From an uncultured Emergencia sp. (GTDB taxonomy: Bacteria > Bacillota > Clostridia > Peptostreptococcales > Anaerovoracaceae), in contig CAJFTU010000049.1 in NCBI GenBank assembly GCA_904420065.1, forward strand, positions 100,552 to 164,551: 64,000 bases of DNA, given 5' to 3'. Shown piece by piece: positions 1 through 64,000 of this stretch (its first letter is position 1; each line of letters begins with the position of its first letter). Under the pieces are notes generated by a model, which made no database searches, had not been told where the DNA came from, and saw nothing but the letters and a program-made list of their open reading frames with translations. The position numbers and the translations under genes were made by a program.

Positions 1-2744
1 TGTCTCACGTCGGTTTGGAACGGCTGACCGACAAGATCGCTGAAGAGGAGTATCCTCAATACGAAGCGATGAATCAGGCTGCCGACAGCAGAAAAATGGA
101 GCGGCTTGGAGAACTTGTACGGGGTTTTTCTTCTGTGCGCCTGACTGCAAAAAAAGAAGAGAAGGAAGCCTACGCGCAGATAAAAGATCTGGCGGCCGCC
201 TGTAGAAAGAAGGCGTCGGCGCTGGTAAACGATGTGAAGAACTTGCTTTTTTTACAGGACTTCGACGAGCAGATCGGTGAAATGAATCAGACGGCGCCGA
301 AAGCTCGTATGCTTCAAAAGCTGCTTCTCGATTTTGATAGGATTTTCCGGGAAAGAAAAACGGAGAAAAAACTGATTGACTTCAACGACATCGAGCACCT
401 CTGTCTTGACGTACTGGAAAACGAGGATGCCGCTTCGTACTATCGGGAAAAGTTTGCGTATATCTTTATCGACGAGTATCAGGATACCAATATATTGCAG
501 GAAGAGATCGTATCCAGAATCAGGAAGGAAAACAATCTCTTCATGGTCGGAGACGTTAAACAGAGCATATATAAATTTCGTCTGGCGGAACCAGAGCTGT
601 TTAAAGAAAAGTACCGGCTTTACAGCAGCGAAAGCGATGTATCGGCAAAGATCGATCTGAACCGGAATTTTCGAAGCAAGTCGGTTCTTCTGCACGAGAT
701 CAATCGGGTTTTCCGCGGTCTGATGGAGGACTATGACGAAGATGCCATGCTGTATCCGGGAGTGGATTACGACGGTCCCTGCCAGTATCCACCAAAGCTG
801 AGAGTTGTGGATACATCCGGCATCGATGAGGCTGATGAAGAGTTGAGCGCACTGAAGAATACCGAGATTGAAGCCCTCGAGACTGTTCAGATCATTCAGC
901 AGCTTTTAGGAAAGCCTTATTACGATCACAAAAACGGCGCGGAAAGACGGATTCGTCCGAGAGATATCGTAATCCTGATGCGCGGCGTGAGGAATTACGC
1001 CGAAGTGTTTTATCAGATATTGAAAGCGAAAGGAATCGACAGTTTTGTCGACGACAGCGAAGGCTATTTTGATACGATAGAGATCAATGTATTCATGAAT
1101 TTACTATCGGTAATAGACAATAAGATGCAGGATGTGCCTCTGATCAGCGTGCTGCATTCGGAGATTTTTCGCTTTTCGGCGGAAGAGCTGGGGCAGATCA
1201 GAAGCCTCTGCCGAACGGGTCCTTACTGGGAAGCCTTTTCCTCTGCCACAGAGGAAGAAGGTCCTCTTGGCGAGAAGTGCAGAAAGGCGGCAGACTGTCT
1301 GCATCGGTGGAAAGCGGCAGCGGTCAGTCTGCCATTGGGCAGATTTATCTGGAGTTTGCTTCTGGAAACCGGTTATTACATTGAAGCCGGCGCCATGCCC
1401 GGCGGAAACCAGAGGCAGGCGAATCTGCGGGCACTGATCGACAAAGCGGAGAGCTTTGCCAGGAGAGGACAGCCTTCTCTGTACAGCTTTGTCCGCTATA
1501 TCGAAGCAGTGAAGATGCGAAAAGTTCCCGTAGGACAGGTAAAGCTGATCGGTGAAAATGACGATCTGGTCAGGATCATGACGATTCACAAAAGTAAGGG
1601 ACTGGAATTTCCCGTCGTCATCGTCGCAGGTCTGGGAAGAAGGCTGAATTACACCAGGATCGGCAGCGGTATCGTTCTTCACAAAGATATCGGCATTGGA
1701 ATGACTTTCGTGGATTTTGCAGGGCACTGGTACAGGCAGACTCTCCTTCAGAGATTGATTCAGAAACAGATTCATCGGGAGGAGGTGCAGGAGGAGATCC
1801 GTATCCTCTATGTAGCGATGACCAGGGCGAAAGATATCCTTTACCTGACTGGAACGGTAAAGGATGGCGCAAAATATGAAGACAGCAGGCAGATCGGCAT
1901 GGGCGGGGAATCTCGTTACCTGGATATGCTGACGGAGATCAGGGATTTTCGGTTAATCGATCCCAACGTGCTCTCTCCTTCGACGGAACAGAAGGAGAGA
2001 ACCGCGAAAAACCTTGTCAGAGAGGACATTTACGACGGGCCGCTCTCTCCATGCGATGCGGAAGATATTTATCGGAGACTGGATTTTGCCTATCCTTTTG
2101 AAGAGGAGAGGAGAAGGAAATCCAAATATTCCGTTACGGAGCTCAGTCGGCTTGGAGCGGACAGGCCGGTTCCGGAACGGAAGTTGGATCTCTCCGTGCC
2201 CCGTTTCCGCCAGGGAAAGAAAACGCTGACGGCGGCAGAAAAAGGAACCGTCAGTCACGGCATAATGGAGCGGATTGATTTTGTCCGGGCTGCATCAGAG
2301 GGCGGAACTTATGTGCGTCAGGCAGTTCGACAGATGGTTGACCGCGGAATATTTACGGAAGAGGAAGCAGAAAACGCGGATCTTTCCCAGATCGTTTCCT
2401 TTTTCTCTTCTCCGATCGGAAAGCGCTGTGCGGAAAGCGCAGCGGAAGGGCGACTTGTGCGGGAAAGGGCTTTTGCTCTTCGGATGGAGGTTCAAGGCGG
2501 ACAGGCGATCGTCCAGGGGATTATCGACTGCTATTTTGAAGAGGAAGACGGTCTTGTGCTGTTGGACTACAAGACCAACTGGATCGACGGGACAAAACCC
2601 TTTGCCGAGGAAGAGAAAAGGCTGAGAGAGACCTACCAGGGTCAAATCGATATTTACCGGAGAGCGCTCAGCGCTTCGGCGAAGAAACCGGTTAAAGAAG
2701 CGTGGTTGTGTCTGCTCAGCGCCGGCCGACAGATTGAAATGTAG
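1..2744 (+). CDS. addA: ATP-dependent helicase/nuclease subunit A (AddA), 5' truncated by window edge
   Basis: UvrD-like motifs (IDFNDIEHLCLDVL, DEYQDTN, GDVKQSIYKFR, IMTIHKSKGLEFPVV, LYVAMTRAKDILYL) and C-terminal RecB-type nuclease motif (LLDYKTNWI). The frame is open to the window start, so the tool start at 15 is not the true start. Confidence 0.93.
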   Translation, partial: SHVGLERLTDKIAEEEYPQYEAMNQAADSRKMERLGELVRGFSSVRLTAKKEEKEAYAQIKDLAAACRKKASALVNDVKNLLFLQDFDEQIGEMNQTAPKARMLQKLLLDFDRIFRERKTEKKLIDFNDIEHLCLDVLENEDAASYYREKFAYIFIDEYQDTNILQEEIVSRIRKENNLFMVGDVKQSIYKFRLAEPELFKEKYRLYSSESDVSAKIDLNRNFRSKSVLLHEINRVFRGLMEDYDEDAMLYPGVDYDGPCQYPPKLRVVDTSGIDEADEELSALKNTEIEALETVQIIQQLLGKPYYDHKNGAERRIRPRDIVILMRGVRNYAEVFYQILKAKGIDSFVDDSEGYFDTIEINVFMNLLSVIDNKMQDVPLISVLHSEIFRFSAEELGQIRSLCRTGPYWEAFSSATEEEGPLGEKCRKAADCLHRWKAAAVSLPLGRFIWSLLLETGYYIEAGAMPGGNQRQANLRALIDKAESFARRGQPSLYSFVRYIEAVKMRKVPVGQVKLIGENDDLVRIMTIHKSKGLEFPVVIVAGLGRRLNYTRIGSGIVLHKDIGIGMTFVDFAGHWYRQTLLQRLIQKQIHREEVQEEIRILYVAMTRAKDILYLTGTVKDGAKYEDSRQIGMGGESRYLDMLTEIRDFRLIDPNVLSPSTEQKERTAKNLVREDIYDGPLSPCDAEDIYRRLDFAYPFEEERRRKSKYSVTELSRLGADRPVPERKLDLSVPRFRQGKKTLTAAEKGTVSHGIMERIDFVRAASEGGTYVRQAVRQMVDRGIFTEEEAENADLSQIVSFFSSPIGKRCAESAAEGRLVRERAFALRMEVQGGQAIVQGIIDCYFEEEDGLVLLDYKTNWIDGTKPFAEEEKRLRETYQGQIDIYRRALSASAKKPVKEAWLCLLSAGRQIEM

Positions 2745-2772
2745 TTTTTACGGAAGGGAATGGTGAAGTGAG

Positions 2773-3618
2773 TTGAAGAGAGGATTGGTTATAGAAGGCG
2801 GAGGCATGCGGGGAATTTTTGCAGCCGGAGTGCTGGATTTCTTTTTGGACAGCGGCATTCGGTTTGACAATGTGATCGGTGTTTCGGCAGGAGCGTGTCA
2901 CGGCTGCAGCTTTGTCTGCGGTCAGAAAGGGCGCGCATACGCTACGGCTACGGATTATCTGGACAGAAAGGAATACTGCAGCCTTCAGAGTCTGCGAAAA
3001 ACCGGCGATCTGTTCGGCGCCGAGTTTATCTATCATACGATTCCCGAGCAGCTTTATCCCATAGATAATGAAGCTTACAAAAGGAGCGGAATCACATTTC
3101 AGGCTGCGGTTACCAACTGCAGAACGGGAAAAGCCGAGTATCCGGTTATAGAGGATATGTTTGATGACGTAGAGTACATCCGGGCGTCCAGCTCTCTGCC
3201 GTTTTTGGCCAACATGGTGGAAATCGGCGGACAGCTGTATATGGACGGCGGAATTTCCGATTCTATTCCGGTGGCACAGGCGCTGAAACAGGGAAACGAG
3301 AAAGTGGTGGCCGTCCTGACCAGGCCAAGGGATTATCGAAAGAAGAGCAGCCGTACGGCGTCTCTGACAAAGCTGAAATACGGAAAATATCCGAATCTGG
3401 TCGGAGCGCTGAAACAGCGCGCTAAAAAATATAATGAGACGTTGGAACGAATCGCAGAGGAAGAAAAAGCGGGGCGGGTGTTTGTAGTGGCCCCTATGGG
3501 GCCTTTGAACATCGGGAGAACAGAAAAGGATCCCGTGAAGCTGAGGAAGGGCTATCAGGAAGGATACTACGTAGCGGAAGGACTCCGCAAAGCATTGAAA
3601 GAGTTTCTCGGAGAATAG
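2773..3618 (+). CDS. patatin-like phospholipase family protein (RssA-like)
   Basis: N-terminal GGGMRGIFAAGVL, GVSAGA nucleophile elbow, DGG catalytic Asp motif (YMDGGISDSIPV). Confidence 0.9.
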   Translation: MKRGLVIEGGGMRGIFAAGVLDFFLDSGIRFDNVIGVSAGACHGCSFVCGQKGRAYATATDYLDRKEYCSLQSLRKTGDLFGAEFIYHTIPEQLYPIDNEAYKRSGITFQAAVTNCRTGKAEYPVIEDMFDDVEYIRASSSLPFLANMVEIGGQLYMDGGISDSIPVAQALKQGNEKVVAVLTRPRDYRKKSSRTASLTKLKYGKYPNLVGALKQRAKKYNETLERIAEEEKAGRVFVVAPMGPLNIGRTEKDPVKLRKGYQEGYYVAEGLRKALKEFLGE

Positions 3619-3681
3619 CAGGAGTGCAGGCGGTTCATTCTGAGCTCTATAGAAGACCCGTTGGGTAGGGTGCGTATATAA

Positions 3682-3713
3682 AAAGGACTCCTTTTAGTGA
3701 GGAGTCCTTTTTG
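3682..3713. terminator. intrinsic terminator between convergent genes
   Basis: aaaggactcc/ggagtccttt perfect 10-bp stem followed by T-run. Confidence 0.85.
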
Positions 3714-3731
3714 GCGTCTTTATTGTTTATT

Positions 3732-5078
3732 TTATACGATGCCCTGTGCCATCATAGCTTCTGCGACTTTTTCAAATCCGGCGATGTTAGCTCCGGCAAC
3801 CAGATCGTAGCCTAAGCCGTATCTCTCGCAGGCATCAGCAGCGTTCTTGTGGATATTGACCATGATGGTCTCCAGCTGTTCGTAAACCTGTGCCGGTGAG
3901 AATACCGTGTGACCTGCGTTCTGTCCCATTTCGATGCAGGAGCAGGCTACACCGCCGGCATTGGCAGCCTTGGAAGGTCCAATGACAACGTTGTGCTCTT
4001 TCAGGTATTCGATAGCCTCGTTGGTTGTAGGCATGTTGGAACCCTCGCACAGATATTTGCATCCGTTTTCTACCATTGTCTTGGCGTCTTCGATGCGGAT
4101 TTCGTTCTGTGTAGCGCAAGGGATGTAGAGGTCAGCCTTAACTTCCCAAGGTTTCTTTCCTGGGTAGAAGGTAGCTCCAGGGAATTTCTCTGCATAAGGT
4201 GCGCAGATGTTCTTTCCGGACGCTCTCAGCTCAAGGAGGTAATCTTCCTTTTCACCGGCAGTAACGCCGTCAGGATCGTAGATGTATCCGTCCGGTCCGG
4301 AGATCGTAATGACTTTTGCGCCCAGCTGATTCAGCTTCTGCACGGTTCCCCAGGATACGTTGCCGAATCCGGATACGGCAACAGTCTTGCCTTTCAGTTC
4401 TTCTCCGCAGTGTTTCAGCATTTCTCTTGCGAAGAATACGATACCGTAGCCGGTAGCTTCGGTTCTGCCTGCCAGACCGCCGAACGGCAGACCTTTTCCT
4501 GTCAGAACGCCTTCATATCTGTCTGTGATTCTCTTGTACTGACCGAATAAGTAACCGATTTCTCTGGCGCCTACGCCCAGGTCGCCTGCCGGAACATCGG
4601 TGTGCGGTCCGATATGTCTGTAGAGTTCTGTCATGAATGCCTGGCAGAATCTCATGATTTCTCCGTCGGATTTGCCGTTAGGATCGAAGTCGGCTCCGCC
4701 TTTGCCGCCGCCGATTGGAAGGCCGGTAAGGCTGTTCTTGAAAATCTGTTCGAATCCGAGGAACTTGATGATTCCAGGATATACGTTCGGTGCGAATCTC
4801 AGACCGCCTTTGTAAGGTCCGATAGCGCTGTTGAATTCGTATCTGTAGCCTCTGTTGACCTGTACTTTACCGTTGTCATCTACCCAGGAAACTCTGAAGC
4901 TGATGCCTCTTTCCGGCTCGATGAGTCTTTCAATCAGACCGGCTTCGATGTATTCCGGATGAGCTTCCAGAACTGGTTCGATAGAAGTCAGCACTTCTTC
5001 AACAGTCTGCAAAAATTCTGGTTCGCCAGGATTTCTCTTTTTAGCAATATCGATGTACTGCTGGACTAAATTTGCCAT
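3732..5078 (-). CDS. gdhA: NADP-specific glutamate dehydrogenase
   Basis: Full-length 448 aa GDH; motifs GPYKGGLRFAPNV, KNSLTGLPIGGGKGG, ATGYGIVFF, GSNMPTTNEA; RBS GAGGAG upstream of ATG. Confidence 0.97.
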   Translation of the reverse strand: MANLVQQYIDIAKKRNPGEPEFLQTVEEVLTSIEPVLEAHPEYIEAGLIERLIEPERGISFRVSWVDDNGKVQVNRGYRYEFNSAIGPYKGGLRFAPNVYPGIIKFLGFEQIFKNSLTGLPIGGGKGGADFDPNGKSDGEIMRFCQAFMTELYRHIGPHTDVPAGDLGVGAREIGYLFGQYKRITDRYEGVLTGKGLPFGGLAGRTEATGYGIVFFAREMLKHCGEELKGKTVAVSGFGNVSWGTVQKLNQLGAKVITISGPDGYIYDPDGVTAGEKEDYLLELRASGKNICAPYAEKFPGATFYPGKKPWEVKADLYIPCATQNEIRIEDAKTMVENGCKYLCEGSNMPTTNEAIEYLKEHNVVIGPSKAANAGGVACSCIEMGQNAGHTVFSPAQVYEQLETIMVNIHKNAADACERYGLGYDLVAGANIAGFEKVAEAMMAQGIV

Positions 5079-5145
5079 TTCGATCTCCTCTTTTCTCTGT
5101 TTCTCTTATTGTTGGATTTGCGTTAAAATTCCGCTTTCCTAATTC

Positions 5146-5174
5146 AATATAACACTTTGTGATTTTATAGTCAA
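5146..5174 (-). promoter_or_regulatory. predicted sigma-A promoter of gdhA
   Basis: On the minus strand: TTGACT - 17 bp - TATATT. Confidence 0.65.
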
Positions 5175-5308
5175 CCTTTTCTGGAACAATATACTTTACT
5201 TTTTTAAAGGACGATATATCGTTGAAATTCCAATGATTTTACAATGTACATTGCTAAAGCGGATGAAGGTGATTTGCCGGAGAAGAGGCGTGAGGAAAGG
5301 AGAAAAAA

Positions 5309-5506
5309 GTGAAATTATATTCGAAAAAAATAATTTATATTCGATGCATGCTCAGCTGCGTCTCCACAAGGGGAAAAGAGAAATCTTTTACAACGACAAA
5401 GTGGCATTTGACGTCGATGTCTGCACAGGCAAACGGCGGAATTCTAATCTTGTATACAGGTGTATTTCAGGAGGTGATGGAAATAATAGGGTTCAAAACT
5501 TTATAA
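5309..5506 (+). CDS. possible small protein of unknown function (65 aa)
   Basis: GTG start 6 nt after AAAGGAG in an otherwise empty 790-bp gap; no recognisable family. Confidence 0.25.
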   Translation: MKLYSKKIIYIRCMLSCVSTRGKEKSFTTTKWHLTSMSAQANGGILILYTGVFQEVMEIIGFKTL

Positions 5507-5652
5507 ATATATGTTGTGAATTATATCTGTGCATAAATATTTGCCTGTTGACACGACAGCTATCGGATGATATTTTATATTGCCGCTTGTAAGTCTGAAA
5601 CAGGGAGGAAGGCGCAGTCTGCAGTCTCTTATGTGCTAAGGTAACAAAAGGG

Positions 5653-5682
5653 TTGTCACACACGGCATTTTCGGGGTATAAT
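5653..5682 (+). promoter_or_regulatory. predicted promoter of mgtE leader
   Basis: TTGTCA - 18 bp - TATAAT; leaves a leader of about 185 nt before mgtE. Confidence 0.6.
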
Positions 5683-5873
5683 TAATTGTTCAGGCAATTA
5701 TGTGAGAGGATGTGAAGAAATGGATAATGGGCCTGCTTCTATACGAAGTAAGAACAGAATAAGAAGCAACACGTTATCCCTGTCTCTTTTTGGAAGATAA
5801 AAGCTGTTTGTCGGCTTCCTGGTATTTTCCAAAGAGGGGACGGGGAAATACCAGGAAAGCGAGGTAAATACCA

Positions 5874-7271
5874 ATGGACAACAGAGTAATGGACCTGGAT
5901 CTTTTGCTGGATGAGTCTTTGGAAAAAATTCTGAAACTTATCGAAGAAAAAAAATATTTCCAGGCGAGAGACGAACTATTAAAGTACAACGCGGTAGACA
6001 TCGCAGAACTTTTGGAAGAAATCACCGAAGAAACGGAGATCGAAATGACGATCATTCTGTTCAGGCTTCTTCCTAAAGACGTGTCGGTAGAGGTCTTTTC
6101 GGAACTTCCTTCAGACGATCAGGTAGAGATTGTCAACGGAATCACCGATAAGGAAATCAACTTTATCGTTCATGAGATGGACTTCGACGACAAGATCGAC
6201 GTTCTGGAAGAGCTTCCGGCAAATATTGTCGATAAGATTCTGGAGAAGACGCCGAAGAATGAGCGAAAGCTGATCAATACCTTTTTAAACTATCCGGATA
6301 CCTGCGCAGGAAGCCTGATGACACCGGATTACATCAGCCTGCAGAAGGAATGGACCGTAGGGGAAGCACTGGAGTATATTAAAAAGGTCGGAATGGACGC
6401 AGAGACGGTATATACCTGTTACGTCAAGGACAGCGGACGAAAGCTGATCGGAATCGTGTCGCTGAGCACACTGGTAATCACCGACGACGATGTGAAGATT
6501 AAGAATATCATGCGAACAGACTACGTATACGAAAACGTGTACGACGATCAGGAAGACGTATCGGAGGACTTTAAAAAGTACGGCTTTCTGGCCATTCCAG
6601 TGGTGGACAAAGAGCACCGTCTGGTGGGCATCATTACTGTCGACGATATTCTGGACGTCATGGAAGAAGAGGCTACAGAAGATATCGAGAGGATGAACGG
6701 CGTTATCGACTGGGAAAATTCGGATAAAGGATACCTGGACATCTCGGTCTGGCAGCACGTTCTCAACAGACTGCCATGGTTGGTCATTCTGATGGTAGCG
6801 TATATCTTTACCGGTATGATCATTACCCGTTTTGAAGGAAAACTGTCGGAGATCATCTGTCTGGTGGCGTATATGCCTATGCTGATGGGCACGGGGGGAA
6901 ATACCGGATCGCAGGCTGCAACGTTGATTATCAGAGGTCTTGCTACAGACGAGGTGGATACTTCCGATGTATTTAAAATCCTTTGGAAGGAAATACGGAT
7001 CGGATTTCTCGTCGGTGCAATTTTGAGTCTGCTCAACTTTGCCCGTGTCTGTTGGCTGGACGGCAACGGACCGCTCATTGCGCTGACGGTTTGCTCAGCG
7101 ATGCTGTTTATCGTCGTCTTTGCGAAAGTGCTCGGAAGCATGGTCCCTCTCTTTGTAAAGAAGATCAATCTGGACCCGGCGCTTATCGCTAATCCGGCGA
7201 TTTCATCGGTATCCGATATGGTAGCGCTGTCGATTTATTTCGCGATGGCTACTCTGTTTTTGGGGTTATAG
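5874..7271 (+). CDS. mgtE: magnesium transporter MgtE
   Basis: N-domain, CBS pair, and membrane domain with TGGNTGSQAATLIIRGLA and NPAISSVSDMVALSIYF. Confidence 0.96.
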   Translation: MDNRVMDLDLLLDESLEKILKLIEEKKYFQARDELLKYNAVDIAELLEEITEETEIEMTIILFRLLPKDVSVEVFSELPSDDQVEIVNGITDKEINFIVHEMDFDDKIDVLEELPANIVDKILEKTPKNERKLINTFLNYPDTCAGSLMTPDYISLQKEWTVGEALEYIKKVGMDAETVYTCYVKDSGRKLIGIVSLSTLVITDDDVKIKNIMRTDYVYENVYDDQEDVSEDFKKYGFLAIPVVDKEHRLVGIITVDDILDVMEEEATEDIERMNGVIDWENSDKGYLDISVWQHVLNRLPWLVILMVAYIFTGMIITRFEGKLSEIICLVAYMPMLMGTGGNTGSQAATLIIRGLATDEVDTSDVFKILWKEIRIGFLVGAILSLLNFARVCWLDGNGPLIALTVCSAMLFIVVFAKVLGSMVPLFVKKINLDPALIANPAISSVSDMVALSIYFAMATLFLGL

Positions 7272-7304
7272 TTTTAGATGAGAGATGAAGCAGAGGGTGA
7301 TAAG

Positions 7305-7772
7305 ATGAGAAAATTTGTATCGGGAACGGTAATCGTGGCCATGCTTTTCGGCATGTTCCTGCTTTGGAGCTGTGAGGAAGATCAGGCCCCGAGCAGTGTG
7401 GGAAACGATAAAAAGCTCAATTCCCTTATCGGAGAATGGGAATGTGAAGCAAATCCGCTGAACGATCCGAATAACTATACAGGTTATCTCAAGCTGGAAA
7501 TCAGCAGGGACGGCAACTTTTCTCTCTATGATGCGGAGGAGGACAGCCTGGGAATTTCCGGCAGCATCATCGTCTTAGACGACAGTTCTCTGCAGATTCT
7601 TTGCGCGGACAACAGCGAGTTCGATCCGCCGCCAATCTGGTACAATATGCGGACTAATCAGATATTCACTTATGAATTTAAGACGGAGTCCAAAGAAAAA
7701 CTGCTGCTGACTTTCGAGGACGATCAGACTGGAGAGTCTTCGACGCTGATTTTTAATAAGGTGAAAAAATAA
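7305..7772 (+). CDS. putative lipoprotein of unknown function
   Basis: MRKFVSGTVIVAMLFGMFLLWSC signal peptide with lipobox-like Cys; rest lacks a recognised motif. ORF track start is 7278; ATG at 7305 preferred. Confidence 0.65.
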   Translation: MRKFVSGTVIVAMLFGMFLLWSCEEDQAPSSVGNDKKLNSLIGEWECEANPLNDPNNYTGYLKLEISRDGNFSLYDAEEDSLGISGSIIVLDDSSLQILCADNSEFDPPPIWYNMRTNQIFTYEFKTESKEKLLLTFEDDQTGESSTLIFNKVKK

Positions 7773-8621
7773 ATGGAAATTGCAGGTTTAACCGACAGCG
7801 CTTTTGTCCATACTGTTATTAGAAAACGCCCACAGGACGTACATAAGGGAGACTGCGGCAGGGTTCTCATTGTCGCAGGTTCAAAGGGAATGGCAGGCGC
7901 GGCGGTGTTTACGGCTAAATCCGCCATAAAGTGCGGAAGCGGACTGGTTAAGGTCTGCACCAGAAAAAAGAATTTCCCGATTCTCCAGATTTCCGTTCCG
8001 GAAAGCATATGTATCCGCTGGGGCAGGACGAAAAAGGATCTGGAGCAGTATGACGCTATTGCTGTAGGTCCGGGAATGGGAGCTGGTAGACGGACAAGAA
8101 AAATTTTGAAGAGGATTCTGAAGGAATATCAGAAGACGGTAGTTATCGATGCCGACGGACTGAATGCCGTGGCCGGCAGCAGGAAACTGCAGAAGCTGGT
8201 CAGAGAAACCGGGGCCCGGGTGATCATAACGCCGCACATTGGAGAAGCAAAGAGGCTGCTTGGAAACAGCCGGCTTATGGGCCTGACCAAGCTGCAGATT
8301 GCCGCCTCTCTCCGTCATTATTACGGCTGTATCGTCATAGTAAAAGGCGCGCAGACGCTGGTAGCCGTTTCGGAAGAGGAAGCATATACTAATACTACAG
8401 GTAATCCGGGTATGGCTACAGCCGGATCCGGCGACGCGCTTACGGGCGTCATCGTTTCTCTGGCGGGCCAGGGACTTGCGCCGCAGGACGCAGCCCGGGC
8501 CGGAGTATTTGTACACGGTATGTCAGGCGATCTGGCATCGGAAAAATTGGGGGAATACGGTCTTACGGCCAGCGATATAGCGGATTTCGTGCCTTTTGCT
8601 TTAAAAGAATTGACAGATTAA
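7773..8621 (+). CDS. nnrD: ADP-dependent NAD(P)H-hydrate dehydratase (YjeF C-terminal/NnrD)
   Basis: [58 protein letters not shown]. Confidence 0.93.
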
Positions 8622-8629
8622 GACAAGGA

Positions 8630-8998
8630 GTGTTGGACTTGGTAGTGAAAAAAGGAGATCTTTATTTCGCTGATCTAAGTCCCGTTGTCGGCTCCGAGCA
8701 AGGGGGCGTCAGACCAGTACTTGTAGTTCAGAACGACGTAGGAAACAAATACAGCCCGACGATTATCGTGGCTGCAGTCACATCACAGATAAACAAGGCG
8801 AAATTGCCTACCCATGTAGAGCTTAGAGCCAGCGATGGCGGACTTAGCAAAAACTCGGTCGTGCTGCTCGAGCAGCTTCGCACGATCGACAAGCGGAGAC
8901 TTAAGGAACACATCGGCACACTCAGTGAAACACAGATGCCTACTGTAGATCAGGCATTGAGCGTAAGTCTGGGTATAGCGGAAACAAAGAACCACTGA
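8630..8998 (+). CDS. type II toxin-antitoxin system PemK/MazF family toxin
   Basis: [47 protein letters not shown]...[13 protein letters not shown] is a typical NdoA/MazF sequence. Start codon ambiguous (GTG/TTG at 8630, 8633, 8639 or 8645). Confidence 0.93.
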
Positions 8999-9067
8999 TT
9001 TGGATTTTAAATGGGGAGAATCGGCTTGTCCGGTCTCCCCGTAAATTAATATAAATGGAGGATAATC

Positions 9068-9886
9068 ATGGACGATAAACAGTATGAAAAACTGGCTGCT
9101 AAGATCAGAATCGATTGTCTGCGCGCCATACATAATGCCGGTTCGGGACATCCCGGAGGCAGCCTTTCTGCCGCAGATATCGTGACGGCTCTTTACTTCA
9201 GAGAGATGAATATCGACCCTGCCGATCCGAAGAAGGCGGATCGGGACAAGTTTATTCTGTCCAAGGGACACGCCGGCCCGGTACAGTATGCGGCGCTGGC
9301 CGAGAGAGGTTACTACCCTGTAGAAGATATGATGTCCCTTCGCAAGATAGGAAGTCCTTTTCAGGGACATCCCAACATGCATAAGGTGCCGGGAATCGAG
9401 ATGTCTACCGGTTCTCTGGGCCAGGGCATATCTGTCAGCGTCGGTATGGCGCTGGCCAACAAGCTGGATGGAAATCCGGGAAGAATTTACACCCTTTTGG
9501 GTGACGGAGAACTGCAGGAGGGAATCGTCTGGGAAGCCGCCATGTCGGCCGCCCATTATAAGCTGGACAATCTGGTGGCGATCGTGGACTGGAATGGGCT
9601 GCAGATCGACGGTAAAAATGACGACGTAATGACAGTAAAGCCGATAGATCAGAAGTTTGCCTCTTTTGGCTGGAACGTGGTCAATATCGATGGTCACAGT
9701 TTTGAGCAGATTTTCGATGCTTTCGATCAGGCGCGGCAGTGTGCGGAGAAACCGACGGCAATTATCGCCAGAACCCACAAAGGCAGGGGCGTATCCTTCA
9801 TGGAAGATAATCCGGGCTGGCACGGAAAGGCTCCTAACGAAGAAGAGACGAAACAGGCTGTTGAAGAACTGGGAGGTGAATGGTAA
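9068..9886 (+). CDS. transketolase, N-terminal (TPP-binding) subunit
   Basis: GSGHPGGSLSAADIVTALYF, SKGHAGPVQYAALAERG, GDGELQEGIVWEAAM. Confidence 0.96.
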   Translation: MDDKQYEKLAAKIRIDCLRAIHNAGSGHPGGSLSAADIVTALYFREMNIDPADPKKADRDKFILSKGHAGPVQYAALAERGYYPVEDMMSLRKIGSPFQGHPNMHKVPGIEMSTGSLGQGISVSVGMALANKLDGNPGRIYTLLGDGELQEGIVWEAAMSAAHYKLDNLVAIVDWNGLQIDGKNDDVMTVKPIDQKFASFGWNVVNIDGHSFEQIFDAFDQARQCAEKPTAIIARTHKGRGVSFMEDNPGWHGKAPNEEETKQAVEELGGEW

Positions 9887-10815
9887 TGGCGGAGAAAATG
9901 GCAACCAGAGCGGCTTACGGCAAAGCTCTGATCGAGATCGGAAAAGAAAATCCGAATCTGGTGGTTATGGATGCGGATCTCTCAAAGTCCACGATGACCA
10001 ATGAATTCAGCAAAACTTTCCCTGAGCGTTTTTTCAACATGGGTATCGCAGAGCAGAATATGTACGGCGCCGCCGCAGGTCTCGCGCTGTCGGGAAAGGT
10101 GGTGTGCGCGTCGACCTTTGCGATGTTTGCAGCCGGAAGAGCTTTTGAGATCATCCGTAATTCTATCGGCTATACCGGAGCCAACGTAAAGATCTGCGCT
10201 ACTCACGCGGGGATCACTGTCGGCGAAGACGGCGCCAGCCATCAGACTTTTGAAGATATTGCCCTGATGCGGACTATCCCAGGGATGACGGTGGTCAACC
10301 CTTCCGACGGGGTCAGCGCCGAAAAGCTGATGCGTCAGGTTGTAGCTTTCGATGGACCGGCCTATGTCCGGCTGGGCAGAGCGGCTGTTCCGGTCTTTTA
10401 TGACGAGTCGGAGGAGATTCAGCTTGGAAAGGGACACGTTCTTCGCCAGGGTCGGGACGTAACCGTGATCGCGACGGGAATCATGGTTGCGGAGGCCATG
10501 ATGGCAGCTTCTCAGCTGGCCGAAGAGGGAGTCGATGTCAGAGTTATCGACATGCATACCATAAAGCCGATTGACGAAGAGATCATTGTCAAAGCGGCGG
10601 AGGAGACGGGAAAAATCGTTACGGCAGAAGAGCACTCCGTAATCGGCGGTCTGGGAAGCGCTGTTGCAGAGGTGGTTTGCCGGAGAAGTCCGGCCCGCAT
10701 CGAGATGATCGGTCAGCAGGATACATACGGAGAATCGGGAAAACCGGAAGAATTGAAGGAAAAATACGGTATGACGGCTGCCGATATCGTCAGAGCGGTC
10801 AGAGAGCTGTATTAA
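9880..10815 (+). CDS. transketolase, C-terminal (pyrimidine-binding) subunit
   Basis: MATRAAYGKALIEIGKENPNLVVMDADLSKST, FFNMGIAEQNMYGAAAGLA; overlaps the upstream subunit. Confidence 0.96.
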   Translation: MVMAEKMATRAAYGKALIEIGKENPNLVVMDADLSKSTMTNEFSKTFPERFFNMGIAEQNMYGAAAGLALSGKVVCASTFAMFAAGRAFEIIRNSIGYTGANVKICATHAGITVGEDGASHQTFEDIALMRTIPGMTVVNPSDGVSAEKLMRQVVAFDGPAYVRLGRAAVPVFYDESEEIQLGKGHVLRQGRDVTVIATGIMVAEAMMAASQLAEEGVDVRVIDMHTIKPIDEEIIVKAAEETGKIVTAEEHSVIGGLGSAVAEVVCRRSPARIEMIGQQDTYGESGKPEELKEKYGMTAADIVRAVRELY

Positions 10816-10825
10816 AAGGTATGAG

Positions 10826-10868
10826 AAAGGCCCATGAGGGAAAGCTGTTTTCCCTCATGGGCCTTTTT
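10826..10868. terminator. intrinsic terminator
   Basis: aaaggcccatgaggga/tccctcatgggccttt 16-bp stem plus T-run. Confidence 0.9.
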
Positions 10869-10940
10869 GTTGCCGTTCGGTCAAACGCAGCGTCTTTGGA
10901 ATACGGAGAACATTAACTTTTTGCCGGAGCTGACAAAAAA

Positions 10941-11774
10941 TCAGTCGTCGATTTCCATAAAAATCCGGGTCACGTATTCTTCGGGATTTCGCACCGCAGC
11001 GTCGGTCAGAATGTACTCTTCATAGACATAACGCCCCGGCTTTATCCCGTTTTCCCTGATAAAATCGGAAACTTTTCGGTATGCATCCGGAAGAGTGGAA
11101 TAGTCCCCCTGATGGTATACGTTCAGGTACTTTCCACTTCGCATCGTCGTGCGCACGGAGGTCTCGCTTCTGTCGGCCTCTTCCTGGGTAAAGTGAACGG
11201 TATAGAGCGCGGCAAAGAGATCGGGATCCAGCCTTCCGTCGGTCCCACGCTTTAAAATTGTACCGATGTGGTGTTCGCGGGTCAATCCGTTTCCGGCACA
11301 GAATTGGGTGTATTCTTTTGTATACATATCGAAATTCAGGAGGTCCTCTCTATCGGGGCTGCGGCTGCAGAGAATTTCTGTTTTCGGCTGAAAGACGATC
11401 TCAATAGTTTCTTTGCTGCTGTATACGGCATCTTCTGTCTGCCGCCGCATGAAAGCAACGTACTGATATGTCTTCTTCAGATGCTCTATTTGTTTTTGAA
11501 TATCCTCAGCTTTTTCTTCAAGAAGGGAGAGGAAAAAGGAGGGACTTCGCTGTTCAAGGTACAGTTTGATATCCTGGAGGGGCATGCCCAGATTTTTCAG
11601 CAGGGAGATTACGGTAAAAGTGTCGTATTGATAACTGGAGTAGTACCGGTAGTTGTTTTCGTCCACAAACGCCGGTTGGAGCAGGCCGATCTGATCGTAG
11701 TAAAAGAGCACGTGTTTTTCGATTTCACAGATTTTGGCAAACTCGCCGGTGGTAAAGTATTGTTTTTCTTTCAT
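10941..11774 (-). CDS. MerR family transcriptional regulator with GyrI-like effector domain (BltR/BmrR type)
   Basis: N-terminal YFTTGEFAKICEIEKHVLFYYDQIGLLQPAFVDENNYRYYS; C-terminal effector-binding-like region. Confidence 0.9.
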   Translation of the reverse strand: MKEKQYFTTGEFAKICEIEKHVLFYYDQIGLLQPAFVDENNYRYYSSYQYDTFTVISLLKNLGMPLQDIKLYLEQRSPSFFLSLLEEKAEDIQKQIEHLKKTYQYVAFMRRQTEDAVYSSKETIEIVFQPKTEILCSRSPDREDLLNFDMYTKEYTQFCAGNGLTREHHIGTILKRGTDGRLDPDLFAALYTVHFTQEEADRSETSVRTTMRSGKYLNVYHQGDYSTLPDAYRKVSDFIRENGIKPGRYVYEEYILTDAAVRNPEEYVTRIFMEIDD

Positions 11775-11826
11775 GTTGCTTCCCGTCCTGTAAACGATTT
11801 TCGTACAAAAAAATGGTGATGTCGTA

Positions 11827-11857
11827 TTGACTATAAGGTTACCTTATAGTTTATCAT
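11827..11857 (+). promoter_or_regulatory. MerR-type promoter/operator controlling the ABC exporter pair
   Basis: TTGACT - 19 bp - TATCAT with the 21-bp palindrome ACTATAAGGT-T-ACCTTATAGT (11830-11850) between the -35 and -10. Confidence 0.85.
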
Positions 11858-11900
11858 AAAATCGGTATGTAATCTTTCTTTTTTTAAAGGCGGTGAAATT

Positions 11901-13643
11901 TTGAGACTGATACTCCACTATCTGAAAAACTATAAACTGCTTTTTGCCATTAACGTGATCTCCGCATGCGGGTTCGTCCTTGTGGAACTGGGTATTCCGA
12001 CCATCGTGGCGGAGATGATAGACAACGGCGTAGCTAAAGGTGACAGCGCCTATATTTACAGGATGGGCGGCGTAATTGCGCTGATTTCCGTGGTCGGCGT
12101 GAGCGGGACCATTCTGCTCGGCTACTGCTGCGCCCGAATATCTACCTGTATCACCAGAGATATGCGAAACGATATCTTTGAACGGATACAGGATTTTTCC
12201 CATTTTGAAATCAATTCCTTCGGCGTCGCTTCGCTGATTACCAGGACCAATAACGACGCTTTTCAAATTCAGATGTTTGTCAACGTGCTTCTGCGTACGG
12301 CGTTGATGACACCGGTTATGATCGTTTTCAGCATGGTGATGACGGTCAGGGCCTCCCTTCAGCTTTCCCTGGTCATCGGCGCGACTATTCCGATTATTGT
12401 CATCGGCGTTATCATCGTCGCTAAGGTTTCTGAACCGATTTCCGAAAATCAGCAGAAATCTGTGGACGGACTGAACCGGATTTTCAGAGAGAATCTGACC
12501 GGAATCAGAGTAATCAGGGCTTTTAATAACGATGATTACGAAGAAAAGCGCTTTGATGAGATGAATCAGTCCTACACCAGGTTTACCAAGAGAATCTTCA
12601 AACTGATGACTATGACGCAGCCGGTGTTCTTTATGCTGATGAATCTGGCGGGCCTGGCTATCTACTGGCTGGCGGCTATTCTGATCGATGAAGGTTCTCT
12701 GCCCCTCGGACAGTTGGTGGCTTTTAACGACTATCTGTTCCACGCCATGTTTTCGGTGATGCTGTTCTGTACGGTTTTTATGCTGTATCCCAGAGCGGCG
12801 GTATCTGCCCGACGCATACAGGCTGTCCTGGATACGAACGGGTCTATAGAGAATTCGGAAGAAGGCGTGAAAATCGAAGATATCAGCAGTATCGCTTTTG
12901 ACAATGTAACTTTTCAGTTTGCGGACAGTGACGAGCCGGCTCTCGAGAATCTGAATTTTGAAGTGAAAAAGGGAGAAACTCTGGCAGTGATCGGAAGTAC
13001 CGGTTCCGGAAAGAGCACATTGATCAATCTGATCCCCCGTTTTTACGATGTGACGAAGGGTGCGGTGCGCATCGACGGCAGAGATATCCGTCAGATCGAT
13101 CTCTTTTCTCTGCGCCGGCACATTGGCTTCGTGGCACAGAAAGCCAATCTCTTCAGTGGAACCATTGCGGATAATATCCGCTTCGGAAAAGAGGATGCCA
13201 CCGATGAAGAGGTGCGCAGAGCGGCGCGGATCGCTCAGGCCAGCGATTTTATCCAGAGAAAAGAACGTGGATATGACGAGATGATTACCGAGGGAGGAAC
13301 CAATCTTTCCGGCGGTCAGAAGCAGAGAATCTCCATTGCGCGGGCTCTGGCGGCAAAACCTTCGGTATACGTTTTCGACGATTCCTTTTCCGCTTTGGAC
13401 TTCGAGACGGAATCCAGACTGCGGCGGGAACTGAAGTCAGAGACGAAGGAAGCCATAACGGTCATCGTAGCGCAGCGGATTTCGACGGCCATGGACGCGG
13501 ATCAGATTGCAGTTCTCCACGACGGAAAGATCGTCGGTCTGGGCAAACACAGGGAGCTTTTGAAGAACTGCAGGATCTACAGAGAAATCGCCGAATCCCA
13601 GCTCAGTGAGGAGGAGTTAAGCAATGAAGAACAGGATGGATAA
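11901..13643 (+). CDS. ABC transporter ATP-binding protein/permease (heterodimeric multidrug exporter half 1)
   Basis: ABC_membrane domain; GSTGSGKSTLINLI Walker A; LSGGQKQRISIARAL signature; YVFDDSFSALD Walker B. Confidence 0.94.
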   Translation: MRLILHYLKNYKLLFAINVISACGFVLVELGIPTIVAEMIDNGVAKGDSAYIYRMGGVIALISVVGVSGTILLGYCCARISTCITRDMRNDIFERIQDFSHFEINSFGVASLITRTNNDAFQIQMFVNVLLRTALMTPVMIVFSMVMTVRASLQLSLVIGATIPIIVIGVIIVAKVSEPISENQQKSVDGLNRIFRENLTGIRVIRAFNNDDYEEKRFDEMNQSYTRFTKRIFKLMTMTQPVFFMLMNLAGLAIYWLAAILIDEGSLPLGQLVAFNDYLFHAMFSVMLFCTVFMLYPRAAVSARRIQAVLDTNGSIENSEEGVKIEDISSIAFDNVTFQFADSDEPALENLNFEVKKGETLAVIGSTGSGKSTLINLIPRFYDVTKGAVRIDGRDIRQIDLFSLRRHIGFVAQKANLFSGTIADNIRFGKEDATDEEVRRAARIAQASDFIQRKERGYDEMITEGGTNLSGGQKQRISIARALAAKPSVYVFDDSFSALDFETESRLRRELKSETKEAITVIVAQRISTAMDADQIAVLHDGKIVGLGKHRELLKNCRIYREIAESQLSEEELSNEEQDG

Positions 13644-15384
13644 ATTGAAGGAGGCCTTCGTCACGATAAAACCCTTCATCGCGCCGTACAAGTGGGGATA
13701 CATTCTTTCTATGATCATGGTGGTGCTCACCTGCATTGCCCTCGTCGCCGCGCCGGTATTTGAAGGACAGATCACTTCCTCGCTGGCGGAAAACGTGAGC
13801 GCGGGAGAAGCGGTGGACTTTCAGGCGCTCAAGAGGCTGGCCGCAGTTCTGATTCTTGTCTATCTGGTGAAGACACTGGCTCAGGTGGTTGAAATCAACT
13901 TTCTGACCAATTCCATTCAGCATGCCATGCACGATATGCGTGAGGAATTGAACCGGAAGATTCATCACCTGCCGGTCAGGTATTTCGACCAGCACAAGTA
14001 CGGAGACGTACTCAGCGTGGTGACCAACGATGTGGATACGGTGTCCAATGCCATGCAGCAGAGCCTTATGCAGATCTTCAGCGGCATATTGATGCTGGTA
14101 TTTGCGGTCTGTATGATGATCAGCATAAACGTCTACATGGCCTGTATAGCGGTCATGCTGATTCCTCTGTCGCTTTTGATCACCAAATTTATCGTAAAGC
14201 GGTCGCAGAAGCTGTTCAATGCTCAGCAGAATACCCTTGGAGAGTTGAACGGCGCTATTACGGAGATGTACGGCGGCTTTCAGGAAATTCTCCTGTATAA
14301 CAGGCAGAAGCAGAGCGCGGAGCGGTTCCGGGAGATCAACAGCCGTTTGCAGAAGAATGCCTTCCGGGCCCAGTTTATGTCGTCGCTGATCTCTCCGCTG
14401 ATTTCGCTGTGTACCTATCTGATCATCGGCGCGTGTGCTGTGGCCGGGTCCGTGTACGCCATTTCCGGAGCGATCCTGGTGGGCCAGCTTCAGGCCTTTA
14501 TTCGCTACATCTGGCAGGTCAACGATCCGCTTTCCCAGGTGTCCAATCTGTCCGCTCAGATTCAGGCTGCCTTTGCCGGTCTGCACCGGATTGTCCGCCT
14601 GCTGAAGGAAGAAGAAGAGATTCCGGATGCGGAAAATCCGGCTGTGCCGGAAACGGTCAAAGGTCATGTAGTTTTCGACCACGTCCGGTTTGGCTACGAT
14701 CAGCGTACGATTATAAAGGACTTCAGCGTTGAAGTACAGCCGGGCCAGATGGTGGCCATCGTCGGGCCTACAGGAGCGGGTAAGACGACGCTGATCAATC
14801 TGCTGGAACGCTTCTACGACGTCCGCGGCGGAAGAATTCTCGTGGACGGAACGGATATTCGCGATATGACCAGAAATCAGCTGCGCAGTATTTTCGGCAT
14901 GGTCCTTCAGGATACCTGGCTGTTCAACGGAACGATCTACGATAATATAAAATACGGAAGGATGGCTGCCTCAAAGGAGGAGATCATTGACGCGGCCAAG
15001 CGGGCCAATATCCATCATTTTATTACGACCCAGCCGGGCGGCTATAATATGGTGCTCAATGAAGAAGGAAGCAATATTTCTCAGGGTGAAAAGCAGCTGC
15101 TGACTATCGCCAGAGCCTTTTTGAAGGATCCGCAGATCCTGATCCTCGATGAAGCGACTTCTTCTGTAGATACTCGTCTTGAGAAGATGCTTCAGGAGGC
15201 CATGACCAATGTGATGGAGGGACGAACCAGTTTTGTCATTGCTCATCGTCTGTCCACAATCCGAAACGCCGATCTGATTTTGGTGATGCAGCACGGCGAT
15301 ATCGTGGAAAAGGGTACCCACGAGGAGCTGATGAAGAGAGACGGCTTCTATGCCTCGCTGTACAATGCCCAGTTTAAGAGATAG
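13624..15384 (+). CDS. ABC transporter ATP-binding protein/permease (heterodimeric multidrug exporter half 2)
   Basis: GPTGAGKTTLINLLERFYD, ISQGEKQLLTIARAFL, ILILDEATSSVDTR; 20-bp overlap with half 1. Confidence 0.94.
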   Translation: MKNRMDKLKEAFVTIKPFIAPYKWGYILSMIMVVLTCIALVAAPVFEGQITSSLAENVSAGEAVDFQALKRLAAVLILVYLVKTLAQVVEINFLTNSIQHAMHDMREELNRKIHHLPVRYFDQHKYGDVLSVVTNDVDTVSNAMQQSLMQIFSGILMLVFAVCMMISINVYMACIAVMLIPLSLLITKFIVKRSQKLFNAQQNTLGELNGAITEMYGGFQEILLYNRQKQSAERFREINSRLQKNAFRAQFMSSLISPLISLCTYLIIGACAVAGSVYAISGAILVGQLQAFIRYIWQVNDPLSQVSNLSAQIQAAFAGLHRIVRLLKEEEEIPDAENPAVPETVKGHVVFDHVRFGYDQRTIIKDFSVEVQPGQMVAIVGPTGAGKTTLINLLERFYDVRGGRILVDGTDIRDMTRNQLRSIFGMVLQDTWLFNGTIYDNIKYGRMAASKEEIIDAAKRANIHHFITTQPGGYNMVLNEEGSNISQGEKQLLTIARAFLKDPQILILDEATSSVDTRLEKMLQEAMTNVMEGRTSFVIAHRLSTIRNADLILVMQHGDIVEKGTHEELMKRDGFYASLYNAQFKR

Positions 15385-15391
15385 ATTAAAG

Positions 15392-15442
15392 ACAGAAAAA
15401 CTGCCGGCAGAACTTTTGCGCTCTGACCGGCAGTTTTTCTGT
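15392..15442. terminator. intrinsic terminator between convergent genes
   Basis: agaaaaactgccgg...ccggcagtttttct inverted repeat. Confidence 0.8.
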
Positions 15443-15476
15443 CCGGTGTCGTGATTTTATCGTGGCAGAGTGGGAT

Positions 15477-16571
15477 TTACTGGCCGAAATAGGCGGCGAT
15501 TTCTTTCATCCGCTGCGGCTGGTCTACCTGGAACGGACAGCGCCGGCTGCAGTGTCCGCATCCCGTGCAGCTTCCGGCTTTGATTTCAAGGTTTTCGTAG
15601 TGACTGCGGGCGAGGGTGTCGCCGGAAAGGGTCAGATCGTAGTACTTGTTGATCAGACCGATATCCAGTCCCGCAGGACAGGGCTGGCAATGATTGCAGT
15701 ACACGCAGCGGCCTTTTGCTTCAACAGGCGTAAACGTTCCGAGGATCGAATAGTCTCGTTCTTCTGCCGGTGCGTCGCAGAAGCCGACCAGTCTTTTCAG
15801 ATCGCTGCAGTTGCGAATTCCCGGAAGGACAGTGAGAACGCCGGGTTTATCCAAAGCGTACTGGATGCACTGGTATTCACTGAGCTCCCGGCCGAAAGGC
15901 GAGGTATCGGCGCTCAGCAGCTGGCCGCCGCTGAAGGCTTTCATGACGGAAATGCCGACTCCCTCGGCTTCACATCTGCGGTAGAGGGCCATTCGCTCCT
16001 CAACGCCGCCGATGGCATAGTCGCCGTGGCGATAATCGTATCCCGGATTGATGCTGAACATCAGCATATCGATGAGTCCCGTGTCCAGAGCGGTTTCTGC
16101 GACCTGCGGAGTGTGGGAAGAGAGGCCGATATGCCGTACAACGCCCTGTTCCTTCAGGTGACGGATATAATCGAGAATTCCCTCTTTCATCACCTTATTC
16201 AGATCGGTCTGTTCGTCGATGCAGTGGATAAAACCGAAGTCGATGTAGTCGGTACGCAGCATCTGAAGCTGCCAGTCCACCGACCGCTTTATTTTATCCA
16301 GATCGACGGTCCAGCCGTAGACGCCCGTGTCGTAGCAGGCGCCAAAGTGAATCTGAAAGTAAACGTCCTTTCTCCGGCTGCCCAATGTGTTGCCGAAGAC
16401 GGAAAAGGGAACTGCATCGGCAGAAGCCATATCGAAGTAATTTATGCCGTTTTCCAGAGCCAGTTCGACGGTTTTTTCGGCTTCTTTTTCACCGGCGCTG
16501 CCGACGGAGCTGGTTCCAAATCCGAGTATGCTGATTTCTTCGCCGCCGCGGGGCAGCTTGCGGTATTCCAT
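15477..16571 (-). CDS. aldo/keto reductase with C-terminal 4Fe-4S domain
   Basis: MEYRKLPRGGEEISILGFGTSSVG; CVYCNHCQPCPAGLDI and CTGCGHCSRRCPF. ATG at 16571 (RBS GGAGG) preferred over tool start 16667. Confidence 0.92.
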   Translation of the reverse strand: MEYRKLPRGGEEISILGFGTSSVGSAGEKEAEKTVELALENGINYFDMASADAVPFSVFGNTLGSRRKDVYFQIHFGACYDTGVYGWTVDLDKIKRSVDWQLQMLRTDYIDFGFIHCIDEQTDLNKVMKEGILDYIRHLKEQGVVRHIGLSSHTPQVAETALDTGLIDMLMFSINPGYDYRHGDYAIGGVEERMALYRRCEAEGVGISVMKAFSGGQLLSADTSPFGRELSEYQCIQYALDKPGVLTVLPGIRNCSDLKRLVGFCDAPAEERDYSILGTFTPVEAKGRCVYCNHCQPCPAGLDIGLINKYYDLTLSGDTLARSHYENLEIKAGSCTGCGHCSRRCPFQVDQPQRMKEIAAYFGQ

Positions 16572-16657
16572 GTTTTTGTCCTCCTGTGCAGATAAATTGT
16601 ATGTGATAAGAACATTATAATCGTGCCGGGGCGCTCCGTCTAATGCTTTGTCTTTTG

Positions 16658-16688
16658 ACTGCTTCATGCTTGAAAAGCATGAAGCAGT
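16658..16688. repeat. perfect 14-bp inverted repeat, 3-nt spacer
   Basis: actgcttcatgctt-gaa-aagcatgaagcagt; not followed by a T-run on either strand. Confidence 0.7.
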
Positions 16689-16895
16689 GCTGGCATATTC
16701 ATTTGCATTTTCCTATTTTGTAAAAAACTTCCGCCTCAGAAAATCTATAGGGAAAATATTGCGGTAAGACTCGATGAAAGAAACTTTTGCTCCTCTTTAT
16801 TTTATATCTGCTGCATGGATATCTCCCATCAGGGCTATACGGACATTATATCGGCGATGAATTAATTGATAATCTACAATTTTACCTCAAACACA

Positions 16896-16924
16896 TTGAC
16901 TTCGCCTGCAACTTATGATATTCT
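16896..16924 (+). promoter_or_regulatory. predicted promoter of small ORF
   Basis: TTGACT - 17 bp - TATTCT. Confidence 0.4.
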
Positions 16925-16997
16925 CTATTTTAGAAAACTATTATTTTAAGGATAAAACAGTTAAAGTGATTTAATCGATGAAGTGGGTGTTTTAGGT

Positions 16998-17111
16998 ATG
17001 ATCAGAACTGAATATCATATAGTCCCAATTTTTTTTTGGTCGTGCGTTGGCTTGTATTTACTATACAGATATATAAAAGTTTGTATAAGAAATAATAAGA
17101 GAAGAAAGTAG
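16998..17111 (+). CDS. putative 37-aa small membrane peptide
   Basis: ATG ... TAG encoding MIRTEYHIVPIFFWSCVGLYLLYRYIKVCIRNNKRRK; one hydrophobic helix and a basic tail. Missing from the ORF track because it is short. Confidence 0.4.
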   Translation: MIRTEYHIVPIFFWSCVGLYLLYRYIKVCIRNNKRRK

Positions 17112-17142
17112 GAGGCTTTTGCTTTAAGCAACGGCCTCTTTT
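17112..17142 (+). terminator. predicted intrinsic terminator after small ORF
   Basis: gaggc-tt-ttgctttaagcaa-cg-gcctc followed by tttt. Confidence 0.5.
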
Positions 17143-17250
17143 AATGTCTTGTCTTCTGACTGCGTCAGAAAAATTGGCAGACGTTAATTTTGCATAATCT
17201 CCGGCCTTGTCTCATAGGTTTAAGTAGACGTCAGGAAAGGAGATATCTTT

Positions 17251-17688
17251 ATGAAAAAGGAGATCATTGCCATCGCTGCTGCCGCTGTAGTTCTGGTCGG
17301 ACTGATCGTAGCATTTGGAATAAGTTCAGGAGAAACCAATATAAAGTTTGAGAAGGTTTCGGAAAAAAATATGCCCCGGGAAATCGAAGCGGAAATTCTT
17401 CCGGAGTACAGGGATCTGGAGAGAGCGCTGGCCTGCAGAGTGGGGGACGAAATTTATGTTATCGTAACCAGAGGGGAAAAGCCGACGGCCGGTTACGAAG
17501 TGGAGATAGAGAAGATGACCTTAGAGAGCAGGGATGACAAGAGCAATCTGATCGTATACGCTAATTTTGCCGATCCGCAGAATGGGGAGAACATGGCGCA
17601 GGTTGTCAGCTATCCTGCAGCAGTGGCCAAAGCGGATATGACTGGACTTCCTGATACGATAGAACTGCGGTCCGAATATGCGGAATAA
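17251..17688 (+). CDS. PrcB-like (protease complex regulatory) C-terminal domain protein, membrane anchored
   Basis: N-terminal signal/TM; EIYVIVTRGEKPTAGYEVEIEKM resembles the PrcB_C domain. Confidence 0.65.
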   Translation: MKKEIIAIAAAAVVLVGLIVAFGISSGETNIKFEKVSEKNMPREIEAEILPEYRDLERALACRVGDEIYVIVTRGEKPTAGYEVEIEKMTLESRDDKSNLIVYANFADPQNGENMAQVVSYPAAVAKADMTGLPDTIELRSEYAE

Positions 17689-17780
17689 GCCGCGGGGCAG
17701 GCGCAAAAAAACAGCGCTGTCTCTTTCAGCCGCCGCGCTTCACTTCAAAAGATGAGTTCGATCGCAGGCGAACCTTTCTC

Positions 17781-17809
17781 TTGCAGACTCTTTGCAAAAA
17801 TGGTATAAT
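17781..17809 (+). promoter_or_regulatory. predicted promoter
   Basis: TTGCAG - 17 bp - TATAAT. Confidence 0.6.
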
Positions 17810-17848
17810 ATGTAAAAACGCAGTAAAGGCAGAGGGGGGTGCAGTCGT

Positions 17849-18625
17849 ATCGACAGACTATTCATCCGCAGGCATACGGAACAGAGAAAAGCGTCTCAGC
17901 AGGCAGAGACGACGGAACAGCAGAATATAGCCGTAACGGGATTGGGCCGGAGTGTCGGAACTACTTTTATTGCGACATCTCTGGCCTTTTATATTTCGGA
18001 AAAGGGGAATAGTCTGACTTTTGTTCAATGCCTGACACCGCGAAACTGCAGTCACCTTCTATACGATTCGGCGGCCATGGACAAGCGGTTTTTGAACCGG
18101 CAGTTCATCGACGTCTATCAGAGGATAAGAGAGGGCAGACCGGTGCGGGGAACGAAAAATCTGGAAAAGGGGATCAACTGGATTCTTCCGACGCCGCAGA
18201 ACTGCGAAAACGAGATGGAGCTCAGCGGAGAAGAAAAGAGCCGCCTGATTCAAAGCGCAAGGGGACAGGTGTGTATCTTCGATATCGAAGCCGAAAATCG
18301 GTGGGATCACCTTCTTTCTGTGATGGATATGCTGGTAGTGGTTGTAGATCCTCTTCCGTCGAAGCTGATACGCAGCAGCCGGCGATTCAAACTTCTGAAG
18401 CAGATTGAACTGGCAGGCTGTCCTGTAGTATGGATTGTTAACCGGACCAACAGGGGAATCAGCCGCAGGCAGGTGGCCGGATATCTCAAGACCAAAGAGG
18501 TGACCTGGATCAACGAATTTCCCGCCGAATGGATATATTCTGACGAATTTTCCTGTCGATTTCACTGGGAAAATAATGACATAAAATGCCAATTAATGGA
18601 GATTTTCACGAAAGTTTCACAGTAA
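17849..18625 (+). CDS. P-loop/ParA-like protein with degenerate Walker A
   Basis: In-frame extension upstream of the tool start (TTG 17942) reads IDRLFIRRHTEQRKASQQAETTEQQNIAVTGLGRSVGTTFIATSLAFYISEKG; start codon uncertain. Confidence 0.6.
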   Translation: MDRLFIRRHTEQRKASQQAETTEQQNIAVTGLGRSVGTTFIATSLAFYISEKGNSLTFVQCLTPRNCSHLLYDSAAMDKRFLNRQFIDVYQRIREGRPVRGTKNLEKGINWILPTPQNCENEMELSGEEKSRLIQSARGQVCIFDIEAENRWDHLLSVMDMLVVVVDPLPSKLIRSSRRFKLLKQIELAGCPVVWIVNRTNRGISRRQVAGYLKTKEVTWINEFPAEWIYSDEFSCRFHWENNDIKCQLMEIFTKVSQ

Positions 18626-18940
18626 AAAGGCGGATTCTGGTGCTTTTTCTATTTAAAACGAGGATAAAATATAGTATACTTTAATTGTATGCTTTGAAGA
18701 ACACATAAAGAGAACGCGGCGGCGTACGGCTGCTGCGAGGATTTCGAAAAGGGAATCGGATTTTTGTCTCTCGTCCCGGGCAGATATGATGAAAAAACTA
18801 TACATATTTTTTACCCGGATCAGAACAGAGTAAAACAGTCTGTGCAGCTGTTCGGATTTCTGATCAGTCTGCATTTCACTGTAATATACAGAAATTTGAA
18901 GGCGCTCCGCCTTCCGGACAATAAATAAAAGGGGATAGAT

Positions 18941-19657
18941 ATGATAACCTTTAAAAACGTTACTAAGATTTACAATACCAACGTCGGCCTTGAAAACGCC
19001 AGCGTGGATATCGACAAGGGGGACTTTGTCTTTCTGGTCGGGCCCAGCGGAGCGGGAAAATCGACGTTTATCAAATTGATACTGAAAGAGATCGACGCGG
19101 ACTCGGGAAGCATTATTGTCGACGGACAGGAAGTGACTACCCTGAGCAACAGGGAGATCCCGGAACTGCGCCGTAAGATCGGCATCGTATTTCAGGATTT
19201 CCGTCTTCTCCCCAAAAAGACAGTTTACGAAAATGTGGCTTTTGCCATGGAAATTCTCCATCGGACCAAGCGGCAGATCCGAAAAAAGGTACCGCAGGTC
19301 CTGAGTCTTGTCGGCATCAGTGACAAAGCGGATAAGTATCCGGATGAGCTGTCGGCCGGCGAACAGCAGAGAGTTGCCATCGCCAGAGCGATTATCAACA
19401 ATCCTACGGTGTTGATTGCCGACGAGCCGACGGGAAATCTGGACCCCGACACGGCGGCGGAAATCATGGATCTTCTCAACCAGATCAACATGACCGGAAC
19501 TACGATCGTGATGGTTACCCACGCGAAGGATATCGTGGACCGTATGCAGAAGCGGGTAGTGGCCATCGAAGCCGGTCATATCGTCAGAGACGAGCTGGGA
19601 CAGTACGGCTACGAAGAAGAGAGCGGCATCAGGGAGGAGGTCTTTGACGATGAGTAG
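18941..19657 (+). CDS. ftsE: cell division ATP-binding protein FtsE
   Basis: MITFKNVTKIYNTNVGLENASVDIDKGDFVFLVGPSGAGKSTFIKLI, LSAGEQQRVAIARAI; adjacent ftsX. Confidence 0.95.
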   Translation: MITFKNVTKIYNTNVGLENASVDIDKGDFVFLVGPSGAGKSTFIKLILKEIDADSGSIIVDGQEVTTLSNREIPELRRKIGIVFQDFRLLPKKTVYENVAFAMEILHRTKRQIRKKVPQVLSLVGISDKADKYPDELSAGEQQRVAIARAIINNPTVLIADEPTGNLDPDTAAEIMDLLNQINMTGTTIVMVTHAKDIVDRMQKRVVAIEAGHIVRDELGQYGYEEESGIREEVFDDE

Positions 19658-20540
19658 AATACAGTATAATATCAAGCAGGCTCTGCTGCAGATCGGCAGA
19701 AACAAAGGAATGAGCCTGGCATCTGTCTTTGCCATTACGGCTATGATGCTGATTCTGGGCCTGTTTTTTGTCATAACCGTTAACGTCAATCTGTTTACGG
19801 AGATGGTCAAATCCGACTACGATCAGGTGGAGATATTCCTGCAGGATTCGACGTCGACAGAATCGGCCCAAAGCATGATGAATGAAATAGAAGGTTATGA
19901 CGGCGTTGAAAAGGTAGAATACAGAACCAAAGAGGATGCGCTGAACATCATGAAGAAGAGATGGGGAGAGAGCAGCTATCTGCTCGATTCCCTCGGAGAG
20001 AACCCGCTGCCCAATTCTATATTGATCACTGTGTCCTCACTGGAAAACGCCGGAAAGGTTACCGACCAGGTCAGTGATATGGAGGGCGTCGAGGATGTGA
20101 CTTACTACAGAGAAACAGTCGAAAAGCTGACAAAGGTAACCAATTTCCTGCAAATTGCCGCGTTGGTGATTATGACCTTCCTCGTTGTAGTTTCTGTAGT
20201 TGTGGTGGCAAACACGATTAAGCTGACGGTCTTTGCAAGGGCCAGAGAAATTTCCATCATGAAATATGTAGGCGCGACGAATTGGTTCATACGCGGTCCC
20301 TTCCTCGTAGAAGGGATTATCATCGGTATTGTGGCATCTCTTGTATCTTCGGGAATAACCTATCTGCTGTACAGCAAGATCGTAGGGACCTTCAGTACTC
20401 AGGTGCTGACGATTTTGTCCACACCCCTCGTTCCGGCCGGTTATCTTGCCGGAAACCTGATCTGCATCTTCCTTGCCATGGGTGTAAGCATAGGTGCATG
20501 CGGAAGTATTATTTCCATGAGAAGGTTTTTGGATACGTAA
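19650..20540 (+). CDS. ftsX: permease-like cell division protein FtsX
   Basis: QYNIKQALLQIGRNKGMSLASVFAITAMMLILGLFF; four TM segments; follows ftsE. ATG at 19650. Confidence 0.94.
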   Translation: MSRIQYNIKQALLQIGRNKGMSLASVFAITAMMLILGLFFVITVNVNLFTEMVKSDYDQVEIFLQDSTSTESAQSMMNEIEGYDGVEKVEYRTKEDALNIMKKRWGESSYLLDSLGENPLPNSILITVSSLENAGKVTDQVSDMEGVEDVTYYRETVEKLTKVTNFLQIAALVIMTFLVVVSVVVVANTIKLTVFARAREISIMKYVGATNWFIRGPFLVEGIIIGIVASLVSSGITYLLYSKIVGTFSTQVLTILSTPLVPAGYLAGNLICIFLAMGVSIGACGSIISMRRFLDT

Positions 20541-20625
20541 ACCGGAATAGAATAGATTTTCATCTGAGAAAGCGTGAATCTGAATCGCAGTACTTTTTGA
20601 AGAAGTGAATCAACAGGAGGGAAAT

Positions 20626-21669
20626 ATGAAGAAGAAAACGCTGATTTGTACATTGATATTCGTAATGGTCGCGGCGATGAGCACTTTTACTTACGTTTAT
20701 GCGGCGGGGGCTTCTGATAAACAACAGGAGCTTAACGATATCAATGAAGAAAAGGATCAGGTTTCAGAGAACCTGGAAGAACTGACTTCGCGGATTGAAG
20801 AACAGCAGTCTGAAGTGGATCAGATAGAATCGGACATCAAAGCCAAGGAAGCGGAGATCAGCGCGGCTGAGGCGGACATTCAGCAGACAGAAAAGGATAT
20901 TGAAGAGCGTCAGGAGGGACTCAACGAGAGATTGAGAACCATGTACAAGAACGGCTCCATCGGTTATCTGGATGTGCTTCTTGGTTCGAGCAGTCTTTCT
21001 GAATTTCTGACCAATCTGGAAATGATACAGCGGATCTACAAGGGAGACCAGGATACGCTGGAAACTCTGGAGCAGCAGCACAACGAGCTGGAAAAGAAAA
21101 AAACAGCGCTGCAGACGGAGAAATCCCAGTTAGCGGATCAGAAGGCCTCTGCAGAAGAAAAGCAGGCGGCACTCCAGGAGGACAAGGATGCCCTTCAGGC
21201 CAAGTTAGATGAGCTCAATGAAGAAGCTGACAGAATCAGCAGTGAAATTGCCAGCCTTCAGGACAAAGATAAGGTATATACTGGCGGACAGTTTCTCTGG
21301 CCGACGACTTCAACCACAATTACCTCTTATTTTGGTTATAGAATTCACCCGGTAACCGGCGTATATACCGGCCATACGGGAATAGATATCGGCGTCGGAA
21401 CGGGATCGCCTGTCTACGCGTCTGCTTCAGGGAACGTTATTGTCGCCGGTTGGTACGGCGGATACGGTTATGCGGTGGTCATCGATCACGGCAGCGGAAT
21501 CAGTACGCTGTATGGGCACAACAGCAGCGTGAACGTGAGCGTGGGGCAGTCGGTAGAGAAAGGCGATGTGATTGCAAGCTCCGGCTCCACAGGCGTATCT
21601 ACCGGACCGCATCTGCATTTTGAGGTCAGAATAAACGGCGCTTATGTCGACCCGCTTTCTTACTTTTAA
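20626..21669 (+). CDS. murein hydrolase activator EnvC-like, coiled coil plus M23 peptidase
   Basis: Signal peptide, long coiled coil, and M23 motifs HPVTGVYTGHTGIDIGVGTGSPVYAS and GPHLHFEVRINGAYVDPLSYF. Confidence 0.93.
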   Translation: MKKKTLICTLIFVMVAAMSTFTYVYAAGASDKQQELNDINEEKDQVSENLEELTSRIEEQQSEVDQIESDIKAKEAEISAAEADIQQTEKDIEERQEGLNERLRTMYKNGSIGYLDVLLGSSSLSEFLTNLEMIQRIYKGDQDTLETLEQQHNELEKKKTALQTEKSQLADQKASAEEKQAALQEDKDALQAKLDELNEEADRISSEIASLQDKDKVYTGGQFLWPTTSTTITSYFGYRIHPVTGVYTGHTGIDIGVGTGSPVYASASGNVIVAGWYGGYGYAVVIDHGSGISTLYGHNSSVNVSVGQSVEKGDVIASSGSTGVSTGPHLHFEVRINGAYVDPLSYF

Positions 21670-21684
21670 CTGATCAGGTGACAT

Positions 21685-23322
21685 ATGAATTTGCAGCCAA
21701 AGATTATCGAATTGCTGAAGAAGCGGGGCATTTCCACAGAGGATGACATCACAGAATTCCTGTCGGAAAAACCCCGGAAAACATATGATCCATTCCTGCT
21801 CCGAAATATGGATGCAGGAGTGGATTTAATATTGTCCGCCATTGACAGGGGGAAAAAGATCTGTATCTACGGCGACTACGATGCCGACGGCATCACATCT
21901 ACGACGCTGATGCTGGAAGTCCTGTCCAATTTGACGAAAAATCTGACTTACTACATACCGTCGCGATTCGACGAAGGGTACGGCCTGAACTGCGGAGCCC
22001 TGAAGAAGATCAAAGAAAACGGAGCGGATTTGGTCGTTACCGTCGACTGCGGAAGCGTTTCCTGTGAAGAGGCTGAGTATGCGAAGAGCATCGGATTGAA
22101 GCTGCTGGTCACGGATCATCACACTGTGGGAGAACGGATAGCCGGCTGTCCGGTGATCAATCCCATACAGCTGGGATGTCCATATCCGTTTAAGTATCTG
22201 GCCGGAGTAGGCGTTGCTTTTAAAGTGGCGCAGGCAATCGCGGCGGAGACAGGATTGCCGAAAAGCGTCGTGACCAGAACTCTCGATCTGGTCGGTATCG
22301 GAACCATCGGCGATATCGTACCCTTGGTCGACGAAAACCGCACCCTGGCCAAGTACGGGTTGAGGGCACTCAACGTTAGTAAGAGGAAGGGGCTTGTCCG
22401 GCTTCTTGAAGGAGTCGGTCTTAAACAGGGGCATATCGCGTCAGAAGACGTATCCTTTATCATCGTACCCCATCTCAACGCTTCCGGCAGGATCGCCGAT
22501 GCCAAGACGGCAGTAAGACTGATGACGGAAAAAAACGAAGAACGAATACAATTTGACGTAGATGAGCTGATTCGTTGTAACGGCCTGCGGAAAAAGCTGC
22601 AGGAGGATACCTTTGAGCGATGCAGGGAAATCGTAGAAGAAAAGTACATGGACGATCTGTTTTATGTGATCGATCTTGAGGACGCTCACGAAGGAATTAC
22701 CGGCATTGTGGCCGGAAAAGTCAAAGACGCCTATAATCGCCCTGCTGTCATTGTGACGCCTACGGGAGACAACTGTCTGAAAGGTACCGGGAGAAGTATT
22801 GAAGGCGTCAATCTCTATCAGCTGTTGAAAGGCAGCGAAGAATTGTTTGAACGCTTTGGCGGCCATGCGGCAGCCTGCGGTTTCACAATCAAAAGGAACC
22901 TTCTTCCCGTTCTGAGGCAGAGACTGAACGAGGCGATGCGTATTCTATTCGAGGGAAATCCGGAACTTTTTAATAAAAAAATGGAGGCCGATCTGAAGGT
23001 GTCTGCTTCAGAAGTCAGCGTCAAACTGGTGGAAGAAATGCAGCTTCTTGAGCCGTTTGGCTGCAGGAATCCCCGGCCGTTGGTGCAGCTTGCGGCAAAG
23101 CCTGCTTCTCTGCAGCGGATGGGAATACGCGGTCAGTATACCCGATTTATCGGAATACTGGACAACGGGAAAGAACTCCCCTGCGTCATATTTAAAGACG
23201 CCAGTGAATATGATGAAATATTGCAAAGTGGAAAAAAAATTAGTATAATAGGCACATTGGGTATTCAAACCTGGAATGAAAAGCGGTATTTGCAGCTTCA
23301 GGTTTCAGGTGCAGAAGAGTAA
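21685..23322 (+). CDS. recJ: single-stranded-DNA-specific exonuclease RecJ
   Basis: IYGDYDADGITSTTLML, VTVDCGS, VTDHHTVGE, HLNASGRI, RFGGHAAACGFTI. Confidence 0.96.
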   Translation: MNLQPKIIELLKKRGISTEDDITEFLSEKPRKTYDPFLLRNMDAGVDLILSAIDRGKKICIYGDYDADGITSTTLMLEVLSNLTKNLTYYIPSRFDEGYGLNCGALKKIKENGADLVVTVDCGSVSCEEAEYAKSIGLKLLVTDHHTVGERIAGCPVINPIQLGCPYPFKYLAGVGVAFKVAQAIAAETGLPKSVVTRTLDLVGIGTIGDIVPLVDENRTLAKYGLRALNVSKRKGLVRLLEGVGLKQGHIASEDVSFIIVPHLNASGRIADAKTAVRLMTEKNEERIQFDVDELIRCNGLRKKLQEDTFERCREIVEEKYMDDLFYVIDLEDAHEGITGIVAGKVKDAYNRPAVIVTPTGDNCLKGTGRSIEGVNLYQLLKGSEELFERFGGHAAACGFTIKRNLLPVLRQRLNEAMRILFEGNPELFNKKMEADLKVSASEVSVKLVEEMQLLEPFGCRNPRPLVQLAAKPASLQRMGIRGQYTRFIGILDNGKELPCVIFKDASEYDEILQSGKKISIIGTLGIQTWNEKRYLQLQVSGAEE

Positions 23323-23331
23323 GGTGGCATT

Positions 23332-24510
23332 ATGATTAAAATGAAGAGAAAGAAGTTCATTCTTCTCATTGTCAGCGTGGTCATCGCCACGCTTTTCCTG
23401 GCGTCAGCCGCTTTTTTCATCTTATCCGGCGCAAAAGGGTTTGTCCTGGTCGGCAAGAGCGATTTCGATACGATGAGCGAGATCAGCGAAAGGTATGCGA
23501 AGCTCTACGCCATGCAGGAGACGGTCAACGACCAGTTTCTCTGGGAAACGGACGAAGAAGAACAGATGAACGCCATCTATAAGGCGCTCATCGATTCCCT
23601 TGGAGATAAGTACTCCGTCTATATGGACAAAGAAGAGTACGCAAACTGGAATAACTATGTAAACGGTACGTTTACCGGCGTAGGCATAACTTTCGCAGAA
23701 GACGACGAAGGGAATTTTGTCATAACCGATATTCTGAACGGTGGTCCGGCCGATTCGGCAGGGCTTAAAGAAGACGATATCCTGTTGACTGTAGATGGAA
23801 AGTCCTACGATGACTCCGAGGAAATGGCTTCTCATCTGCGAGGAAAAGAGGGCACAGAGGTAAAGGTAACCTACCGGCGCGGCAGCCGGGAAAGAGAAGT
23901 CAGTCTGGTTCGGGCAGAAGTGGAGCAGCCTTCTGTGTACGGAAGTACGATCGACGGAGATTACGGTTATATCCGCATTACAGCCTTTGAGAAGTCCACT
24001 GCCGAACAGTTCAGAAAAGAGCTGGCCGGCTTGGAAAACAAAAACGTAAAGGGACTGATCGTAGATCTGCGGGACAATCCGGGCGGTCTGATGGATCAGG
24101 GTATTGAGGTCGCCGATATGCTCCTGCCTGAGTGTACGATTACCCATACAGAGGATAAGAACGGAAAAACGGAATACTATAACTCCGACGAAAGCTGTAC
24201 CAAACTGAAGTACGCTGTTCTGATCAACGAAAACACTGCCAGCGCTTCGGAAATCGTTGCCGCAGCGATAAAAGATAATCAGGGCGGTCCGCTGATAGGA
24301 ACGACTACTTTCGGCAAGGGGATTATACAGGGATCTATGGAATTTAAAGACGAAACGGCGCTGAAGCTGACGATCATGCAGTATCTTTCACCTGAAGGAA
24401 ACCAGATCAACGGCGTCGGAGTTAAACCGGATTACAAGGTAAAAATGTCCCAGGACGGGAAGAAAGACAGCCAACTAAGAAAAGCGCTGAATCTTCTGAA
24501 AGATGGATAA
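23332..24510 (+). CDS. S41 family C-terminal processing peptidase (PDZ)
   Basis: PDZ region GVGITFAEDDEGNFVITDILNGGPADSAGLKEDD; S41 motifs DLRDNPGGLMDQGIEVAD and NENTASASEIVAAAIKD. Confidence 0.95.
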   Translation: MIKMKRKKFILLIVSVVIATLFLASAAFFILSGAKGFVLVGKSDFDTMSEISERYAKLYAMQETVNDQFLWETDEEEQMNAIYKALIDSLGDKYSVYMDKEEYANWNNYVNGTFTGVGITFAEDDEGNFVITDILNGGPADSAGLKEDDILLTVDGKSYDDSEEMASHLRGKEGTEVKVTYRRGSREREVSLVRAEVEQPSVYGSTIDGDYGYIRITAFEKSTAEQFRKELAGLENKNVKGLIVDLRDNPGGLMDQGIEVADMLLPECTITHTEDKNGKTEYYNSDESCTKLKYAVLINENTASASEIVAAAIKDNQGGPLIGTTTFGKGIIQGSMEFKDETALKLTIMQYLSPEGNQINGVGVKPDYKVKMSQDGKKDSQLRKALNLLKDG

Positions 24511-24586
24511 ATCCCTTTGACTTTAGCGTGTAAAAGTGTTATACTCTACTCAGTAACGCGGAGAAGGGAAGAAAGGAGTCTGTGTA

Positions 24587-24895
24587 ATGGCATACGATTC
24601 AAAATTCAAAAGAGACGATATCGACGAACTGTTTGACGGAGTGCTGACGTTAAAGGACAGAGAAGACTGCTACCGGTTTTTCGAAGACATCTGCACGATT
24701 AATGAGATCCATGCGATTGCGCAGAGGCTGCAGGTTGCTAAGCTGCTTTCACAGAAGAAGACCTACAGCGAGATAGAGGAGATCACGAAGGCCTCGACAG
24801 CCACGATCAGCAGGATCAACAAATGTCTCGTATATGGCGCCGATGGTTATCAGCGCGTGCTGGAGCGGTTGGCTAATCAGAAGAATAAGAGATAG
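24587..24895 (+). CDS. TrpR-related protein YerC/YecD
   Basis: DLFDGVLTLKDREDCYRFFEDICTINEI...AQRLQVAKLL...TKASTATISRINKCL-type HTH. Confidence 0.92.
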   Translation: MAYDSKFKRDDIDELFDGVLTLKDREDCYRFFEDICTINEIHAIAQRLQVAKLLSQKKTYSEIEEITKASTATISRINKCLVYGADGYQRVLERLANQKNKR

Positions 24896-24912
24896 ATAAC
24901 CTGTGTGCAGGT

Positions 24913-24946
24913 AATGGGGCGTTTTACAGCGTCCCTTATTTTTTGC
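24913..24946 (+). terminator. probable intrinsic terminator
   Basis: ggggcg-ttttaca-gcgtccc followed by ttattttttg. Confidence 0.5.
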
Positions 24947-24974
24947 AAGTACCAGGATGAGGAGAGGTGAAACT

Positions 24975-25532
24975 TTGAGCAGAATTTATCTGTACGACGG
25001 CCCGTTTGAAAAGGGAGAAGCGGGATATCCACTGGTTCAGCTGGCAGGAGAAAGATATGCGCAGGAGATGGGGCTGAACTATGATTTTTCTTCTGCACAG
25101 ATATGCAGAGAAGAGAAGGGAAAACCCTATTTTGTGGATATACCATTGGAATTTTCTCTGTCACACAGTGGGCAGATGTGGATGTGCATAGTGAGCGACA
25201 GTCCGTGCGGGCTGGATCTGCAGCAGATCAGAGCGTGCAGCTTTGAGGCCGTGGCCGGCAGACAGTACTCGGAAGAAGAGCAGCACTATACGGCGCTCTG
25301 GGGAATCGAAGGTTTTTTTGATATTTGGGTTAGAAAGGAGGCTTTTGTCAAGTGCACCGGACAGGGTCTGTTTTCCCATATGCCTTCTGTGGCAGGAAAA
25401 GACGGAGATCTGTGCCGGACGGTGCGGTGGAAAGGAAAGCAATACTTCTTTACCGATATCGATATAGGGCCGGAATTGAGGTGTTCGGTGTGCAGTGAGA
25501 AAGAACTTTCGATAGAAATGAGGCTGCTATGA
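24975..25532 (+). CDS. 4'-phosphopantetheinyl transferase superfamily protein (Sfp-like)
   Basis: CGLDLQQIR and WVRKEAFVKCTGQGL motifs. TTG at 24975 fits the RBS better than tool start 24957. Confidence 0.88.
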   Translation: MSRIYLYDGPFEKGEAGYPLVQLAGERYAQEMGLNYDFSSAQICREEKGKPYFVDIPLEFSLSHSGQMWMCIVSDSPCGLDLQQIRACSFEAVAGRQYSEEEQHYTALWGIEGFFDIWVRKEAFVKCTGQGLFSHMPSVAGKDGDLCRTVRWKGKQYFFTDIDIGPELRCSVCSEKELSIEMRLL

Positions 25533-25987
25533 ATATTTACGATGTCGCCCTTAGGCACCTGTCGTCGCGAAGCAGGACCGTCGCGGAAACGGAGAGCTAC
25601 CTTTTGAAGAAGGGATTTTCCGAAGAAGAGACGAAAGTCCTGATTGAAGAGTTTAAGTCGTGCGGCTATCTGGACGACAGCCGTTACTGCAGGGAGTATT
25701 TCGACTACGGTTTCGGCAAGGGCAAAGGCAAGAGACGGGTGTTGGAGGAACTCCGCCGTCAGGGCGTCGATCCTCAGGTTATTGAGATCGCTTTCGAGGA
25801 CTACGAACCGGAAGACAGCGAGACGGAAAGAGCCCGCCGCGAGACCGAAAGGGTGCTGCGCCTTGCAGGGATAGACGGCGGCGATCCGGTGCCGGAGAAA
25901 GTGCGCGGCCGAGTTGCCCGGCGCCTTCAGGCAAAGGGATACAGCAGCGATATCATCTACAGTATTATTGGGGAGTTGAAGCGATGA
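25529..25987 (+). CDS. recX: regulatory protein RecX
   Basis: ALRHLSSRSRTVAETESYLLKKGFSEEET...YLDDSRYCREYFDYG...GKGKRRVLEELRRQGV. Confidence 0.9.
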   Translation: MNIYDVALRHLSSRSRTVAETESYLLKKGFSEEETKVLIEEFKSCGYLDDSRYCREYFDYGFGKGKGKRRVLEELRRQGVDPQVIEIAFEDYEPEDSETERARRETERVLRLAGIDGGDPVPEKVRGRVARRLQAKGYSSDIIYSIIGELKR

Positions 25988-26682
25988 GCAGAACAGAGAG
26001 AACCGAACTGTTAATCGGTACGGAAGGTGTGAAAAAATTAGAGCGATCCGGGGTACTGGTATTCGGAGTCGGCGGAGTCGGAGGTTTCGTCATCGAGGCG
26101 CTGGCCCGAGCCGGTTTGGGGCGCATTGCTATTGTAGACGGAGACACGGTGTCGGAAAGTAATATCAACAGGCAGATCATCGCCACCGATGCAACCGTGG
26201 GAAAGATGAAGGCAGAGGTGATGAAAGAGAGAATTCTGTCCATAAATCCGGAGTGCAAAGCAGAGGCCTACGGCTTTTTTTATCTGCCCGGTGAAAAATC
26301 AGCCGAATGTTTTCGGTTTGAAGAATACGATTATGTCGTCGACGCCGTCGATATGGTGGCGGCAAAGATCGACATCATAGACAGAAGCAGGACCGCGGGC
26401 GTGCCGGTGATCTCTTCTATGGGAACGGGAAACAAGCTGGATCCTTCCCGATTTGAAATCGCACCTATTGAGAAGACCAGTGTATGTCCTCTGGCCAGAG
26501 TAGTAAGAAGGGAACTGCGGCGTCGGGGCATTGAAGGGGTCGATGTGCTCTATTCAAAGGAAGAACCGGTAAAGACAGGGAGTTCGGTGCCGGGAAGTAT
26601 CAGTTTTGTGCCTTCTACAGCGGGTCTTCTGATCGCGGGGCATGTGGTTAACCGTATTCTTAACGGAGAGGCGCGAGTGTAA
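25984..26682 (+). CDS. tcdA: ThiF/TcdA-type tRNA threonylcarbamoyladenosine dehydratase
   Basis: VLVFGVGGVGGFVIEALARAGLGRIAIVDGDTVSESNINRQIIAT; VVDAVDMVAAKIDII. Confidence 0.92.
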   Translation: MSRTERTELLIGTEGVKKLERSGVLVFGVGGVGGFVIEALARAGLGRIAIVDGDTVSESNINRQIIATDATVGKMKAEVMKERILSINPECKAEAYGFFYLPGEKSAECFRFEEYDYVVDAVDMVAAKIDIIDRSRTAGVPVISSMGTGNKLDPSRFEIAPIEKTSVCPLARVVRRELRRRGIEGVDVLYSKEEPVKTGSSVPGSISFVPSTAGLLIAGHVVNRILNGEARV

Positions 26683-26760
26683 AGGCAGGGAAGTCTGTCC
26701 TGACAAAACTTCGCTTGATCACATTAATTTCCAAAAAACAACATATAGCCGTGGTAAAAT

Positions 26761-26817
26761 AGTCATGTTTGAACACTTGACCGCCATGCAGGCGGCCGGC
26801 ATCATGACTGTTTTTTA
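26761..26817 (+). terminator. terminator/attenuator-like structure immediately upstream of the aquaporin gene
   Basis: agtcatg...catgact enclosing ccgcc-atgca-ggcgg, followed by gttttttatt. Confidence 0.5.
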
Positions 26818-26837
26818 TTGCTTCAAAAGGAGGAGAG

Positions 26838-27740
26838 ATGAGAAAGTATATTGCGGAATTTTTAGGAACGGCGATTTTAGTACTGATTGGCTGCGGCAGT
26901 GCAGTAGGAGCCAACGCCATGTTCAGCGCCATGGGACTGCTGCCTGCGGCTTTTACTACCCTTTCGACAGCCGTGGCCTTTGGGCTGACGTTGTTGGTGG
27001 TGATCTGCATTTTCGGAAGATATTCCGGGGCGCATGTGAATCCGGCGGTATCTCTGGCCATGTTAATATCAAAAAAAATGACGGTCAGAGATTTTTTCGG
27101 TTATGTGATCGCTCAACTGGCCGGGGGTACCGCCGCTGCTGCCCTTTTGTCGGTAATCATGGGAGGGACAACTTCGCTCTTTGCTAACGGCTATGATTCT
27201 GAAAGTACCTTTGGAACATCGATGGAAATGGCACTGCTGATTGAAATCGTACTGACCTTCATCTTTGTGACCGCTGTTCTGAGCGTAAAGAAAGAAGATG
27301 AAAATATCACTGTCACTGCGGCAGTGTCTGGCGCCGCTTTGGCTCTGGTCAGCCTTTTCGGCATACCGTTTACCGGTACATCAGTGAATCCGGCCAGATC
27401 GCTGGGTCCTGCGCTGTTTCAGGGAGACGAGGTGATCAGCCAGGTTTGGGTCTTCATCGTGGCGCCTCTTGTCGGGGCCATTTTTGCCGCTCTCTTAGAT
27501 CTGTTCATGAAGAGGGAACCGAAGAAGAGAAAATGGCGCAGAACTGGAAAGGTAAACGAATCGGCAGAAGACGATGCGGCAGATCTTAGCTCTGAGCAGG
27601 AGGCAGATTCAGAATCACTCTGTGAGAAACAGGAAGACGAAACGGTGCAGGAGGAAGGTGATCTGTCTGAAGCTGACTTCCGCAGCGAGTCGGAAGAAGC
27701 AGAGGAAGGCGCCGAACAGAATTCTGCTTGTAGAAGATGA
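26838..27740 (+). CDS. MIP family aquaporin/glycerol facilitator with long acidic C-terminal tail
   Basis: Two NPA boxes (GAHVNPAVSLAM, GTSVNPARSLGP); RBS AGGAGGAG. Confidence 0.95.
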   Translation: MRKYIAEFLGTAILVLIGCGSAVGANAMFSAMGLLPAAFTTLSTAVAFGLTLLVVICIFGRYSGAHVNPAVSLAMLISKKMTVRDFFGYVIAQLAGGTAAAALLSVIMGGTTSLFANGYDSESTFGTSMEMALLIEIVLTFIFVTAVLSVKKEDENITVTAAVSGAALALVSLFGIPFTGTSVNPARSLGPALFQGDEVISQVWVFIVAPLVGAIFAALLDLFMKREPKKRKWRRTGKVNESAEDDAADLSSEQEADSESLCEKQEDETVQEEGDLSEADFRSESEEAEEGAEQNSACRR

Positions 27741-28407
27741 AGAAAAAATCGCCAGATTTATTGAATTGGAACTGGCTCATGAAGGATACGAGGTGGAAAA
27801 AAGCGGAAACGGAAGAGAGGGATTGGAACTGGCTCAGAGCGGCAGGTTCGATCTGATTCTCCTCGACATCATGCTTCCTCAGCTGAACGGACTTGAAGTC
27901 CTGAGAAGACTGCGAAAAAATTCGGATGTTCCGGTGATCATGCTGACTGCGCGGGATGCGGTCATGGATAAGGTTTCCGGTCTGGACGCAGGAGCCGACG
28001 ATTACATCACCAAGCCCTTCGCTATAGAGGAACTGCTGGCTCGTATTCGGGTTGCTCTAAAGAAGAGGAGCGGAAGACAACAGGAAACCAAAAAACTTTT
28101 CGCTAACGGAGTGATCATGGATGTAGACCGCCACCAGGTCACGGTCAGGGATCAGAATGTGGAACTGAATCATCGGGAGTACGAGCTGGTTCGGGTTTTG
28201 CTGACCAATAAGAACATCGTCATGAACAGGCAGCAGCTGATGAACCAGGTGTGCGGGTACGACTACATGGGAGAAACTAATATTATCGACGTATACGTCA
28301 GACATATCCGCGCTAAGATCGACGATCGCTTTCGGATCAGATTTATTACGACAGTCAGGGGAGCCGGTTATGTGATAAGAGAGGAAGAAGATGAAAAACA
28401 GGGATAA
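27658..28407 (+). CDS. OmpR-family response regulator
   Basis: RILLVEDEEKIARFIELELAHEGYEV, LILLDIMLPQLNGLEVLRRLR, DDYITKPFAIEELLARIR, winged helix. Start uncertain (tool ATG 27574 or GTG 27658). Confidence 0.9.
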   Translation: MICLKLTSAASRKKQRKAPNRILLVEDEEKIARFIELELAHEGYEVEKSGNGREGLELAQSGRFDLILLDIMLPQLNGLEVLRRLRKNSDVPVIMLTARDAVMDKVSGLDAGADDYITKPFAIEELLARIRVALKKRSGRQQETKKLFANGVIMDVDRHQVTVRDQNVELNHREYELVRVLLTNKNIVMNRQQLMNQVCGYDYMGETNIIDVYVRHIRAKIDDRFRIRFITTVRGAGYVIREEEDEKQG

Positions 28408-29620
28408 CAGTCGTATGACGTCCATCGCACGAAAACTGAACATGGATTTCTGGTCCAGACAGCTGGCCAGTTTTCTGCTCATCGATATTCTGCTCGTCGG
28501 TCTTGCAGCCGGTGTTTTCTTTGCCTGGCGGGAAGGAATTGTTCCCCAGGGACAGGAGGTGGCGGATCGCTATTTTATCGGGGACGGTTGGGACAGCTAT
28601 CAGTATGTCATAGAGTCGGAAACCGGCGAAATGTATCGCTATCCGATCAGCCGCCTCGTGGATCTGCTTCGGGCGCCGGCGATAGTGCTGATCGTCGTTC
28701 AGGTTGTATCGCTGATCGATGATCTTTTTTTTACCAAGAAGATACGGAAAAGGCTCAGACCTCTCTACGAAATGGCCGTCAGAACGGAACAACTGAGCAG
28801 CCTTCCTCCAGACAGCGAAAAATTTGCTAGTTTTGAGCGGGCAATTTCCAGTCTGGATCCGGAGGAACCTGGCGCCAGGGTAAAAACCGGCGATAAGGAA
28901 CTGCAGAGCCTGGAAATTGCCATAAACAATCTGCTCGACAGGATGAGGGAAAGCTATCGCCAACAGGAACGATTTGTCTCTGACGCTTCCCACGAACTGC
29001 GCACGCCGATTTCGGTCATACAGGGATACGTCAACATGCTCGATCGCTGGGGAAAGGATGATCCGAAAATTTTGGACGAATCCATTGAAGCGCTTAAAAA
29101 TGAATCGGAACACATGAAACTGCTGATCGAACAGCTGCTGTTTTTGGCCCGGGGAGACAGCGGCAGAAATACTCTGCATCCCGAGAATTTCGATCTGGCG
29201 GCCATGGTCAGAGAAGTCTGGGAAGAATCGGCCATGATCGACGAGGGACACCACTACGAATTTGAAGGGAATGACCCACTGCCTGTCCTCGGGGATCCGG
29301 CGCTTCTCAAGCAGTCGCTGCGGATTCTGGTTCAGAATGCTTCCAAGTACTCGGAAAAGGGCGGTCGGATTTTGCTTAAAGCAAAGGTGGTGGAAGACCG
29401 TCCCGCTTTTATCGTTCAGGATGAGGGCCTGGGCATGGCGGAGTCGGAAATCATCCACGTCTTTGAGCGGTTTTACCGCTCAGAAGGGGCGAGAAGCAGA
29501 ACCGAGGGAGGTACGGGACTGGGGCTTTCCATTGCCAAGTGGATTGTGGACGCGCACAGGGGAACTATAGAGGTTTTGTCCAGACCGGAGTTCGGAACCC
29601 GGTTTACCGTAAAGCTCTAA
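28391..29620 (+). CDS. sensor histidine kinase
   Basis: H-box VSDASHELRTPISVIQGYVNML; N/G boxes LVQNASKYS and GTGLGLSIAKWIVDAH. Confidence 0.95.
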   Translation: MKNRDNSRMTSIARKLNMDFWSRQLASFLLIDILLVGLAAGVFFAWREGIVPQGQEVADRYFIGDGWDSYQYVIESETGEMYRYPISRLVDLLRAPAIVLIVVQVVSLIDDLFFTKKIRKRLRPLYEMAVRTEQLSSLPPDSEKFASFERAISSLDPEEPGARVKTGDKELQSLEIAINNLLDRMRESYRQQERFVSDASHELRTPISVIQGYVNMLDRWGKDDPKILDESIEALKNESEHMKLLIEQLLFLARGDSGRNTLHPENFDLAAMVREVWEESAMIDEGHHYEFEGNDPLPVLGDPALLKQSLRILVQNASKYSEKGGRILLKAKVVEDRPAFIVQDEGLGMAESEIIHVFERFYRSEGARSRTEGGTGLGLSIAKWIVDAHRGTIEVLSRPEFGTRFTVKL

Positions 29621-29668
29621 AATGCAAAAAATGGGCATAGACGGTTGTGACAGCGCATATATTCTACC

Positions 29669-30511
29669 ATGTTGATCGATGTGAATAAAAAGAGACTGAA
29701 AAAAATGGGCGCGGGCGTTTTGGCCGCGGCCTTGGTCATCGGTGCAGCCGCCGGATTTCGCGTGATTCATCCCGGCCCGGCAGGCGGCGACGGCGGGCAG
29801 ACCGTTTCCCAGCCGGCAGATACGGAGGGAGTAAACTGGGGATTATCCTTCGGAGAAGAAGGAAAGACACCGGCAGGAAACGCCAGCAGCAGCCAGCTGA
29901 AAGAATACGACGCGTTTTATTGCGGAGACGAAGCAAAGAAGACGCTGTATCTGACTTTCGACGCCGGTTACGAAAACGGGTATACCGATGAAATTCTGGA
30001 TGTGCTGAAGAAGGAAAAGGTTCCGGCGGCGTTTTTCGTGGTCGGAACGTATATCGAAGATAATCCGGACCTGATCCGCAGGATGGAAAAAGAGGGACAT
30101 ATCGTGGGCAATCATACCATGAGCCATCCGGATATGTCTTCCATTGCCGATCAGGATACGTTCAAAAAGGAACTGGAACAGGTGGAAGAGCTGTATAAAG
30201 AGATGACCGGAAAAGAGATGAAAAAGTTCTATCGTCCGCCTCAGGGCAAGTTCAGTTTCCACAACCTGGAGCAAGCGAAGAACCTGGGCTACACCACGGT
30301 GTTTTGGAGTCTGGCCTATGTGGACTGGTATACCGATCAGCAGCCGACCCGAGAAGAGGCGTTGGAAAAACTGATTCCCAGAACCCACAACGGTGCAATT
30401 ATCCTGCTTCATTCCACATCAAAAACCAATGCCCGCATTCTCCAGGAATTAATAACCAAATGGAAAGAAGAAGGGTATCAATTTGCCTCTCTGGAAAAAT
30501 TGGGCATGTGA
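29669..30511 (+). CDS. polysaccharide deacetylase, PdaA-like
   Basis: LYLTFDAGYENGYTDEILDVLKKEKVPAAFFVVG, GHIVGNHTMSHPDM, YRPPQGKFS. Confidence 0.92.
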   Translation: MLIDVNKKRLKKMGAGVLAAALVIGAAAGFRVIHPGPAGGDGGQTVSQPADTEGVNWGLSFGEEGKTPAGNASSSQLKEYDAFYCGDEAKKTLYLTFDAGYENGYTDEILDVLKKEKVPAAFFVVGTYIEDNPDLIRRMEKEGHIVGNHTMSHPDMSSIADQDTFKKELEQVEELYKEMTGKEMKKFYRPPQGKFSFHNLEQAKNLGYTTVFWSLAYVDWYTDQQPTREEALEKLIPRTHNGAIILLHSTSKTNARILQELITKWKEEGYQFASLEKLGM

Positions 30512-30537
30512 TTACAATGAAAATTAGTTTTAGAAAT

Positions 30538-30584
30538 AAAAACCGCTATATATGATATTTAACATTATATAAAGCGGTTTTTAA
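30538..30584. terminator. intrinsic terminator
   Basis: aaaaaccgct...agcggttttt. Confidence 0.75.
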
Positions 30585-30662
30585 AATGTCAACAAGGAAT
30601 TGCAAAAAAGACGGAAATGTTTTATACTATTGTGTATGAAAAAAGTGAAGGAGAGACGCCCG

Positions 30663-31184
30663 ATGAGAGAACTGGATGAATTTAAAGATAAGCTGAGACA
30701 TGCACGGCCGGAGCAGTGGGACCTGATACCGGATATTGAGCTTTATATGGACCAGGTGATCAGCTACATGACGCGGCAGCATATCGGTCTGGAGCTGGAT
30801 GGAGATGAGAACTTGACCTCAGCGATGATCAACAACTATATCAAGAGCGGTCTACTGCCCCGGGCCCGGGGAAAGAAGTACAACCGTGAACATATCGGTT
30901 ATCTGACGGCTATTTGTCTTCTGAAACAGGTGCTCAGTGTCAGCGAAACCGGCGCTTTGCTCAGGCAGCAGATGGAGAACCGCAGCGTAGAGGATTTTTA
31001 CCGTCACTATACGGAAATTCTGGATGAAGAATTTTCCAGAACTGCTGATGAGATTGGGGACGGATCCGACAAGGAGGAACTGATGCAGTTGGCGCTGCAG
31101 ATGGCCGTTTCCAGCTACGCGCAGATGCTGTCCTGCAAAAAAATATTGGAATTCACCGCATCAGAAGAGAAGCGGGAAGAGTAG
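30663..31184 (+). CDS. DUF1836 domain-containing protein
   Basis: LIPDIELYMDQVISYMTRQ...LTSAMINNYIKSGLLPRARGKKYNREHIGYLTAICLLKQVLS; ATG at 30663 preferred over tool start 30600. Confidence 0.85.
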   Translation: MRELDEFKDKLRHARPEQWDLIPDIELYMDQVISYMTRQHIGLELDGDENLTSAMINNYIKSGLLPRARGKKYNREHIGYLTAICLLKQVLSVSETGALLRQQMENRSVEDFYRHYTEILDEEFSRTADEIGDGSDKEELMQLALQMAVSSYAQMLSCKKILEFTASEEKREE

Positions 31185-31209
31185 CCGGCAATCGGACCGG
31201 GATGTTGTC

Positions 31210-31266
31210 ACGTTTTTTATCCCCCTTTCATAGTATAGAATATCTTACTGTGAAAGGGGTTTTATT
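31210..31266 (+). promoter_or_regulatory. composite element: stem-loop (31222-31259) with sigma-K/E-like -10 (CATAGTATA) and embedded cotJA SD
   Basis: cccctttca/tgaaagggg plus 5 further pairs; AC - 17 nt - CATAGTATA; AAAGGGG 7 nt before the TTG start at 31267; ttttatttt follows the stem. Confidence 0.55.
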
Positions 31267-31554
31267 TTGGATAGAAAAGAGCCTTATGTCGGCATGCCGA
31301 TTGTTCTCGGCGACTTTGAAGAAGTGACGGCTCCTACTTGCTGCGACGCAGAGATCAGGCCGCAGCCGCAGCCTCAGCCAGATACGGAAACATCTCCGCA
31401 GCCGCCTCAGCAGACGATGATGGTCGCCATGGCTTATGTACCGTGGCAGAGATGGCAGCAGCCCTACGATTACGAGAGAGGGTTTCAGACGGGAACAATT
31501 TTCCCGGATCTGGATCTTCCGTTCACGGGCTATCAGGGAGGTATGAATCGATGA
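31267..31554 (+). CDS. cotJA: spore coat associated protein CotJA
   Basis: MVAMAYVPWQRWQQPYDYERGFQTGTIFPDLDLPFTGYQG; followed by cotJB and cotJC. Confidence 0.93.
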   Translation: MDRKEPYVGMPIVLGDFEEVTAPTCCDAEIRPQPQPQPDTETSPQPPQQTMMVAMAYVPWQRWQQPYDYERGFQTGTIFPDLDLPFTGYQGGMNR

Positions 31555-31799
31555 CGAGACAGGAAGCGATGAGAAAGGTACAGATGTACAGCTTTGCCCT
31601 GGATGATACGGGACTTTTTCTGGATACCCATCCTACCAACAGGGCGGCGCTGACCTTTTACGGTGATACACTGAAGAGGTATCTCGAAGCGATTGAAGTG
31701 TATGAGGATCAATTCGGTCCGTTGACAGCGGAGGATTCGGAAACGCAAAAAGGCTGGACCTGGGTAGAAACACCTTGGCCGTGGGAAATGGAGGATTAG
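31551..31799 (+). CDS. cotJB: spore coat protein CotJB
   Basis: MTRQEAMRKVQMYSFALDDTGLFLDTHPTNRAALTFY...GPLTAEDSETQKGWTWVETPWPWE; ATGA overlap with cotJA. Confidence 0.93.
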   Translation: MTRQEAMRKVQMYSFALDDTGLFLDTHPTNRAALTFYGDTLKRYLEAIEVYEDQFGPLTAEDSETQKGWTWVETPWPWEMED

Positions 31800-31800
31800 C

Positions 31801-32400
31801 ATGTGGACATATGAGAAGAAACTGCAGTATCCGGTAAGAATTAAAAATCCAAATCCGGCGATGGCGAAGTTTATCATAAGCCAGTACGGAGGTCCGGATG
31901 GTGAAATCGGCGCTTCTCTTAGGTATCTTTCGCAGAGATACTCAATGCCGTTCCGGAAGGTGGCGGCTGTACTTACCGACGTAGGAAGCGAAGAACTGGG
32001 ACATTTTGAAATGGTAGCGACCATTGTGCACCAGCTGACGAAAAACATGACTATGGAACAGATCAGAGAGGCGGGATTTCAGGAGTACTTTGTGGATCAT
32101 ACCTCGGGGGTCTACGCCCAGGCGGCGGCAGGGTTTCCGTTTGACGCACTCTGCTTTGCCTCCAAGGGGGATGCGATTACCGATCTGACCGAGGATATGG
32201 CTGCAGAACAGAAGGCGCGTACCACATATGACAATATCCTGCGCATGGTGGACGATCCCGACGTAATTGACCCGATCCGCTTTCTCCGTCAGCGAGAAAT
32301 CGTACATTTTCAGAGATTCGGTGAAGCCCTGCGAATTGTGCAGGATAATCTGGATTCTAAGAACTTCTATGCGATCAATCCGGAATTCGATATGCGATAG
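31801..32400 (+). CDS. cotJC: spore coat protein CotJC, manganese catalase family
   Basis: MWTYEKKLQYPVRIKNPNPAMAKFIISQYGGPDGE...DVGSEELGHFEMVATIVHQL. Confidence 0.95.
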   Translation: MWTYEKKLQYPVRIKNPNPAMAKFIISQYGGPDGEIGASLRYLSQRYSMPFRKVAAVLTDVGSEELGHFEMVATIVHQLTKNMTMEQIREAGFQEYFVDHTSGVYAQAAAGFPFDALCFASKGDAITDLTEDMAAEQKARTTYDNILRMVDDPDVIDPIRFLRQREIVHFQRFGEALRIVQDNLDSKNFYAINPEFDMR

Positions 32401-32415
32401 GGGTTAGAACACAGC

Positions 32416-32467
32416 AGAAAACCTGCTGAGCGACGCGGCAGCCGGGCGTCCGTTCAGCAGGTTTTCT
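32416..32467. terminator. bidirectional intrinsic terminator
   Basis: agaaaacctgctga/tcagcaggttttct perfect 14-bp stem. Confidence 0.85.
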
Positions 32468-32471
32468 GGTT

Positions 32472-33263
32472 TCAGTATTCAGAAAGATACTTGATCTTTT
32501 TCAGCTGTCCGCTGATTTCTTCGGAAATACTCTTTAGTTCTTGCTCGATGGAACTCAGATCCTTCATGAAAATTCTGGCCTTTGGACCGGTTATACCGAT
32601 AGTAGCATTGATCGGTCCAAGGTGATTGTGAAGCGGAACGCTCATGCAGAACAAGCCGTATTCATATTCCTCATCATCATAGGAAATGCCCTTCTCTTTA
32701 ATTTTTCTCTTTTCTTCGATGAACTCGTCGTAAGAGCAGATGGAGTTCAAGGTCTTTTGGATCGGTGCGTTACTTTCAAAGTATTCGGTAAGTCGGTTAT
32801 CGCTGAAATTGGATAAAAAAATTTTACCGCTGGCAGAGCAGTTCAGGGGTGAAAACGGCACCAGTCTTGACGTCAGGGCAGAAGCGTCTCCTTCGAAAGA
32901 GGAGAGGGTGAGCACCATGTTCTGGTAAAGAACGCTGAGGCAGCTGGACTCGCCGATTTCCCTGGAGAAACTCTCCAGATAGTCAGAAACGATGGAAGGC
33001 AGATCTGTGTTGGCCTTGACGGATTCTCCGTAATAGATAAATTTGAGACCCAGTTTGTAGCAATCGGTCAAATCATCTTTTTTTATAAACTCATGCAGCT
33101 CCAGCGCCTGCAGAATGCGGTGAAGCGTAGCCTTGGGAAGGCAAAGAGACTTCTGGATCTCTGCAAAGGTCGTTTCGTGGTTGGAAATAAAGTCTATGAC
33201 GCTCAGAGTTTTTTCGATGGCATTGAGCGTATTTGGCTGTTTTGACGGTGTAATGTCACTCAA
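32472..33263 (-). CDS. IclR family transcriptional regulator
   Basis: NAIEKTLSVIDFISNHETTFAEIQKSLCLPKATLHRILQALELHEFI; IclR effector domain. Confidence 0.93.
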   Translation of the reverse strand: MSDITPSKQPNTLNAIEKTLSVIDFISNHETTFAEIQKSLCLPKATLHRILQALELHEFIKKDDLTDCYKLGLKFIYYGESVKANTDLPSIVSDYLESFSREIGESSCLSVLYQNMVLTLSSFEGDASALTSRLVPFSPLNCSASGKIFLSNFSDNRLTEYFESNAPIQKTLNSICSYDEFIEEKRKIKEKGISYDDEEYEYGLFCMSVPLHNHLGPINATIGITGPKARIFMKDLSSIEQELKSISEEISGQLKKIKYLSEY

Positions 33264-33377
33264 TTCCGTTTTCTCCTTGTATCTTATATCATTTTTATAT
33301 ATTTTGTTTCTGGTGTAATTCTAACAATATTAACTAAAGATGTCAAATCTGCTTTTTTTGACAATAAATAATTTGTA

Positions 33378-33406
33378 TTGACAAAATTCCGAAAACTAAC
33401 TATAAT
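33378..33406 (+). promoter_or_regulatory. consensus sigma-A promoter of the peptide ABC operon
   Basis: TTGACA - 17 bp - TATAAT. Confidence 0.85.
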
Positions 33407-33447
33407 AAAAAATATTCTGGAACTAAGTTTCAAAACGGAGGAACGAA

Positions 33448-34986
33448 ATGATTAAATGTAAGAAAGTACGCTTTGCTGCCCTTGGACTGATTGTCGCAAT
33501 GGTACTGATGTCTCTTACCGCCTGTGGCGGAAACGACAGCGGAAGCAGCGAAGAGAGAACGGATTTGAATTTTGCGGTGAGCGCAGAGCCAAACTCCCTG
33601 GATCCTATGGCCATCGCGATGATGAGCACATTCACCATTACTTATGCTATGTACGACAATCTCTTTGAGAAAAACGCAGATGGTGAATATGAACCGTCTC
33701 TGTGTGAAGAATATGAAATTTCAGATGATGGAACGGTATACACTTTTCATCTGAGAGACGATGTCAAGTTCCATGACGGAAGCCAGATGACGGCAGATGA
33801 TGTAGTTTTTTCGATCAACAGAACCATAGAAAAAGGCTGGGCTGCTGACATGACCGCGGCTATCGAAAAAGTAGAAAAAACCGACGACTATACGGTGGTT
33901 CTGACTCTGTCCAGACCGTTCGGCGGCATGATCGGAAGTCTCGCATCCCCTTATTTCTCCATAATGAGTAAGGCCTATTTGGAGGAAAATGGTGACGATA
34001 TCGTAGAGCGTCAGCCGATGGGAACAGGTGCGTACAAGTTTGTTGAATGGGTAAGCGGCGATCACATTACGCTGGAAGCCAATGAGGATTACTTCAAAGG
34101 CGCTCCGGCGATCAAGACCGTTACTTTTAAACCGATTACCGATAAGAACACAGGACTTGTCGCACTGCAGACAGGAGAGACCGATGCATTTCTGAATGTA
34201 AACTATTCGGACATCCCGACTGTTGAAGAAGACGAGAACTTAAGCTTCTACAGCACAGAGCTCGCTTCGGTATTATCGCTGAATATGAACGTTGAGGTCG
34301 AGCCGCTCAATGATGTTAAAGTGCGGCAGGCGATCAACTATGCGATCAATAAAGAGAATATCATTCAGGGTGCGCTGGAAAACCAGGGAACAGAAGCAAA
34401 CTCGTCTATTTCACCGACCTGCGACGGATATTCCGAAGATGTAACGGGATATGAATACGATCCGGAAAAGGCGAAAGAACTGCTTGCAGAAGCCGGATAT
34501 GACAGCCTCGACTTTACAATTAAAATCAAAGAAGATTCTAAGGTACAGAAGGTTGCCCAGGTTATTCAGTCGGATTTGAAGGAAGCCAACATAAACGTAG
34601 AAATAGAAATTCTTGAAGCTGGAGCTTATTCAACAGATGTTTATTCCAACGGCGATTATGAGATGACGATTACCAGCTGGTGCGCAATGTTTACTGACGC
34701 GTATTCTCTGCTGTACAGCCAATTCCATGAGGATTGCTATGGAAGCACAGGAAATATTACCCATGTGAGATCTGACGAGCTGTCGTCCATGTTGGACTCT
34801 GCGGCACAGGCCTCCGAGGATGAAAAGACTGCGGCTTATACAGAAGTTGCGCAGTATATAAGTGATAACGCATACGTTGCATCCCTTGTTTTCGAGCCGA
34901 CTACCATCACCACCAACGCTAATCTGCAGGGGGTAGAGGCTGATGCGCTCGGAATTTATCAGGTGAAGAATTTTTCATGGAAATAA
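33448..34986 (+). CDS. ABC transporter substrate-binding protein, family 5 (oligopeptide/dipeptide)
   Basis: Lipobox SLTACGG; SAEPNSLDPMAIA; YTFHLRDDVKFHDGSQMTADDVVFS. Confidence 0.94.
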   Translation: MIKCKKVRFAALGLIVAMVLMSLTACGGNDSGSSEERTDLNFAVSAEPNSLDPMAIAMMSTFTITYAMYDNLFEKNADGEYEPSLCEEYEISDDGTVYTFHLRDDVKFHDGSQMTADDVVFSINRTIEKGWAADMTAAIEKVEKTDDYTVVLTLSRPFGGMIGSLASPYFSIMSKAYLEENGDDIVERQPMGTGAYKFVEWVSGDHITLEANEDYFKGAPAIKTVTFKPITDKNTGLVALQTGETDAFLNVNYSDIPTVEEDENLSFYSTELASVLSLNMNVEVEPLNDVKVRQAINYAINKENIIQGALENQGTEANSSISPTCDGYSEDVTGYEYDPEKAKELLAEAGYDSLDFTIKIKEDSKVQKVAQVIQSDLKEANINVEIEILEAGAYSTDVYSNGDYEMTITSWCAMFTDAYSLLYSQFHEDCYGSTGNITHVRSDELSSMLDSAAQASEDEKTAAYTEVAQYISDNAYVASLVFEPTTITTNANLQGVEADALGIYQVKNFSWK

Positions 34987-35095
34987 CGGAAAGTAGAATG
35001 TTCCAGAATAATTCGAGTTATTGAGAAAAACAGAATATGCAGGGATACTCGCATGTATGCGGTATCCCTGTGGTTTTGAAAGAAGGAATTCGTTT

Positions 35096-36028
35096 ATGAT
35101 CAAGTATATTTTACAGCGTCTGGCCATGATGGTAGTCGTTGTACTGGGGATTTCCTTTATCGTATTTACCATAATGAATCTTACGCCGGGAAATCCCGCG
35201 CAGCTGATCCTGGGACAGAGCGCTTCTCCGGAACAGGTGGCGAAACTGGAGGAGGAATTGGGGCTGAACAATCCGTTTTTTGTTCGGTATTTTGACTATA
35301 TTGTAGATATGTTTTCCGGTGACTTCGGCGAGTCTTATCAGACCGGTCTGCCTGTATTTGAAGAAATTCTGAGCAGATTCCCGACGACGCTTACTCTGGC
35401 GGCGATATCCATGTTTTTTGCTACGCTGATCGGTGTGCCGGTAGGCGTGGTGTCCGCAGTAAAACAGTATTCTTTTGTGGACGGAGTGAGCACGGTAGCC
35501 GCGCTGATCTTCGCGTCTATTCCATCCTTCGTACTGGGACTTCTGCTGATGCTGGTGTTCAGTTTAAATCTGGGCTGGTTTCCGGCAACGGGCATAACTG
35601 ATCTTTCTGGATATGTATTGCCGGCCATTACCCTTTCTACCTCAACCATGGCGACCCTGGTGCGTATGACCCGATCGACCATGCTCGAAGTGCTGAAACA
35701 GGATTATATCCGGACAGCCAGAGCAAAGGGCGCTGCGGAAAAGAACATTATCCTGCGCCATTCTCTGCGCAACGCGCTGCTGCCGATCGTAACGGTAATC
35801 GGCGTGGATTTCGGTTATCTTCTTGCGGGAACGGTTGTCATTGAGTCCGTTTTCGCTATTTCCGGTCTGGGATCCCTTTTGATTACCAGTATTCGTATGA
35901 AAGATACGCCGGTTGTCATGGCGGCGATCATGTTTGTTACCCTTGCGTACAGCCTTGTGAATTTGATCGTGGATATCATATACGCATATATCGATCCGCG
36001 GATAAAATCTCAATATGAAAGGGCGTGA
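35096..36028 (+). CDS. ABC transporter permease (DppB/OppB-like)
   Basis: MIKYILQRLAMMVVVVLGISFIVFTIMNLTPGNPA...YIRTARAKGAAEKNIILRHSLRNALLPIVT; start corrected from 35021. Confidence 0.94.
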   Translation: MIKYILQRLAMMVVVVLGISFIVFTIMNLTPGNPAQLILGQSASPEQVAKLEEELGLNNPFFVRYFDYIVDMFSGDFGESYQTGLPVFEEILSRFPTTLTLAAISMFFATLIGVPVGVVSAVKQYSFVDGVSTVAALIFASIPSFVLGLLLMLVFSLNLGWFPATGITDLSGYVLPAITLSTSTMATLVRMTRSTMLEVLKQDYIRTARAKGAAEKNIILRHSLRNALLPIVTVIGVDFGYLLAGTVVIESVFAISGLGSLLITSIRMKDTPVVMAAIMFVTLAYSLVNLIVDIIYAYIDPRIKSQYERA

Positions 36029-36035
36029 AGACGAT

Positions 36036-36908
36036 ATGAATGAAAATACAGAGTATAAAGCCAGAAGTCAGTTTACTTCTGTCATGCACCGGCTGAAGAA
36101 GAATCGTCTGGCCATGCTTGGACTGACCATACTTTTAATAATGGCGGCAGTCGCTGTCTTTGCGGGCCTGATTGCCGACTACGATACGGATGTAATCGGT
36201 CAGGATACGGCGAACCGACTGCAGGGTCCTTCCGGAGAACACTGGTTTGGAACGGACCAGTTCGGAAGAGATGTCTTTGCCCGTATTATTTTCGGCGCCC
36301 GGTATTCCCTTACGCTTAGTATTATCGCCATGCTGATCGCTGTCGCCATAGGCGCGATCATCGGATCTATTGCCGGATTCTATGGCGGAATCAGAGATAA
36401 TATTCTGATGCGTCTAATGGATATTCTGCTCGCTATTCCTCCGATGCTCATGTCCATTTCCATCGTTGCCGCTTTGGGGCAGAGCATGGCTAACCTGCTT
36501 ATTGCCCTGTCCATCGCTTACATACCCGTGTTTGCCCGCGTAATCCGTTCGTCCATCATGTCGATCAAGGATCAGGAGTTTATCGAAGCGGCCAAATGCT
36601 GTGGAAGCAGCGATAAGCATATCATTTTTAAGCACATTATTCCTAACGCCATCGGACCGATTATCGTCCAGGCAACTCTGGCGATGGGCGCAACGATACT
36701 GATTATCGCTTCCCTGAGCTTTATGGGACTGGGTATACAGCCTCCGGCATCTGAATGGGGAACTATGCTCTATGAAGGCCGTGATTTTCTCAGACAGGCG
36801 CCGTACCTTGTCATCTTTCCGGGAGCGGCCATCACTCTGGCGGTTATCTCCCTTAACCTGCTTGGAGACGGACTCAGAGACGCTTTGGATCCGCGTTTAA
36901 AGAACTAG
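36036..36908 (+). CDS. ABC transporter permease (DppC/OppC-like)
   Basis: [64 protein letters not shown]. Confidence 0.94.
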
Positions 36909-36917
36909 GAGGAAAAG

Positions 36918-37925
36918 ATGAGTGATACGATATTAAAGATAAACGATCTGCAGGCGGAGTACCGCACGGATGAGGGAGTATCTTCGGTCATCAACGGAAT
37001 TAATCTTACTCTTAACCGTGGGGAAACACTGGGACTTGTAGGAGAGACAGGAGCGGGAAAGACGACCACAGCCCTGTCTGTAATGCGTCTTCTTCCAAAG
37101 AAGACGGGGTATATTACGGGAGGAACCATAGAATTTGCCGAAGAAGGCGACCTGCTTACAAAGAGTGATGCCCAGATGCGTTCTATTCGAGGCCATCGCA
37201 TATCCATGATCTTCCAGGATCCGATGACCAGCCTTAACCCGGTAATACGGGTAGGAGAACAGATCAAGGAGTCCTTTAAGATTCACTTTCCTGACCTCAG
37301 CGATGAGGAAATGGAAAAGAAGGTCGATGAGATGCTGGAAATGGTAGGCATACCTTCATCGAGAAAAAGCGAATATCCTCATCAGTTTTCCGGCGGGATG
37401 AAGCAGCGCGTCGTCATCGCCATGGCGCTGTCCTGTGAGCCGGAGCTGTTGATCGCCGACGAACCGACCACGGCTCTTGATGTGACCATACAGGCTCAGG
37501 TTCTGCACATGATGCGCGAACTGAAGCGCAATCTGGGAACTTCTATGATTTTGATTACCCACGATCTGGGCATTGTCTCTCAGAACTGTGAGAAGGTGGC
37601 CGTAATGTATGCCGGCAACATTATCGAGTCGGGAAGCGCAGAAGAGATATTTGGTGAAACAAAGCATCATCCGTACACCGTCGGCCTGTTCGGTTCCATA
37701 CCGGATATGAAAAAGCCGACCAGACGGCTGGCACCGATAGAGGGCCTTATGCCGGATCCACTGAATCTTCCGTCGGGTTGTGTGTTTAGTCCGAGATGTC
37801 CTCACTGCATGGATATCTGTAAGGAGATAAAACCGGAGCCGACAGTCCTTGACGGCAGTCACACCGTATGCTGCCATCTGTTCGGCAAAGAAGGCACAGA
37901 CAAGGAGGCCGCAAAAAATGAGTGA
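36918..37925 (+). CDS. oligopeptide ABC transporter ATP-binding protein (DppD/OppD-like)
   Basis: [48 protein letters not shown]-terminal CxFxPRCPxC motif. Confidence 0.95.
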
Positions 37926-38895
37926 AAGACCTATGCTTGAGATAAAAAACCTGAAAAAGTATTTCCGCACGCCGGCCGGCCAGCTGCACGCTGTGGACGA
38001 TGTGACGCTTTCTATCCGAAAAGGACACACGCTCGGCGTCGTAGGAGAGTCCGGATGCGGGAAGACCACTCTCGGAAGAACCGTCCTCCGGCTCACCGAA
38101 CCTACTTCTGGCGAGATCATTTTCAACGGTGAAAATATCCTGGATTACAAGAAAGATAAAATGAAGCATCTTCGCAGAAAGATGCAGCTGATCTTTCAGG
38201 ATCCGTACGCATCATTGGATCCGCGCCTTTCCGTTGCGGAAATCATCAAGGAACCGATGATGGTCAACAAGATGTACAAGTCGAAAAAGGAAGCGGATGA
38301 AAAAGCCAAGGAACTGATGGATATCGTCGGCCTGGCCCGCCGCTTTGTCAACGCTTATCCCCACGAGCTGGATGGGGGCCGGCGCCAGAGGATTGGTATA
38401 GCCAGAGCTCTGGCTACGGATCCCGAGTTCATCGTCTGTGACGAACCCGTATCGGCGTTAGATGTGTCTATACAGGCTCAGATTCTGAATTTGATGATGG
38501 ATCTTCAGGAACAGCGACAGCTTTCCTATATGTTTATCACCCACGATATGAGCGTGGTCAGACACATTTCCGACGAAATTGCGGTAATGTATCTGGGACA
38601 GTGTGTCGAACTGGCGGAAAAAGAAGAGCTGTTCAACAACCCGAGACATCCGTATACGAAGGCTCTGCTGGCGGCAATCCCGGTCATCGATATTACCGCC
38701 CGCGATAAGGAACCGGAGCTGCTCAAGGGAGAGGTTTCATCGCCGGTAAATCCGGTAAATTACTGCAGATTTTACACTCGATGCAAGCATGCCTGCGAGG
38801 CGTGCAAAAACAGCGAATATCAGTTAAAGGAAGTTGCGGAAAATCACTATTCTGCATGCGTTCTTGAACAGACAGGGGAATTTAGACATGAATAA
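37918..38895 (+). CDS. oligopeptide ABC transporter ATP-binding protein (DppF/OppF-like)
   Basis: GESGCGKTTLGRTVL, DGGRRQRIGIARALA, IVCDEPVSALDVSIQAQ. Confidence 0.95.
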   Translation: MSERPMLEIKNLKKYFRTPAGQLHAVDDVTLSIRKGHTLGVVGESGCGKTTLGRTVLRLTEPTSGEIIFNGENILDYKKDKMKHLRRKMQLIFQDPYASLDPRLSVAEIIKEPMMVNKMYKSKKEADEKAKELMDIVGLARRFVNAYPHELDGGRRQRIGIARALATDPEFIVCDEPVSALDVSIQAQILNLMMDLQEQRQLSYMFITHDMSVVRHISDEIAVMYLGQCVELAEKEELFNNPRHPYTKALLAAIPVIDITARDKEPELLKGEVSSPVNPVNYCRFYTRCKHACEACKNSEYQLKEVAENHYSACVLEQTGEFRHE

Positions 38896-40129
38896 TATGA
38901 AAAAATGGCTGGAGAATTACGCCGATCTGATTTTAACAAGAGGTGTGGGACTGAAAAAGGGTGAAATCCTCGTGGTTGAAGAGACCTCGGTCACTGCGAT
39001 AGAGTTTCTGCGCCTGCTTGCGGAACGAGCTTACAAGCTGGGGGCCAAGGATGTGGTGATTCACTTTTCCGACCAGGAGCTGACACGCATACGCCTTGAG
39101 AATGCAGATACGGAGACTCTGTCCGAGGTACCGGAGTGGTGGGTCGACTCCCGAACCTGCTATGCAAAGGAAAAGGCCTGTTTTTTGAGACTGAATAACG
39201 ATTCTCCCGACGGTCTCGCCGATGTAAACGAGGAAAAGATTTCTCTGTGGAAAACGGCGACTACCGTTCCCCTCAAGGAGTTCAACTTTATAAAAAAGGA
39301 TAACAAGGTAAAGTGGAGCGCGTCGGCTATTCCGGGGAAAAAATGGGCAAAAAAAGTCTTTCCGGAACTTTCCGAAGAAGATGCGATGGAAGCGATGTGG
39401 CAGGCCCTGTTCAAAGCCTGCTATGTGACGGAAGAGAGCGGAACCGACGGTTGGGATGAGCACATCAGACAGATGAGAAGCAATGTGGTGAAACTAAATT
39501 CTCTTAATTTGCAGACGCTTCACTTCACCAATTCACTGGGAACGGATATCACCTTAGACATCTGTGACGACGCTGTCTTCGCCGGGGGTATTTGTCATTG
39601 CCCTGAGCCGGATGGTGAGATCTTTGCGCCGAATATACCGTCGGAGGAGATTCTGACCACTCCGCACCGTCTGAAAGTAAACGGCTGTGTTTACAGCTCC
39701 ATGCCTTTTGTTCACGCTGGCAATATTGTAGATAAGATGATGCTCAGGTTCGAGGAAGGCAGGGTTGTGGACTACAGTGCTGAAGTCGGAGAGGATGTTT
39801 TACAGGGAATACTGGATACCGACGAGGGAGCCCGGTATCTGGGAGAAGTCGCCCTGGTTCCTTACAATTCGCCGATCAATCAGATGGGAATCCTGTTCTA
39901 TAATACCCTGCTGGACGAAAACGCAGCGTGTCATCTGGCTCTTGGAGCTGGATATTCGGACATGATTGCCGGAGAAGACCGCAGTCTTGAAGCTTTGAAG
40001 AAGAAAGGACTGAATTCATCGGCGCTTCATGTGGATTTCATGTTCGGAACCAAAGATTTAAAGTGTGAAGGAACGTGCAAGGATGGGCGGAAGGTCACCA
40101 TATTCCGTGACGGCAACTTCTGTCTGTAA
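38888..40129 (+). CDS. aminopeptidase, M29 family
   Basis: MKKWLENYADLILTRGVGLKKGEILVVEE; FAPNIPSEEILTTPHRLKVNG; LGEVALVPYNSPINQMGILFYNTLLDENAACHLALG. Confidence 0.93.
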   Translation: MNNMKKWLENYADLILTRGVGLKKGEILVVEETSVTAIEFLRLLAERAYKLGAKDVVIHFSDQELTRIRLENADTETLSEVPEWWVDSRTCYAKEKACFLRLNNDSPDGLADVNEEKISLWKTATTVPLKEFNFIKKDNKVKWSASAIPGKKWAKKVFPELSEEDAMEAMWQALFKACYVTEESGTDGWDEHIRQMRSNVVKLNSLNLQTLHFTNSLGTDITLDICDDAVFAGGICHCPEPDGEIFAPNIPSEEILTTPHRLKVNGCVYSSMPFVHAGNIVDKMMLRFEEGRVVDYSAEVGEDVLQGILDTDEGARYLGEVALVPYNSPINQMGILFYNTLLDENAACHLALGAGYSDMIAGEDRSLEALKKKGLNSSALHVDFMFGTKDLKCEGTCKDGRKVTIFRDGNFCL

Positions 40130-40153
40130 AAATGCGGAAAGGGATGGACGGAA

Positions 40154-41311
40154 TTGAAACACAGATTTATTTCTAAGAAGTACTGGAAGGACAAGTCCAC
40201 GGCGATGGGAAAGTCGGACGAGCTGGCCAAGGGCTTTGATGATGTGATCAATCTCAGTCTCGGAGATCCGGATTTGATCACCGACGACAGGATCATCGAC
40301 GCGGCTTTTGCGGACGCGAAGGCGGGACACACAAAATACACGGATTTCCGCGGAGATCCGGAGCTCCGCGCGGCAATTCGGGATTTTTACGGGGAGGAAT
40401 ACGGAATAGACCTGCAGGATGAAGAGATTTTCGTCGCGGCAAGCGGCTGCCACGGTATGTACCTGGCCCTTGAAGCCATCCTCGATCCCGACGACGAGGT
40501 GATTTTGCAGACCCCTTATTTTACCCCCTATCCCCAGCAGGTGGAACTGGCCGGAGGAATACCGGTAGAGCTTCCGACCTTTGAGGAAGAGGACTTTAAG
40601 ATCAACACATCCCGGCTTGAATCGCTGATCAACGAACGGACGAAAGCTCTGGTAATCAACACCCCGTCCAATCCGACCGGCAACTGTCTGACAGAAGAAA
40701 ATATGCGGGAAATCGGAGAAATCGCGCGGAAATACGACCTGATCGTCATCGCCGACGATATCTATACGGCCTTCAGCTATCAGTCTCCGTTTGTGCCTTT
40801 TCTCTCCATTCCGGGAATGAGGGAAAGGACGATAACCATAAACAGCTTCTCCAAGAATTTCACCATGACCGGTTGGCGCATCGGCAATATTATAGCGCCG
40901 GATTACCTGATCCGGACGATACAGACGATCAATGAAAACGTCGTATTTACCGCGCCTTCCATATCGCAGAGAGCGGCCATTGCCGCGCTGAAGTATCGCC
41001 GAAGCGTACAGCCTCCTATGGTAGAAGAGTACAGGTCCCGTACCTATTATGCGGCGGAACTGGTCAACGGCATAGAGTGGATGTCCACGGCCTATCCGCC
41101 TAAGGGGAGTTTCTATCTCTTTGTCAATATACGCAAAAGCGGTCTGACCTCGGAACAGGCCGCGGAGCAAATTTTGAAGGAAGCTCACGTGCTCACGCTG
41201 CCCGGAAATGCTTTTGGCCGCTGCGGTGAAGGGTACCTGCGGATAGCCTGTACTGTGGGTAAAGAGAAACTGAAAGAAGCTTTTGAACGGATCGCCCGGA
41301 TGGAGATATAG
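40154..41311 (+). CDS. pyridoxal phosphate-dependent aminotransferase, class I/II
   Basis: NLSLGDPDL; NTPSNPTGNCLTEENM; SFSKNFTMTGWRIG. Confidence 0.94.
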   Translation: MKHRFISKKYWKDKSTAMGKSDELAKGFDDVINLSLGDPDLITDDRIIDAAFADAKAGHTKYTDFRGDPELRAAIRDFYGEEYGIDLQDEEIFVAASGCHGMYLALEAILDPDDEVILQTPYFTPYPQQVELAGGIPVELPTFEEEDFKINTSRLESLINERTKALVINTPSNPTGNCLTEENMREIGEIARKYDLIVIADDIYTAFSYQSPFVPFLSIPGMRERTITINSFSKNFTMTGWRIGNIIAPDYLIRTIQTINENVVFTAPSISQRAAIAALKYRRSVQPPMVEEYRSRTYYAAELVNGIEWMSTAYPPKGSFYLFVNIRKSGLTSEQAAEQILKEAHVLTLPGNAFGRCGEGYLRIACTVGKEKLKEAFERIARMEI

Positions 41312-41524
41312 ATATAATCTTTGTTCAAATGCAAATGCCCCTTTTTGCGGAGAGGACGCGCAGAAACCGACCGCGGGGCAAAAGACACGAAAAATAGATT
41401 GGTTACTATGGCAGGCCCGCCTTTGGCGGGTCTGCTTTGCGTTAGTTGACAGCTTTTGCGGAATAACGTACAATACCTTTGGCAGCTTGGGACAAAGCTG
41501 GAGAAAAAATCAAGGAGTGAAGAG

Positions 41525-41971
41525 ATGAAATTTGTGATTCAGAGAGTGACCGGCGCTTCGGTGAAGGTCGGAGATGAGATAAAAGGAAAGATCGATAAGG
41601 GATTTCTGGTTCTTATCGGCGTAGGACAGGAGGATACAGAGGAAATCGCAGATAAGTTTGTGAAGAAGCTGCTTGGACTGCGCATCTTCGAGGATGAGAA
41701 CGGAAAAACCAATCTGTCGCTGAAAGACGTGGACGGGCAGCTTCTGTTGGTGTCCCAATTCACCCTGTACGCCAACTGTAAAAAGGGAAACCGCCCCAGC
41801 TTTGTGGAAGCGGGCGACCCGGAAAAGGCGGAGTCGCTTTACGAGTACATTATCGATCAGTGCCGTCAAACGGTCCCGGTGGTTGAAACCGGCGTATTCG
41901 GCGCGGAGATGGAGGTCAGCCTGGTAAACGACGGGCCGTTTACCGTCATCCTCGATGAAAAGATACTGTAG
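41525..41971 (+). CDS. dtd: D-aminoacyl-tRNA deacylase
   Basis: [69 protein letters not shown]. Confidence 0.96.
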
Positions 41972-42006
41972 GAGCAGCGCAGCTGCAGAATTTGTTTTCG
42001 GCGCGG

Positions 42007-42054
42007 GAGCCGCCCGGACAGTGAAACGTTTTTCGCTGTCCGGGCGGCTCTTTT
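42007..42054. terminator. intrinsic terminator
   Basis: gagccgcccggacag/ctgtccgggcggctc perfect 15-bp stem plus tttt. Confidence 0.9.
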
Positions 42055-42102
42055 AGCGGGAGGAGAACGGGAGTGAGGAGGCCTGCGGACCGTCTGAGCT
42101 GT

Positions 42103-42184
42103 TTTGGCTGTACCAAAGCGATAAAATTTTCTGAATAAAACTATCTTGGCCTATGCCAAAAAACAATTTTGGTACTTTTGGTCC
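42103..42184 (+). promoter_or_regulatory. cluster of TTTGG/CCAAA operator-like sites upstream of MFS gene
   Basis: tttgg-ctgta-ccaaa (42103-42117), ttggc-ctat-gccaa (42146-42159), ttttggtac ttttggtcc direct repeat (42167-42184). Confidence 0.45.
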
Positions 42185-42323
42185 ACTATTCTTTGTGGTA
42201 ATCTAAGTTACGGTTTTACATAGACGTTGCCGCGGACATTTGCCCATGCAGGCTTCTGCGGCCGGGAGAAGAGACTAAACGGGGGAAACCATCAGATATT
42301 ATTATCATTTAAGGAGAGAACAG

Positions 42324-43562
42324 ATGGTTAAAAAAATCGAGTCAAAACTGAGAAGCAACATCTGGAGCTTGATCATCTTGACTATATCAGGTTCCTTGAT
42401 CTACGCGCTTCCATATTTCAGAAACTACTATTACGATGCTTACGTTGAAACCTACAATTTAACCAACACGCAGATGGGAACCCTGGGCTCCATGTTCGGC
42501 GTGTTCGGTATGATATCCTACCTGTTCGGCGGCATAGTTGCCGACTTTATTTCGCCGAAAAAGCTGATTTCCGTATCTTTGGTTCTCACAGGACTGGCCG
42601 GATTTTCGCACTTATTCGTTTCTAATTACTCCATGCTCCTGATCATCTATCTGGTATGGGGCTTCACTTCGCTGTTCGCTTTCTGGCCTTCTCTGGTAAA
42701 AGGAATCAGAAGCATTGCAGGCAGTGATGAGCAGAGTAAGGCCTACGGCTTTATGGAAGGCGGAAGAGGAATTATGAACGCTGTTCACCTTGCCGTTGCG
42801 CTGGCCATGTTCAACTACATCAGCTCAAAGGCGAACGACGCCGCAGGAATTAAAGGTGTAATCACCTTTTACTCTATCGTAATGGTAGTTCTGGGCGTTC
42901 TGGTATTCATTCTGCTGAAGGATCCGGGAAAAACGGACAAGTCTGAACGCTTCAACTTCAAGCAGCTGTTAACGGTAATCAAAATGCCGCAGGTTTGGAT
43001 TCTTTCCCTGATTCTGTGCGCAACATATACCATGAACATTTCTTACATGTATTTCAGCCCGTTTGCAACTTCCGCTTTCGGTATTGCTACGGCGGGCGGA
43101 GCTCTGATCACCATTATGGCGGACTATGTTCGGCCGGTTGGATCCATCGGCGGTGGATTCCTCGCAGACAGAGTGGGAAGAGGAAGACTGATGACTGTCG
43201 GATTTCTCGTTATGGCAGTGTGCACCTTTGCCATCACTTTCCTGCACTCCATTACGCTGCCGGTATTCGTTGTGATCTGCGCGCTGCTCTATCTTGGCAT
43301 GTACTCCAACTACGGTCTGGTATTTTCCTTCATGGAAGAAGGCGGTATTCCGATGGAAGTTTCCGGAACAGCGATCGGTCTCATTTCCACGCTGGGTTAC
43401 CTGCCTGAGGTAATTTGTCCGCTGGTATTCGGCCGCACGATCGACGGATTTGGCGATGCCGGCTATCGGTACTACTTTATCGGTGTAGGCGTGATCATGA
43501 TCATTGGTATCTTTGCGCTGAGCATCTGGAACCGGAGTCTCAAGAAGAAAAAAGCGCTGTAA
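42324..43562 (+). CDS. MFS transporter
   Basis: 12-TM MFS protein; NTQMGTLGSMFGVFGMISYLFGGIVADFISPKKLI; GGFLADRVGRGRLM. Confidence 0.93.
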   Translation: MVKKIESKLRSNIWSLIILTISGSLIYALPYFRNYYYDAYVETYNLTNTQMGTLGSMFGVFGMISYLFGGIVADFISPKKLISVSLVLTGLAGFSHLFVSNYSMLLIIYLVWGFTSLFAFWPSLVKGIRSIAGSDEQSKAYGFMEGGRGIMNAVHLAVALAMFNYISSKANDAAGIKGVITFYSIVMVVLGVLVFILLKDPGKTDKSERFNFKQLLTVIKMPQVWILSLILCATYTMNISYMYFSPFATSAFGIATAGGALITIMADYVRPVGSIGGGFLADRVGRGRLMTVGFLVMAVCTFAITFLHSITLPVFVVICALLYLGMYSNYGLVFSFMEEGGIPMEVSGTAIGLISTLGYLPEVICPLVFGRTIDGFGDAGYRYYFIGVGVIMIIGIFALSIWNRSLKKKKAL

Positions 43563-43748
43563 TGCGCAGATAGATGAAAGAACAATGGGTCTTCTGCGCA
43601 GGGGGACCCATTTTCTGCACTGATTCGAGCTGCAGAAAAGCTTTTGACGATGGACGGAGAGCTTTTTTGCCGCCGCTGATAGAGATAAAATCGGATCGGC
43701 TCTTTTAACCGGCCGAAAAAAGTGGTATCCTTATTAGCGAGGAGTAAT

Positions 43749-45218
43749 ATGAATATCAAGATCAATCGAAACAGCGAAACGCCGATTTATCTGCAGATAA
43801 AAGGCGCAATAAAGAATCTCATCGTCTCGAGAGAACTGGTTTCGGGTTATAAACTTCCCGCAGAGCGGAGGCTGGCTGAAGAGCTGGGCGTTCACCGCAA
43901 CACGGTGGTAAAGGCCTACGGAGAGCTGATTGCGGAGGGTTACCTGAGTGTATCCCGGCAGAAGCCAAAGGGTTACTTCGTGCAGACGCCGGAGGTTACC
44001 CAGACCTTTGTCAAGCGATTCTTTCCTCTGATGAAGATGATGCGTTATAATTTCAGCGACAGAGAAAAGATGTTTCTCGACGTGTTCAGTGAGTCCAATA
44101 CCGACGATTATATTTCCTTTGGTGGAATTATTATGGATAAGAAGGTGAATCCGGTAAAGGGAATGGACGATATCATCAGCCATATGTTCCAACCGGAGGA
44201 TATCAGGGACATCGGCGGTGTAGGAATAGACGAAACGGAACGGATGAAGCGGAATATCTGCCGTATACTGGCTGATGAAAACATGTATGTCAGTCCGAAG
44301 AACATCCAGATCGTTTCCGAGACCAATCAGGCGCTCAACTATCTGATGACCCTCTATCTGAAAGAAGGGGACAGCGTCATCGCTGAAGAGCCCATCGTTC
44401 CCGACAATGTTTCCATTTTCCGAAACAAGGGGCTGAACCTGGTCACCGTCCCCATGGAGCAGGACGGCATGGATCTGAAGAAGCTGGAACAGCTGATCAA
44501 GAAACATCATCCCAAGTTTATCTATACGATGCCCAACTATCACAACCCGACGGGCCGGGTCATGTCTTTGGAGAAGCGAGTGGGATTGCTTGAGACGGCG
44601 CAGCGGTACGATATTCCCATCATTGAGGAGGACTCTCAGCGTGATTTTCGCTATACGGACTGCAAGCTGCCCAGTCTCTATTCACTGGACAAGTACAAGT
44701 CTGTGGTCTATATCGATTCCTTTACTCTGACTTTTCCCTACGGCATAAAGACGGGGTACATCGTCGGACCCAACGACCTGGTGGAGATGCTGGGAAGGCT
44801 CATCGTGGTGGACGAGACCTTTGTCAGCAACATGGGACAGTACATGCTCAACGAATACATCGAGAGAGGGCTGTTTGCCGAGCACATCGGCAAGATTTCG
44901 TCTCATTACAGAAAAAAACGGGATCTGCTCTGCAGCGAACTGGATAAGATCAGAACTAAAGGGATAACCTATGAAAAGCCCGACGGCGGAATTCTTCTCT
45001 GGTGTACCCTCGACGAGGATATCAATGAGAGGAGGCTGTTTTCCGCCGCAGAGAACAGAAGACTTCTGATTATGCCGGGATTTCTCTTTTATCCGTACGG
45101 CTATCAGGGGCGCGGTCACCTCAGACTGTGCTTTTCAAAAGTCAGTGATGACGATATTGTTCGGGGAGTAAGGCTCCTCGGCGAAGCAATAGATGAAAGT
45201 AAGAAAGGTGGAGAGTAA
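43749..45218 (+). CDS. MocR/PdxR-type GntR-HTH plus aminotransferase-fold regulator
   Basis: GntR HTH YKLPAERRLAEELGVHRNTVVKAYGELIAEGYL; aminotransferase domain YTMPNYHNPTGRVMSLEKRVGLLE. Confidence 0.92.
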   Translation: MNIKINRNSETPIYLQIKGAIKNLIVSRELVSGYKLPAERRLAEELGVHRNTVVKAYGELIAEGYLSVSRQKPKGYFVQTPEVTQTFVKRFFPLMKMMRYNFSDREKMFLDVFSESNTDDYISFGGIIMDKKVNPVKGMDDIISHMFQPEDIRDIGGVGIDETERMKRNICRILADENMYVSPKNIQIVSETNQALNYLMTLYLKEGDSVIAEEPIVPDNVSIFRNKGLNLVTVPMEQDGMDLKKLEQLIKKHHPKFIYTMPNYHNPTGRVMSLEKRVGLLETAQRYDIPIIEEDSQRDFRYTDCKLPSLYSLDKYKSVVYIDSFTLTFPYGIKTGYIVGPNDLVEMLGRLIVVDETFVSNMGQYMLNEYIERGLFAEHIGKISSHYRKKRDLLCSELDKIRTKGITYEKPDGGILLWCTLDEDINERRLFSAAENRRLLIMPGFLFYPYGYQGRGHLRLCFSKVSDDDIVRGVRLLGEAIDESKKGGE

Positions 45219-45219
45219 G

Positions 45220-46506
45220 ATGAATGAGTTTGTCCAATACAGAAGGGAGTTTCACAAGTATCCGGAAAACGGCTGGAGCGAGATCAGAACCAGCGCCAGA
45301 ATCGCGGAAATTCTCACTGGAATGGGTTACCGCTGTCTGATGGGACCGGATGCGGTCAACATTGACAGCGTCGGAAAGTTTGTTCGTCCCGACGAAAAGC
45401 TGCAGAAGGAAAACATGGAAAGAGCGGTCAGACAGGGAGCGAATCCGGAATTCGTTGAGAAAACCAAGGGATGGCCGGGCGTTGTAGCAGAGCTGGATAC
45501 GGGAAGAGAAGGCCCGGTTACGGCGTTCCGATTTGATATCGACTGCCTGCCGTACGATGAGCCGCAGCAGGCCGGATATCGCCCTTACGAGGAAGGATAC
45601 GCATCCTGCAATGCAGAGTCAGATCATGCGTGCGGTCACGATGCGCATACGGCTATGGGACTGGGAATTGCTTCGGAGCTTCAGCAGAAGAAGGATCAAC
45701 TCAGAGGAAAGATTCGCCTGCTGTTTCAGCCGGCAGAGGAGACGTTCAATGGCGCCCAGTCGATGATCGACAAGGGACATCTGGACGACGTGGAGAACTT
45801 TATCGCCATGCACGTAGCGCTGAGCGCAGAAAACCGTCCGCTTCCATCCCACACGATCTGCTGCGGATGCAAGGATTTCCTCAGCGACAGACAGATCGAC
45901 GTCCACTTTGAAGGAAGAGCCGCCCATCCTTGCGGAGCTGCTCAGGAGGGAAAGAACGCCTTGCTTGCAGCCTGCTCTGCGGCATTGAATATTCACGCGA
46001 TCGCTCCTCACGAAGAAGGACTCTGCCGGGTCAACGTGGGAGAGCTCCATGCGGGAATCGCCATCAATACCATCGCGCCGAATGCGCTGATGAAGATTGA
46101 GTACAGAGGACAGACGGCGACGATTGCCTCTTATGTCGGAGAGAGAGTCTTCGATATATTGGACGGCACGGCCAAAGCATATGATCTGACTTACACCTAC
46201 GACGATTACGGCGAAGTTCCGGCCGGAAAGAGCGACGACGCAATGATGGAAATTATCGAAAGAGCAGCGAAAAAGATTCCTTGGTTTGAGACGATCTACT
46301 TTGAAGGAAATGTAGGCGGAACAGACGACGCAGCGGCAATGATCAACAAGGTGCAGAGCAACGGCGGAATCGGCACCTATGTGGGAATCGGCACGGATAC
46401 GACCCAGCCGGTTCACAATCCGGAATTCGACCTGGACGAGGAATGTATTCCGGCGGCTGTCGAACTCTGCATGAACGCTCTTGAAGAGATTCACGGTATA
46501 AAATAA
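45220..46506 (+). CDS. M20 family amidohydrolase (AbgA/IAA-amino acid hydrolase type)
   Basis: YRREFHKYPENGWSEIRTSARI; FRFDIDCLP; ESDHACGHDAHTAMGLG; FQPAEETFNGAQSMI. Confidence 0.94.
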   Translation: MNEFVQYRREFHKYPENGWSEIRTSARIAEILTGMGYRCLMGPDAVNIDSVGKFVRPDEKLQKENMERAVRQGANPEFVEKTKGWPGVVAELDTGREGPVTAFRFDIDCLPYDEPQQAGYRPYEEGYASCNAESDHACGHDAHTAMGLGIASELQQKKDQLRGKIRLLFQPAEETFNGAQSMIDKGHLDDVENFIAMHVALSAENRPLPSHTICCGCKDFLSDRQIDVHFEGRAAHPCGAAQEGKNALLAACSAALNIHAIAPHEEGLCRVNVGELHAGIAINTIAPNALMKIEYRGQTATIASYVGERVFDILDGTAKAYDLTYTYDDYGEVPAGKSDDAMMEIIERAAKKIPWFETIYFEGNVGGTDDAAAMINKVQSNGGIGTYVGIGTDTTQPVHNPEFDLDEECIPAAVELCMNALEEIHGIK

Positions 46507-46534
46507 CAGATTAAGAAGATAACCGAACCTGGAG

Positions 46535-46573
46535 ACCGACGGTGCTGCGTTCATGCAGTTCCGCCGGTTTTTC
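46535..46573 (+). terminator. probable intrinsic terminator
   Basis: accgacgg...ccgccggt imperfect stem plus tttttcttt. Confidence 0.55.
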
Positions 46574-46701
46574 TTTAAGGGCTGCGGCCTGGTTGAGAGC
46601 ATAAAACACACGGAATAGAGCGTCAGCTGACTATCCGCTGCGGCGGACTCTTTACAGCCTTTTCCCCAAGTGATAAAATAGAGGGAAAAGGAGTGGATAA
46701 T

Positions 46702-47322
46702 ATGACGGAAGAAGAAAAAATCTTTGCCGGAATGCTCTTCGACCCGAGGAAAAAAGAGCTCAAGGACATCAAGCACAAAGCCCACGAGGCCTGCAGACGC
46801 TACAACAACCTTGACGAATACGATCCGGAGAGAGGAGCGATCATACGCAGTTTTATCGGAGGCATCGGTGACACCTTTTACTTTCAGGGACCGATACAGA
46901 TCAATTACGGAAGCCATACGTTCATCGGAGAAAACTTCTTTGCCAATTTTAACCTGACGATCATGGATGACGCCAGGATATACATCGGCGACGACGTTTG
47001 CTTCGGGCCGAACGTGTCCCTGATGGCCACAAATCATCCGCTGATCGCCCATGAGCGAATGGGAAGAGACGACCAGGGAAACACCACAATGGCGGAGTTT
47101 GCGGAAGAGATTCACATCGGCAACGGCGTCTGGATTGCCTGCAACGCTACGGTGCTCGGAGGCGTTCATATCGGAGACGGAGCGGTGATCGGAGCCGGCA
47201 GCGTGGTGACCAAAGACATTCCGGCCGGTTATCTATCTTTCGGAAATCCGTGTCGACCGGTCAGAAAGATTACGGAAGAAGATTCCGTGGCCAACTTTCA
47301 GCCCAGAAAAAGAAAAGAATAA
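46702..47322 (+). CDS. sugar O-acetyltransferase (LbH/maltose acetyltransferase family)
   Basis: MTEEEKIFAGMLFDPRKKELKDIKHKAHEACRRYN; hexapeptide repeats; NGVWIACNATVLGGVHIGDGAVIGAGSVVTKDIPAG. Confidence 0.95.
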   Translation: MTEEEKIFAGMLFDPRKKELKDIKHKAHEACRRYNNLDEYDPERGAIIRSFIGGIGDTFYFQGPIQINYGSHTFIGENFFANFNLTIMDDARIYIGDDVCFGPNVSLMATNHPLIAHERMGRDDQGNTTMAEFAEEIHIGNGVWIACNATVLGGVHIGDGAVIGAGSVVTKDIPAGYLSFGNPCRPVRKITEEDSVANFQPRKRKE

Positions 47323-47405
47323 AAAACGAGCCGCACAATTGGGCCATCGGCGCAGGATTCGGGCGAACTGCCGAACTTGCAATGGCCGGAACGTGCGGCT
47401 TTTTA
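47323..47405. terminator. bidirectional terminator, long imperfect hairpin
   Basis: agccgcac...gtgcggct with inner ggccat...atggcc, A-run on the left and T-run on the right. Confidence 0.7.
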
Positions 47406-47420
47406 ATCGGTAAAACGGCG

Positions 47421-48332
47421 CTATTTGACTGCTTCTTCGATGGCAGGTTCGCCGTCTTTTTTTGAAAGCAGGAACACGGTGACGAAGATCAGAGAGAATC
47501 CGACGAAGTCCATAAGCTGAAAGGATTCGCCGAGCCAGAGAACCATGAACACTGTGGCAGACACCGGTTCGATGCTGGCCAGCATGCTGGCTTTTACCGG
47601 ACCGCACAGCTTGACGCCCACCATGTAGATGGTGAAGGGCAGTACGGTACCGAAGATCACGATAGCGGCAAAGGCCAGAAGGAAGTGGGCATCCGCGTCG
47701 AATGGAGCGTTCCATATCCGGCAGGACAGACAGAGCACGATTCCGCCGATCAGCATGCCGTAGCCCATGACGACGATGCTCCCGAATTTCTCGATGAGCG
47801 GACGGGGCAGCATGGTGTACACGGCCAGGGCGACGGCGGACCACAGTCCCCAGGAAAGCCCCAGCGGGTTGATGACCATGTTCTCCAGGTTTCCGTGTGT
47901 TGCAATGAAGAATATACCCAGGATGGCCAGAACTACGGCGATCGCTTCCCTTAGGCTTGGAAGCCTTCTGGAAAGGAAACAGCTGACGATCATGATCAGC
48001 GCCGGTCCCAGGTACTGCAGTATAGTCGCTGTGCCTGAGTTGGTATAGGAGATGGCTTTCATATAGGAAAGCTGACAGAACATGATTCCGACCAGGGAAA
48101 AGAAGATCATAAGCAGAGCGGACGGCCGGCTTTTCCAGATGTTCGTCATCTTTTCCCGCTCGCGGAAAAATCCTATGGCGCACAGAATCACGCCTCCGCA
48201 GAGCAGACGGATCGAGGTCAGGTAGGTGGCGTCTATGTGAAAATTATCAAAGATGTATTGACCGCAGGTTCCGGAGAATCCCCAGAATATACCGGCGGCC
48301 AGAGTGATGATGATTCCTGTATTTTTGTTCAT
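47421..48332 (-). CDS. EamA/DMT family transporter
   Basis: 10-TM EamA repeat: ITLAAGIFWGFSGTCGQY; SYTNSGTATILQYLGPALIMI; ASIEPVSATVFMVLWLGESF. Confidence 0.92.
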   Translation of the reverse strand: MNKNTGIIITLAAGIFWGFSGTCGQYIFDNFHIDATYLTSIRLLCGGVILCAIGFFREREKMTNIWKSRPSALLMIFFSLVGIMFCQLSYMKAISYTNSGTATILQYLGPALIMIVSCFLSRRLPSLREAIAVVLAILGIFFIATHGNLENMVINPLGLSWGLWSAVALAVYTMLPRPLIEKFGSIVVMGYGMLIGGIVLCLSCRIWNAPFDADAHFLLAFAAIVIFGTVLPFTIYMVGVKLCGPVKASMLASIEPVSATVFMVLWLGESFQLMDFVGFSLIFVTVFLLSKKDGEPAIEEAVK

Positions 48333-48664
48333 TTTATTCTCCTTACGCGATTTTTGACACAGGCTCGATTATATCATAAACAGGACGCTTTGAACAGAAA
48401 TTTTAAAGAAGGAAAGACAGTATTATGAGGAAAAAGATAAGGGAGCAAAGCAATGCTTCATGGACCTGCAGAATGCGCGGTTTATGCGGCCGCAGCCGCA
48501 GTTTGACTGTGAATTGCTTTTCTGCGGAAGATTTGGTACAATGGTCATAGTTTTGATTTCCGAAGACGTACAAGAGATCGCGGAAAGCCGGTACCGATTG
48601 GCTGGGACTGGGCGGAACCGCGCCGGACGCCCGATGAGACGGGTTCCGGAGACAAGGAGAGGGA

Positions 48665-49957
48665 ATGGAGAAAAAACTGACCGCGGACAATGAGATAGAT
48701 ATTTACTGGTATCCCAACAGACAGACGCACAGTTTCTGTCTCTCCCTTTATGTAAGAGCGGGAGTACTGTACGAGAGCGAAGAGGAAAACGGAATTACCC
48801 ATTTTTTGGAACACGTTTTGTTTCGGAACATCAATCACTTGATGAACGGGCGGATGTACAGAGAAATCGACAAGCTGGGACTGTACTTCAACGGCGTGAC
48901 ATATAAGGAGTTTATGCAGCTCTACATCATCGGCGCGCCGGAGCACTTCCGGCAGGCGGCCGACATCCTTCTTCGGGCCTTTGAACCTGTAGCGCTTCCC
49001 GTTTCCGAACTGGAGACCGAAAAACAGAGAGTGAAGTCGGAGATACGGGAGGCCGACGAGTTCAAAAGTCTGGATTATTTTGCCGGGACCTTCGTATGGG
49101 AAAAGACTCCGCTGTCCAGATCCATTCTCGGGAGCAGAGGTACGGTCAGCCGCTTCAGCCGCAGAAAAATTGCAGCCTATCAGAGGAACGTCCTGTCTCC
49201 GGGAAACGTATTTTTCTACGTTACCGGCAATGTGACCGACGGGGAGATAGAGTACCTGGCCCGGCAGGCGGAGAAATTGTCTTTCGCGCCGGATACGGAT
49301 ACGGAGACGGAGCGCAGGCGAAATATGGCGCCTGTTCCGGAACGGTTTGGCAGGCGGGATGGACGGATACACGTAAAGAACAGCAGCTACTGCATGATTC
49401 AGTTTTCTTACGATCTGTTTGCGGAACGCTATACCGGCGCCGAACTGGCGCTGCTGTACGATATTTTGTTTTCCGGAGAGAACTCCCTGATGCATCAGGA
49501 ACTGTCGGAAAAGCGGGGACTGATTTACAGCTTTTCTCCTGCGCTGGAGAAGTACTGCAATATCGGCAGACTCTGTTTTACCTATGAGGTCGCCAAGAAG
49601 GATCTTCTTCGATCGCTGCAGGTGGTCAGGGAGAGCCTGAGCGCGGTGGGGACGGATATGGAGGAGCGTCTCTCTCTGGTTCTTCCCGAATATACGGACA
49701 ATGCCTATATGGTTTACGACGACAATGAAAATTTTAACTGGCAGAGAGCTTACGAATCCCATATCATGGGGGACAAGAGCCGCAGTATAGAGGAAACAAA
49801 AGCGGCTTTCCTGCAGGTTAGCCCGGATCGGCTCCGAACTATGGCCGGTGAAATTTTTGCTGCAGACAACCTGGTTCTCTGTATCAAGGGAGACAGGAAA
49901 AGAGTCGACGAAGAGGAAATCCGCAGAGCGTGCGGCGCGGATAAGAAGGGAGGATGA
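48665..49957 (+). CDS. M16 family (insulinase/pitrilysin) zinc protease
   Basis: GITHFLEHVLFRN (HxxEH) and downstream ETEKQRVKSEIREADE. Confidence 0.92.
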   Translation: MEKKLTADNEIDIYWYPNRQTHSFCLSLYVRAGVLYESEEENGITHFLEHVLFRNINHLMNGRMYREIDKLGLYFNGVTYKEFMQLYIIGAPEHFRQAADILLRAFEPVALPVSELETEKQRVKSEIREADEFKSLDYFAGTFVWEKTPLSRSILGSRGTVSRFSRRKIAAYQRNVLSPGNVFFYVTGNVTDGEIEYLARQAEKLSFAPDTDTETERRRNMAPVPERFGRRDGRIHVKNSSYCMIQFSYDLFAERYTGAELALLYDILFSGENSLMHQELSEKRGLIYSFSPALEKYCNIGRLCFTYEVAKKDLLRSLQVVRESLSAVGTDMEERLSLVLPEYTDNAYMVYDDNENFNWQRAYESHIMGDKSRSIEETKAAFLQVSPDRLRTMAGEIFAADNLVLCIKGDRKRVDEEEIRRACGADKKGG

Positions 49958-49961
49958 GCGC

Positions 49962-50195
49962 ATGAGCAGAACCTTTAAGCAGGAGTTTTTTCGCATATAT
50001 GACCGGAAGATCGGAGCCGGAGAAATCACCTTCAGCCAGACGGGCATCAGCAAGGAGGATTTTACCAGATTGTGTACCCAAGAAGATTTCGTCTTCAATC
50101 CGGAGGCCATCGAGCGACTGGCGCTGAATATGAAACTGACCGATGAGGAAAGGCTTCTTCTGCTGAGCTCGGCAGAGAGAGAAACCGCCCGATAG
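49962..50195 (+). CDS. hypothetical protein, 77 aa
   Basis: MSRTFKQEFFRIYDRKIGAGEITFSQTGISKEDFTRLCTQEDFVF...; RBS gggagg; start corrected from 49848. Confidence 0.65.
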   Translation: MSRTFKQEFFRIYDRKIGAGEITFSQTGISKEDFTRLCTQEDFVFNPEAIERLALNMKLTDEERLLLLSSAERETAR

Positions 50196-50280
50196 AGAAG
50201 AGCGGAAGAGGGAAAGATAATTTCTTATAGGGACGAAGGCTGCAAGGGGTGCGGCCTGCATACATATAGAAAAAGGAGTA

Positions 50281-51096
50281 GTGGGAATATTGAGAACAGA
50301 TACGATTAAAGTAACGTTAAAAGCAGTTTTTATCGGGGGCACTATGCTTGTGCCGGGGGTCAGCGGCGGTACTATGGCCATGCTGCTGGGGATCTACGAC
50401 CGGCTGATCTACGCGGTCAGTTCCTTCCGAAAGGATATAAAGGGAAATATTTTCTTCCTGTGGATGTTTCTGTTGGGCGGTCTGGCTGGAATGTTTTTGT
50501 TTTCAAGGCCGATCCTTTATCTGATTGAAAACTTTCCAAAGCCGTCGCTGTTCTTCTTTTTAGGTGCGGTAGTGGGAGGCGTTCCGATGATTGTCCGCCA
50601 TTCCAGCGTACAGAAACTCACCTTCCGGGTGGCCGCCTACGTGCTCATCGGCATCGTCATCGTCTGTCTGATTTCCAAGCTTCCGCCGGATCTCTTTTCT
50701 GCCGGCGACGGCGGAAGTGTGTCCCGGTTTCTCTGGTTGATGGCTGCCGGCGTTTTGTCGGCTGTGGCTCTGGTACTGCCGGGAATCAGCGTATCCTATA
50801 TGCTGCTCATGCTGGGCCTTTATGATATGACCATGAAGGCCATAACGGAGCTGGACTTTGGGCGGCTTTTCCCATTGGCGCTGGGATTGGGTGGAGGAAT
50901 TCTTCTCACAACCAGAATTCTGGAAAAGGCCATGAACCGGCATCCTCAGCCGACTTATCTGATAATCCTGGGATTTATTCTGTCTTCGGCCGTAGAAGTA
51001 TTTCCGGGGGTGCCTTCCGGAGGAGAGTGGATTCTCTGTCCTCTGACTCTTAGTGCAGGGTTTGGCTGCATTTACGGACTGTCCAAACTGGAATAG
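50281..51096 (+). CDS. DUF368 domain-containing membrane protein
   Basis: FIGGTMLVPGVSGGTMAMLLGIYDRLI; LPGISVSYMLLMLGLYDMTMKA; characteristic DUF368 pattern. Confidence 0.92.
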   Translation: MGILRTDTIKVTLKAVFIGGTMLVPGVSGGTMAMLLGIYDRLIYAVSSFRKDIKGNIFFLWMFLLGGLAGMFLFSRPILYLIENFPKPSLFFFLGAVVGGVPMIVRHSSVQKLTFRVAAYVLIGIVIVCLISKLPPDLFSAGDGGSVSRFLWLMAAGVLSAVALVLPGISVSYMLLMLGLYDMTMKAITELDFGRLFPLALGLGGGILLTTRILEKAMNRHPQPTYLIILGFILSSAVEVFPGVPSGGEWILCPLTLSAGFGCIYGLSKLE

Positions 51097-51259
51097 ATCG
51101 ACTAAAAATTTTTTGGTAAAATCTTTTAAAAACTTTGTAGGATTTTCTGCAATTGTTCGGACCCTATTGAGTTTCTTTTCTTTGTATAGTACCATGTCGT
51201 GTAGTAGATGAAGTCTAATAAAACGGACCCGATAGATTATGCGATGGAGGAAAAGTACA

Positions 51260-52342
51260 ATGAAAAAGAAATTATTTGCGGCAACTTTGTGTCTGCTGCT
51301 TGCGCTGACGGCATCGCTGCTGTCTGCAGGCTGCAGCGACGACAGCGGTGAAGATCAGGCGGCGGAAAACGGTCAGGAAGCCACGGAAACGCTGAAAGTA
51401 GGGATGCTGGGCAAAGACATCAAGACGGCTTGTATCATTTTGGCCGACAGTCTGGGCTACTTTGAAGAAGAAGGGGTAGACGTGCAGTTTGAGAAGATCA
51501 ACTCGCTTTCCGACGGGTTGACGGCCGTCAGCATGGATAAACTGGATATCCTGCCTTTCGGTGTAATCCCAAGCTGCAGCTTCATTTCTCAGGGAACGGA
51601 CGTGGTGATCTTCGGCGGAACCATCTCTGAGGGAAGCGAAGGGATTACCAAAGACGATGTGGAATACACCCAGCTTTCCGATTTCGCCGGAAAGACAATT
51701 GGCTGCTTCCGAATGGAAACTGGTCATATGGTGTTGAAGGGACTGCTTCGTGAAGCGGGAATCGACGCGGAATTTGTCTATCTCGAATCTTCTCAGGCCA
51801 TCGTGGAAGCGGTGAAAAAAGGAGAAGTGGATATCGGTATGGTCAACAGCGGTTACGGATATGTTGCGGAGCAGAGCGGCGCTCACGTGGCTTTCCAGGT
51901 GGGTGATTTTGAAAGCGATTTCCCTTGCTGCAGACAGACGGCTTCCAGAACGGCGGTCAACGAAAAACGGGACGCTCTGGTAAAGTTTGAAACGGCGCTG
52001 CTGAGAGCCTACGAGACTTACCTCAATGACAGAGACGCTGCGATCAAAGCGCTTACAGAATACTCGGGACAGGAAGAAGCCTACGTAGAAGCGGTAATGT
52101 ACGGTACAGACAGCTACGACAACGCGATGATCGTTTCTCTGGATCCGAACAAGAAAAAGGTTTCGGATTTCTACGATGTAATGAAGGCCAACGGCGATAT
52201 CGACGCCGATACGGAATACGATATCAACGACTACATCGATACATCCATCTACGAGGATGCGCTTGAGGCGCTCATCGAGAGGGGTGAACATGCAGATCTG
52301 TATGAAGAACTGCTGAAGGAATTTGAGGAAAACAATAAATGA
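51260..52342 (+). CDS. ABC transporter substrate-binding protein (NMT1/SsuA-like)
   Basis: Lipobox [40 protein letters not shown]. Confidence 0.9.
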
Positions 52343-53082
52343 TAGAACTGGAATCGGTAGATTTTAAGTATCCGGGCAATAGTACGAATATATTGGAAGA
52401 TTTTAACCTTACCGTGGAAGACGGAGAGTTTCTGTGCGTCATAGGACACTCCGGCTGTGGAAAATCAACCCTGCTGCGACTCGTAGCAGGGCTTGATCTT
52501 CCTCAGAAGGGAGAAATACGGATAGACGGCAGTCCCATAACCGGTCCGGGCGCAGAGCGGACGATCGTCTTTCAGCAATATTCCCTGTTTCCGTGGCTGA
52601 CGGTGAAGAAAAACGTCCTGTTTGCGCTGAAAAAGTCTGGAAAATACGGTAAAAAGGAAGCGAACGCCAGGGCAGAGCTGTTTCTTGAAAAGACCGGACT
52701 TAGAGACCACATGGATAAATATCCTTACCAGCTTTCCGGAGGCATGCGGCAGCGGACAGCCATCGCCAGAGCATTGGCTCTCGATTCGCCGTTTCTGCTT
52801 CTTGACGAACCCTTCGGCGCGCTGGACACCAAGATCAGGAAAGAACTGCAGACACTGCTCAAGGACTTATGGGAAAAGGGAGAGCAGAAGAAGACCGTGA
52901 TTTTTGTAACCCACGATCTGGATGAAGCGATGATCATGGGCAGCCGGATCGTATTTATCCGGGACGGAAAGGTGCGCCACGAAAAGCGCATCGACAGCGG
53001 AATAAACTGCTGCTGCAGAGACGATCTCGGACAGGCGGACTGCCTGCAACTGAAAGAAGAACTGGCGAGGTGGTACGAATGA
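52339..53082 (+). CDS. ABC transporter ATP-binding protein (SsuB/TauB-like)
   Basis: [54 protein letters not shown]. Confidence 0.95.
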
Positions 53083-53993
53083 AGAAAAATAAGGTTTCCT
53101 TTTTTATATGCCACGTTCTGCTGGTCGGACTGATCGCGGCGGTTCTGCTTCCTGGCCGAAAGGAGACGGAAAGTCCGGCGGCATTTTTGTGCGCTATATT
53201 TCTGATAGAAGTTTTCTACCTGATCCATATCCGGCGATTTCCAGGGAAAAGAGCGTCGGCTTCGGACATCCTGTCGATTTTGTGGGCACTGATGCTGATC
53301 TGGGAAATTCTGGTCACCAAGCTGGACATGCTGCATCCTGTATTGGTTCCGGCCCTTGAAAATATCTTTTTCGTGTTCACCACGGATTACCGGGAAATGG
53401 CGGCCGGGATTCTCTCGTCGATGGAACTCCTGCTGATCGGTACGGCGGCCGGTCTGGGTCTGGGCACCCTGCTCGGTCTGATCTGCGGATGGCACAAGCG
53501 GCTCAAAGAGGTGTTTTATCCCATTGCAAACGTACTGGCGCCGATTCCTTCGATCGTGTTCGCGCCTTATGTTATCGCAGTCATGCCCACCTTTCGGAGC
53601 GCTTCTGTCGTGGTAATATTTTTAGGTATATTCTGGCCGGCTTTTCTGAAGACCATCCTCTCTGTGGAGTCCATAGACAGGAATATCATCGATTCTGCCA
53701 GGACATTGGAACTGCCGGGAATCTCCATGGTGTTTGAAATCCTGCTTCCCTATTCTGTACCGGGTATTGTCAAGGGACTGAGGGTGACCATGACCTCGGC
53801 GGTGATGATGCTGACCTTTGCCGAGATGATGGGGTCGACCACGGGTATGGGATACTATATCGTCAACTATAATACATATGGAAATTACACCAAGGTGCTT
53901 GCCGGTATCATCGTGGTGGGCATCGTCGTCACCGTGCTCAGCGGGTTGATTTCCCTGCTGCAGAAAAAGAGCATAAAGTGGCGGAATTATTGA
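53079..53993 (+). CDS. ABC transporter permease (SsuC/TauC-like)
   Basis: GTAAGLGLGTLLGLICGWHKRLKEVFYPIANVLAPIPSIVFAPYV; RTLELPGISMVFEILLPYSVPGIVKGLRV. Confidence 0.93.
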   Translation: MKKNKVSFFICHVLLVGLIAAVLLPGRKETESPAAFLCAIFLIEVFYLIHIRRFPGKRASASDILSILWALMLIWEILVTKLDMLHPVLVPALENIFFVFTTDYREMAAGILSSMELLLIGTAAGLGLGTLLGLICGWHKRLKEVFYPIANVLAPIPSIVFAPYVIAVMPTFRSASVVVIFLGIFWPAFLKTILSVESIDRNIIDSARTLELPGISMVFEILLPYSVPGIVKGLRVTMTSAVMMLTFAEMMGSTTGMGYYIVNYNTYGNYTKVLAGIIVVGIVVTVLSGLISLLQKKSIKWRNY

Positions 53994-54175
53994 ATTTTTC
54001 CTGTACTTTTCAGAAGGCAGGTGTTATAGTAATGGGTGGATGGCATTCGAACAGAAGCTGTACCGCGTATATGGAATTTTTTATCGGATTTTCGGGGACG
54101 CATCGGGAGAGCGGCACCTGAAGGAGAAAGAGATCAGCTTTTCACTGTCCGTGTTGTGAAGCGGAGGTGATCAGT

Positions 54176-55042
54176 ATGAAAGCAGGTTTTATCGGCGCGG
54201 GGAAGGTTGGATTTTCCCTGGGCAGATACTTTAAGGAAAACGGATATTTTGTAACGGGCTATTACAGCAGAAGCCGAAAATCCGCTGAAGAAGCGGCGGA
54301 CTTTACAGGCAGCAGATATTATCCAGGCTTAGCAGACCTTGTGAGAGACAGTGATACCCTGTTCCTTACGGTGCCCGACGGCGCCATCGGGAAGGTGTGG
54401 GATGACATGCTCGATCTGCCGATAGAAAATAAGAATATATGTCATTGCAGCGGTTCGATTTCATCGGCCGTTTTTTTTAATGCAGAAAAGCGGGGCGCGT
54501 ACAGATTTTCGGTCCATCCCCTCTGCGCCGTCAGTGATCGGTACCATTCCTTCCGCGACCTTGGCGAGACTTATTTTACCCTCGAAGGCAGTGCAGAACG
54601 CCTTGAGGAGATGAAAAAAATTTTCGCTTCTATGGGCAATGTGGTGGTTGTCATCGACGCTGAGCAGAAGGTCAGGTACCATGCGGCGGCGGTGATGGTC
54701 AGCAATCAGGCGGCCGCTTTGGCGGACATCGGCGCGGAGCTTCTGCAGCAGTGCGGCTTTTCACGCAGAGACGCGGAAAAAGCTCTCGGACCGCTGATCG
54801 CGGGAAACGCGCAGAATATCGCGCAGCGGGGGCCGACGGAGGCTCTTACCGGGCCGGTGGAGAGAGGCGACATAGACACGGTAAGAAATCACCTGTCCGT
54901 TCTGGATGGACAGGCGAGGGAACTGTACGTCCAACTTTCGGAAAGACTTGTCCGCATCGCAGAGAGAAAACATCCGGACAGAAATTATGAGGAACTGAAA
55001 AAGGAGCTTGAGGAAAATGAAAAACACAGCAGCAGGATTTAA
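54176..55042 (+). CDS. Rossmann-like/DUF2520 protein, probable PanG-type ketopantoate reductase
   Basis: [44 protein letters not shown]2520 helical C-terminus; directly upstream of panBCD. Confidence 0.82.
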
Positions 55043-55865
55043 ACAGCAGAAGGAAAACGGGGAAAAGATCACTATGCTGACCGCATACGATTACTGCACA
55101 GCCAAACTGATGGACAGAGCGGGGATCAACGGTCTGCTTGTCGGCGACTCTCTGGGCATGGTTATGCTGGGTTATGAGGATACGATTTCCGTTACCATGG
55201 AAGATATGATTCACCATACCGCCGCAGTGGCGCGGGGAGCGGAGAACGCCCTGATTGTGGCCGATATGCCGTTTATGTCTTATCAGACATCGGTTTACGA
55301 TGCGGTTTACAACGCCGGACGGCTGATGAAAGAGGGACGCTGCCAGGCGGTGAAACTGGAGGGCGGCCTCAGCGTGTGTCCGCAGATTCGCGCGATCACA
55401 GAGGCATCTGTTCCGGTTATGGCGCATATCGGGCTGACTCCCCAGTCTGTTAACGCTTTCGGCGGATTTAAGGTTCAGGGAAAGACGGAAGAAGCGGCCA
55501 GAAGACTTCTGCAGGAGGCTAAGGCTGTAGAAGAAGCCGGCGCTTTTGCCGTAGTGCTGGAATGTGTGCCGGCTAAACTGTCCGCGCTGATCTCGAAGGA
55601 AATCTCCATTCCGACTATCGGCATAGGGGCAGGAGCGGGCTGCGACGGTCAGATCCTGGTATATCAGGACATGCTGGCTATGTATTCCGATTTTACGCCT
55701 AAGTTTGTGAAAAAGTACGCCGATATCGGAAAGGCTATGCAGGAGGGAATCGCGGCTTATATCGACGAAGTCAGGAAAGGCGCTTTTCCTGCGCCGGAAC
55801 ACGAGTTTAAAATTTCCGACCAGGTGATGGAAAAACTGTACACTGAAGGAGGATGTGCGAAATGA
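55017..55865 (+). CDS. panB: 3-methyl-2-oxobutanoate hydroxymethyltransferase
   Basis: [77 protein letters not shown]. Confidence 0.97.
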
Positions 55866-56716
55866 AGATTACAGGACAAAAACGTGAAGTAAAGGAGATC
55901 GTAAAGCAGTGGAGAGCCGAGGGACTTTCCGTAGGTCTGGTTCCGACCATGGGTTATCTTCACGAGGGGCACGAAAGCCTGATTCGCCGGGCGGCGTCGG
56001 AAAACGACAGAGTGGTCGTCAGTGATTTTGTCAATCCGACTCAGTTTGGTCCGGGAGAAGACCTGGAAAGTTATCCGAGGGATATCGACAGAGATGCGGC
56101 CGTATGTGAAGCGGCGGGAGCTTCCCTGATCTTTCATCCCCAGCCTGAGGAAATGTACGCAGGGGACGCCTGTACATTTGTAGATATGACGGGACTGACG
56201 GCGGAGCTTTGCGGAAAATCGCGTCCGATTCACTTTCGCGGCGTTTGCACGGTGGTAGCCAAGCTGTTCAACATCGTCCGGCCGGACAGAGCTTATTTCG
56301 GCCAGAAGGATGGCCAGCAGCTTTCGGTGATACGGCGCATGGTTAGAGATCTGGATTTCGATATTGAGATCGTCGGCTGCCCTATTGTAAGAGAGGCGGA
56401 TGGTCTGGCGAAAAGCTCAAGGAATACCTATCTCAGTGAGGAAGAGCGGAAAGCGGCTCTGGTGCTGAGCCGGGCGGTCAGGCTGGGTAAGGATATGGCG
56501 GAAAACGGAGAAAAATCCGCAGATGTTATCGTAAAGGCTATGACCGAGCTTATCGACCGGGAACCTCTGGCCCGGATCGATTATGTAAAAGCGGTCAACG
56601 CGGTGAATATTGAACCGGTCAGCGTGATGGAACCGCCGGTGATGGTAGCCATGGCCGTATTTATCGGAAAGACCAGGCTGATCGACAATTTTGTATACGA
56701 AGGAGAGGACAGATAA
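55862..56716 (+). CDS. panC: pantoate--beta-alanine ligase
   Basis: [65 protein letters not shown]. Confidence 0.97.
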
Positions 56717-56717
56717 G

Positions 56718-57113
56718 ATGTATCTGACTATGCTGAAGGGTAAAATCCATCGGGCGACGGTAGTTCAGGCGGAGCTGGACTACGTGGGAAGTATTACGGT
56801 GGATGAAGATCTGCTCGACGCCGCGGGAATTCTGGAGTATCAACAGGTGCAGATCGTAGATATAAATAACGGAAGCCGCTTTGAGACCTATACCATTGCG
56901 GGAGACAGGGGCAGCGGCATGATCTGCCTAAACGGCGCGGCGGCCCGCTGCGTGCAGAAAGGGGACAAGATCATCATCATGTGCTACGAGCAGATGACGC
57001 GGCAGGAAGCCGCTGAAAATCCTCCCAGGGTTGTTTTTGTCGACGAGGACAACCGGATTGACCGAGTGGCCTGTTACGAAAAACACGGGCGGACAGCCGA
57101 ACAGGAAAGATAG
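56718..57113 (+). CDS. panD: aspartate 1-decarboxylase
   Basis: [37 protein letters not shown](M) region; [22 protein letters not shown]. Confidence 0.97.
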
Positions 57114-57242
57114 GAGAACTGTCTTTCATAGCCGAACGGGTGCAGTCGTTTCGCCGGTATTGCGCCTTTTTAAGATTCTGTTGACCGGGCGGTCCCGTGT
57201 AGGGTAAACTATAATCTGCGAGGTAAGAGGAGGAGACGGATT

Positions 57243-58091
57243 ATGGAGAAAATCAAAAAGAGATACAGAATCATGCGCAGAGCCATGGGAAAAGAACTGC
57301 GGGAACACAGGAGTTCTTTTATCGTCTTTTCCATACTGAGAGCTTTGGTCGTTCTGGTCATGGTGCTGCAGGTCTTTAACCGAAACTATGAGAACGTGTT
57401 TCTCTGTGGCATAACGCTGGTTCTGCTTCTGATGCCCAGCTTTGTACAGCTGGAATTTCGTGTGGAACTGCCGCGGACTCTGGAGATCATCATCCTGCTG
57501 TTCATCTTCTCGGCTGAGATTCTGGGAGAAATCGGAGAATTTTACATAAAAATACCCGGCTGGGACACCATGCTGCACACGATGAACGGTCTCTTGGCCG
57601 CTGCGGTAGGTTTTTCCATGATCGATCTGCTCAATCGAAGCAAGCGGTATTCCTTTCAGCTGTCGCCTCTGTTTCTGACCATGGTGGCGTTTTGCTTTTC
57701 CATGACGATCGGAGTGCTATGGGAGTTCTTTGAATTCGGTATGGATCGCTTTCTTCACATGGATATGCAGAAAGACACGGTGGTGCACGCCATACGTTCT
57801 GTGATGCTGGATCCCCAGGGACGGAACGTGCCTTACGTCATAGACGGAATCGACAGCGTGGTGGTCAACGGAAAAGAACTGGGGCTGGGAGGATACCTGG
57901 ATATCGGTCTGATCGATACGATGAAGGATCTGTTCGTCAATTTCGTAGGCGCCGTGGTGTTCTCCTTCTTCGGTTACTTCTATGTGAAGAGCCGGGGAAA
58001 GAGCCGGTTTGCAAAGAGCCTGATCCCGCAGCTGAAAAAGAAGAACGCGGATTTTCTGACACAGGCGGAGGAAGACGAAAAGATAAGCTGA
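57243..58091 (+). CDS. polytopic membrane protein (possible YjdF/DUF2238-like)
   Basis: Multiple TM segments; GWDTMLHTMNGLLAAAVGF and GVLWEFFEFGMDRF pattern. Confidence 0.6.
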   Translation: MEKIKKRYRIMRRAMGKELREHRSSFIVFSILRALVVLVMVLQVFNRNYENVFLCGITLVLLLMPSFVQLEFRVELPRTLEIIILLFIFSAEILGEIGEFYIKIPGWDTMLHTMNGLLAAAVGFSMIDLLNRSKRYSFQLSPLFLTMVAFCFSMTIGVLWEFFEFGMDRFLHMDMQKDTVVHAIRSVMLDPQGRNVPYVIDGIDSVVVNGKELGLGGYLDIGLIDTMKDLFVNFVGAVVFSFFGYFYVKSRGKSRFAKSLIPQLKKKNADFLTQAEEDEKIS

Positions 58092-58188
58092 GTCGGCTGC
58101 AGGCTGAAAAAGAAAAACGTCGGCGGATTGGTCATAGAAAAAGCCCATGGAAGACCATGGGCAGTAAACAAACGGTATAGAACTTGTA

Positions 58189-58222
58189 AGATGCGTATTT
58201 TTTAAAAGATACGCGTCTTTTT
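58189..58222 (+). terminator. intrinsic terminator
   Basis: agatgcgtat...atacgcgtct followed by ttttt. Confidence 0.8.
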
Positions 58223-58296
58223 GCAGCATGGAAAGGCGCTGTCCCGCGGAACGTCGGGAATAAAACCTCCGCCTTCTGCTTTGAAAATGGGATCTC

Positions 58297-58857
58297 TTAT
58301 TCCATGAGCCACTTGCCCAGTTCTTCTGTCTGCTTCTGATAATCTTCGTTGGCAGAGAACGCGTCTTTGGCGTTTTGTCCCGGAAATACCAGCGTCTTGT
58401 GGTCACCGAATCCGGCTAAAGCGAAACAGGTGCTGACGAACTCTCCAACCGGCCTGACGGCTTCCTCTGGACTTCCGCCGCAGGTAAGCACGACGCCGAG
58501 TTTGCGGGAAGGATCTGCGGCGACGCGGCCTTTTGCAGGATTAAACAGGGAATAGAAACGGTCTGTCAGAACTTTGCATGAGCCCGGGATAGAACCGAAA
58601 TAAATCGGTGCGATGAATACTGCGCCGTCGCATTCCGAAAGTTCTCCGATCAGTGTCGAAGCGTCGTCTTTCTGGATGCAGCCGTCGTGAGATTTACAGT
58701 AATCGCAGGCCAGACAGCGGTTTACCGATTTATCCTCCAGGCGAAATATCTGGGCCTGGCAGCCGTTGCTTTCCATCTGTACTTTCAGTTTTTCACAGAT
58801 TGCGTCGCTGTTAGCGCCTTTTCTGGGACTGCCTGTGATCAGGATATACTTTTTCAA
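58297..58857 (-). CDS. flavodoxin family protein/NADPH-dependent FMN reductase
   Basis: LKKYILITGSPRKGANSDAICEKLKVQM; CLACDYCKSHDGCIQKDD; TTG start with RBS aaaggagg (tool start 58932). Confidence 0.9.
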   Translation of the reverse strand: MKKYILITGSPRKGANSDAICEKLKVQMESNGCQAQIFRLEDKSVNRCLACDYCKSHDGCIQKDDASTLIGELSECDGAVFIAPIYFGSIPGSCKVLTDRFYSLFNPAKGRVAADPSRKLGVVLTCGGSPEEAVRPVGEFVSTCFALAGFGDHKTLVFPGQNAKDAFSANEDYQKQTEELGKWLME

Positions 58858-59039
58858 TCGAAACTCCTCCTTTATGTATGTGATTTTGTTGCTTTCGGCC
58901 GACCTTCGGGGCGCCGGGCGCCGTCGGCTCAAGTTACTTTCTATTATACTCCTGTTCTTTCGGGATTCAAGCCGGAGGAATGAATTTCCCTTATCGGCAA
59001 AGAATAAGAGAAAAACGGAGTGTAACGGAGGTAGAGGAA

Positions 59040-60407
59040 ATGAAATCGATTTGGAGACAGGAGGCGGCGCTGCCTGAATTTCCTGCCCTAAAAGAGGAAA
59101 GAAGACTGGACACGCTCGTTGTCGGCGGCGGTCTTGCGGGGCTTTTGACCGGTTTTTTTCTCAAACAGCAGGGGCAGAAATATGCCGTATTGGAAAAGGA
59201 GCGGATTGCCGGAGGAGTAACGGGAAATACCACAGGAAAAATCACCGTGCATCACGGACCTGTCTACAGCCGCCTGCTCAAGTCTTTGGGGAAAGATAGG
59301 ACGGAGGCTTATCTGCGGGCCAATCAACTTGCGCTGGAGCAATATGGAAGAATGGCGGAAGAGATTTCCTGCGATTTTTCACTGCAGGACAATTACGTAT
59401 ATTCTCTCGATGATAAAGCAGGCATGCTGAGAGAAGCGGAGGCGCTGGAATTCATAGGGGCAAGAGTCGATTACACGGAGCGGACGAATCTTCCGTTTCA
59501 TACCGCGGCGGCTGTGCGGATGAAGAATCAGGCCCAGTTTCACCCGCTGAAATTCGTCAGCGGCATCGCTGAAGGGCAGGAAATTTACGAACGCAGTTTT
59601 GTAACCGATATCGCCAAAGGCAGGACGGGTTATCAGGTTCGCGTGCGAAACCCGCAGGGAAAAGAAATAAATCTCTATGCGGATCGGGTCATTGTAACCA
59701 GCCACTTTCCTTTTTTAGACCGTTGGGGAATGTATTTTGTGAAGATGTATCAGCACCGCTCCTATGTGCTGGCGTTGAAAAACACCGGATACGGCGGGGG
59801 CATGTATATCGGAGACGAATCGGGAAGCCTTTCTTTTCGATCCTGCGGCGAACTGCTCTTACTGGGCGGGTGCGGAGGCCGGACGGGAACTTTGAAAGAA
59901 GGATTTGAAAGACTCAGAGAAAGGGCGGACAGGGTTTATCCTAAGGCAGAAGAAGTCGCGTCGTGGGCAGCGCAGGACTGTATGACTCTGGATGGCGCGC
60001 CTTATGTGGGGCGTTACGGAAGAACGACGGAAGGACTGGACGTGGCGGCCGGGTTCAACAAGTGGGGAATGACCGGAGCAATGACGGCGGCGATGCTGCT
60101 GACCGGCAACATGGACAGAGAACTGGGCGCAGCGTTTTATCCACAGAGGTCGATGCTGAAACCGCAGCTGTTTGTCAACGGTTTGGAGGCAGCCAGGAAT
60201 TTGCTCTCTCTCCGCCGGCACCGGTGCACCCATCTGAAGTGCGGACTCAAGTGGAATGAAGAGGAACAGCAATGGGAATGTCCCTGTCACGGCTCCCGCT
60301 TTGACCGGAGAGGCCGCGTTTTGTCCGGTCCGGCCCAGAAAACCTGCGGGTCCCTGCCAGACGAGGGAATGATAAGTGAAGAAAATCGAGAAACGGGGAG
60401 GAGGTGA
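59040..60407 (+). CDS. FAD-dependent oxidoreductase with C-terminal Rieske [2Fe-2S] domain
   Basis: TLVVGGGLAGLLTGFFLKQQGQKYAVLEKERIAGGVTGNTTGKIT; CTHLKCGLKWNEEEQQWECPCHGSRFDRRGRVLSGPA. Confidence 0.92.
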   Translation: MKSIWRQEAALPEFPALKEERRLDTLVVGGGLAGLLTGFFLKQQGQKYAVLEKERIAGGVTGNTTGKITVHHGPVYSRLLKSLGKDRTEAYLRANQLALEQYGRMAEEISCDFSLQDNYVYSLDDKAGMLREAEALEFIGARVDYTERTNLPFHTAAAVRMKNQAQFHPLKFVSGIAEGQEIYERSFVTDIAKGRTGYQVRVRNPQGKEINLYADRVIVTSHFPFLDRWGMYFVKMYQHRSYVLALKNTGYGGGMYIGDESGSLSFRSCGELLLLGGCGGRTGTLKEGFERLRERADRVYPKAEEVASWAAQDCMTLDGAPYVGRYGRTTEGLDVAAGFNKWGMTGAMTAAMLLTGNMDRELGAAFYPQRSMLKPQLFVNGLEAARNLLSLRRHRCTHLKCGLKWNEEEQQWECPCHGSRFDRRGRVLSGPAQKTCGSLPDEGMISEENRETGRR

Positions 60408-60415
60408 AACTTGGG

Positions 60416-60718
60416 ATGAAAGAAATAAAGCTGAAACCGGATGAGCCGTTTTACAATCGGGTCGATGTAGCTGTGCTGGATTTTCCCGATGGCCTGCAGG
60501 GCAGAGAAAGACAGCGCTGCAAGGTGACTGTGGAATTTGCGGAAAGTGATGTGCGCCAGCTTCAAAAGAGAGGGTTGAATGTCGAGGAGGCCATGGATTA
60601 CTACAGAGAGTGGCTCTATAAAGTGATCAAAGTTCATCTGTCTCAGGATTGGAAGTGCGTAGACGGTTACGATCAGGTCATGGCAATCGTTGAGGAGAGA
60701 GTAAGATCCTATTATTGA
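60416..60718 (+). CDS. hypothetical protein, 100 aa
   Basis: ORF immediately downstream of the Rieske oxidoreductase, ATG at 60416; no recognised family. Confidence 0.55.
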   Translation: MKEIKLKPDEPFYNRVDVAVLDFPDGLQGRERQRCKVTVEFAESDVRQLQKRGLNVEEAMDYYREWLYKVIKVHLSQDWKCVDGYDQVMAIVEERVRSYY

Positions 60719-60826
60719 ACGGTACGGCAGGGAAAGACATCGCTTCTATCTCCAACTTTCCCGCTGGAAAAATCCTTTTTTGCTGTGAGAAAGGCCGACG
60801 ATTGTGGTATACTATAATGCAGAGTG

Positions 60827-60862
60827 AACAGCCTCAGTCCTGTTGTGAAGACTGAGGCTGTT
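60827..60862 (+). promoter_or_regulatory. perfect 13-bp stem-loop in the 5' leader of the CobW pair
   Basis: aacagcctcagtc-ctgttgtgaa-gactgaggctgtt; no T-run follows; extended -10 TGGTATACT about 14 nt upstream. Confidence 0.65.
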
Positions 60863-60926
60863 AACGGAACGGCGGGGAGGCTTTGCTCCGTCAGTTTCAC
60901 GTTTTAGAAAGAGAGATGATAAGATA

Positions 60927-62018
60927 ATGGCAAAAGTAGACATTTTTTCCGGGTTTCTTGGAGCCGGAAAGACGACTCTGATCAAAAAGCTGATCGAAGA
61001 AGCGTATGAAGGCGAACAGATCGTCCTTATCGAAAACGAATTCGGGGAGATTGGCATAGACGGCGGTTTCCTGAAGGATTCCGGCGTTCAGATCAATGAG
61101 ATGAATTCGGGCTGCATCTGCTGTTCGCTGGTAGGCGATTTTGGCAAAGCGCTTGAACAGGTTATCACCGAGTTCAGTCCCGACAGAATTCTGATCGAGC
61201 CTTCCGGTGTGGGTAAGCTGAGCGATGTGATTCTGGCTGTGGAACGTCTGCACAACGATCAAATACAGCTCAACGGATTTACCACGGTTGTAGACGCAAA
61301 GAAGGCGAAGATGTACATGAAAAACTTCGGCGAGTTTTTCAACAATCAGATTGAACACGCCAGTTCGATTATTCTCAGCCATACCCAAGGCCTGTCGCAG
61401 GAGAAGCTGGAAGCGTGTGTCGCTTTGATGCGCGATCATAATAAGGACGCTTCTATCGTCACAACGCCATGGGATGAGATTACCGGGAAACAGATCCTGG
61501 AGACGATGGAGAAAAAGAATACTTTGGCGGCGGAGCTGAAGCATCTTGAAGAGGAAGCCCACGAGCACGACGAGCACTGCGGCTGTGATCATGATCACCA
61601 TGACCACGATCATCACCATCACAACCACGACGAAGAGTGTGACTGCGGCCATGGTCACGATCATCACCATCACGACCATGACGAAGAGTGCGGCTGCGGC
61701 CATGACCACCATCATCACGACCATGACCACCATCATCACGCAGATGAAGTGTTCACCAGCTTTGGCGCCGAGACGACCCACAAGTTCAGCGAAGAACAGA
61801 TCAGAGGGGCCCTCGGTGCGCTTTCCAATTTTGCAGAGTACGGACAGGTTTTGCGCGCCAAGGGCATCGTAGAAGGAACAGACGGACAGTGGATACACTT
61901 TGACTATGTGCCGGGTGAACCCGATGTCAGACGCGGAAGCGCCGCTGTAACGGGGATGCTCTGTGTAATCGGCGCGGATATAGATGAGGACCGGATCAGA
62001 GAACTGTTCGGTTTATAA
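60927..62018 (+). CDS. CobW/COG0523 family GTPase with His-rich metal-binding insert
   Basis: FSGFLGAGKTTLIKKL, NEMNSGCICCSLVGDF, IEPSGVGKLSDV, His/Asp/Cys-rich stretch, CobW C-terminal domain. Confidence 0.95.
   Translation: MAKVDIFSGFLGAGKTTLIKKLIEEAYEGEQIVLIENEFGEIGIDGGFLKDSGVQINEMNSGCICCSLVGDFGKALEQVITEFSPDRILIEPSGVGKLSDVILAVERLHNDQIQLNGFTTVVDAKKAKMYMKNFGEFFNNQIEHASSIILSHTQGLSQEKLEACVALMRDHNKDASIVTTPWDEITGKQILETMEKKNTLAAELKHLEEEAHEHDEHCGCDHDHHDHDHHHHNHDEECDCGHGHDHHHHDHDEECGCGHDHHHHDHDHHHHADEVFTSFGAETTHKFSEEQIRGALGALSNFAEYGQVLRAKGIVEGTDGQWIHFDYVPGEPDVRRGSAAVTGMLCVIGADIDEDRIRELFGL
61558..61745 (+). repeat. low-complexity His/Asp-rich coding repeat
   Basis: EHDEHCGCDHDHHDHDHHHHNHDEECDCGHGHDHHHHDHDEECGCGHDHHHHDHDHHHHADE; near-duplicate HDEEC(D/G)CGH units. 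Confidence 0.9.
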
Positions 62019-62030
62019 GGGGAGTGGGTC

Positions 62031-62972
62031 ATGGAGATACCAGTATATTTATTTACCGGATTTTTAGAGAGCGGAAAGACAACGTTTATACAGGAAGCCC
62101 TGGAAGGCGATGATTTCAATGCCGGCGAACGTACCCTGCTGCTGCTCTGCGAAGAGGGTGAGGAGGAATATCATCCAAGCCGTTTCTTCGGAACCAACGT
62201 GTATCTGGAATCCGTAGAAGACGAAGAGGAGCTGACCGAAGAGCATCTTCGGGAGCTTCAGCTCAAGCATAGAGTGGAGCGGGTAATCGTCGAGTACAAC
62301 GGCATGTGGAATCTGGACACGCTGTACCAGAACATGCCAAAGGAGTGGATCACCTATCAGGAGATGATGTTCGCAGACGCCACCACGTTCCTTACATACA
62401 ATCAGAATATGCGTCAACTGGTTTTCGACAAGCTGAAAAGCGCCGAACTGGTCGTATTTAACCGATGCAGCCGGGATTTCGACAAAATGGCGTTTCATAA
62501 GATCGTTCGAGCGGCCAACCGGCGTAGCCAGATTCTCTACGAATACGGCAAAGACGACGTAGAGTTGGATCAGATACCGGATCCTCTGCCTTTCGATCTC
62601 AACGCGCCTGTTGTGAAAATAGGCGACGACGCCTACGCGGAGTGGTATCGCGATATCAATGAGGAGCAGGAGAAATATGACGGAAAGGTTCTGCAGGTGA
62701 AGGGCCGCAGCGTTTTAGGCGGCGGTCTGCCTCCGGATAAGTTTGTATTCGGACGTCACGTCATGACCTGCTGTGTGGAGGATATTCAGTTTGCGGGTCT
62801 GGTGTGTCACTGGAAAGGTGCGGAGAAAACGCTGGAGCATGGCGGCTGGGTTACGATTACCGCCCAGGTTCGGATTCAGTACGACGAGATGTACGGCGAG
62901 AAAGGGCCGGTGCTGATCTGCAGCCAGGTCAGTGAAGCGGAAGAAGCTGTGCCCGAGGTTGCCCAGTTCTGA
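62031..62972 (+). CDS. CobW-like GTPase domain fused to YcgQ/TIGR03943-like C-terminal domain
   Basis: VYLFTGFLESGKTTFIQEAL Walker A; C-terminal FVFGRHVMTCCVEDIQFAGLVCHW...GGWVTITAQV resembles YcgQ family. Confidence 0.8.
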   Translation: MEIPVYLFTGFLESGKTTFIQEALEGDDFNAGERTLLLLCEEGEEEYHPSRFFGTNVYLESVEDEEELTEEHLRELQLKHRVERVIVEYNGMWNLDTLYQNMPKEWITYQEMMFADATTFLTYNQNMRQLVFDKLKSAELVVFNRCSRDFDKMAFHKIVRAANRRSQILYEYGKDDVELDQIPDPLPFDLNAPVVKIGDDAYAEWYRDINEEQEKYDGKVLQVKGRSVLGGGLPPDKFVFGRHVMTCCVEDIQFAGLVCHWKGAEKTLEHGGWVTITAQVRIQYDEMYGEKGPVLICSQVSEAEEAVPEVAQF

Positions 62973-63002
62973 TAAAATTTATAAATATACACTCTTTTGA
63001 AA

Positions 63003-63048
63003 GCTGTCCCGAAGCAACCGGTTGCGATTCGGGTCGGCTTTTTTTTTG
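63003..63048 (+). terminator. intrinsic terminator
   Basis: agctgtcccgaa-gcaaccggttgc-g-attcgggtcggct plus 8 T. Confidence 0.8.
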
Positions 63049-63191
63049 AATATCAACGTTTAGGCTGCCGGGAAGCGGACAAAAATGAAATTGTATACAA
63101 AAACACTTTGCATTTTCATGGCAAAAAGTGTTATAATAAATGTATACAATATTGCCGGGTGGAAACAGAGAAGGGAGATGTTAGCCCTAAG

Positions 63192-63698
63192 ATGTACGAA
63201 ATTGATGATTTAATCATGTATGGCAGCACCGGCGTATGCAAGGTGTCTGACATAACCAAGCCGGACTTTGCCGGATCTGATGAGGACAGGCTCTATTACG
63301 TTCTGGAGCCTCTGTATCAGAGCGGTGTGATCTATGCGCCTGTAGACAACGAGAAGGTTCATATGCGGCCGGTAATTTCTGAGGATGAGGCAAAAAATCT
63401 GATCGACAACATTCCGGAGATTCATACGGAAATTTACAAGAGCAGCAGTATGCAGCAGCTTACCAAGTATTATCAGTCAATTATCGATACCCATAGATGT
63501 CTGGATTTGCTTAAGCTGACGAAATCTATCTACATGAAGCAGATGGATGCCAACAAGCAGAACAAGCATCTTGGACAGATCGACAAGAAATTTATGAAGA
63601 GAGCAGAGGATTTACTTTTTGGAGAATTTGCAGTGGCGCTTCGCATTTCGAGAGAAGATGTACAGCACTATGTTCAGGACAGACTCGGTGAAGAGTAG
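63192..63698 (+). CDS. CarD family transcriptional regulator
   Basis: MYEIDDLIMYGSTGVCKVSDI...YYVLEPLYQSGVIYAPVDNEKVHMRPVIS; ATG at 63192 preferred over tool start 62997. Confidence 0.93.
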   Translation: MYEIDDLIMYGSTGVCKVSDITKPDFAGSDEDRLYYVLEPLYQSGVIYAPVDNEKVHMRPVISEDEAKNLIDNIPEIHTEIYKSSSMQQLTKYYQSIIDTHRCLDLLKLTKSIYMKQMDANKQNKHLGQIDKKFMKRAEDLLFGEFAVALRISREDVQHYVQDRLGEE

Positions 63699-63705
63699 AC
63701 GGAGG

Positions 63706-63746
63706 ATAGACAGCGAATCAGCGATGATTGGTTGTCTATTTTTTTG
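63706..63746 (+). terminator. intrinsic terminator after carD
   Basis: atagacagcgaatca...tgattggttgtctat plus T-run. Confidence 0.8.
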
Positions 63747-63780
63747 CCGAAAAAGGAGAAGCTTATCGGGAAGAGTTTAT

Positions 63781-63819
63781 AATTAGTTTAGAATTATTTT
63801 CTAAACTAATTTTTTTTTA
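63781..63819. terminator. AT-rich inverted repeat, terminator-like
   Basis: aattagtttagaa-ttatt-ttctaaactaatt followed by T-run. Confidence 0.6.
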
Positions 63820-64000
63820 TTCAAATTTCAACAATTTCGGATGTTTTCTAAAATATAAAATGGAAGGATTTAGAAATTTTATTAGAAAAAAAGTTATGCT
63901 AAAAACTCTGAAACGACTGTGTCAAGATTTTTTCGCAAAAGTAAAATCCAGCCATTTGGTAGCCGGCAGTCATCCGGCTATGATATCAGACGGCAGATCA

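Follow-up and report, generated by a model that had tools for sequence, protein, structure and literature searches.

A hairpin ahead of the cotJ operon of an Emergencia species that probably joins a terminator, a Shine-Dalgarno mask and a sporulation promoter

How is a coat-protein operon of sporulation kept apart from a gene that ends just ahead of it in the same direction? The question is raised by the window analysed here, a stretch of 64,000 nucleotides from an uncultured Emergencia sp. (contig CAJFTU010000049.1), in which a DUF1836 gene is followed by cotJA, cotJB and cotJC (Table 1), so that read-through from the former would enter the latter. The first-pass annotation, made from the letters of the window, had named these genes, and Pfam agrees with it. 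It had also proposed that a hairpin between them stops or masks read-through RNA, while a sporulation transcript that lacks one arm of the hairpin is translated freely. The comparisons reported below support this interpretation with refinements. Positions 31207-31268 probably form a three-in-one element, acting as a terminator, as a mask of the cotJA Shine-Dalgarno (SD) sequence and as a sigma-K promoter whose transcript escapes the hairpin.

Table 1. Features of the cotJ locus, in coordinates of the window.
Feature	Position	Strand	Basis
pdaA, upstream of the DUF1836 gene	29669-30511		TIGR02884 equivalog, above cut-off
DUF1836 gene, co-directional upstream neighbour of cotJ	30663-31184	+	Pfam PF08876, E 4.9e-27
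-35 region GTCAC, with sigma-K-type AC at 31210-31211	31207-31211	+	AC conserved in 58/64 family cotJA promoters
Composite hairpin, 5' arm (promoter spacer and part of the -10)	31222-31235	+	Sequence, folds, spacer shuffles, covariation
-10 element CATAGTATA	31229-31237	+	CATANNNTR present in the family set
Candidate sporulation start site (loop or first base of the 3' arm)	31243-31246	+	Usual 6-8 nt from -10 to +1
Composite hairpin, 3' arm	31246-31259	+	Sequence, folds
cotJA SD, AAAGGGG, entirely within the 3' arm	31253-31259	+	Sequence; SD core 5/5 paired with spacer/-10
T-tract TTTTATTTT 3' of the stem, reaching into the TTG start codon	31260-31268	+	Sequence; terminator rule
cotJA, TTG start	31267-31554	+	Pfam PF11007
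cotJB	31551-31799	+	Pfam PF12652
cotJC, Mn-catalase-type coat protein	31801-32400	+	Pfam PF05067

Only 44 nt separate the stop codon of the DUF1836 gene from the -10 element. Read directly, CCCCTTTCA (31222-31230) is the perfect reverse complement of TGAAAGGGG (31251-31259), and the inward extension, earlier put at about five pairs, brings the stem to 14 pairs (31222-31235 with 31246-31259), one G-U included. The T-rich tail described in the first-pass annotation follows the 3' arm directly, and AAAGGGG is indeed the sole SD candidate for the TTG start at 31267. RNA folding of 31195-31290 gives -28.7 kcal/mol (z -3.4; 1 of 200 shuffles equally good) and folding of 31185-31266 gives -29.9 kcal/mol (z -4.7; 0 of 200), and together with its tail TTTTATTT the hairpin counts as a terminator under the rule applied, at -22.0 kcal/mol. 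When the 17-nt promoter spacer alone is shuffled, the observed value of -23.0 stands against a shuffled mean of -13.0 (sd 2.5) and is equalled by 0 of 500 shuffles; a second run at the same locus (300 shuffles) gave p = 0.007. Such an element can escape a simple terminator scan, as it did here, probably because of the scan's 8-nt loop limit, and the Rfam scan of the window returned 0 matches. Another strong terminator-like hairpin lies 3' of pdaA at 30537-30583 (fold of 30530-30595: -19.2 kcal/mol, z -7.2, with a T-tract), so pdaA appears to have its own terminator here, with the DUF1836 gene between it and cotJ.

The promoter had been recognised as CATAGTATA at 31229-31237 with AC at 31210-31211. 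The AC turns out to lie exactly 17 nt before CATA, which makes the window sequence an exact match to the sigma-K criterion of AC, 16-17 nt and CATANNNTA. For comparison, cotJA upstream regions were collected from 64 loci of the same bacterial family. In each, the CATA closest to the start codon was chosen with no regard to the -35 region. In 58 of the 64 an AC precedes this CATA by 16-17 nt, and each of the other distances from 8 to 26 nt occurs in 0-5. The end of the -10 lies a median of 31-32 nt from the start codon, alike in loci whose upstream gene runs in the direction of cotJ and in those where it points away. The start codon itself is TTG in nearly all family members, whichever way the neighbour points. 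A sporulation start farther upstream, which would place the whole hairpin in the cotJ mRNA as a riboregulator of cotJA translation, is quite improbable. Long leaders are common, but AC-N16/17-CATA is conserved at the fixed distance from cotJA just given, and divergent relatives without such a hairpin argue that it is unnecessary for the regulation of cotJ.

The factor acting at this promoter appears to be sigma-K. The host genome contains a sigK-like gene with an intact reading frame (TIGR02846 above cut-off). The gene (L248:1492-2118, minus strand) encodes 208 aa without interruption and, by eye, seemingly lacks a pro-sequence; the sigma-K of C. difficile is likewise without one. Across the host genome the sigma-K pattern shows no enrichment (42 matches vs 60 for a reversed control), and it is therefore conservation at the cotJ locus that carries the assignment. 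Sigma-E is the alternative factor, since its -10 is similar to that of sigma-K, and a sigE-like gene, flanked as far as can be read by spoIIGA-like and sigG-like genes, is also present in the host genome. In C. difficile the cotJB2-cotD and cotF-cotCB operons require sigK, being lost or down in a sigK mutant, and sigma-K consensus elements stand upstream of the cotJ-type operons (PMC3789822).

From these parts we propose the following course of events. RNA reading through from the upstream gene would form the 14-bp hairpin, with the U-tract after it, and would terminate at about the cotJA start codon, and any read-through RNA that escaped would have its cotJA SD locked in the hairpin and be poorly translated. 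During sporulation, RNA polymerase with sigma-K would use AC-N17-CATAGTATA, in which the -10 is within the 5' arm. Since a start 6-8 nt after the -10 falls in the loop, the sporulation RNA would lack the 5' arm, could not form the hairpin and would be translated. The short leader predicted in this way is weakly structured in the folds of the hairpin loci.

This scheme can be compared with the direction of the upstream gene across relatives, the genomes being species representatives, many of them MAGs. In the co-directional class (24 loci, six genera) the upstream gene runs in the same direction as cotJ and ends no more than 100 nt from the -10; in the divergent class (33 loci) it points away. 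With directions taken from an automatic chain of open reading frames, and about 15 loci classed or excluded by hand, a hairpin with the SD paired is found in 23 of the 24 co-directional loci vs 2 of the 33 divergent ones (Fisher p 1e-12). By inspection, the two formal passes are other structures in longer leaders, and the composite form occurs in 0 of 33. The 23 co-directional hairpins have a core dG of -11 to -22, with the SD paired to the spacer or the -10, and all of them keep the -10 within the 5' arm. In 19 of them, the window locus included, the predicted fold pairs the SD core fully (5/5), from which masking of an escaped RNA would follow. Fold energy separates the classes more sharply than the pair-probability metric that was tried first. 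A Pagel-type test of correlated evolution, on a midpoint-rooted tree of CotJA/B/C (about 135 residues), gives LR 29.6 (p 6e-6); with the far-upstream class left out, LR is 27.2 (p 2e-5).

The same tie is seen within genera. G009 of the Emergencia clade and G246 of g79 have divergent neighbours and degenerate stems, and in g83 a strong stem accompanies the co-directional neighbour of G271, whose sisters are divergent and have weak stems. Overall, the stem is almost confined to loci where a co-directional gene could read through. The counter-cases are two loci that retain the hairpin with a co-directional gene ending 280-484 nt away, and G173, which retains it although nothing but the remnant of an HTH reading frame stands upstream. 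The family comparison amounts to a natural experiment, in which the hairpin is present when the neighbour could read through and otherwise gone. The first-pass annotation had held that an unconserved stem beside a conserved promoter and SD would speak against it. Such loci do occur, namely those that are divergent or have their own terminator; loss of the stem there is what the read-through model predicts, and the case does not contradict it.

Could the complementarity be a by-product of a pyrimidine-rich spacer standing ahead of a purine-rich SD? Spacers before CATA are often T/C-rich, but this explanation is hardly credible: when the spacer alone is shuffled with its composition kept, the hairpin is not regained (p<=0.01) in 23 of the 24 co-directional loci vs 1 of the 33 divergent ones. 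The spacer-shuffle test therefore rejects base composition as the source of the complementarity at the co-directional loci. The first-pass annotation had looked to an alignment of related cotJA upstream regions for covariation that preserves both stem and -10, and the 20 aligned hairpins indeed carry compensatory stem changes with -10 and SD both kept. Four stem pairs are changed on both sides, and 92.9% of cells are paired vs 43-60% in slid controls. The covariation score is reached by 0 of 500 shuffles, a control that ignores relatedness, which the slid control does not. At pair 11-50, a change of C-G to U-A in 7 sequences turns the SD GGGG into GGAG, a compensation that a compositional by-product does not account for.

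These substitutions bear equally on the suggestion that a regulator of the cotJ promoter binds the inverted repeat as its DNA operator, which we regard as improbable. An operator would agree with the inner near-palindrome CATAGTA/TACTRTG, similar within Emergencia and within g79 and partly retained in their divergent members G009 and G246. However, the divergent loci keep the promoter but lose the outer stem, and the compensating pair changes, including U-A for C-G, together with the G-U pairs, fit RNA.

The hairpin most likely serves the upstream gene as an intrinsic terminator into which the cotJ promoter and ribosome-binding site (RBS) are built, and the terminator half appears to be the part most strongly supported by the comparative data. 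All 23 composite hairpins pass the terminator rule (-15.6 to -22.5 kcal/mol), compared with 3 of the 33 divergent loci (-8.1 to -9.7 kcal/mol), and 22 of the 23 composite loci have no second terminator in the interval from the upstream stop codon to the promoter. G284, the only co-directional locus without the composite, has an ordinary separate terminator 55 nt upstream, and G086, G087 and G092, in which the co-directional gene is far away, likewise have ordinary separate terminators and no composite. The composite is accompanied by at least nine different upstream genes, unrelated to each other: those for PdaA, DUF1836, FMN reductase, pseudouridine synthase, a BadF/BadG-type ATPase, a GGDEF/EAL protein and a Cons_hypoth698 membrane protein, as well as a radical-SAM-like protein and an MCP-like fragment, both below Pfam cut-offs. 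Because these genes are mutually unrelated, the composite belongs with the cotJ promoter and with no single neighbour. The link drawn earlier to an upstream co-directional gene therefore stands, but not as one specific to DUF1836.

It is a realistic possibility, though short of probable, that the hairpin is merely a terminator, overlapped by the -10 and SD through shortage of space or by descent, and that masking is unimportant. Under that explanation the presence of the hairpin should follow the need for a terminator, as it does, loci with a separate terminator being without it, and the T-tracts are richer at co-directional loci. What it leaves unexplained is the complete pairing of the SD core in 19 of 23 hairpins and the use of the overlapping site in some loci despite 37-75 nt of free upstream space. 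Termination of the upstream gene looks like the main selected role of the composite; SD masking would be a further effect, here inseparable from it.

In three Emergencia relatives (G001, G003 and G012) pdaA ends within the promoter, its TAG stop codon forming part of the -10 CATAG. In B. subtilis pdaA is a forespore (sigma-G) gene, and cotJ is a mother-cell operon. The position of the composite at the end of pdaA in these three relatives suggests a more speculative reading, which we consider rather unlikely, that it is a compartment insulator: termination and SD masking would prevent read-through in the forespore from yielding coat proteins in the wrong compartment, while the mother-cell promoter would stay free. 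If this reading is true, a promoter within a terminator could recur as a general arrangement where sporulation loci are compact. Insulation by a promoter within a terminator can be tested in a named species, since strain SN18 of Emergencia timonensis carries the composite element (locus L048).

In E. coli, the frd terminator and ampC attenuator form one structure, common to the upstream operon and to the start of the next gene; the ampC promoter lies in the end of the frd operon, and the downstream transcript, which includes the entire hairpin, is attenuated. The cotJ locus similarly has a terminator common to two units and overlapped by the next promoter, but its transcript should lack the 5' arm and escape. 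With an intrinsic terminator in general it shares a stable stem, basal G-C pairs, a T-tract and a place right after the upstream gene, with no other terminator; unlike an ordinary one, its stem holds the -10 and SD of the next operon and its loop region is long. A closer parallel in logic is found in phage T4, where long upstream RNAs of gene e (lysozyme), and also of soc, 49 and I-TevI, mask the RBS in a hairpin, and late-promoter RNAs lack the 5' strand of the hairpin, which overlaps the promoter region, and are translated (PMC3014915). The T4 lysozyme precedent was named in the first-pass annotation, and masking and escape are documented behaviour of gene e. As in gene e, the cotJA SD is predicted to be masked in the longer RNA (core 5/5 paired), and the promoter of the short RNA overlaps the 5' strand of the hairpin, so that an RNA from the candidate start would lack that strand. 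Unlike gene e, which belongs to a phage and shows an effect on translation, the cotJ hairpin has a terminator T-tract, a sporulation promoter and a dependence on the direction of its neighbour; masking is documented for gene e and predicted from sequence for cotJ. The logic of T4 gene e would thereby extend to a sporulation operon on a bacterial chromosome. The sigma-K cotJ-type operons of C. difficile are homologous coat operons, for which the available portions of PMC3789822 do not map start sites and do not mention an overlap of promoter and terminator.

Terminators, promoters and RBSs are usually annotated separately, and here one 60-nt stretch appears to combine three jobs. A search of the host genome for a second composite with the pattern TTTCATANNATR...GAAAGGNG found the cotJA locus only. 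In a 464-kb sample containing 364 genes with an SD, 10 other SD-covering hairpins reach -13 kcal/mol or lower, and none of them matches cotJA in both stability and T-richness of the tail; cotJA is outside the ORF selection of this sample, and its -22 kcal/mol was computed separately. A search of the literature on overlapping terminator and promoter elements, with subscription journals mostly uncovered, found nothing directly on point, which is weak evidence of novelty.

Two further observations concern cotJ operons of relatives. In G082 (contig C16, 82800-87276; L163 and L164) two cotJ operons stand in tandem; in the second, the composite hairpin is weaker and a separate terminator lies 192 nt ahead of the -10. 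In other genomes inserts at about residues 34, 66 or 136 divide cotJC into two or three parts, as in L274 (G094), L275 (G084), L276 (G028), L277 (G342) and L278 (G095), and also in G030, G038, G046, G052, G083, G086, G089, G092, G171, G172, G175 and G275. A skin-type element in cotJC, or a disrupted cotJC, was not found in the literature searched, subscription journals being mostly uncovered. A large serine recombinase is present in 5 of the 5 inserts read, and the cargo of some inserts includes a P-type cation ATPase, an EamA transporter, and RnfC and ApbE genes. The inserts look like skin-type intervening elements, which would need to exit during sporulation. In G175 (g58), contig C1, 682934-769796, matches to CotJC residues 1-69, 63-136 and 133-199 are spread across 87 kb, a spacing that points to two distinct inserts within the gene.
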